Source: a virus. From it: a stretch of 30,072 nt of DNA. The notes below the pieces were generated by a model. It was given only the letters and a program-made list of their open reading frames with translations. It was not told the origin of the DNA and did no database searches. The translations under genes and the position numbers were made by a program. The stretch spans positions 1-30,072 of IMG/VR virus record IMGVR_UViG_3300010885_066418. One strand, given 5' to 3'. Positions 1 to 30,072 of this stretch are shown in pieces; positions within the stretch are counted from its first letter, which is position 1; every line of letters starts with the position of its first letter.

Positions 1-2
1 CT

Positions 3-515
3 GCCGAAGCGGATGATATTATTGCAACTCTTGTTGAAAGTTATGGACAATTTAACTCAGAAGATATTCTTATTCTTTCTGGTGATAAAGACTTCATTCA
101 ACTCCATGTACATTCTCATGTTAAACAATATGATCCTGTTCGTAAAAAGTGGATTACAAATGATAACCCAAAGCGTTATCTTGAAGAGCATGTTCTAAAG
201 GGAGACTCTGGAGATGGAATACCTAATGTACTCTCTCCTGATAATTGTCTTGTTATCGGCGAACGACAGAAACCGTTAACAGCAAAGAAAATTGCTAATT
301 TACTTTTACAAAATGAAAAGTTTACTGATGCTGTAATTGAACGTAATTATTCGAGAAATAAACAATTGATTGATCTAAGTATGATACCAGCGGAAATTAA
401 AAATGCAATCATTGGTTCATATGAATCACAAGTAAATAAAACTAAAGAGAAATTGTTTAATTATTTTATAGATAATAGATTAAAAAATCTTATGGAACAT
501 ATCGGAGAATTTTAA
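3..515 (+). CDS. rnh: T4 RNase H-like 5'-3' exonuclease, 3' part
   Basis: The reading frame is open from the left edge of the window (first full codon at base 3) to the TAA at 513-515, giving the last 170 residues. The fragment carries the FEN-1/T4 RNase H signature in order: AEADDIIATL near its start, ILSGDKDFIQL about 25 residues later, VKQYDPVRKKW, then LKGDSGDGIPNV, and a short C-terminal tail ending in GEF like the NEF of T4 RNase H. The Asp residues in the first, second and fourth blocks are the family's metal ligands. In T4 this enzyme removes RNA primers and adjacent DNA from Okazaki fragments, in cooperation with gp32, which is encoded 7.5 kb downstream here. The N-terminal half lies outside the window. 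The stop overlaps the next start (TAATG). Confidence 0.93.
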   Translation, partial: AEADDIIATLVESYGQFNSEDILILSGDKDFIQLHVHSHVKQYDPVRKKWITNDNPKRYLEEHVLKGDSGDGIPNVLSPDNCLVIGERQKPLTAKKIANLLLQNEKFTDAVIERNYSRNKQLIDLSMIPAEIKNAIIGSYESQVNKTKEKLFNYFIDNRLKNLMEHIGEF

Positions 516-952
516 TGGGGATGAGGATAGGAGTTGCTGAATTTCTCGAGAAAGTCAGTAAACTAAAAAAGAAAGAAGAAAAGATAGCAGCTTTACAACA
601 CAATAATTCTTTTGTTATAAGGTCTATTTTGCAGGGCGTTTTTGATCCGAGAATTAAGTGGTCATTACCAGAAGGGATTCCACCGTACAAACCTTCAGAA
701 CTTCAAGATCAAGAAAATGTTTTAATTCGTGAATGTCGCCGTCTAGTGCATTTCATTGAAGGTGGCAACCCAGGATTAAAACAACTTAGAAGAGAAACTC
801 TTTTTGTTGAGATGCTCGAGGCAGTTGCGCCAGAAGACGCTAAACTTCTTTGTTCAATTAAAGACAAAAAGTTACCATACAAAGGTATCACCGCAGATAT
901 TGTAAAAGAGGCATTTCCAGGATTACTACCAGATGAGCAAATCAAATCTTAA
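515..952 (+). CDS. conserved T4-like phage protein, DUF6433-like
   Basis: This 145-residue protein starts at an ATG overlapping the RNase H stop by one base, which suggests translational coupling. The sequence has a Lys-rich N-terminal helix (MRIGVAEFLEKVSKLKKKEE), a central block (ILQGVFDPRIKWSLPEG, PPYKP) and a C-terminal block (LLCSIKDKKLPYKGITADIV, EAFPGLLP). This order matches a small family found beside RNase H-type and PhoH genes in marine T4-like phages, which I remember as DUF6433; no function is known for it. No catalytic motif, signal peptide or membrane segment is visible. The family name is from memory and needs a profile search; that it is a real gene is well supported by position and composition. 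Confidence 0.8.
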   Translation: MGMRIGVAEFLEKVSKLKKKEEKIAALQHNNSFVIRSILQGVFDPRIKWSLPEGIPPYKPSELQDQENVLIRECRRLVHFIEGGNPGLKQLRRETLFVEMLEAVAPEDAKLLCSIKDKKLPYKGITADIVKEAFPGLLPDEQIKS

Positions 953-1157
953 AAAGTTTCGTAAAAACGAATATTCATATGATGATGTTGAAGTGTATGA
1001 TAATCGTAGCACTTATCTAGAACGTAAAAATAAGCGTCGAACCGATAGAGCTTTACGCACTATGGATATTTCTGCTCTTGTTGCAGAAGATGGTGTTGAT
1101 CCAGAGGATATTGAAGATGAAATTTGGGCTGATGAAGTTATTAAAGGTGGCGAATAA
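933..1157 (+). CDS. small charged conserved hypothetical protein
   Basis: A 74-residue protein whose ATG lies 20 bases inside the end of the previous gene and whose stop overlaps the next start (TAATG). The N-terminal half is basic and Tyr/Asp-rich (KKFRKNEYSYDDVEVYD, then RKNKRRTDRALRT). The C-terminal half is strongly acidic (AEDGVDPEDIEDEIWADEV). The split charge looks like a small partner or adaptor protein, but this is only an inference from composition. Similar small KFRKN-type proteins occur at this position in other marine T4-like phages as far as I recall. No function assigned. Confidence 0.75.
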   Translation: MSKSNLKKFRKNEYSYDDVEVYDNRSTYLERKNKRRTDRALRTMDISALVAEDGVDPEDIEDEIWADEVIKGGE

Positions 1158-1399
1158 TGCCAACGTATAAATTCCTAAATACTGATACTGGTAAAGAGTT
1201 CGAGGAATTCATGAGTATCTCAGCTCTTGACTTGTATTTAAAAGAAAACCCTAATATCACTCAACTCGTTAATGGCGCTCCAATGATTTCTTCAGGTAGA
1301 GGTATGGGTAAACCAGATAATGGTTTTCGTGATCTATTAAAAGATATGAAGAAAAAACACAACAAGGGTATAACACGAAGCACCATTAACACTTTTTGA
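1157..1399 (+). CDS. FmdB-like small protein lacking the zinc ribbon cysteines
   Basis: An 80-residue protein starting at the TAATG overlap with the upstream gene. It opens with MPTYKFLNTDTGKEFEEFMS, which closely follows the start of FmdB/CxxC-CxxC regulators (MPxYxYxCxxCGxxFExxxS). The cysteines of the zinc ribbon are replaced (N and T in the first pair), and no later Cys pair is present. The C-terminal part (GFRDLLKDMKKKHNKG) resembles the phage branch of the family. FmdB proteins are small putative regulators; this version cannot bind zinc in the usual way, so its role is unknown. The next gene starts 12 bases downstream. Confidence 0.7.
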   Translation: MPTYKFLNTDTGKEFEEFMSISALDLYLKENPNITQLVNGAPMISSGRGMGKPDNGFRDLLKDMKKKHNKGITRSTINTF

Positions 1400-1411
1400 A
1401 AAGTGGATTTA

Positions 1412-2158
1412 ATGACAACAAAAAGAATGACAAGAAAACAGCGCAGAGTTCAACAGTATCAACAACCAACCCATGGTGAAGAAAATCTTTTAAGATTAAA
1501 TTTTCAATTACGAGCAATAGAACCACTAACTGAAAACCAAAGATTGACTTTCGAAAAATATCATGATGGAAAAAACCTACTCCTCCACGGCATTGCAGGC
1601 ACTGGAAAAAGCTTCCTATCCATATACCTCGCTATTCAATCCGTATTATCAGATGCAGGTAGATACAAAAAACTTGTCATCGTTAGATCTGCCGTCCCAA
1701 CAAGAGATATGGGATTCCTTCCAGGAAGCAATGCAGAAAAATCAAAAGTCTATGAAGCCCCCTATCAAGCAATTTTCACAGAGCTCTTTAACAGAGGAGA
1801 TGCATATCAATACCTCAAACAAAAAGGACTGGTGGAGTTTATCAGTACTAGCTTCATACGTGGCATTACTCTCAATGATTGTATTATTGTTGTTGATGAA
1901 ATAGCCAATATGACTCTACATGAACTTGATTCAGTTATCACTCGTGTGGGTAAAAATTGTAGGATTATATTCTGTGGTGACTTCAGACAGTCTGACTTTA
2001 CTCGTGATCATGAAAAAAATGGTTTAATTGATTTTATGAAAATTCTCAATAGAATGAAATCATTTGAATATATCGACTTTACTGAGCACGATATTGTTCG
2101 CTCGGCAATGGTGAAGGAATATATTATTGCAAAAGACAGACTCAAAATCGTCGCGTAA
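1412..2158 (+). CDS. phoH: PhoH-like P-loop ATPase
   Basis: A 248-residue protein. I prefer the ATG at 1412 to the in-frame GTG at 1403, because an AAGTGG purine stretch sits at a suitable distance before the ATG. The Walker A motif GIAGTGKS lies at about residues 60-67 and the Walker B motif IIVVDEIAN at about 158-166. These are followed by the PhoH-type RIIFCGDFRQSD block, in which the Asp-Phe-Arg-Gln segment is a sensor-like motif. The middle contains RSAVPTRDMGFLPG and the aromatic-rich PYQAIF region typical of PhoH. PhoH-like proteins are widespread in marine phages; an ATPase/RNA helicase role linked to stress is suggested but not settled. The 3' end overlaps the downstream nuclease gene by 32 bases. 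Confidence 0.93.
   Translation: MTTKRMTRKQRRVQQYQQPTHGEENLLRLNFQLRAIEPLTENQRLTFEKYHDGKNLLLHGIAGTGKSFLSIYLAIQSVLSDAGRYKKLVIVRSAVPTRDMGFLPGSNAEKSKVYEAPYQAIFTELFNRGDAYQYLKQKGLVEFISTSFIRGITLNDCIIVVDEIANMTLHELDSVITRVGKNCRIIFCGDFRQSDFTRDHEKNGLIDFMKILNRMKSFEYIDFTEHDIVRSAMVKEYIIAKDRLKIVA
2112..2118 (+). promoter_or_regulatory. ribosome binding site for the nuclease gene
   Basis: A GTGAAGGA-type purine stretch inside the 3' end of phoH sits about 8-9 bases before TTG 2127. It supports the unusual TTG start of the downstream nuclease, since no ATG with a ribosome binding site is available near the N-terminus. Confidence 0.5.
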
Positions 2159-2801
2159 ATTTTTCAATCATAAATTTTTTGAGTTTGAAGAATTACCGAG
2201 AGTTGTTATAGAAGGCAAGCGATACTATCAATTACCAGATGGTTCGCTTGCCAAATCTGTTACAACTGCTATCAGCGACGCATCAGATAAAACTGCATTG
2301 TATGAATGGCGTGCTAAGGTTGGTGAAGCTGAAGCGAATAAAATTTCAACTCAAGCAGCCAATCGCGGAACAGCGCTACATTCGATTTGCGAGCATTATC
2401 TTCTAAATGAAGAAAAAATGCTACCGAATACAATGCCAGTGAATGTGTTTACATTTAAACAAATTCGTCCATACATTGATGGTTGCCTAGATAATATCTA
2501 TGGAATTGAAGCTCGATTGTTTTCTTATAAATTGAAAGCAGCTGGTACTGCTGATTGTATTGCTGAATGGAATGGTATTCCTTCAATCATTGACTTCAAA
2601 ACATCTCGTAAAGAAAAGAAAGAAGAATGGATTGAGAACTATTTCCTTCAAGCAACAACTTATGCATTGATGTTCGAAGAACGAACTGGTATTGAGGTTC
2701 CTCAAATTGTTATTCTTATCGCCGTTGACGACCAAGAGCCACAAGTATTCGTAAAATCTAAGGATACTTTCGTAAAAAAGGTATTACAAATATTCGGTTG
2801 A
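2127..2801 (+). CDS. PD-(D/E)XK exonuclease, RecB/Cas4-like
   Basis: A 224-residue protein starting at TTG 2127 inside the end of phoH. The nuclease core is visible in order: RGTALHSICE at about 80-89, GTADCIAEW at 140-148 (first catalytic Asp at 143), IIDFKTSR at 154-161 (D156, K158), and QATTYAL at 175-181, the Q-xxx-Y motif shared by RecB, AddB and Cas4 nucleases. T4-like marine phages often carry such a single-domain exonuclease near phoH. It probably acts in recombination, end resection or host DNA breakdown. There are no four cysteines as in Cas4, so no Fe-S cluster is expected. The protein ends about 20 bases before a strong promoter. Confidence 0.85.
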   Translation: MQKTDSKSSRKFFNHKFFEFEELPRVVIEGKRYYQLPDGSLAKSVTTAISDASDKTALYEWRAKVGEAEANKISTQAANRGTALHSICEHYLLNEEKMLPNTMPVNVFTFKQIRPYIDGCLDNIYGIEARLFSYKLKAAGTADCIAEWNGIPSIIDFKTSRKEKKEEWIENYFLQATTYALMFEERTGIEVPQIVILIAVDDQEPQVFVKSKDTFVKKVLQIFG

Positions 2802-2826
2802 CTTTTTATTAGGCTTCGCGTATAAT
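2798..2826 (+). promoter_or_regulatory. sigma70-like promoter before the SWIM ORF
   Basis: TTGACT at 2798-2803 and a perfect TATAAT at 2821-2826 are separated by 17 bases. The predicted start of transcription (about 2832-2834) falls on the first ATG of an ATGATGATG run, so the SWIM ORF mRNA may be leaderless. Confidence 0.8.
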
Positions 2827-2832
2827 GGTAAT

Positions 2833-3843
2833 ATGATGATGAATATAGGTGAAAAAGTTACTATTCGGGCGAAAAATCCACTTTGGAAACAACGGTCTAG
2901 CTACGCTTTTTTAGTAGAAGAATACGTTTCCTATAGTGGAACGATCGTTCCTAATCCTAGGTGGGTTCCCGAGGGTGATATTTGCCTTTCTACGGGTAAT
3001 CCTAGCTTCCCGTTTCGGGTAATCGAGAGAGCCTCCCTAGACGGTCTCGAGGGCGCTCCAGAGGCTCCCGAGAAGCCCGAGAGCTCGGTTTACGCTATCG
3101 AGGGCGATAAGGGAAGCTATACTGTAACGAATACCCGAGGGATTTGGAGCTGTAGCTGTACTGGGTTCGGCTACCGCCGAAACTGCTCCCACGTGGTTAC
3201 GGCTAAGTCATTGTATTCGAAGGGTATTTTTTCAGGTGTAGCTAAGTCACTGAAAAATAAGCAAGAAAAAAAATTGAAAAAAGATGAAGAAAAGTGTTGT
3301 TTTGAATCCAAAAGAGCGGTACAATCTAATAGTAGGATGATGAAACGGGAATATTCCCCTAAAAATAAAGAGGTTATTATGGTTAAGGTTACTAAAACAG
3401 CCAAGGTTATTGAAATCATGACTAAGAATTCCTCGCGCCCGATGGCTGAGGTTTCTCGAATTATTGAAACTCAACTTCCTTGTAAGGAAGGTTACGGTAA
3501 GGTTTGGTACCGTTGGGCTGTGAGGGAGGGCGTTGCTCCTGGCGTCCTTGAAACAACAGTTAAGGTCAAGGTTGCTAAGACCAAAGAAGTTAAGAAAGTC
3601 ATCGAAAAGTCCGCTGATGAAATTGCTAAAATCAAGGAAGCCAATCTCGCTCGCCTTCGTGAAGTTTCTGAAAAAACACGCAAAGTTGTTCGTCGTGATT
3701 ATGGTGATCGTGTTGCGAAGCGTGATACTTCTGAAGGCGTCGCTGACTTTAATCCACAACTTGCTCGTGAAGAAGTCGACTCAATCCTGCGTGATGAGCG
3801 GCTGATTGAAGTTTGCCCAAAGTTTATTCGTGAAGACGCATAA
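2833..3843 (+). CDS. SWIM zinc-finger ORF, fused in frame to a second domain
   Basis: A 336-residue open frame starting at ATGATGATG. Residues 107-120 form a SWIM zinc finger (C107, C109, C118, H120; CxCx8CxH), a fold that binds DNA or proteins. A basic Lys/Glu stretch follows (about 130-155), then a poorly structured linker, then from about residue 183 a distinct domain starting MVKVTKTAKVIEIM. The first 130 codons are rich in G+C (GAG, CCC, CTC, CGG choices) unlike the AT-rich neighbours, suggesting recent acquisition. An internal promoter, palindrome, ribosome binding site and ATG (3297-3381) precede the second domain, so this may be two genes whose frames became joined. No family beyond SWIM is recognised. 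The start would be nearly leaderless. Confidence 0.7.
   Translation: MMMNIGEKVTIRAKNPLWKQRSSYAFLVEEYVSYSGTIVPNPRWVPEGDICLSTGNPSFPFRVIERASLDGLEGAPEAPEKPESSVYAIEGDKGSYTVTNTRGIWSCSCTGFGYRRNCSHVVTAKSLYSKGIFSGVAKSLKNKQEKKLKKDEEKCCFESKRAVQSNSRMMKREYSPKNKEVIMVKVTKTAKVIEIMTKNSSRPMAEVSRIIETQLPCKEGYGKVWYRWAVREGVAPGVLETTVKVKVAKTKEVKKVIEKSADEIAKIKEANLARLREVSEKTRKVVRRDYGDRVAKRDTSEGVADFNPQLAREEVDSILRDERLIEVCPKFIREDA
3297..3325 (+). promoter_or_regulatory. candidate internal promoter inside the SWIM ORF
   Basis: TTGTTT at 3297-3302 and TACAAT at 3320-3325 are 17 bases apart. As after the promoters at 2798 and 3849, ATGATG follows shortly downstream (3337). It would drive the nested gene starting at 3379. 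The -35 is weak, so this is a moderate candidate. Confidence 0.5.
3347..3358. repeat. 12-bp perfect palindrome in the nested gene's leader
   Basis: GGGAATATTCCC is a perfect inverted repeat lying between the candidate internal promoter and the ribosome binding site at 3367-3373. Its position suits an operator or a small leader hairpin; this is an inference from placement only. Confidence 0.45.
3379..3843 (+). CDS. probable nested gene: conserved basic phage protein
   Basis: An in-frame ATG at 3379 has an AAAGAGG ribosome binding site (3367-3373) five bases upstream, which is better than the start of the enclosing ORF. The 154-residue product begins MVKVTKTAKVIEIM, continues with SRPMAEVSRIIE and YGKVWYRWAVREGVAPGVL (a compact helical domain that could be a winged-helix-like fold), then a long Lys/Arg/Glu-rich helix (about 55-110) and an acidic C-terminus. 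This looks like a complete small phage protein of unknown function. I think it is independently expressed, whether or not the longer SWIM fusion is also made. Confidence 0.6.
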   Translation: MVKVTKTAKVIEIMTKNSSRPMAEVSRIIETQLPCKEGYGKVWYRWAVREGVAPGVLETTVKVKVAKTKEVKKVIEKSADEIAKIKEANLARLREVSEKTRKVVRRDYGDRVAKRDTSEGVADFNPQLAREEVDSILRDERLIEVCPKFIREDA

Positions 3844-3848
3844 ACTGG

Positions 3849-3877
3849 TTGACTTTTATCAAAAACAAACGTATAAT
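3849..3877 (+). promoter_or_regulatory. sigma70-like promoter before the DUF932 gene
   Basis: TTGACT at 3849-3854 and TATAAT at 3872-3877 are exactly 17 bases apart. ATGATG follows at 3883-3888, near the expected transcription start. The promoter closely copies the one at 2798-2826. Confidence 0.82.
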
Positions 3878-3912
3878 ATATTATGATGGTTCGAAAGTGA
3901 AGGATAACTAAA

Positions 3913-4872
3913 ATGGCACATATGATTGAGTCGGTGAATGGTAAAGCTCAGATGGCTTACGCTGGTGATACTCCATGGCATGGTCTTGGTACGAAAGTTC
4001 CTGCTGACCTGACACCTCAGCAGATGCTGGAAGTTGCTGGTCTTGATTGGACGGTAGAAAAGGTTCCTGCCTATGCTAAGGTTGGTGGCAAGAATGTTGC
4101 TATCGGTCAGTCGGCTCTTGTTCGTTCTTTTGACGACAAGATTCTCGATGTTGTTTCTGATGACTGGAACCCTGTTCAGAACGAGACTGCATTTGAATTC
4201 TTCAACGAATTTGTTGCTGCTGGTGACATGGAAATGAATACTGCTGGTTCGCTACGCGATGGTCAAATTGTTTGGGGATTGGCAAAGGTTAAGGAATCAT
4301 TTGAGCTCTTTAAGGGTGATCAAATTGATTCTTATCTTTTATTCTCCAACTTCCATAAGTATGGGTTCTCAACTGACGTAAGGTTCACACCGATCCGTGT
4401 CGTGTGTAATAACACTCTTACGCTTTCACTAAGTTCTTCTGTTGAACGTATGGCTAAGATTTCCCATCGTCAGGTATTCAATCCCGATAATGTAAAGGGC
4501 ATGCTTGGTCTCGCGAAGGATAAGCTTTCACAGTATAAGGAAATGGCTTACTTCCTTGGTTCTAAGAAGGCTAAGAATGAAGATATCGTCGAGTACTTTA
4601 CTCGCGTGTTCCCTGTTACTGGTTCAAACGAAAAGAAGAAGAAGGAAGTTTCCAAGAATGCTCAGATTGCTCTGGACATTATGGACAATCAACCTGGAGC
4701 TGATTTTGCCAAGGGAACTTGGTGGCAACCATTCAACGCTGTAACATATCTTACCGACCATCTTGCTGGTCGTTCCGCTGATACACGTTTGACTTCTGCT
4801 TGGTACGGCTATCATAAAGGTGTTAAGACCAAAGCACTCGAGCTCGCAATCGAAATGGCGGAGGCTTCGTAA
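3913..4872 (+). CDS. DUF932 / TIGR03299 phage-plasmid-like protein
   Basis: A 319-residue protein with a GAAGGA ribosome binding site (about 3900-3905) and ATG at 3913. It matches the DUF932/TIGR03299 family from end to end: MIESVNGKAQMAYAG and TPWHGLGTKV at the N-terminus, VVSDDWNPVQNETAFEFF near residue 80, the SYLLFSNFHKYGFSTDVRFTPIRVVCNNTL block at about 140-170, and a C-terminal WWQPFNAVTYLTDHLAGR segment. The family is common in phages and plasmids and its biochemical function is not established. The gene has its own strong sigma70-like promoter, which suggests early expression, and its 3' end overlaps the next start by one base (TAATGG). Confidence 0.88.
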   Translation: MAHMIESVNGKAQMAYAGDTPWHGLGTKVPADLTPQQMLEVAGLDWTVEKVPAYAKVGGKNVAIGQSALVRSFDDKILDVVSDDWNPVQNETAFEFFNEFVAAGDMEMNTAGSLRDGQIVWGLAKVKESFELFKGDQIDSYLLFSNFHKYGFSTDVRFTPIRVVCNNTLTLSLSSSVERMAKISHRQVFNPDNVKGMLGLAKDKLSQYKEMAYFLGSKKAKNEDIVEYFTRVFPVTGSNEKKKKEVSKNAQIALDIMDNQPGADFAKGTWWQPFNAVTYLTDHLAGRSADTRLTSAWYGYHKGVKTKALELAIEMAEAS

Positions 4873-6014
4873 TGGCTCGTCGCGCACCATTAATATCTAA
4901 GAAGGCAAAAAAGACTCGCGTAACTCGTAGTGAATCATACATTTTCAATCTAAAGTATTTGGGCGACGAACCAGTTTTTACCAAGCCTGTGACTCAGGTA
5001 GAATATGCAAATGCTCTTAGTTGGTATAACTATATGTGCAGTACAAATGATGCTCGTGAATATATCGAAACATATTTAAGAAACACCAACCGATTGGCAG
5101 AAGCCAAGAAGTTAAAGCATGTTTCCGATACATGGATCGTAACAACTGCTGCTTGGGCATGTCGTCTAATCAACAAAGGTTATGAGTTACCAGAAAATGC
5201 ACGACCATTTGTTGAAAACAAGATTACTGAAATGCTTTCTCGTGCAACGAAGGAAGAACCAAAGTCAGAAGAAACCCCAACACAAGTTGTATCAATCCAA
5301 GAGCGTATGCGTGAGCGCCAGAGCGAGATCATTGGTGAAATCGAAGGCATGATCGATGATACAGATTGTGGCACAAAGGATAGCTTCAATCTATATGATT
5401 GGCTGAAGGCTAATCAGATACCTGCAGCTTATTGTTCTTCTATAGTAGCCAAGTATTCTAAATGGCTGGCTGAGTTAATCGAAGCATTGGAAGGTAAAGA
5501 CGAACAGCTCAAGGAAGCTTATTCATACCTGACCAAAAAACAATTGAGGGATCGTGTTGAGTTTTTCAACAAGTTGATTCAAGACGCCGAACGATACAGC
5601 AATGTAACCAAGAAAACTCGTGCACCACGTAAGCCTCGCACTGTTTCTGTTGAAAAGAAACTAAAGAATTTGAAGTTTCAGAAAGAAAGTAAAGAGTATA
5701 AAATTGCTTCTATTAATCCAGAAAAGGTTATTGGTTGTCAAGAATTATGGACTTTCAACACTAAGTATAAGGTAGTATCAGTTTTCCGTGCTATCGATCG
5801 TGGTGGCTTACAAATCAAGGGAACATCGATTATTGGTTATGATGAAAACAATTCTTTCAGTAAAGGTTGTGGACGTAAACCAGAAATAGTGCTTGACAAA
5901 TTGCAGAATGGCGGTAAAATAGTATTAAAGAAGTTGATGGAAGAATTGAAAACTGATAAAGCTCTACAATATCGTCTCAATGAAAATACTATCCTTATGA
6001 AGGCGACATCATGA
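4872..6014 (+). CDS. unrecognised 380-residue conserved phage protein
   Basis: The ATG at 4872 overlaps the DUF932 stop, implying coupled translation. The protein starts with a basic segment (MARRAPLISKKAKKTRVTR), then a Tyr-rich region (ALSWYNYMCSTNDAREYIETYL) and a helical stretch to about residue 125. A charged linker follows (EEPKSEETPTQ), then long amphipathic helices (QERMRERQSEIIGEIEGMIDD, and about 200-245), a basic RAPRKPR hinge near 250, and a beta-rich C-terminal domain (WTFNTKYKVVSVFRAIDRGGLQIKG, CGRKPEIVL). No catalytic motif or family is recognised; proteins of similar size sit next to DUF932 genes in marine T4-like phages as far as I recall. A promoter for the next genes lies inside its 3' end. 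Confidence 0.8.
   Translation: MARRAPLISKKAKKTRVTRSESYIFNLKYLGDEPVFTKPVTQVEYANALSWYNYMCSTNDAREYIETYLRNTNRLAEAKKLKHVSDTWIVTTAAWACRLINKGYELPENARPFVENKITEMLSRATKEEPKSEETPTQVVSIQERMRERQSEIIGEIEGMIDDTDCGTKDSFNLYDWLKANQIPAAYCSSIVAKYSKWLAELIEALEGKDEQLKEAYSYLTKKQLRDRVEFFNKLIQDAERYSNVTKKTRAPRKPRTVSVEKKLKNLKFQKESKEYKIASINPEKVIGCQELWTFNTKYKVVSVFRAIDRGGLQIKGTSIIGYDENNSFSKGCGRKPEIVLDKLQNGGKIVLKKLMEELKTDKALQYRLNENTILMKATS
5893..5920 (+). promoter_or_regulatory. sigma70-like promoter inside the 3' end of the 380-aa gene
   Basis: A perfect TTGACA (5893-5898) is followed after 16 bases by TAAAAT (5915-5920). It would start transcription near 5927 and serve the small gene at 6011, the tRNA and probably the following genes. 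Confidence 0.55.
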
Positions 6015-6286
6015 CTAATAAATCTATTCTAATGGTCGATCCACCTTTTGGTTGGAAGTATGGGTTTCCCAAACCACTTCCAAATCCAAAACCAGAAAAT
6101 ATGGTAGCTTGGTTAGTTGAAAATGGATATCCACAAGAAGAAATCGATTCCTATGGTGATTATTTCTATTGCCGCTATTTTGGTCACGAAAATCTTTTAG
6201 ATTTAAAAGAAAAATGCCCAGCTGGTAATTGGCGGGATAAATGTGACGATTGGGAATGTGTCGGTGGTTGCAGACACGAAAAATAA
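6011..6286 (+). CDS. small Cys-rich hypothetical protein
   Basis: A 91-residue protein starting at ATG 6011, overlapping the upstream stop by four bases (ATGA). The N-terminus contains a DPPFGW motif and a Pro-rich GFPKPLPNPKPEN segment. The C-terminus carries four cysteines and a histidine (KCPAGNWRDKCDDWECVGGCRH), a spacing that could hold a zinc ion. The DPPFGWKYGFP segment recalls the DPP[FYW] motif of amino-methyltransferases, but no SAM-binding motif accompanies it, so I do not assign that function. It lies just before the tRNA gene. Confidence 0.65.
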   Translation: MTNKSILMVDPPFGWKYGFPKPLPNPKPENMVAWLVENGYPQEEIDSYGDYFYCRYFGHENLLDLKEKCPAGNWRDKCDDWECVGGCRHEK

Positions 6287-6298
6287 TCTTAAAAATTT

Positions 6299-6375
6299 GG
6301 TCTCTTAGCTCAGCTGGATAGAGCAACGGATTTCTACTCCGTGAGTCGGGGGTTCGAATCCCTCAGAGATCGCCA
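6299..6375 (+). tRNA. tRNA-Arg (anticodon TCT)
   Basis: The 77-base sequence folds as a full cloverleaf. The acceptor stem GGTCTCT pairs with AGAGATC (one G-T pair), the D stem is GCTC/GAGC, the anticodon stem is ACGGA/TCCGT around loop TTTCTAC, the variable loop is GAGTC, and the T stem GGGGG/CCCTC encloses TTCGAAT. The discriminator is G and the CCA end is encoded. The anticodon TCT reads AGA, a codon used often in the phage's late genes and often rare in bacterial hosts. It probably supplements the host tRNA pool. Confidence 0.96.
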
Positions 6376-6389
6376 TTTCAGGAGTACAT

Positions 6390-6596
6390 ATGGAAACAAA
6401 TAAATTTCGCGATATTCCTTTGGGTGTAATGTTGATAGTTATAGCTCAGTTTTGTATCTATGGAGCTTTATACTTATCTAATTTTCCTAGTCCAGTGGAG
6501 TTTTTTGGTATTTTAATAAGCTTATATCTTATGGGTTTTTTTGTGGATCTTGGTATAAGATTAATTAGAGGATTTGAAATTGCTGAATCTGACTAA
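6390..6596 (+). CDS. small two-TM membrane protein
   Basis: A 68-residue protein with a clear ribosome binding site (CAGGAG, 6379-6384) before ATG 6390. Two hydrophobic helices are visible: about residues 11-30 (PLGVMLIVIAQFCIYGALYL) and 38-57 (EFFGILISLYLMGFFVDLGI), joined by a short SNFPSP turn. The charge pattern is consistent with an inner-membrane hairpin. No family is recognised. It sits between the tRNA and gp33, a place where T4-like phages carry lineage-specific small genes; its 3' end overlaps gene 33. Confidence 0.75.
   Translation: METNKFRDIPLGVMLIVIAQFCIYGALYLSNFPSPVEFFGILISLYLMGFFVDLGIRLIRGFEIAESD
6567..6572 (+). promoter_or_regulatory. ribosome binding site deciding the gp33 start
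   Basis: AGAGGA lies seven bases before TTG 6580 but only one base before TTG 6574, so the second TTG is the more likely start of gene 33. Confidence 0.6.
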
Positions 6597-6804
6597 CAAA
6601 AGCTTTGTTGATGAGATAGAACATCTTTGTAGATCTAAAAATTTAGAATATATCGATGCAGTAGTACATTGGTGCGAAAAAAACAAATTCGAGGTAGAAT
6701 TCGCTGCATCTCTTATTAAAAAAGATGTCGTTCTAAGGTCAAAAATTCAAGAAGAGGCTGAAAATTTAAATGTGTTAAAGCGCATAGCAAGGTTGCCAGT
6801 CTAA
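6580..6804 (+). CDS. 33: late-transcription co-activator gp33
   Basis: A 74-residue protein read from TTG 6580 (an in-frame TTG at 6574 is less well placed relative to AGAGGA). The core IEHLCRSKNLEYIDAVVHWCEKNKFEVE followed by IQEEAENLNVLKR matches the conserved part of T4 gp33 (GMSYLEATTAFLEEN ... IQSEAIDENLL), which contacts the beta-flap of RNA polymerase and links it to the gp45 sliding clamp. It lacks the T4 N-terminal extension and the hydrophobic C-terminal clamp-binding tail; it ends in ARLPV. Short gp33 versions like this occur in marine T4-like phages. Late genes in this phage should therefore need gp55-type sigma and clamp, encoded elsewhere. Confidence 0.8.
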   Translation: MLNLTNKSFVDEIEHLCRSKNLEYIDAVVHWCEKNKFEVEFAASLIKKDVVLRSKIQEEAENLNVLKRIARLPV

Positions 6805-6835
6805 TAAATAGAGGGACAACTATTGGAGCAAAAAT

Positions 6836-7291
6836 ATGTACCTAAGTACAAAAGGAAAGCCCAAAAAAGTCCCGCTGAAGCTCTGCAAAGATGCGATCAA
6901 GTGGTATGGTAGAAAGTTATTAACTGACCGTATCTATAACAAAATAGAAATTCTACTAGAATTCGATCCCACTTTAACTAAAGATAATCTATATGGTTGC
7001 GTTGATTGGAACGATAGCTCTTCTAAAAGCCGAGATTTTACCATATCTATGGACCCCAATTTGGGTAAGCGTAATATGTTAATCGTTTTAGCGCATGAAA
7101 TGGTTCATGTCAAACAATACGCTAAAGGCGAATTGAAAGACTTTGTCTATGGCACTCGAGTTAAATTCAAAGGTTCCATTATAGACGATAACAAAGTTGA
7201 TTACTGGGATCAGCCATGGGAGATAGAAGCCCATGGTCGTGAGAAAGGGTTATACCTTAAATTTTTACAATATGAAAAAGACAAAATATAA
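6836..7291 (+). CDS. small HExxH zinc metallopeptidase-like protein
   Basis: A 151-residue protein with GGAG (6825-6828) before ATG 6836. Residues 85-91 (LAHEMVH) form an HExxH zincin motif (H87, E88, H91) in a hydrophobic helix. The third ligand may come from WEIEAHGRE (E129, E131 or H133), about 40 residues later. The N-terminal half contains a beta-rich FTISMDP stretch just ahead of the active helix, as in SprT-like and other small zincins. Similar small proteins lie between gp33 and gp59 in marine T4-like phages as far as I recall. The substrate is unknown; SprT-like DNA-protein crosslink proteolysis would fit the replication context, but this is speculation. Confidence 0.7.
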   Translation: MYLSTKGKPKKVPLKLCKDAIKWYGRKLLTDRIYNKIEILLEFDPTLTKDNLYGCVDWNDSSSKSRDFTISMDPNLGKRNMLIVLAHEMVHVKQYAKGELKDFVYGTRVKFKGSIIDDNKVDYWDQPWEIEAHGREKGLYLKFLQYEKDKI

Positions 7292-7297
7292 CATTAT

Positions 7298-7888
7298 ATG
7301 AGTGATAACACAATGTCTGCCTTTGAATGTTTCAAAGAGTATATGGCTCTGAAGAACCATTTTACTCAGAAAAATTATGATTACTTCAAGTATAACGGAA
7401 AGACCAGAGTTACCTTTCAGAGCTTCGAATCTCGTAAGGATAAACTGTTCTTTCAAAAAGTAGCAAAGCATTCTGATCCAAAAAACTATATCCTATCCAA
7501 TTTGTTAGAGAATAACAAAGTTTGGATAAAGGATATTGCATACTCACAGAATGCCGAAGAGATATATCAACATTGGGCAAAAAGAGTACAGTCTCTTTCT
7601 TATAATTTTAAGAACGAATGTTCCAATCTGTTAGATAACTTTGATGATAACTTTAAAGTCAAATCAAATCATCCTTATTTACTAAGATTATATCTGAGCA
7701 AAGAGATTTGTTTAGAAACACTAATCATACTTGTTGATACAGTTAAGTGTATGCCTTACTGGAACAATAAGATGAGCTATGATCCTGTTTGGGAAGAAAC
7801 TGCAGATAAGATCATAAAGTATAGACCATTCCTGAAATATGATCAAGAGAAAATAAAAAAGATTCTCCTTGACAAATTCATTGAATAG
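7298..7888 (+). CDS. 59: gp59 helicase loader
   Basis: A 196-residue protein, close to T4 gp59 (about 217). The N-terminal half carries the block YDYFKYNGKTRVTFQSFESRKDKLFFQKVAK, parallel to T4 gp59 YDVIKYNWCMRV...RRDKYFFQKLSEK, then YILSNLLENNKVWIKDI, which follows the T4 FISNLVANQDAWIGDI block. The protein is basic and all-helical. In T4, gp59 binds fork DNA and gp32 and loads the gp41 helicase; gp32 follows immediately here. ATG 7298 has no clear ribosome binding site, and ATG 7313 (MSAFECF) is an alternative start. The gp32 promoter -35 lies inside its last codons. Confidence 0.9.
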   Translation: MSDNTMSAFECFKEYMALKNHFTQKNYDYFKYNGKTRVTFQSFESRKDKLFFQKVAKHSDPKNYILSNLLENNKVWIKDIAYSQNAEEIYQHWAKRVQSLSYNFKNECSNLLDNFDDNFKVKSNHPYLLRLYLSKEICLETLIILVDTVKCMPYWNNKMSYDPVWEETADKIIKYRPFLKYDQEKIKKILLDKFIE

Positions 7889-7897
7889 GGCTATACT
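7869..7897 (+). promoter_or_regulatory. sigma70-like promoter of gp32
   Basis: A perfect TTGACA (7869-7874) and TATACT (7892-7897) are 17 bases apart. Transcription should start near 7904, leaving a roughly 50-base leader before gp32. Confidence 0.8.
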
Positions 7898-7906
7898 AAA
7901 TAAGTT

Positions 7907-7937
7907 GGGCGTTGATATTGCCCTTTCATTAATACAA
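7907..7937 (+). promoter_or_regulatory. possible autoregulatory pseudoknot in the gp32 leader
   Basis: Stem 1 is GGGC 7907-7910 with GCCC 7920-7923. The loop bases TTGATATT (7912-7919) can pair with AATACAA (7931-7937), seven pairs with one bulged A at 7915. This gives an H-type pseudoknot with a 1-base first loop and a 7-base last loop at the 5' end of the predicted mRNA, the arrangement known for gene 32 mRNA of T4/T2. The ribosome binding site GGAG (7945-7948) follows. Confidence 0.4.
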
Positions 7938-7954
7938 ACAATACGGAGAATACT

Positions 7955-8869
7955 ATGACTGATTTTTCAAAACTCAAAGCTATGTCTGGTAAGAAGTCCC
8001 TTGAGCAACTTACAGCAGAACTAAACAAGTTCAATACAAATCAAGACAAATCATCCGATGATCGTTTCTGGTATCCTAATGTCGATAAGGCAGGTAATGG
8101 ATATGCAGTTATTCGTTTCCTTCCAGCTCCTGGTGAAGAAGATGTTCCGTTCATTCGTATGTTTAATCATGGTTTCAAGGGTCCGACTGGGTCTTGGTAT
8201 ATTGAAAACTCTTTGACAACTATTGGTAAGCAAGATCCAGTTGGTGAGTACAATACTCAACTTTGGAATTCTGGTCTTGAATCCGATAAGGAAGTTGCTC
8301 GTAAACAAAAGCGTAAGCTAGTTTATATCTCTAATGTCTATGTGATCACTGATCAACAGAATCCTGAAAATGAAGGTAAGGTGTTCCTGTTCAAGTACGG
8401 TAAGAAGGTATTTGATAAGCTCAATGAGGCAATGAATCCTCAGTTTGCTGATGAAGCTCCTGTGAACCCATTCGATCTTTGGACTGGTGCTAACTTCAAG
8501 TTGAAGATTCGTAATGTTGATGGCTATCGTAACTATGACAAGTCAGAGTTTTCTTCGGCTGGTCCTCTTTCAAGTGATGACTCTGAAATGGAATCAATTT
8601 GGAAGAAGTGTAACTCACTTCAAGAATTCCTTGCTCCTAGCAACTTTAAGTCCTATGATGAATTGAAGGCGAAGTTTAACAAGGTTCTTGGTCTTGATGG
8701 TTCACCTGCGACTGCTCGTGCTAAGGCAGCTATTGCTGATAGTGATGATGGAGCTCCATGGGCTGAAGCTCCTGCACCTAAGATCAAAACAGCAGCTGCT
8801 CCATCGTTCTCTGCTGCTGATGAAGATGATGATGAGTCAATTGAGTTCTTTAAGAAACTTGCTGGCTAA
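7955..8869 (+). CDS. 32: gp32 single-stranded DNA-binding protein
   Basis: A 304-residue protein, the length of T4 gp32 (about 301), with GGAG six bases before the ATG. The N-terminus contains the basic KKSLEQL segment for cooperative self-binding. The OB-fold core has FWYPNVDKAGNGYAVIRFLPAP, FNHGFKGPTGSWYIENS and DLWTGANFKLKIRNVDGYRNYDKSEF. The tail is Ala/Pro-rich then very acidic (ADEDDDESIEFFKKLAG), the domain that contacts replication partners. The zinc cysteines of T4 gp32 are absent: the stretch after WYIEN reads SLTTIGKQDPVGEYN, as in marine T4-like relatives. It coats ssDNA and organises replication and recombination. It has its own promoter, a possible pseudoknot leader and a strong terminator. 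Confidence 0.96.
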   Translation: MTDFSKLKAMSGKKSLEQLTAELNKFNTNQDKSSDDRFWYPNVDKAGNGYAVIRFLPAPGEEDVPFIRMFNHGFKGPTGSWYIENSLTTIGKQDPVGEYNTQLWNSGLESDKEVARKQKRKLVYISNVYVITDQQNPENEGKVFLFKYGKKVFDKLNEAMNPQFADEAPVNPFDLWTGANFKLKIRNVDGYRNYDKSEFSSAGPLSSDDSEMESIWKKCNSLQEFLAPSNFKSYDELKAKFNKVLGLDGSPATARAKAAIADSDDGAPWAEAPAPKIKTAAAPSFSAADEDDDESIEFFKKLAG

Positions 8870-8875
8870 AGAATT

Positions 8876-8898
8876 GGGGAGCTTCGGCTCCCCTTTTT
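8876..8898 (+). terminator. rho-independent terminator after gp32
   Basis: GGGGAGC (8876-8882), TTCG loop and GCTCCCC (8887-8893) form a perfect 7-bp GC-rich tetraloop hairpin, followed by TTTTT. It lies between convergent gp32 and the lysin gene and may stop transcription from both sides, though the T-run favours the + strand. Confidence 0.95.
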
Positions 8899-8902
8899 CT
8901 TA

Positions 8903-11719
8903 TTACCAACCTGCTGTTGCGTTATAGAAGTTACCAAATATTCTATTAAACTCTTGCGCACCAATTGAAGTATCTTCTGGTTTAATTGATGATTGACTAT
9001 TATCTGAACTTGATTCAGCAGGGGTATTGATAGCATTTTGTAATGTTTGACCAGATGCCCCAGAATATCCTGGCTCTGTATCTTGAGACTTTTGGATAGC
9101 CTGACGCCCAAGATCCGCTGGTGTTCCTTGAATTCCAGCAGCTGCTTGGCGCATCGAGCCTCTAACTTGTGCTGGTGTTTGCTCGCCAGAAGAAATTGCA
9201 GCCATTTTAGCTTGATCTTCTGCTATTTTATTTCTTCCAGCAGTAGCATTAGCTCCATAAGTTTCTTCTGTATCTTGATCATACATTTTAACACGAATAG
9301 AGTCATTTGCTAATTCAGTATTAGATCTTACTCTTTCAGCTTGTAATGTTTGATATGTAGTAGGAAATGGTTTATCATAACCAACAGCTGGTTGTGCAGC
9401 TTCGGCAGCAGCTCCTGGTCTTGAAGTCCATGTTCCAGTAGGAAATGGTTTATCATAACCAACAGCTGGTTGTGCAGCTTCGGCAGCAGCTCCTGGTCTT
9501 GAAGTCCATGTTCCAGTATCGCCTGAGTATGCAGCAGCGTCGGGATTAGTTGTTACATCTGTTTTCTGCCAAGTACCAGTGTCGCCTGAATATGCTGATT
9601 GGTTTGGATCAGACATATCATATGCTTTACTTGGAGTTTCAACTTTTGCAGCTTGTTTAGTTGTTGCAGCCTGTTTACTTGCTGCAGTTTTTGGTTGACT
9701 ACTAAGATTTGCTAACTCAGATTGTCTTTGTTTATCTGCTGCCCAGAATAAGGCAGTTGAGTTTTCACCACGTGCCTCTGCGTCTTGAGCAGCTTGGAAC
9801 ATTGCTCTTGACTTTACATGAGGATCAGTAACTGCCATTGCCTGTTTTAGAGTAGATGATTCTTTCTTAGAAAGAGCAGCACCACCAGAACTTGCAGCAG
9901 GAGCAACAGAAGCCGCTGCAGCTGCAGGAGCTCTACCGCCTCCGCCGCCTTCACCGCCACCTTTTTCGGCATAACCACCGCCACCGCCACTAGATTCGCC
10001 ACCGCCACCAAGTCCTGCCATTTCAATATGAACTGGGTCGTTTGGAACTGGTCTTGATAATCCATATTTTGCTAAAATTCCCATCTTATCCATAGCAGCT
10101 GCATCAGCGCTATTGATATCTACAGCAAAGCCTTTTTCGTGTTTACTTGTTCCAGGTCTTGCTGCTGGGTAAGGACTTTTTCCACTAATGTATGCTTGGT
10201 AAAGTTGCGCTTGTTTACTAGAATCTCTAAGACCAGAAGTAATTTGAATACGTCTGCCAGTTGCATCGAAATATTCAGAAGCTGCCATGTTAACTGCATT
10301 TTCTAATTTTGGATTTATACCATTCATATTACCAGCAATTGCTTGACCACCAGAACGTCCTGCAACCATTTCACCACCACTCATTCCACCACCACCCATT
10401 CCACCACCACCCATTTTAGTGTTAATGGATGCTAACTTAGAACCATAATTTGGATCTGTTGCATAACCAGTTTTAGATTGAGCTGTGATAGCTTCGTTAA
10501 TATTTGTCGCAGCAAGAACACCTTTATATCTTGGATTCTTTTGTAGAAAATCAATATAATCTGCTGCGGAATCTGTTACATTATTATATGATCTGAAACT
10601 TTGTTTCATACCAACCATTTTACCACCAACAAATTCTTGAGTTCCAGCATTTACAGAATTTTGACCAGAACCTTTAATACCGAATGCATTATTTCCAACC
10701 ATATGTCTACCATAACCAGTTTCCAATGAAGTTTGTGTTGCTCCTAATTGAGCAATAACTTCTGGGTTAGGTACACCTTTTTCTTTTGCAGCTGCATACA
10801 GCGCATTATACATTTTATCATAATAAGTTTTTTGAGTTTCAGTCGCAGCAGGAGCAGCAGCGCCAGCAGGGGCATTAGGGCTTCTACCAATAGAAACAGC
10901 ACCACCAGCTGGCGGAGCTTCTTGTTTTGGCGTCCAGATACGGGAAGCTGTAGTTGCTACAGGAGCAGCAGATGACGGTCCTGCTGGATTAGCAATAGCA
11001 TTTAGTAATACCTGACCAGATAAACCAGAATATCCTGGCTCTAACTCACCATCCCTAGCAGCTCCTGAAGGTAAAGATTTTGAACCACCCATAGTTTTTC
11101 CTCTGGAAGTCCAAGCAGAATTTATTTCTTCTTGTTCTGTTAATCCAGCAGATTTTTCTTGCAGTTTTTTAAAATCTGGTCTATTTGGCATATCCAAATA
11201 TTCTTTTCCAGATTTATATAATTCATAAGCAGCCGCAGCTGATATGGCAGCTATAGCAGTTACAGCCGCTGGTGAAGCTAATGAAGGTAATACTGATGAC
11301 GCTGAAGATTTTAACAAATCTCCTAAACTAACACCACCAGACATTTGAGATAAAAGTTCAATGTTTTTATTATTAGAATCTATAAGAGCTTCGAATCCTT
11401 TTGTCAATATATCAGTTTGTTTAGCTAAAAGACCATTATTCTTTTTTAGAGCAGCAGATTGTTTATTAACATCACTCTGTAAATCACGCAGTGCATTTAT
11501 TACATCTTTACTCTTATCACCAGTAGGTCCAGTTTGTTTGCCAGATTCTATAGCATCTTCTGCGCCACTATCTGCCGCACCAAAATTGAATGAGCCGCCA
11601 GTTCCTAGTCCAGCTAATACAGCAGAACCTACATTAGATAAAGTTTTTTTGGTAAAATCACCAACACCCTCTTTAATTTTTGATTTTGTTGATGGTGATA
11701 GTTTTGGTAATTTTGCCAT
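8903..11719 (-). CDS. 938-aa GH73 glucosaminidase + M15 peptidase, lysin or tail protein
   Basis: Residues about 298-437 match GH73/FlgJ-type N-acetylglucosaminidases (VIAQLGATQTSLETGYG with catalytic Glu333, then NNAFGIKG and SFRSYNNVTDSAADYIDFL). Residues about 468-567 match M15 D,D-peptidases: ITSGLRD, SKHEKGFAVDI (H527, D534) and DPVHIEM (H564). Gly-rich linkers separate the domains. The N-terminal 200 residues hold a coiled coil (about 70-125) and a hydrophobic Ala segment (148-165). The C-terminal third is disordered, Ala/Gln-rich and repeated. The two enzymes would cut glycan strands and peptide stems of peptidoglycan. It follows the holin by one base, suggesting lysis, but its size and coiled coil suggest a virion-bound tail lysin. 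The start has only a weak ribosome binding site. Confidence 0.88.
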   Translation of the reverse strand: MAKLPKLSPSTKSKIKEGVGDFTKKTLSNVGSAVLAGLGTGGSFNFGAADSGAEDAIESGKQTGPTGDKSKDVINALRDLQSDVNKQSAALKKNNGLLAKQTDILTKGFEALIDSNNKNIELLSQMSGGVSLGDLLKSSASSVLPSLASPAAVTAIAAISAAAAYELYKSGKEYLDMPNRPDFKKLQEKSAGLTEQEEINSAWTSRGKTMGGSKSLPSGAARDGELEPGYSGLSGQVLLNAIANPAGPSSAAPVATTASRIWTPKQEAPPAGGAVSIGRSPNAPAGAAAPAATETQKTYYDKMYNALYAAAKEKGVPNPEVIAQLGATQTSLETGYGRHMVGNNAFGIKGSGQNSVNAGTQEFVGGKMVGMKQSFRSYNNVTDSAADYIDFLQKNPRYKGVLAATNINEAITAQSKTGYATDPNYGSKLASINTKMGGGGMGGGGMSGGEMVAGRSGGQAIAGNMNGINPKLENAVNMAASEYFDATGRRIQITSGLRDSSKQAQLYQAYISGKSPYPAARPGTSKHEKGFAVDINSADAAAMDKMGILAKYGLSRPVPNDPVHIEMAGLGGGGESSGGGGGYAEKGGGEGGGGGRAPAAAAASVAPAASSGGAALSKKESSTLKQAMAVTDPHVKSRAMFQAAQDAEARGENSTALFWAADKQRQSELANLSSQPKTAASKQAATTKQAAKVETPSKAYDMSDPNQSAYSGDTGTWQKTDVTTNPDAAAYSGDTGTWTSRPGAAAEAAQPAVGYDKPFPTGTWTSRPGAAAEAAQPAVGYDKPFPTTYQTLQAERVRSNTELANDSIRVKMYDQDTEETYGANATAGRNKIAEDQAKMAAISSGEQTPAQVRGSMRQAAAGIQGTPADLGRQAIQKSQDTEPGYSGASGQTLQNAINTPAESSSDNSQSSIKPEDTSIGAQEFNRIFGNFYNATAGW
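9014..9076 (-). repeat. lysin repeat copy B (PGYSGxSGQ)
   Basis: It encodes residues 882-902 (EPGYSGASGQTLQNAI), which match residues 227-247 of the same protein in 16 or so positions. The DNA is also similar to 10979-11041, so this is a dispersed internal duplication. Confidence 0.7.
9361..9518 (-). repeat. exact 78-bp tandem duplication in the lysin gene
   Basis: Two consecutive copies with a period of 78 bases encode the 26-residue unit TGTWTSRPGAAAEAAQPAVG + YDKPFP twice (residues about 735-786). The copies are identical at DNA level as far as I can read, so the duplication is recent. It may vary in length between isolates. Confidence 0.92.
10979..11041 (-). repeat. lysin repeat copy A (PGYSGxSGQ)
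   Basis: It encodes residues 227-247 (EPGYSGLSGQVLLNAI), the partner of copy B near the C-terminus. The two copies bracket both enzymatic domains. Confidence 0.7.
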
Positions 11720-11720
11720 T

Positions 11721-12188
11721 TTACTTTGTTATCTTTTCTTGAGTACGACCATATGCAGTAACACCAAGGATAGCACCGAAGGCAAGATGAATCAAACCAC
11801 CATTGTCAAGTGTGATTGATTTCCATGCAACGTATGGTAATCCTTTAATGAATACTGGCATAAACATAGCTATGATTGGGAATCCAACGAAGTCACAGAA
11901 ACAAATAAGCATATAGAGCCAACCCATTGCTGGTCTCCAGTATGCCTTCATCCAATGCTCATCCTGTTTGGCGTTCTCTTTTTCCCACTGCTGTTTCTCT
12001 AATTCAATTTTAGCAAGCTGTGCTGCTTCTGATAGCTGCTGAGATTGAGGAGCAGGAGATGGTGATGATGTGAATGTTGATGTTGTTGTAAACGAGGCAG
12101 CAGCACCTTTTGTCGCAGGTGGAAGTTGATCCATTGCTGGTTTGGCAACTGGTTCTGCGTTTTGATCAATGGTTCCAAAATTAGGCAT
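11721..12188 (-). CDS. holin, GTA-type three-TM family
   Basis: A 155-residue protein with an AGAGGAAAG ribosome binding site about 8 bases before the ATG. The N-terminal 50 residues are disordered (Ser/Thr/Pro). A charged coiled-coil helix follows at 52-80 (LAKIELEKQQWEKENAKQDEHW). Then comes WRPAMGWLYMLICFCDFVGF with a hydrophobic stretch to about 114, and a second hydrophobic helix GGLIHLAFGAILGVTAYGR at 130-148. The WRP ... (TLDNGG)LIHL...G..A.GR layout is that of the holin family named for gene-transfer-agent release, common in alphaproteobacterial phages. Holins make inner-membrane lesions that release endolysin. The lysin gene follows after one base; the start overlaps the frameshift ORF by eight bases. 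Confidence 0.75.
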   Translation of the reverse strand: MPNFGTIDQNAEPVAKPAMDQLPPATKGAAASFTTTSTFTSSPSPAPQSQQLSEAAQLAKIELEKQQWEKENAKQDEHWMKAYWRPAMGWLYMLICFCDFVGFPIIAMFMPVFIKGLPYVAWKSITLDNGGLIHLAFGAILGVTAYGRTQEKITK

Positions 12189-12360
12189 TTCTTTGTCTTT
12201 CCTCTAGTTTATTGAGATAGCTCATCAACAATTGAAAATATAAATCACGCTCAAAAGGTACCATGTCCTCAATTTCTTTTATAGAATATTTATGGTGCTG
12301 AACCATAGCAAACATCATATTGTAATAGTTCTCTAGTGTATTATGACTCAGCGCAACGTA
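12181..12360 (-). CDS. -1 frame extension of gp26 (gp51/chaperone-like)
   Basis: This frame is open from the slip site to TAA at 12183-12181 and encodes 59 residues. The second half reads EDMVPFERDLYFQLLMSYLN and ends LEERQRNA, a compact helical motif (PFERDxYxxLL) I know from T4-like genes placed right after gp26 and from other tail assembly chaperones. A -1 slip at 12360-12366 would join it to gp26 residue 234, giving a 293-residue fusion. Alternatively it starts independently at ATGATG 12318 (45 residues), but no ribosome binding site precedes that. Its stop overlaps the holin start. Comparable fusions are known for lambda G/T and P2 E/E' chaperones. Confidence 0.65.
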   Translation of the reverse strand, partial: YVALSHNTLENYYNMMFAMVQHHKYSIKEIEDMVPFERDLYFQLLMSYLNKLEERQRNA

Positions 12361-13061
12361 AAAAAATCATTTATTGAACTCAAAACAATCTGTCTATTAT
12401 TACCAAGAGAGTTCTTATACTTTATCTCATAGTTAACCTTTGGTACGTTAGACAAATAATCACTAATCTTTGTGAATGTTTTTACATCCAAACTATCTAA
12501 AAATTCTAATACTTCTTCTCTCGTGAACAAAGTAGGATCATACACAGAATCACCATCAAAAATTTTATCAATACAACGTATGACCAATTCAACTGTCGCA
12601 TCATCCATGCTGTTTTTAAAAAACTGTTTATCGGAATAGATGCTAGCAGATGGATACTTCATGACAATACCAAGCTTGTCATTGACCATAATTTTGCTTT
12701 CAACATTTTTTGGAATATCTAATTTGATCTTATCCAAATCGACTTCAAACTCATAGAGTTTTTCATCTTCGAAATCTTTGAATGTAAGATTAACTTTATT
12801 TGAAATAGAAAGCCCACGAAGCTTGATGAAAATATATTCTAAATCGAATACAGCAATTTTGTTTACATCAAAAGAATCATCGATTGCACAGTTCTGTACA
12901 ACCTGATTGATTGCTGTTAAAATATCGGATTCTTCGGCGCTCGACTTTGCAGTCAAAAGGATCTTTTCTTCTTTGACTAGTAACTGTCTAAACTTCATTT
13001 TCTTATTTTTAGAAGGTATCAGAATATCAAATTGCGGATACATAATTTTAGGTAATGCCAT
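12348..13061 (-). CDS. 26: gp26 baseplate hub subunit / tail assembly chaperone
   Basis: A 237-residue protein with TGGAG before the ATG. It opens with MALPKIMYPQFDILIPSKNKKMKFRQLLVKEEKILL, the hallmark of the T4 gp26 (T4_baseplate) family. It continues with ILTAINQVVQNC, FDLEYIFIKLRGLSISNKV and a C-terminal helical region (TREEVLEFLDSLDVKTFTKISDYLSNVP). T4 gp26 is about 208 residues. It takes part in building the central hub of the baseplate and may act with the tape measure as a chaperone. The last codons contain the heptamer T_TTT_TTT seven codons before the stop, apparently a -1 frameshift site. Confidence 0.9.
   Translation of the reverse strand: MALPKIMYPQFDILIPSKNKKMKFRQLLVKEEKILLTAKSSAEESDILTAINQVVQNCAIDDSFDVNKIAVFDLEYIFIKLRGLSISNKVNLTFKDFEDEKLYEFEVDLDKIKLDIPKNVESKIMVNDKLGIVMKYPSASIYSDKQFFKNSMDDATVELVIRCIDKIFDGDSVYDPTLFTREEVLEFLDSLDVKTFTKISDYLSNVPKVNYEIKYKNSLGNNRQIVLSSINDFFTLR
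12360..12366 (-). promoter_or_regulatory. slippery heptamer T_TTT_TTT for -1 frameshift
   Basis: Read on the - strand, gp26 ends GAT TTT TTT ACG TTG CGC TGA. The seven T's are placed exactly as X_XXX_XXX relative to the gp26 frame, so both tRNA-Phe can re-pair after a -1 shift. The new frame has no stop for 59 codons. I see no strong stem-loop downstream. Confidence 0.65.
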
Positions 13062-13080
13062 ACTAATTCACTCCATTGTG

Positions 13081-13794
13081 TTAAAATCTTATAAAGATAT
13101 TTTGAAATTGATTCATTGATCCTCTTATATCGCTCTGAATAGCATTTTCAGAAGGACCAAGATAAATGTCTGATGGGTTTACTTCTCTATCAACTCTCTG
13201 TTGTACTTTTGGTAAAGTAACATTGAAATTTGTATCCTCTTTTACATTCCAAGATCTATAATTGAAACGGATCGGCATATTGATAACGTCAGTCGCTCCC
13301 CAATTTAATGATATATCTGGTAATGATATTGGAAATGCATCTTGAAAGTCAACAGTGATAATTGGTTTTTCAGGAAAGTTTTCTGCATAGACGAATACAG
13401 TTATTGTTGTTGTAAAGTTATTTTTATATTCTAATTCATGTAAAGTGCCCGAACTAATATCAAATGCATAAATCATTTCTAACCAATCTTTAAAAAACTT
13501 CCAGATCTGAGTTTTTTGATCGATACGAAATGTTATATCTAAATCAGTAAACGATGCACCCCATACAGCTTTTTCTGAGTTACCAATGCCTTGTCTTCTA
13601 ATTTCAGATGTTTGTAATGATATACCAGGAAGGCTACAAGCTTCAGCAAAGTATTCTATGATAGAAGCTGTTTTTGTTGCGCCACCATTTAACATACCGT
13701 TTGGTGGAGTTATATTCACAAGGAACCTATTCGCCTTGAGCATACCACCTTCAGCAGAAACTTTTGCTTTAAATACGTTGATATCGAATGCCAT
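13081..13794 (-). CDS. gp19-family tube protein, likely gp54-like
   Basis: A 237-residue protein starting directly after the upstream TAA (TAAATG). The pattern LKANRFLVNITPPNG, EACSLPGISLQTSEIRRQGIG, WGASFTDLDITFRID, WKFFKDWLEMIYAF and TTITVFVYAENFPEKPIITVDFQDAFPISLPDISLNWG is that of the T4 gp19 tail-tube fold (two-sheet barrel with an N-terminal receptor-like strand). T4 gp19 itself is about 163 residues; gp54, the tube initiator, shares the fold and is longer. Its place beside gp26 and near gp48 favours a baseplate tube-initiating role over the main tube protein, which normally sits beside the sheath gene gp18. The assignment to gp54 is an inference. Confidence 0.65.
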   Translation of the reverse strand: MAFDINVFKAKVSAEGGMLKANRFLVNITPPNGMLNGGATKTASIIEYFAEACSLPGISLQTSEIRRQGIGNSEKAVWGASFTDLDITFRIDQKTQIWKFFKDWLEMIYAFDISSGTLHELEYKNNFTTTITVFVYAENFPEKPIITVDFQDAFPISLPDISLNWGATDVINMPIRFNYRSWNVKEDTNFNVTLPKVQQRVDREVNPSDIYLGPSENAIQSDIRGSMNQFQNIFIRF

Positions 13795-14391
13795 TTAGCC
13801 TACCGTTGATAATGATTCTTTGAATACCTTGGACTTATTTGCCTTCGCGAATCGCTCGGTCGGCAACATCACTGCCATGTCCCAATTTGTGACAGGTACA
13901 TTAATAAAATTACTCTGTACATGACTAAACAAATATCTTTTATAACAAGGTGCAAAGTATTTAAACTTGCTTGCATTATTCAATAGTTGATAAGATATCT
14001 TCAACTTGGTTGTATTATCATATTTAGTATTGTTAAGTAGAGAATACAGAGAGTCCATCAGCCGAGCTCTTAGTTGTGGAGAGATGTAATGCAGGTTGAT
14101 TCCATCGAATCCCTGCGAGTCTACGTTAACCAAAAATATGAGTGGAAACTTGTCGTAGTATGGGAGAACTTCTTTGAATTTAGGATCATAGAAGTACATA
14201 AACATCTTACCGATATCACGGGGTGTTACAATTTTAGTTGCATTGTTCTTATCGGTCATCATCCTCTGTGCATTTACAGAGCGAATGTTAGCCGCATTTT
14301 GACGGAACCAGCTGATCGATTCCTTACTAAAGTTCTGGGTAACACCAGCTGTTGTACCTTTATTCGCTAATGTTTGAAAGATATATGCCAT
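13795..14391 (-). CDS. gp2-like DNA end protector candidate
   Basis: A 198-residue protein whose ATG overlaps the gp4 stop (TAATG). Features include an N-terminal LANKG...SWFRQNA segment, a central MYFYDPKFKEVLPYYDKFPLIFLV block, GFDGINLHYISPQLRARLMDSLY, KISYQLL and a C-terminal YKRYLFSHVQSNFINVPVTNWDMAVMLPTERF. I remember such proteins in marine T4-like phages as homologues of gp2, the protein that protects the ends of packaged DNA. In T4, gene 2 is next to gene 4, as here, which supports the call. It is shorter than T4 gp2 (about 274). The alternative is an unnamed neck or baseplate protein. Confidence 0.55.
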   Translation of the reverse strand: MAYIFQTLANKGTTAGVTQNFSKESISWFRQNAANIRSVNAQRMMTDKNNATKIVTPRDIGKMFMYFYDPKFKEVLPYYDKFPLIFLVNVDSQGFDGINLHYISPQLRARLMDSLYSLLNNTKYDNTTKLKISYQLLNNASKFKYFAPCYKRYLFSHVQSNFINVPVTNWDMAVMLPTERFAKANKSKVFKESLSTVG

Positions 14392-14831
14392 TAAAATTTC
14401 AATCCTAATTCTTTTTCAGTAAATATTAAAAATTCCCAACCTTTATCTAAACAGTATTCTCTAGCAGCTTTCCACTTAGCATCGTTTACGCCCCATGTCA
14501 TTACCTCAGTAATATATCGTCTGTTTTTTGTTTTTTGGACGACTGGTGGCTTAGTTTGAGCTGCTGGTTTTACCTCAATCAATACTGTTTTTTTGATACC
14601 ATCTTTATTTATGATTGTTGCAATAAAGTCCACAAAATACCGATGCATTCGATTATCAATAGGTGAACGGTATGGTATGATAACTTCCTCTGATCCCCAG
14701 CTAATAACATTTGGATCAATATCAAAACGGCTCATCAAAAGGCATTCCCAGCGAGAACGATAAATAATATTCGTAGGATCACCTTTGTATTTCTTTGGGT
14801 TTTTGGGTTTAAAATAACCTTTATATGTCAT
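14391..14831 (-). CDS. 4: gp4 head completion protein, nuclease-like
   Basis: A 146-residue protein (T4 gp4 about 150). I choose ATG 14831 (MTYKGYFKPKNPKKYKGDP), which aligns with the known family start, over the in-frame GTG 14846. The conserved blocks are present: NIIYRSRWECLLM, WGSEEVIIPY, DNRMHRYFVDFI, VLIEVKP, QKTKNRRYITEVMTWGVNDAKW and a final GWEFLIFTEKEL. D68 with E86-V-K88 and E29 form a PD-(D/E)XK-like set, as in TnsA-type nucleases. gp4 acts late in head maturation before tail joining. It is the first gene of the leftward operon. Confidence 0.92.
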   Translation of the reverse strand: MTYKGYFKPKNPKKYKGDPTNIIYRSRWECLLMSRFDIDPNVISWGSEEVIIPYRSPIDNRMHRYFVDFIATIINKDGIKKTVLIEVKPAAQTKPPVVQKTKNRRYITEVMTWGVNDAKWKAAREYCLDKGWEFLIFTEKELGLKF

Positions 14832-14846
14832 TGGTCCATCGAACAC

Positions 14847-14870
14847 TAATAAATATCATATGTTATTTAG
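14847..14870. promoter_or_regulatory. divergent late-operon region with late-promoter-like motifs
   Basis: The 53-base gap between gp4 and gp48 holds AATAAATA (14848-14855, + strand), one mismatch from the T4 late -10 TATAAATA. On the other strand lies CTAAATAAC (from 14870). The same 10-mer CTAATAAATA occurs at 6801-6810. No sigma70 -35 boxes are evident. Confidence 0.35.
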
Positions 14871-14884
14871 CAGGATATATTCAT

Positions 14885-15700
14885 ATGTCAATTAGAGATA
14901 CAGTTTCAGAACTTATAGACCAAGGCAAACAAAAAATTGGTATCGCTAATGTTGATTCTGGTGGCGAATATACTTTTCCAGGAGATTTGAATAGTTCATA
15001 TTATATGAATATAGTTTTTTACCAATATAGAAGAGAAGATCTTAATAGTATTGGTAGTGCAAATCGTCTTGCATCGATGCGCCTTCCAATACCAAATAAC
15101 TTAGTTGATAATTATAGTGCAAATTATTCTGATGAACCATTGAATACAGTTTTATCTGCGGGCACAAATGAAGCTCTTGAAGGTGATATTGGCGGAATGC
15201 TTGGAGTTGGAGCGCTGGCTGCTTTAAAAGGAATTACTTCAGCTTCCTTGAATCAAACAGTTTCTGGGTTAAGTGGTGCATTCGGACCAATAGCATCAGC
15301 AATGACTGGTTTATCATTAAATCCATTTTTGACAGTTATGTTTAAATCTCCGAAATATAAACAATATAATTTTTCATGGAGATTATATCCAAAAACCAAT
15401 CAAGAAGCACAAGAGATAGCTAATATGGTAACTTTGACAAGATATCATATGTCACCAGATAGAAGTTCGGGAGTTGGTGGTGCAATTTTATCTTGGCCAA
15501 GTTTAGTTAAGTGTCAAATTTTTGCAAAAGGAGCAGAGCTTTATCCATTCAAGTATGGTGTGATAAAAGATTGCGCTTTCAATTTTGCACCAGACGGAGC
15601 TCCATCATTCTTTAGAGATGGTAGACCGACTGCAGTTGACTTTAAAGTAACAATACAGGAAGTCGAATACTTCTTGAAATCAAGTATGGGAAGCTCATGA
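14885..15700 (+). CDS. 48: gp48 baseplate tail-tube cap
   Basis: A 271-residue protein from ATG 14885, with AGGA (14872-14875) upstream. An earlier in-frame ATG (14825) would read back through gp4 and is rejected. Features resembling T4 gp48 are an N-terminal YTFPGDLNSSYYMNIVFYQYRRED, a central Ala/Gly-rich stretch (about 95-135) ending in LNPFLTVMFKSPKYKQYNFSWRLYPKT, then NQEAQEIANMVTLTRYHM and a C-terminal CAFNFAPDGAPSFFRDGRPTAVDFKVTIQEVE. gp48 caps the hub and starts the tail tube with gp54. It is shorter than T4 gp48 (about 364). It overlaps gp53 by ATGA. Confidence 0.85.
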   Translation: MSIRDTVSELIDQGKQKIGIANVDSGGEYTFPGDLNSSYYMNIVFYQYRREDLNSIGSANRLASMRLPIPNNLVDNYSANYSDEPLNTVLSAGTNEALEGDIGGMLGVGALAALKGITSASLNQTVSGLSGAFGPIASAMTGLSLNPFLTVMFKSPKYKQYNFSWRLYPKTNQEAQEIANMVTLTRYHMSPDRSSGVGGAILSWPSLVKCQIFAKGAELYPFKYGVIKDCAFNFAPDGAPSFFRDGRPTAVDFKVTIQEVEYFLKSSMGSS

Positions 15701-16569
15701 GCGAACAGTATTTTAAGAAGTTCCCAACCATAACTTATAATGGTTATCAAGCCAAAAATATAATGGCACGTGTAAGTTTTTTAAACAGAGTTTACAACAA
15801 GCCAGAGTACTTTTATAATTTAGAATTGATCAACTCCGAAAGAGCTGACAATATTTCTAATGCTGTGTATAACGATCCATACCTATCATGGTTAGTTTAT
15901 TTGTCTAATGGTGTTGTAGATCCATATTACGATTGGAATCTCAATCAGTACGACTTCAACAATTTTTTACAGAGTAAATATGGAGCAGTCGAAAAAGCCC
16001 AGAACAGAGTTGCATACTGGAACAATAATTGGTATGATGATACCGCAAGGATTTCTGTCTCTGAATATAATGCAGCTCTTGACTATAGAAAAAAATACTA
16101 CGAGCCAATTTATGCAGGTAGAAACATTTTAGAGTATAAGCGTAGAGAGGTAAACTGGGTCGTCAATACAAATCAGGTATGGGAATATTCAGTCGATGCT
16201 AGCGCCAATGTTACATTAGATGAGAAGGTAACAATATATTCAAATCAATTACCTGTAGCTAACGGACAGTTGCTATTCTCTAATAGCAGCGTTGTACGCA
16301 TTCATCAGGTATTCGGTACAACTGATACATATAGTAATGGTAGTGTTACTGCAACTCTTTCTGGTGAAGTAAATAAAGTTTCTGTAAATATATCAGAGGC
16401 GAATTTGATCGCAAAGAATATATCCGATGAGGAATTTGTTTATTGGACTCCAGTTACCTATTATGATGTTGAAGATATAAAGAATACAGATAAACAGAGC
16501 ATAAGAGCTTTGAATAAAGAATATGGCACAACTGCCGCACTCCAACTCAAGAGATTGCTTAGTAAATAA
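15697..16569 (+). CDS. 53: gp53 baseplate wedge protein
   Basis: A 290-residue protein starting at an ATGA overlap with gp48. The block ADNISNAVYNDPYLSWLVYLSNGVVDPYYDWNL corresponds to NAIYGNPQLYWVLLMCNDNYDPYYGW in T4 gp53. Around it are FPTITYNGYQAKNIMARVSFLN at the N-terminus and many Tyr/Trp/Asn residues. At about 195-255 there is an inserted beta-rich segment (VTIYSNQLPVANGQLLFSN ... VTATLSGEV) absent from T4 gp53 (about 196 residues). gp53 joins neighbouring wedges around the hub. The C-terminus (RALNKEYGTTAALQLKRLL) fits the family's end. TAATG overlap with the next gene. Confidence 0.9.
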   Translation: MSEQYFKKFPTITYNGYQAKNIMARVSFLNRVYNKPEYFYNLELINSERADNISNAVYNDPYLSWLVYLSNGVVDPYYDWNLNQYDFNNFLQSKYGAVEKAQNRVAYWNNNWYDDTARISVSEYNAALDYRKKYYEPIYAGRNILEYKRREVNWVVNTNQVWEYSVDASANVTLDEKVTIYSNQLPVANGQLLFSNSSVVRIHQVFGTTDTYSNGSVTATLSGEVNKVSVNISEANLIAKNISDEEFVYWTPVTYYDVEDIKNTDKQSIRALNKEYGTTAALQLKRLLSK

Positions 16570-17798
16570 TGGCAGCGTATAATCCAGGAGACATACTAGT
16601 AGCTGAATTGACAATAAAGGGAGTAGACTTCAAAAGAACATTTATAACTTTTGATGTCTATGAGAGTTTACTCATGCCTGGAATTGTGGCTAAGATATTC
16701 CTATTAGATCCAGAAGATTTCATTGGCGAAGGTAAAATTGCTGGTGGTGAAGCAGTAAACATTGCATTCAAATCTCCTGGATCATCAACTGTTGATTATA
16801 AGTTAGTAGTCAATTCAATTGAAAAGGTACAATCAACTCAGGCTATGAAAGCCAAGTCATACATACTGACTTGCTGCTCTGAGGAAGTACATAAAGCAAG
16901 AAACAAATACATCTCTAAATCATATGAGAAAAAACAACTCTCTGAGATGATCAAAGACATCTTTGACAATTTTATTGGTAGCTCAAAGAGTATAGATCTT
17001 GAAGAGACAAAAGGATTGCATAATTTCGTTGTGCCGAAGTTAAAGCCATTCGAGGCTATAGACACTATCAGACGCAGAAGCATATCTGAACAGAATAAGT
17101 CATCGTCTTTTATATTCTTTGAGAATCAAGACGGTTATCACTTCACGACAGTTGAAAAGCTATTTAGAGACGGACAGGTAATCAAGGATCTCGTACAAGA
17201 TTCAGCAACTGGTGGTGACTTTTTTGGTGCAAAGGGCAATGCTGTTCTTGCTGTTGATATACCACAGCAGGTTAATGCAGGCGAGACAATCAGTCGTGGT
17301 TACTTCAATCAGAGCGTGAGAACATTTAATTTCACAACTGGTGAATACAAGATAAAGAATGACATCAAGGATCCTGATAAAGATACTAAAAAGGGTGGTG
17401 ATGGTGAGAGAACGAGCAGTGCATTGAAGAACAAACACTCTCAGGAGGCGAGCAGAATATCTGTATTGCCTGTCAACAACCACAAAGACATTGGTCTCAA
17501 TCAGAAGTCATATATACCCGAACAATCACCTGCACAAACTGCATATGCTGACTCTATATCATCGAGCAGAGTTAATGTAACAGCAGTTGGTGATAGTGCA
17601 TTGAAGGTTGGTGCATTAGTAAATGCCAATCTATTGAAGAAGGTATCACTCAGCACAGCACCAACAATTGATCCTGCATTGTCGGGCAAGTTCCTTGTAT
17701 TCAATTGCCGACACAGAATTAAAGCTCCAGGAGAGAGACCAAGATATACCTGTGAGATGCAATTAGTCAAGGGTGCATTTGAGGATAGCTTCGCATGA
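16569..17798 (+). CDS. central baseplate hub protein, gp27-like
   Basis: A 409-residue protein, near the length of T4 gp27 (391). The first half (MAAYNPGDILVAELTIKGVDFKRTFITFDVYESLLMPG ... KSYILTCCSEEV) and the LSEMIKDIFDNFIG, EAIDTIRRRSISEQNKSSSFIFFENQDGYHF segment are typical of tail hub proteins of the gp27/gp44 type. The C-terminus (SGKFLVFNCRHRIKAPGERPRYTCEMQLVKGAF) forms the last beta sheet. The hub trimer sits at the centre of the baseplate and holds the gp5 spike, whose gene follows with an ATGA overlap. It lacks a recognisable enzymatic motif. Confidence 0.8.
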   Translation: MAAYNPGDILVAELTIKGVDFKRTFITFDVYESLLMPGIVAKIFLLDPEDFIGEGKIAGGEAVNIAFKSPGSSTVDYKLVVNSIEKVQSTQAMKAKSYILTCCSEEVHKARNKYISKSYEKKQLSEMIKDIFDNFIGSSKSIDLEETKGLHNFVVPKLKPFEAIDTIRRRSISEQNKSSSFIFFENQDGYHFTTVEKLFRDGQVIKDLVQDSATGGDFFGAKGNAVLAVDIPQQVNAGETISRGYFNQSVRTFNFTTGEYKIKNDIKDPDKDTKKGGDGERTSSALKNKHSQEASRISVLPVNNHKDIGLNQKSYIPEQSPAQTAYADSISSSRVNVTAVGDSALKVGALVNANLLKKVSLSTAPTIDPALSGKFLVFNCRHRIKAPGERPRYTCEMQLVKGAFEDSFA

Positions 17799-19447
17799 CA
17801 GAAAGAGCTCTTGGTTCACACTTCAAATGGTTTGTTGCCAAAATTGTTAATCGTGGTGATGGCAAGCAGGGCAAGAAAGATACAACAGAGTCTGGTCGTG
17901 TACAGATTCGTATCTTTGGTAAGCATGACGATGAAAAGAATGTACCCGATGAGAAGCTTCCATGGGCTGTGCCATTATTACCTATTGGTGGACCATTAAC
18001 TGGTGCTGGTAGGAGTGGTGTTGGTACCACACCGATTGGTTTGAAGAAAGACACGATTGTTGTTGGCTTCTATGCAGATGCAGAAGAGAGTATACCTATC
18101 ATATTTGGTATACTCACACGCTCTGGTGCTGATGCGGGCAATGACGGCGAAGAGGTAACACCAGACAATAATGATCTACCCAAAGGAGCGCGCACTAAAG
18201 ACACGCAGGGCGAAGATAAGAACGACGTTTCCACCAAGAGAATGACAGAGGACACTGCCAAGGAAGATCAGCTGCATGTTAGTAAGCCAACCATTGGTTC
18301 ATCGCAGTTTGATGGTAGTGACATACACAATACAATCAACAAAGTAGATCCAGGAAATGTTGCAGGTGCATTAGTTAGTGCATTACCTGCAGTAAAGGGC
18401 ATGATGAATGTTCTTGGTGTATCGGGTTCATTATTATCTAATTTCCAGAAGATTGCCAGTGGCAAAATGGATCTTAACACATTAGTATCATTAGCTGGCA
18501 CTGCAACAAAGCTGGCGAGCACGGCACAGAGCGTTTCGCATGCAACAAATCAGATAAGTTCTATATCGAATAGAATACCGAGCACACCATTATCCCAGAT
18601 AGCTCTGGCGACACAGATGATAAACTCAGGCAGGTATAAGACATCAAACCAACAGGACTTACTGACAAGTATTGCAAGAAACCCTGCGATTGCATTGAAT
18701 ATCATCAAGACAGTAATTGGCGCGGAACAGATGCTTGAGAGTGCATTTAGTGGTGGCAACCCGATAGAGGGCATATTAGGTGCGCTGGGTGGAGCAAAGG
18801 GATTGGCTAATCTTGCTGGTGGTGCACAGAGTTTACTTGGACCATTGACAGGTAGCTTTGGTGCTGCATTGGCAGTGGCAGGTATGATGAAGGGATTGGG
18901 TGAGTCAGCATTTGCAGGTAACAAGAGTATACCGATACCGAAGATACCTGGAATGCCAAGGATTAATTTACCTAACTCGAACATCAGCAATATATTAGGT
19001 TCCATACAGAGCGTTAGCAATATTGCGAGTGTTGTGGCTAATATATCTGGGTCACAGGCAGCTGCTGGATTTGCCAATCAATTGAATGGAGCTGCAGTAT
19101 TATCTGGTGCATTCTTGAATTCGAGCATAAATGTCAATGGAGTAACGAGTTTAGCACAGGTAGCGGCTATTAATCGTGCGAATGGTAGAAACATAGTATC
19201 GGTAAGCACAGCACCACCAGTACCCCCATCGAGAGGAACTGCACCGAGAGTAAGATCGAGTACGATTATACCGAACACGAAGATAGTAAATGCAAACTAT
19301 GCGATCAATTCATTAAAGAACTCGAGCATAACGGTTAATTTACCTGATGCATTGACGATTAACGGAATCAGATCAACATTGAACAGGAATGCAGGCGTAG
19401 GATATAGTGTAACGGGAACGGTTAACAGAGTGATAGGAACTAAGTGA
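17795..19447 (+). CDS. 5: gp5-like OB-fold hub/spike protein without lysozyme
   Basis: A 550-residue protein. Residues 1-120 form the gp5 OB fold: HFKWFVAKIVNRGDG, SGRVQIRIFGKHDDEK, EKLPWAVPLLPIGGPLTGAGRSGVGTTPIGLKKDTIVVGFYADAEESIPIIFGIL. They align with T4 gp5 NWFVGVVEDRMDP...GRVRVRVVGLH...EKLPWMSVIQPI. The lysozyme domain that follows in T4 is absent. In its place come an acidic linker (125-190) and some 350 residues of Ala/Gly/Ser/Ile-rich sequence with amphipathic or hydrophobic helices (for example 205-225, 305-385). The role of this part is unknown. The spike beta-helix is encoded by the next gene, overlapping at TGATG. Confidence 0.85.
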   Translation: MTERALGSHFKWFVAKIVNRGDGKQGKKDTTESGRVQIRIFGKHDDEKNVPDEKLPWAVPLLPIGGPLTGAGRSGVGTTPIGLKKDTIVVGFYADAEESIPIIFGILTRSGADAGNDGEEVTPDNNDLPKGARTKDTQGEDKNDVSTKRMTEDTAKEDQLHVSKPTIGSSQFDGSDIHNTINKVDPGNVAGALVSALPAVKGMMNVLGVSGSLLSNFQKIASGKMDLNTLVSLAGTATKLASTAQSVSHATNQISSISNRIPSTPLSQIALATQMINSGRYKTSNQQDLLTSIARNPAIALNIIKTVIGAEQMLESAFSGGNPIEGILGALGGAKGLANLAGGAQSLLGPLTGSFGAALAVAGMMKGLGESAFAGNKSIPIPKIPGMPRINLPNSNISNILGSIQSVSNIASVVANISGSQAAAGFANQLNGAAVLSGAFLNSSINVNGVTSLAQVAAINRANGRNIVSVSTAPPVPPSRGTAPRVRSSTIIPNTKIVNANYAINSLKNSSITVNLPDALTINGIRSTLNRNAGVGYSVTGTVNRVIGTK

Positions 19448-20103
19448 TGGCAGATGAAGAGAAGCAGAAGCAGAGACATCCAGAGACGAGTTATGACGCA
19501 GAGTATTATTATAACAAGAAGAGCGTAACCGAGTCTGGTCATGAGTTTGAATTTGATGATACTCCTGGTAAGGAGCGCATTCGACTTGCGCATCGTTCGG
19601 GATCATATATGGAGTTTAGTAGCGATGGACGTAGAGTAGACAGTATCAAGGGACATTTGCATAGTTATGTTCAGGGAGGCATGACACAGACTATTGACAA
19701 CAACACAGATTTGAAGTACAATGGCAATTTGAGAGTATCATCGGCAGGACAGCATATAGAGATTGATGGATCATCGACGACAGTTGTATCTGATAAGTAT
19801 GGATTGATGATAAAGAGTGGAGCGAGCATTATCATATTGGATGATTTGTATTTGATAGCCAAGAATGTAACGATCAAGGCAGATAATGACATTAATATAG
19901 AGGCTGGTGGCTCGGTTGCTATTAAAGCGAATGGAGGAGACATTAACTTTGTGGCATCAAAGGGTATATCAGCTGATGCACAGGGGGGAGACTTCGAGAC
20001 CAAGAGCTCTGCCAAGACAGTAATGAATGTAGGTTCTACACTGGATACCAAGTCAGGGGGAACAACAACAATGAAAGCACCGAGGATTGATCTGAACCCA
20101 TGA
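19447..20103 (+). CDS. gp5 C-terminal beta-helix spike as a separate gene
   Basis: I use ATG 19447, overlapping the upstream TGA; the GTG just before is less likely. The 218-residue protein begins with a charged segment, then SGHEFEFDDTPGKERIRLAHRSGSYMEFSSDGRRVDSIKG, the sequence that precedes the beta-helix in T4 gp5 and VgrG proteins. The rest repeats short beta strands with V/I-x-G/A-x patterns (VTIKADNDINIEAGGSVAIKANGGDINFVAS), the signature of a triple-stranded membrane-piercing spike. In T4 this is the C-terminal domain of gp5; here it stands alone and must assemble under the OB-fold hub. Overlaps the next gene by ATGA. Confidence 0.9.
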   Translation: MADEEKQKQRHPETSYDAEYYYNKKSVTESGHEFEFDDTPGKERIRLAHRSGSYMEFSSDGRRVDSIKGHLHSYVQGGMTQTIDNNTDLKYNGNLRVSSAGQHIEIDGSSTTVVSDKYGLMIKSGASIIILDDLYLIAKNVTIKADNDINIEAGGSVAIKANGGDINFVASKGISADAQGGDFETKSSAKTVMNVGSTLDTKSGGTTTMKAPRIDLNP

Positions 20104-20300
20104 GCGCCCATAAGTTCGTTATACTAATAGGCAAAACTCTGTATACCTATGATAACTATGATGATATACCATTGGAGTTTGATAATGTAATAGAGTTTCG
20201 CCCTGTGATACCCGATGGACCGCATAGCCATGATGAACATAATGAAATTGACTCATGGAATGATAAGCTAAAAGAACTAATGAAAAGGGAAAGAAAGTAA
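20100..20300 (+). CDS. small hypothetical protein between spike and tip
   Basis: A 66-residue acidic protein, coupled on both sides (ATGA and TAATG). It begins with a hydrophobic strand (KFVILIGKTLYTYDNYDD), then PLEFDNVIEFRPVIPDGPHSHDEHNEID, and ends with a basic helix (WNDKLKELMKRERK). The His/Asp-rich PHSHDEH might bind metal. The tight placement between spike and PAAR tip genes suggests a role in spike assembly, for example as a chaperone or linker. No family is recognised. Confidence 0.75.
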   Translation: MSAHKFVILIGKTLYTYDNYDDIPLEFDNVIEFRPVIPDGPHSHDEHNEIDSWNDKLKELMKRERK

Positions 20301-20590
20301 TGCCTGCAGTAACAAGACAGGGAGATGCTGATGTACCCCACTGCACTGGTATGGTAAGGAGTGGTCATTCGGATAATGTATTTGTGAATGGTATAGGGGT
20401 GAGTCGTCAGGGAGATAGTAATACACCACATCTATTACCAGGAGATCCATGCCCTGTACATGGTGCACCAATAGCTGTGGGGTCTACTACTGTATTCATT
20501 AATGGTAAGGGATGTGGGCGTGTGGGTGATGGAATATCTGGCTGTACGTCTGTGGCTGTGGGGTCGGGTGATGTATTTGCAGGTGGATAG
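20300..20590 (+). CDS. PAAR spike-tip protein (gp5.4-like)
   Basis: A 96-residue protein, the size of T4 gp5.4 (97). It has the PAAR pattern MPAVTRQGDADVPH, VFVNGIGVSRQGDSNTPH, CPVHGAPIAVGSTTVFINGKGCGRVGDGISGC and AVGSGDVFAGG. The repeated Pro-His and Cys-Pro-Val-His positions supply candidate zinc ligands that hold the cone apex. PAAR proteins cap the beta-helix spike with a sharp tip that first meets the host membrane. The gene is directly downstream of the spike, with TAATG coupling to the small ORF before it, and is the last gene before an AT-rich spacer. Confidence 0.93.
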   Translation: MPAVTRQGDADVPHCTGMVRSGHSDNVFVNGIGVSRQGDSNTPHLLPGDPCPVHGAPIAVGSTTVFINGKGCGRVGDGISGCTSVAVGSGDVFAGG

Positions 20591-20709
20591 CCTATGGGCT
20601 GATAGCCTGTGATTCTGTATGATTCTGTATGTCTTCCATGGTATTTTAAATTAATTTAATTAAATGGTGTAGCTTCACCAAGGAATGTATTTATAACGAG
20701 AGAAAAACA
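20591..20709. other. AT-rich spacer between the spike and gp25 blocks
   Basis: This 119-base gap, rare in a region of overlapping genes, holds: GATTCTGTAT twice in tandem (20611-20630); a related GATAGCCTRT pair (20586, 20601); a perfect 14-bp palindrome TTAAATTAATTTAA (20646-20659); a TGGTG/CACCA hairpin (20665-20680) without a U-run; and TATAAATA on the - strand (20695-20688). It may hold the promoter for gp25-gp8, but no clear + strand box is seen. Confidence 0.6.
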
Positions 20710-21132
20710 ATGTCTAGAGCACAATCGATTACTGCATATACGAAACAACCAGAGATATACTCTGATTTTCTGTCTAATCTCGATAAACATCCACTGTCGG
20801 GTGATATCGGTCGGGTGACAAATACAGAGAGCATTAAACAAAGCATAAAGAATCTGCTGATGACTAACTATGGCGAGCGATTCTTTAATCCAGGGATCGG
20901 CAGCAATGTCTATCGCACATTATTCCAGCCAATGGATAATTTTACCCTGCATGACATGAAGGATTACATCAAAGAAACACTGCAATTCCATGAGCCAAGA
21001 GTGAATTTGCTTGGAGTCAATGTTGCATTCAGTGAAAACAATAAAAATACAGTCACAGCGACGATCGTATTTTCACTGATAAATAGTAATAATGTAAACA
21101 CTCTCAACCTAATATTGCAAAGAGTCCGATAA
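20710..21132 (+). CDS. 25: gp25 baseplate wedge protein
   Basis: A 140-residue protein (T4 gp25 about 132) with GAGAG before the ATG. It has the GPW/gp25 family pattern: DIGRVTNTESIKQSIKNLLMTNYGERFFNPGIGSNVYRTLFQPMDNFTLHDMKDYIKETL, including the invariant GERF.NP.FG-type motif (here GERFFNPGIGSN), then EPRVNLLGVNV. gp25 is a wedge protein that joins the sheath start and gp6 and resembles lysozyme-related sheath-initiating proteins of other contractile systems. The stop lies directly before the gp6 ATG (TAAATG). Confidence 0.95.
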   Translation: MSRAQSITAYTKQPEIYSDFLSNLDKHPLSGDIGRVTNTESIKQSIKNLLMTNYGERFFNPGIGSNVYRTLFQPMDNFTLHDMKDYIKETLQFHEPRVNLLGVNVAFSENNKNTVTATIVFSLINSNNVNTLNLILQRVR

Positions 21133-23025
21133 ATGGCAGCTAATAGCTCACTGGAACTTACTTCTCTCGACTTTGATAGCACAAAAACCAGTTTAAAGAA
21201 CTTCCTCAAGGCACAGTCAGCGTTCAAAGACTATGACTTCGAGGGGTCGAATATTAATATACTGCTGGATGTATTGGCATACAATACTTTCCTTAACTCT
21301 TTTTATCTGAACATGGTAGCTTCGGAGTCATTTTTGGACTCTGCACAGCTAAGAGACAGCATCGTCAGCCATGCCAAGGAGCTGAATTACCTTCCACGTA
21401 GTAAGAAGTCATCGCGTATCACACTGGAGCCATTCGAAATATACTTGGATCCAACGGTAACTGAATTGTATATGCCGAAGGGTACAAGATTCAGCGGCAC
21501 GACTCAGGGTGTTTCACGTACATTTGTCACTGATGCAAACTATGTAAACAACACACCAATTTATGATAGCGAAAATGATCGTAATGTTTTCACTGTTTCC
21601 TATAGAGAGTATGATAATCTCGGCGGTAGCACTATCGTTAATCCATTTACTATCTACCAAGGCATCTACCAGACCGACACTTATGTTATTGACTATACGC
21701 TGGAGAACCAAAGATTTGTACTAACCGACCCTGCAGTTGATACTGACTCCATCACTGTTACTGTAAGCGAAAACTCAGGTGCAACTACCTATGACTATGT
21801 TTATACTGCAACTCTACTTGATATCAAAAGCACCGATACGAAGTTTTTCCTGCAGGCAGCTGATAATGGTAAGTATGAAGTGGTCTTTGGTGACGACATT
21901 ATCGGTCGCCGTCCACGCAATGGTGCAGTTGTTACTATCGAATACCGTGTCAGCGAAGGTGAGATGGGTAATGGTGTAACTGTATTCAACTTAGACACTG
22001 ATGTTGGTTTGACCTCTGGTGGTGTTTATAAGGGATCCAGCAAGCTGATGACTTCAGCTGAATATCCAGGTGGATCATATAACGGTGCAGACGCTGAGAG
22101 CATTGAGCAAATTCGTTTCAAAGCACCAAGATATTTCCAAACACAGGAAAGAGCTATCACCAGTACTGACTACGAGATCCTGTTGCGTAATGCATTCCCT
22201 GAGATCGAAGCTATTGCTGTATTTGGTGGTGAGACGCTGGAACCTCCACTGTATGGCAAGGTGTATGTTTCGGTTAAGCTGAAAGACGTCGAGGGTTTAC
22301 CCGATGCAAAGAAGCTGGAGTATGCTAGTTTCCTAGCTCCACGTTCACCATTATCCATTGATGCAGTATTCATTGAGCCAGAGAACCTTTATTACAACAT
22401 CACCAGTACGGTCAACTATAACATCAATATTACCAAAGACCGTCCTGATCAAATTCGTACTGCAGTTTACAACACCATTGTCAACTATGACACAGTCAAC
22501 CTACGTAATTTCAACGTGACTCTACGCAAATCCAAGCTGACATCGGCTATTGATACTGCCACAAAAAGTATTATCAGTAATGAAACTAATATTGAAATTT
22601 TCAAGAAAATCGTTCCATTCCTTAATGTCTCACAAAATATCATCATACGTTTTGGCGTTCCACTTTATGCACGTGGTCCTGAGCTAGGATTAATTCATCC
22701 TGAAAACGACACACATGCACTGACAAGCTCGTCTTTTGTAGTATCTAACCTTGGAATTGTATTACTAGAGGATGATGGTAATGGCAATGTTAGGTTAGTG
22801 CGTTCTGATGGGAATGGAAATCATATCAAGGTAAAAGATGCAGGGACAATTGACTATACTAATGGTATTATCAAGCTAGTTGACTTTAATGTTGAGAGCT
22901 ATAATGGAACGGAGCTTCGTATCTATGGTGTTCCTGAATATGATGATATCAGTATATCTGGCAATAATATTATGGAGCTTGGTACTGACGAAATTGTAAT
23001 CAACATTAAGACTGTGCGCGAATGA
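21133..23025 (+). CDS. 6: gp6 baseplate wedge protein (Baseplate J-like)
   Basis: A 630-residue protein, T4 gp6 being about 660. The N-terminus reads ELTSLDFDSTKTSLKNFLKAQSAFKDYDFEGSNINILLDVLAYNTFLNSFYLNMVASESFLDSAQLRDSIVSHAKELNYLPRSKKSS, the classical gp6 start. The middle has GNGVTVFNLDTDVG, the KAPRYFQTQERAITSTDYEILLRNAFPEIEAIAVFGGE core of the baseplate J family, and a C-terminal LAPRSPLSIDAVFIEPE. gp6 dimers form the inner ring of the baseplate that holds the wedges and gp25. It ends at an ATGA overlap with gp7. Codons are richer in C-ending and CGN choices than the block before the spacer. Confidence 0.96.
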   Translation: MAANSSLELTSLDFDSTKTSLKNFLKAQSAFKDYDFEGSNINILLDVLAYNTFLNSFYLNMVASESFLDSAQLRDSIVSHAKELNYLPRSKKSSRITLEPFEIYLDPTVTELYMPKGTRFSGTTQGVSRTFVTDANYVNNTPIYDSENDRNVFTVSYREYDNLGGSTIVNPFTIYQGIYQTDTYVIDYTLENQRFVLTDPAVDTDSITVTVSENSGATTYDYVYTATLLDIKSTDTKFFLQAADNGKYEVVFGDDIIGRRPRNGAVVTIEYRVSEGEMGNGVTVFNLDTDVGLTSGGVYKGSSKLMTSAEYPGGSYNGADAESIEQIRFKAPRYFQTQERAITSTDYEILLRNAFPEIEAIAVFGGETLEPPLYGKVYVSVKLKDVEGLPDAKKLEYASFLAPRSPLSIDAVFIEPENLYYNITSTVNYNINITKDRPDQIRTAVYNTIVNYDTVNLRNFNVTLRKSKLTSAIDTATKSIISNETNIEIFKKIVPFLNVSQNIIIRFGVPLYARGPELGLIHPENDTHALTSSSFVVSNLGIVLLEDDGNGNVRLVRSDGNGNHIKVKDAGTIDYTNGIIKLVDFNVESYNGTELRIYGVPEYDDISISGNNIMELGTDEIVINIKTVRE

Positions 23026-25985
23026 TAAACACCGAAAAGACAATATCGAATCTTATTGAAACACATTTCCCGATGTTTATTCAGGAGGAAGGACCAGTAT
23101 TCGTCGAGTTTGCCAAGAGCTATTACAAGTGGATGGAAGAAAGTAGTGGTGCAGTATATGAGGCACGTCGACTTGGTGAGTACCGTGATATTGACAGCAC
23201 CGTAGACTCATTTTTAATTTATTTCAAGGAAAAGTATTTAAAGAACGTACAGTTCGATACAGCAGCTTCCACGAAGAAGATGGTGAAGCATAGCTTGGAC
23301 TTATATCGTTCCAAGGGTAGTGCACGTGCCATTGACCTTTTGTTCAAGGTAGTTTTTAATACTCCTGCAGAAATTTACACTCCAGGTGATGACCTATTCA
23401 AGCTTTCTAGTGGCGACTGGTATGAAAAGGTATACCTCGAGATAACACCATCACCTTCGAACATCTTTTTCGTAGGCAAGCAGATCATTGGTTTACAAAC
23501 AGGTACAACTGCATTCGTTGAGAAGCTGACACGCAAAAAGGTGAAGAACGTCTATATCGAAGTTTTCACTATATCCAACCTCAAGCATAACAGCCATTTC
23601 ATCACTGGCGAAACAATTAAAACAGCATCACAAAGCTCAGTAGTCAATAATCCACGTATACTTGGTAGCCTGACAAGCGTCACTGTATTGACAGGTAGTA
23701 ACAGCTTTGCTGCAGGTGACGTAGTAGAGCTGCGTAGCAATTATGGCGTTGGTGCCATGGGTTTGGTGACTGCAGTATCCGAAGTCACTGGTAAGGTTGA
23801 CTTTCTACTAGTAGACGGTGGATTTGGTTACACTGTAGGTGCCAATGTCGTTATTTCTGAGAAAGTATTAAAGGTTAGTAACGTACAGGTAAATAGTGCC
23901 TATAGCAATACGTCATATTTCGGCGAGTTTGATTATGTCACTGCGCCACAGGGTCAAATCAGCTATATTGATGCAACAGATGCATTCACCGTAGGCGCGA
24001 ATTTATATACCTATAATATTGGTGGTAGTCAAAAAGGCAAGGCTATTATTCAGGACGTAGTTGGAAACACAGCTAGTGGAAATCTTTATTTTACCGTTAT
24101 CAGTGGAGACATGGACTCCACTGCATATTATACCGAAGCCAATGCAATCAGTGCCGATGTTGGTATTGTACCCTATATTGATCAAACAGCGTCCGCCACT
24201 ATAGTAGGAGCTAGTGATAATGTTTTTATTGACTATGAAAATTCACCAAAGTTCAACGTAGGCGAAACCGTAGTACAGTATGACAGTGTAGGACTAGTTG
24301 CTGCACAAGGTATAGTAGCTGCTGTCAATGCACTAGGTACTACTGGTACACTAAGACTCAATAGCGTTACGGGTCTTTTCCTCTCTGGTGTTACACTGTA
24401 TGGACTCGACACACTTAATCAGGCAGATGTTGTCAATATAACAATTGAGCTTGGTGTGGTCCTTTCAACACCATACACAACTATAGCTATTGCTGATACA
24501 ACAGCTGGTGCGAATATAGAGCTTACCACTACAGTCGGTATTGCTCCAGGAGCTGCAGTTAGCGTAGTCAATAATTCATTCACTCTTGCCAATACTAGTA
24601 GTATTGGTGCAAACGTAACCGTATCAAACACCAATCATATCATCGTCGGTTCACCAATATACATCGTTACGGCAAATGCAGGTCAGCTAGTTGCAAATAC
24701 AACAGTTACTTCTATCGAGAGCGGTACAATTATCGGTCTTTCTGATGCACCTACTGTTGCCCTTGCCAATGCAACAATTCGTGTTTGGCCAAGTCTTGGT
24801 GCATTACAAAGCAACACTACTGTTTCAGGCATTATCGATAGCAATGAGTTAATACTAGACCTCGAGCCAACTATTGCCCTTTCTAATGCATCACTCTCTT
24901 TTGCCCCTGCTAAATTTCAGTTCTATAGCAATACAGGTAATTACATCCATTCCATATCATATGATGGTAACAACTATAGTAATGGTACAGTTGCTAGTAT
25001 TTCCAAGGGGTATTTGGCTAGTTTCCAAATTGCTGATTCTTTATCCTATCCCGAAACAATTGAAATAAATACCGACGTTGTTCTTGATTATCTCACTGTC
25101 CCACTTGATTCCTTTGACTTTGGTATCAGTGCAACTGTTATTGCCAATACTACAAATAATAACAAGCTAGGTAACATATTAAACTATGATGAAATTACAA
25201 TTGGTGGTGTGACTAGCCTTGTTGCCGTAGATCAGGGGTATGAGTATAATATTCCTCCAGTTGTACGTATCAAAGAGCCACTCATCGCAGCATCGAATAA
25301 AAAAGACATCGTAATTCAGTTTAATAACGCCACAGCTACTTTCTTTGCTGGTGAAATCGTTATACAGGATACTGGTGCCAAAGGTATGGTCAAGGCATCG
25401 AATTCCAGTGCACTGGAAGTTCGCCTATTAAATTATGAGAATAAGTTCGACCCATACTATACCAATAATGAGATACTGGGTACAACCTCTGGAGCTATTG
25501 CAATTATTAATAATACCTATGTTCAGTATCAAACTAAAGCCATGGGTCTCAACTCCGTTATAAACACCAATGTCGTTTCTGCCTTTGGCTCAGTCAATAA
25601 CATACAAGTCATTGACTCTGGATATGGGTATCGCCATAAAGAATTTGGTTCTTTTATATCCACTGATGGTCTCAGAGAAGGTACTGTGGTAATGAACCTC
25701 GGAACACGTAATGAAACTGCAGTTGAAAAGCATGGTCAGGAAGGTAAAGCGCAAGGCTATTATAGAACAAACAATGGCTTCCCCTCTAATAATAAAAAGC
25801 TCCATGATGGCTACTATTATCAGGAGTTCTCCTATGAAATTCGTTCTTCTGTAACATTAGATAAATATGAGGCGATGCTCAAACAACTTCTTCATATTGC
25901 AGGAACTAAATATTTTGCATCTACTGTGAGAAGCTCTATACTTCCTGTGCCAACAAATATATTCTCAACCGTTGAGATAACTTAG
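23022..25985 (+). CDS. 7: gp7-like baseplate wedge protein
   Basis: A 987-residue protein (T4 gp7 about 1032). The N-terminus (TISNLIETHFPMFIQEEGPVFVEFAKSYYKWMEES ... LGEYRDIDSTVDSFLIYFKEKYLKNV) and the following helix KHSLDLYRSKGSARAIDLLFKVVFN are the typical gp7 start in marine T4-like phages. The long middle is beta-rich with Asn/Thr/Val/Ile repeats (about 475-640) and GxGY motifs (VDGGFGYTVGANVVI, VDQGYEYNIPPVVRI, VIDSGYGY). The C-terminus LDKYEAMLKQLLHIAGTKYFAS closes it. gp7 links gp10, gp8 and gp6 in the wedge. The ATG overlaps the gp6 stop. The T4 identity rests on order and N-terminus, not the middle. Confidence 0.82.
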   Translation: MINTEKTISNLIETHFPMFIQEEGPVFVEFAKSYYKWMEESSGAVYEARRLGEYRDIDSTVDSFLIYFKEKYLKNVQFDTAASTKKMVKHSLDLYRSKGSARAIDLLFKVVFNTPAEIYTPGDDLFKLSSGDWYEKVYLEITPSPSNIFFVGKQIIGLQTGTTAFVEKLTRKKVKNVYIEVFTISNLKHNSHFITGETIKTASQSSVVNNPRILGSLTSVTVLTGSNSFAAGDVVELRSNYGVGAMGLVTAVSEVTGKVDFLLVDGGFGYTVGANVVISEKVLKVSNVQVNSAYSNTSYFGEFDYVTAPQGQISYIDATDAFTVGANLYTYNIGGSQKGKAIIQDVVGNTASGNLYFTVISGDMDSTAYYTEANAISADVGIVPYIDQTASATIVGASDNVFIDYENSPKFNVGETVVQYDSVGLVAAQGIVAAVNALGTTGTLRLNSVTGLFLSGVTLYGLDTLNQADVVNITIELGVVLSTPYTTIAIADTTAGANIELTTTVGIAPGAAVSVVNNSFTLANTSSIGANVTVSNTNHIIVGSPIYIVTANAGQLVANTTVTSIESGTIIGLSDAPTVALANATIRVWPSLGALQSNTTVSGIIDSNELILDLEPTIALSNASLSFAPAKFQFYSNTGNYIHSISYDGNNYSNGTVASISKGYLASFQIADSLSYPETIEINTDVVLDYLTVPLDSFDFGISATVIANTTNNNKLGNILNYDEITIGGVTSLVAVDQGYEYNIPPVVRIKEPLIAASNKKDIVIQFNNATATFFAGEIVIQDTGAKGMVKASNSSALEVRLLNYENKFDPYYTNNEILGTTSGAIAIINNTYVQYQTKAMGLNSVINTNVVSAFGSVNNIQVIDSGYGYRHKEFGSFISTDGLREGTVVMNLGTRNETAVEKHGQEGKAQGYYRTNNGFPSNNKKLHDGYYYQEFSYEIRSSVTLDKYEAMLKQLLHIAGTKYFASTVRSSILPVPTNIFSTVEIT

Positions 25986-25993
25986 GACAATAA

Positions 25994-28018
25994 ATGACCG
26001 AGTCTTTGATTCCCAATTACTATCGTTTTACCAGTGCACAGAATTTTGTCAATACATTCTCCTTTGCTGGATCGAATGCTGACTCTGATTACTACTATGT
26101 TTTTGCTGGTAATCACTTAGACTACGTTGATAGTACAATCACAAAAATCTATGATGATGTCTATGGCACAACTAATGACGTCTATAGAAATATGATATTT
26201 GGTAAAATGGTCACTAACACCGATGTGTCACTTATGATCAAACGTATCATATGGCAGTCTGGTGTTGTCTATGCAATGTATGATGATAAAGACACAACAC
26301 TGTCCTCCAAGGACTTTTTTATATGTGCAAAAGAAGGTACATATTACCATGTCTATAAGTGTCTTAGTAATAATAGTGGTGTTGCATCAACCGTAAAACC
26401 ATCATTTTCAGAGATCGGTACCGATGGGTTACAGTTTAGTCCTACTGATGGCTATACATGGAAATACATGTATACCGTAGAAGAAACTACCTTCGATAAG
26501 TTTTCAACAACAAATTTCATTCCCTTTGTTGCCAATACAGCTGTAAGTAGCAATGCTATTGCTGGTTCAATTGACTCCATCAAAATTACTGCTATCGGTA
26601 ATGGCTATGATAACTATATTGCCAATGGATCGTTCTCAACAGCAGACGTTGGTATTTTTTCAAATTCCTATTACTATGGTATCAGCGTTGCAGGTGCTAA
26701 TCCACAAAACGACTTCTATAAGGGTTGCATTTTAACAATCACCGCAGGAACAGGCTCTGGACAGTATAGAACAATTATGTCATATACTGGTGGTGAAGAA
26801 TCAACTGCTCGTTACGTTCAGTTGGATAATTCGTTCTCGACCCAGCCCGATAATAGCTCGAAATATTCTATCTACCCAAGAGTGTACATTACTGGCGATC
26901 AAACCGAAACCGCCAATGCAATTGCATGGGCATATATTAATGCATCGGGTAATAGTATTTCTCGTGTTGAAATACTCGATGCAGGTGCAGGTTATAAAAT
27001 TGCCACTGCAAATGTCTATGCCTCTGAGTATGTTCCTGTCCAATCAGTTGCAACAGTAAGACCAATTCTTCCTCCAACTGGTGGTCATGGGTTTGATCAG
27101 GGTAACGAACTCTATTGTTCCACTGTTACTGTGAGCACAAAATTTATTGGTACCGAAGGTAATACTGTACCATCAACTAATCAGTTCAGACAGATTGGCT
27201 TGATGCTTAATCCAAAATTTTCAAGTGCCACTATTAACTATGATACACAAAGAGGTGCATTCTCTCTTGGTGAAACAGTTTATAACTTCTATCCAAAACG
27301 TGTTCAGAATCATGTGAATATCGATAGTGGAAATACAACTGCCAATGCAGAGTATGGTGGCATTTTTACTTCTGTACTAAATACAAATGCCATGGTTTAT
27401 ATTACTGATGGTACAAACGACTCTTTATTTACTGTAAATAGTGTTACAAATGCCGATGAAGTTGTTTTCAATGAACAAAGCTTGGTCACTTATGCAAATG
27501 CAACGATGTATCTTCTTGATACGCAGGCATATGGTACTTTATCTGAAAAATCCAGTGGTACAATTACATTAGAAACTATAACTGGTCATATCAAAGACGA
27601 TGCTATTACTGTTGGCTTTAGTTCTGGTGGATATGCAACTGATATTACTTCTATTGTTCGAAATGGTGAAACTAAACAATTCGATACATTCGTTCAAACA
27701 TATAGATATATTGCTACAGTAACTTCTGGCGTTTTCGAAAATAATGAGTTAGTTGAGCAAACACCATCAAGTGCATATCTTCATTCCGTTCAAACTGTTG
27801 ATGGGCAAACTAACTTTTTCGTCACAAACCAAGATGGTATTTTTAATACTTCTGATACAATTGTTGGTAATACTTCAGGAGCTATTGCTTCTCTAACGAC
27901 TAAATATTTACCAGAGTTAGTATTTGGTTCTGGTAGAATTCTTTATTTGGAAAATATAGAGCCAATAACAAGAACTGTTTCACAAACTGAAACATTCAAG
28001 CTTGTTTTTGAATTTTAA
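25994..28018 (+). CDS. 8: gp8-like baseplate wedge protein, long form
   Basis: A 674-residue protein, twice T4 gp8 (about 334), with TAGGA six bases before the ATG. The N-terminal third matches gp8: YVFAGNHLDYVDS, YRNMIFGKMVTNTDVSLMIKRIIWQSGVVYAMYDD, KDFFICAKEGTYYHVYKCLSNNSGVASTVKPSFSE and SPTDGYTWKYMYTV. The C-terminal two thirds are beta-rich: GNGYDNYIANGSF, RPILPPTGGHGFDQGNELYC, GAGYKIATANVYASE, and a QTETFKLVFEF end. This added part may be a domain for outer wedge or fibre contacts. gp8 lies between gp7 and the upper wedge in T4. Confidence 0.88.
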   Translation: MTESLIPNYYRFTSAQNFVNTFSFAGSNADSDYYYVFAGNHLDYVDSTITKIYDDVYGTTNDVYRNMIFGKMVTNTDVSLMIKRIIWQSGVVYAMYDDKDTTLSSKDFFICAKEGTYYHVYKCLSNNSGVASTVKPSFSEIGTDGLQFSPTDGYTWKYMYTVEETTFDKFSTTNFIPFVANTAVSSNAIAGSIDSIKITAIGNGYDNYIANGSFSTADVGIFSNSYYYGISVAGANPQNDFYKGCILTITAGTGSGQYRTIMSYTGGEESTARYVQLDNSFSTQPDNSSKYSIYPRVYITGDQTETANAIAWAYINASGNSISRVEILDAGAGYKIATANVYASEYVPVQSVATVRPILPPTGGHGFDQGNELYCSTVTVSTKFIGTEGNTVPSTNQFRQIGLMLNPKFSSATINYDTQRGAFSLGETVYNFYPKRVQNHVNIDSGNTTANAEYGGIFTSVLNTNAMVYITDGTNDSLFTVNSVTNADEVVFNEQSLVTYANATMYLLDTQAYGTLSEKSSGTITLETITGHIKDDAITVGFSSGGYATDITSIVRNGETKQFDTFVQTYRYIATVTSGVFENNELVEQTPSSAYLHSVQTVDGQTNFFVTNQDGIFNTSDTIVGNTSGAIASLTTKYLPELVFGSGRILYLENIEPITRTVSQTETFKLVFEF

Positions 28019-28035
28019 AAAAGGTTTCAATACAA

Positions 28036-30072
28036 ATGGCATTACAAACTAATCTTAGTGTCTCTCCATATTTTGATGATTTCAATGAAAATAAGAGCTT
28101 TTATAGAGTTCTATTCAAACCAGGAGTTTCAGTACAGGTTCGTGAGTTAAATCAGCTCCAAGCAATTTTTCAAAATCAAATTGAAAAATTTGGTTCAAAC
28201 ATTTTTAAAAATGGTAGCATTGTTTCTGGTGTAAACTTTACATTCGATCCTAGTTATTTCTATGTACGTATTTCTGATCAGGATATTAACGGATATCCTG
28301 CCACACCTTCTTCATATATTGGTTATGATGTTGTTTCTGAATCTTCTGGTTTGAAGGGAACAATTTTAGAGTCAATTTCTGGATCCGAAGCTTCCACAAC
28401 TGGTGATACGAATACTCTTTATTTGAAACTCAATAATAGTGGCTATGATGGTTCAACAACCAGCTTCAGTCAGGGCGAAACTCTTACCATCAGAAGCAAA
28501 GTAAATTCACTCTTTTCCGTTTCTGTGAATAATGGCGGTCTTGGTTTTAATAACAATGACACTGTTGTGTTCACATCAGCTATCCGAGTTAGAAATCCTA
28601 ATGGTCTCAGAAAAACTGATTCAGGCTATACAAATGCTTGGAAATCTAATTTCACAGTTAGTGACACTATCACTCAGCCCGATACAGGTAGTCAGGCAAC
28701 AATTTATGAAATTTTACCAAACTACTTCTCTGGCGATACTGATTGGGATGATATTATCCTTCGTATCAAACCACTTAATAGCGATTTAACAAATCTCGGT
28801 TTAATTACAACACCATGGAAGTTTGATAACAGCTATACAGATTCTTATAGTGTAGTTCATAATAATATCACTAATGGTGCTTCGGGAGCTGCACGTGTTG
28901 TTAGCACAGTTGGTAAAAATGCCGCTGGTCAAGTTATTACCGATGCTATCGGTTTTGTTAATGGCATTTCAGTTACAAGTGGTGGTGCTGGTTATAGCAT
29001 TGTTCCCCATGTCACAATTAAGCCAAAAACGAATGCAGCTGCTTCTATCAATGATTTGAATCTTACTGCTTACAACTATGTAACTAAGATTAAAACTCCT
29101 TATGGGTTTACAGCTTCTGGTTATGGTTATTCTATGGCTGTTACACAAGGTTATATCTATCAGAAAGGATATTTCCTTAAAGTTCAACCCCAAAGCGTTG
29201 TTGTAACAAAATATACTAACATTCCTGATCAGGTTTCTGTTGTATTCGATACAAGCGAAACTATCGTAAACAGCAATGAAGACTCTTCACTATTAGATAA
29301 TGTTCAGGGAACTTCTAATGCGAAAGCTCCTGGTGCTGATAGACTTAAACTGTTACCATACCTCACTGTTGTATCAACTTCCGAGGCGAATGCATCTGAT
29401 TCGTTCTATAGCCTTGTTGATTTCAGTGAAGGTAAGCCATATAAGCAAAATGTTTATACTGCATATAACGAAATTAATAAAGAAATCGCTCGTCGTACTT
29501 CCGATGAAGCTGGTGACTATGTATTAGACGAATTTTTAGTAACAACTAAATCTGTTCTTCCTGTATTTGCAAATACAAATTCGCCAGAAGCTAGTTTACT
29601 TACAGTTGTTGTAGATCCAGGTAAAGCTTATATCAGTGGATATCGCGTAGAAACAATCGACAACTATAATACGAATATTAATGCTGGTATCGATACCGCT
29701 TCAACCAATAATTCTATTGTAAGTTTGAATTATGGAAATTATCTTAATATTAATGAATTTGGTGGTAATTTCCCATTTATGTCTGGCGAAAAAATTTACT
29801 TTTACGATGAGCCAAGACAGTATATCACAAAATATGCAACGGTAGCTACTACATTAAACGTAACACCAAATACAACTGGCGTAACTGCTGGTTCTGATAG
29901 TATTTTAATTGCTTCTGCCAATACGTATTTAAATGTAAATGATAAAATTTACTATTCAGTTCCAGCTGGCGAAACTCAAATAGCTGGATTAACAGGAAAT
30001 TCTTATTATTACATTATTGCTTCTAATACTTCTGCAATTAAAGTTTCAGAAACTATTGGTGGGACTGTTGTC
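28036..30072 (+). CDS. DUF4815 virion structural protein, 5' part
   Basis: An ATG at 28036, preceded by AAAAAAGG (28016-28023), opens a frame that runs to the right edge without a stop (679 residues visible). The start MALQTNLSVSPYFDDFNENKSFYRVLFKPGVSVQVRELNQLQAIFQNQIEKFGSNIFKNGSIVSG is the hallmark of the DUF4815 family of T4-like phages, large beta-rich proteins encoded after gp8 and thought to be baseplate or fibre components. Later: GLGFNNNDTVVF, ISVTSGGAGYSIVPHVTIKPK, YIYQKGYFLKVQPQSVVVTKY, SLVDFSEGKPY, EASLLTVVVDPGKAYISGYRVE. In T4 this place is held by gp9-gp10, so it may be their functional counterpart. Confidence 0.88.
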   Translation, partial: MALQTNLSVSPYFDDFNENKSFYRVLFKPGVSVQVRELNQLQAIFQNQIEKFGSNIFKNGSIVSGVNFTFDPSYFYVRISDQDINGYPATPSSYIGYDVVSESSGLKGTILESISGSEASTTGDTNTLYLKLNNSGYDGSTTSFSQGETLTIRSKVNSLFSVSVNNGGLGFNNNDTVVFTSAIRVRNPNGLRKTDSGYTNAWKSNFTVSDTITQPDTGSQATIYEILPNYFSGDTDWDDIILRIKPLNSDLTNLGLITTPWKFDNSYTDSYSVVHNNITNGASGAARVVSTVGKNAAGQVITDAIGFVNGISVTSGGAGYSIVPHVTIKPKTNAAASINDLNLTAYNYVTKIKTPYGFTASGYGYSMAVTQGYIYQKGYFLKVQPQSVVVTKYTNIPDQVSVVFDTSETIVNSNEDSSLLDNVQGTSNAKAPGADRLKLLPYLTVVSTSEANASDSFYSLVDFSEGKPYKQNVYTAYNEINKEIARRTSDEAGDYVLDEFLVTTKSVLPVFANTNSPEASLLTVVVDPGKAYISGYRVETIDNYNTNINAGIDTASTNNSIVSLNYGNYLNINEFGGNFPFMSGEKIYFYDEPRQYITKYATVATTLNVTPNTTGVTAGSDSILIASANTYLNVNDKIYYSVPAGETQIAGLTGNSYYYIIASNTSAIKVSETIGGTVV

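Follow-up and report, generated by a model that had tools for sequence, protein, structure and literature searches.

The production of two protein forms from one reading frame is already known. For example, gene 4 of phage T7 gives primase-helicase forms of 63 and 56 kDa, the 56-kDa form being initiated at an internal start that has a ribosome-binding site of its own, and a zinc-binding N-terminal domain is described only for the full-length form (PMC12593628). In Shigella, the short form of the VirF pair (VirF30 and VirF21) is made from a gene-internal promoter and a leaderless mRNA (PMC5101355), and plasmid pIGRK encodes the in-frame, antagonistic proteins RepR and RepR' (PMC6854812).

The locus described here lies in a 30,072-base IMG/VR record (the window, meaning the whole stretch of DNA that was analyzed) of an uncultured T4-like phage with no close isolate, whose baseplate wedge protein (21133-23025) is 34-37% identical to those of T4-like phages of Sinorhizobium, Pelagibacter, and Caulobacter. 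The window also carries a tRNA-Arg gene (anticodon TCT; 6299-6375), which explains the only megablast DNA matches of positions 1-25000 to isolated phages (Aeromonas, Acinetobacter). As with T7 gene 4, two colinear phage proteins would be made from one frame by means of an internal start and ribosome-binding site; the proteins are unrelated, however, and whereas an internal start codon makes the T7 forms, the locus in the window also has a promoter and a leader hairpin, and its halves are separate genes in relatives. Like the VirF gene, it would encode a DNA-binding protein in two forms within a single frame, using a promoter inside the gene and an mRNA that lacks a leader, but the leaderless form is the short one in VirF and apparently the long one here, and VirF is cellular and involves no two-gene fusion. 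RepR and RepR' likewise differ in role, one being full-length and the other an in-frame product shortened at its N terminus, yet they come from an internal start codon in a single gene, with no sign of a two-gene fusion. Thus, while the sequence-only reading that drew attention to this locus had considered two isoforms from one frame unusual for such a phage, T7 gp4 provides a precedent (PMC12593628), and what is unusual is a fusion that keeps the promoter and leader hairpin of its second gene as a translated linker.

We consider it likely that fusion of two genes kept the control region of the downstream gene as a translated linker, giving both a long form and a short free form. Two once-separate phage genes, one encoding a SWIM zinc-finger protein and the other an HTH-like protein, would have been joined in frame through the intact control region of the second. 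The parts, their conservation, the stop-free linker, and the separate homologs can be read directly from a comparison of a few dozen metagenomic loci. The internal promoter, the 12-bp palindrome, the AAAGAGG-N5-ATG start, and the 336-residue frame all lie where the sequence-only reading had placed them (Table 1), and the internal ATG at 3379 shares the reading frame of the 336-aa ORF.

Table 1. Features of the fused locus, in window coordinates.
Feature	Position	Strand	Details or basis
Upstream sigma-70-type promoter TTGACT-N17-TATAAT, near-consensus	2798..2826	+	Promoter scan; 6-nt spacing to ATG also in L061, L030, L039
Long fused ORF	2833..3843	+	336 aa: barrel, SWIM finger, linker, HTH-like second half
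N-terminal small beta-barrel domain, residues 1-72	2833..3048	+	AlphaFold2 pLDDT about 87-96
SWIM zinc finger CSC-x8-CSH, residues 104-126	3142..3210	+	Pfam PF04434
Lys-rich linker, predicted disordered, holding the control region of the second gene	3232..3378	+	pLDDT and open-frame statistics
Internal promoter TTGTTT (3297-3302)-N17-TACAAT (3320-3325)	3297..3325	+	Window sequence and relatives
TGAA box, directly 5' of hairpin	3341..3344	+	Leader alignment: TGA invariant, TGAA in most aligned leaders
Perfect palindrome GGGAATATTCCC	3347..3358	+	RNA form GGGA[AUAU]UCCC
Ribosome-binding site AAAGAGG, 5 nt 5' of internal ATG 3379	3367..3373	+	SD-like sequences before ATG in most relatives
Second gene (predicted short form), 154 aa, starting MVKVTK	3379..3843	+	Separate-gene homologs and models
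Another promoter, ahead of DUF932 gene	3849-3877		

The protein itself is composed of recognizable modules. The AlphaFold2 model, run on 30 relatives, contains a confident small barrel (residues 1-72), a SWIM region (84-130), a three-helix unit (188-231), and a long helix (261-285); pLDDT falls below 50 at 134-141 and 147-184, and the disordered stretch ends at the internal ATG, with folded modules on both sides. VIA-align matches of the barrel include GatD and Hfq/Sm barrels (Z 5-6.7, below the family-assigning level), and the three-helix unit reaches Z 4.0-4.5 to Lrp/AsnC- and LexA-type HTH domains, scores that are tied with unrelated rows and too low to assign. A Foldseek search of the PDB with the full-length model gave no match at E 0.001. 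SWIM was the only Pfam family matched by the window protein at E 0.01: PF04434 scored 17.8-18.7 bits, just under its gathering cut-off of 19.6, and matched 9 of 30 relatives (best E 2.8e-5). The metal motif in the window is CSC-TGFGYRRN-CSH, and CxC..CxH is kept in all SWIM-bearing relatives. In Pfam and PHROGs the second half gave only weak matches, to families of unknown or unrelated function. The short form would consist of the HTH-like three-helix unit and a conserved C-terminal segment (DEIAKIKEANLARL...VCPKFIRED), and the second-half proteins of L001-L061 have four alternative N-terminal (HTH-like) sequences ahead of one strongly conserved C-terminal segment (DEIAKIKEANLARM...VCPKFVRED), a modularity that suggests domain swapping. 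In the long form, the HTH-like module is probably tethered to whatever the barrel/SWIM part binds.

Homologs of each half as separate genes, which the sequence-only reading had proposed to look for, were found for both halves in IMG/VR, so that the family is not uniformly full-length with a conserved linker. The second half is a separate gene in L001, L002, L008, L009, L012, L026, and L060, and more remotely in L072 and L073, while the SWIM half stands alone in L034/L035, L040-L043, L045-L050, and L052, where the open frame spans about 123-160 codons and stops shortly past the finger. An uncultured Caudovirales SWIM protein (BFVD A0A6J5QCI8) also matches the N-half (Foldseek E 6e-9, 33% identity); at 120 aa it has the length of the separate SWIM genes in relatives, with no room for a second half. 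Two contigs carry both genes apart, separated by several kilobases (L041 with second half L073, and L034 with L072). In the main group, wherever both flanks are visible, the second half lies between exonuclease and DUF932 genes, fused or not; in another group (L040, L042, L043, L047, L050) the SWIM gene is alone, after next gene phrog_11903. The L049 contig has the reverse order, with a remote second-half-like gene (L074, E 3e-5) directly upstream of the stand-alone SWIM gene. Among the IMG/VR relatives, we found no locus in which the N-half lies directly upstream of the second half but is separated from it by a stop. The isolated phages searched yielded no second-half homolog and, for the SWIM half, a sole remote match, from Sinorhizobium phage Phosso. 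Genome contigs of bacteria and archaea yielded no homologs. Matches L016/L017 fell within a large terminase-like protein and were dropped as not being relatives.

The internal control region has to be judged together with its relatives. Taken alone, the window promoter scores 8/12 (P 0.077 in dinucleotide shuffles), has a poor -35 (TTGTTT, 3/6), and is not listed by the promoter scanner; the hairpin alone reaches P 0.018 in shuffles. The elements recur in one order in 16 of the 17 first-set loci (10 fused and 6 separate; the exception is L060): the 17-bp-spaced promoter comes first, then the TGA(A) box, a hairpin rich in GC, in most cases an SD-like sequence, and finally the ATG. The spacing is 17 bp in all 16 leader-bearing loci, counting L004, in which the scan tied a 16-bp alternative with TTTACT-N17-TAGAAT and the 17-bp site was taken. 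In the 15 other loci, promoter P is 0.000-0.044 in 14 and 0.14 in L011, and hairpin P is 0.005-0.033. Once relatives are included, therefore, the predicted internal promoter and hairpin are clearly above chance. Inspection shows promoter-like sequences a short distance upstream of the remote separate genes L072 and L073, where the family hairpin is absent. A pattern search of the window for further uses of the leader gave no site behind a promoter other than that of the internal gene itself, at 3341.

The hairpin stem has at least 4 bp in 16 of 16 loci, and its fourth and fifth pairs swap among G-C, A-U, and C-G; hairpins were tabulated locus by locus, the MAFFT leader alignment being too gappy in the loops for pair counting. 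These compensating exchanges support an RNA hairpin, and the palindrome most plausibly forms an RNA hairpin in the 5' leader of the predicted short transcript. Perhaps, rather than a 5' hairpin that stabilizes the mRNA, it is a DNA or RNA operator through which the short protein regulates its own synthesis, a role that concerns the hairpin only and is compatible with two forms. T4 gp43, for instance, represses its own translation via a leader hairpin about 40 nt before the start (PMC3014915), and the second half is HTH-like. Across the family, however, pairing is kept while the loop and the inner stem differ widely in sequence, which disfavors a fixed recognition sequence, even if an operator that co-evolves with its protein is compatible with such variation; we regard the operator role as possible but unlikely. 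Elsewhere in the window, a gp32-like (SSB) gene has, at 7869-7955, a strong promoter TTGACA-N17-TATACT directly followed by a 5' hairpin GGGC[GTTGATATT]GCCC and a ribosome-binding site; the layout of promoter and 5' hairpin is common to this gene and the internal gene, and the sequence differs.

A comparable arrangement could in principle work without the internal promoter. A single transcript may give both isoforms if translation also initiates internally, as it does in T7 gp4 (PMC12593628), with the promoter-like site left unused, given that the long mRNA would contain the internal ribosome-binding site and ATG as well. Separate C-half genes, however, have a promoter of the same architecture in the same place, so that the site is most simply a real promoter, and we think it rather improbable that it goes unused. 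The internal promoter may nonetheless act together with internal initiation.

It is also conceivable that the long fusion alone is functional, and that the internal promoter, hairpin, and start persist as decaying remnants from the time when the gene was separate. Consistent with this, the -35 of the window is weak, and promoter scores are lower on average in fused loci (7-10, mostly 8-9) than in separate ones (9-11). The 17-bp spacing, TGA(A) box, covarying hairpin, and start are nevertheless kept in 10 of 10 fused loci, and promoters scoring 10/12 lie inside the fused frame in L020 and L039. Synonymous divergence between the window and L061, moreover, is lowest in the promoter and leader (0.15, against 0.76 in the N-half and 0.65 in the second half), and this low silent divergence indicates that the segment is constrained as DNA or RNA within a coding frame. 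Leftovers in decay thus appear to us a decidedly doubtful account, and two products from one frame, as the sequence-only reading had suggested, is the most likely interpretation of the conserved internal promoter, leader, and start.

The fused frame occurs in 10 distinct loci (window, L061, L030, L039, L011, L007, L010, L003, L004, and L020, the 5' end of the L011 locus being cut), three of which (L003, L004, L020) have lost the SWIM finger and kept the barrel domain and the in-frame joint. All 10 linkers, 51-76 codons long, are stop-free, with chance probabilities of 0.003-0.027 each in dinucleotide shuffles, while their other two frames hold 2-9 and 7-11 stops; the loci are related, and these P values are therefore not to be multiplied, but the linkers are very unlike in length and sequence. 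A chance ORF is ruled out by these open-frame statistics. The earlier description of a low-complexity leader that happens to be open thus holds in part: the linker is Lys-rich and predicted to be disordered, but openness in 10 of 10 fused loci, also after recombination, is at odds with chance. Pairwise comparisons show amino-acid changes to be just as common as silent ones in parts of the linker, as expected of a disordered tether and equally of relaxed constraint. That the short form alone matters, with the SWIM half and linker read incidentally and the frame open by accident, is highly improbable: linker amino acids are poorly conserved in several pairs and the locus often has the second half by itself, but linkers are open in every fused locus against a chance of about 1% each, openness outlived the exchange of second halves, and fused leader lengths differ by multiples of three within each phase group, whereas those of separate genes are of mixed phase.

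This phasing is informative about how the fusions arose. Counted from the -10 hexamer to the internal ATG, the phase is 2 in the window, L061, L030, L039, L011, and L003 (leader lengths 53, 56, 59, 62, and 65), 0 in L007 and L010 (57 and 60), and 1 in L004 and L020 (49 and 55), while separate genes have leaders of 49, 51, 54, 56, 57, and 57. A promoter read in three phases implies several joinings, each of which kept the frame, rather than the single loss of a stop that the sequence-only reading had offered as one explanation. L003 and L020 have near-identical N-halves (pN 0.05) followed by second halves of different types, in different phases and both open, a pattern that likewise disfavors a single ancestral stop loss and agrees with an exchange of second halves during which selection kept the joint in frame. 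On the C-half tree, which is weakly resolved, about 4-5 state changes are needed, at least 3 of them forced by well-supported branches. It is tempting to speculate, with about even confidence, that this lineage repeatedly fuses the SWIM gene to any downstream HTH-like gene, in frame through promoter, hairpin, and ribosome-binding site, such that one stretch of DNA is selected as promoter, RNA hairpin leader, and protein tether, the long form having a leaderless mRNA and the short form an mRNA with a structured leader.

Some of the fused loci, but not all, have a putative leaderless start for the long form, which counts against the two-form reading. The upstream -10 hexamer ends exactly 6 nt before the ATG in the window, L061, L030, and L039, and the same spacing is seen by eye in the truncated relative L051. 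Given the usual distance from -10 to start, this gap would put the transcription start at or beside the ATG, so that the mRNA of the long form probably lacks a leader. L003, L020, and L010 are without such an upstream promoter, and their apparent start is close to or overlaps the upstream gene.

We infer both transcripts, both proteins, and their ratio from these sequence features, and postulate the following scheme for the two-product fusion. Transcription from the upstream promoter would begin at or beside the ATG at 2833, and leaderless translation of that mRNA would yield the 336-aa long form. Transcription from the internal promoter would begin at about 3332 and give an mRNA that has a hairpin at its 5' end and carries a good ribosome-binding site; translation of this mRNA from 3379 would produce the 154-aa free form, which is probably made in larger amounts. 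As part of the protein, the promoter and leader would form a disordered tether between the modules, and the SWIM/barrel part may bring the HTH-like part to its partner, a nucleic acid or a protein.

The family catches gene fusion in the act, as the same two genes occur singly, fused in frame, and recombined among members of one phage group, and the promoter and 5' leader of the downstream gene survive as coding sequence. If the scheme is correct, such fusion would be a route by which a phage may gain a tethered version of a protein while keeping the free one, and a gene caller that annotates a single 336-aa ORF would miss the second product.
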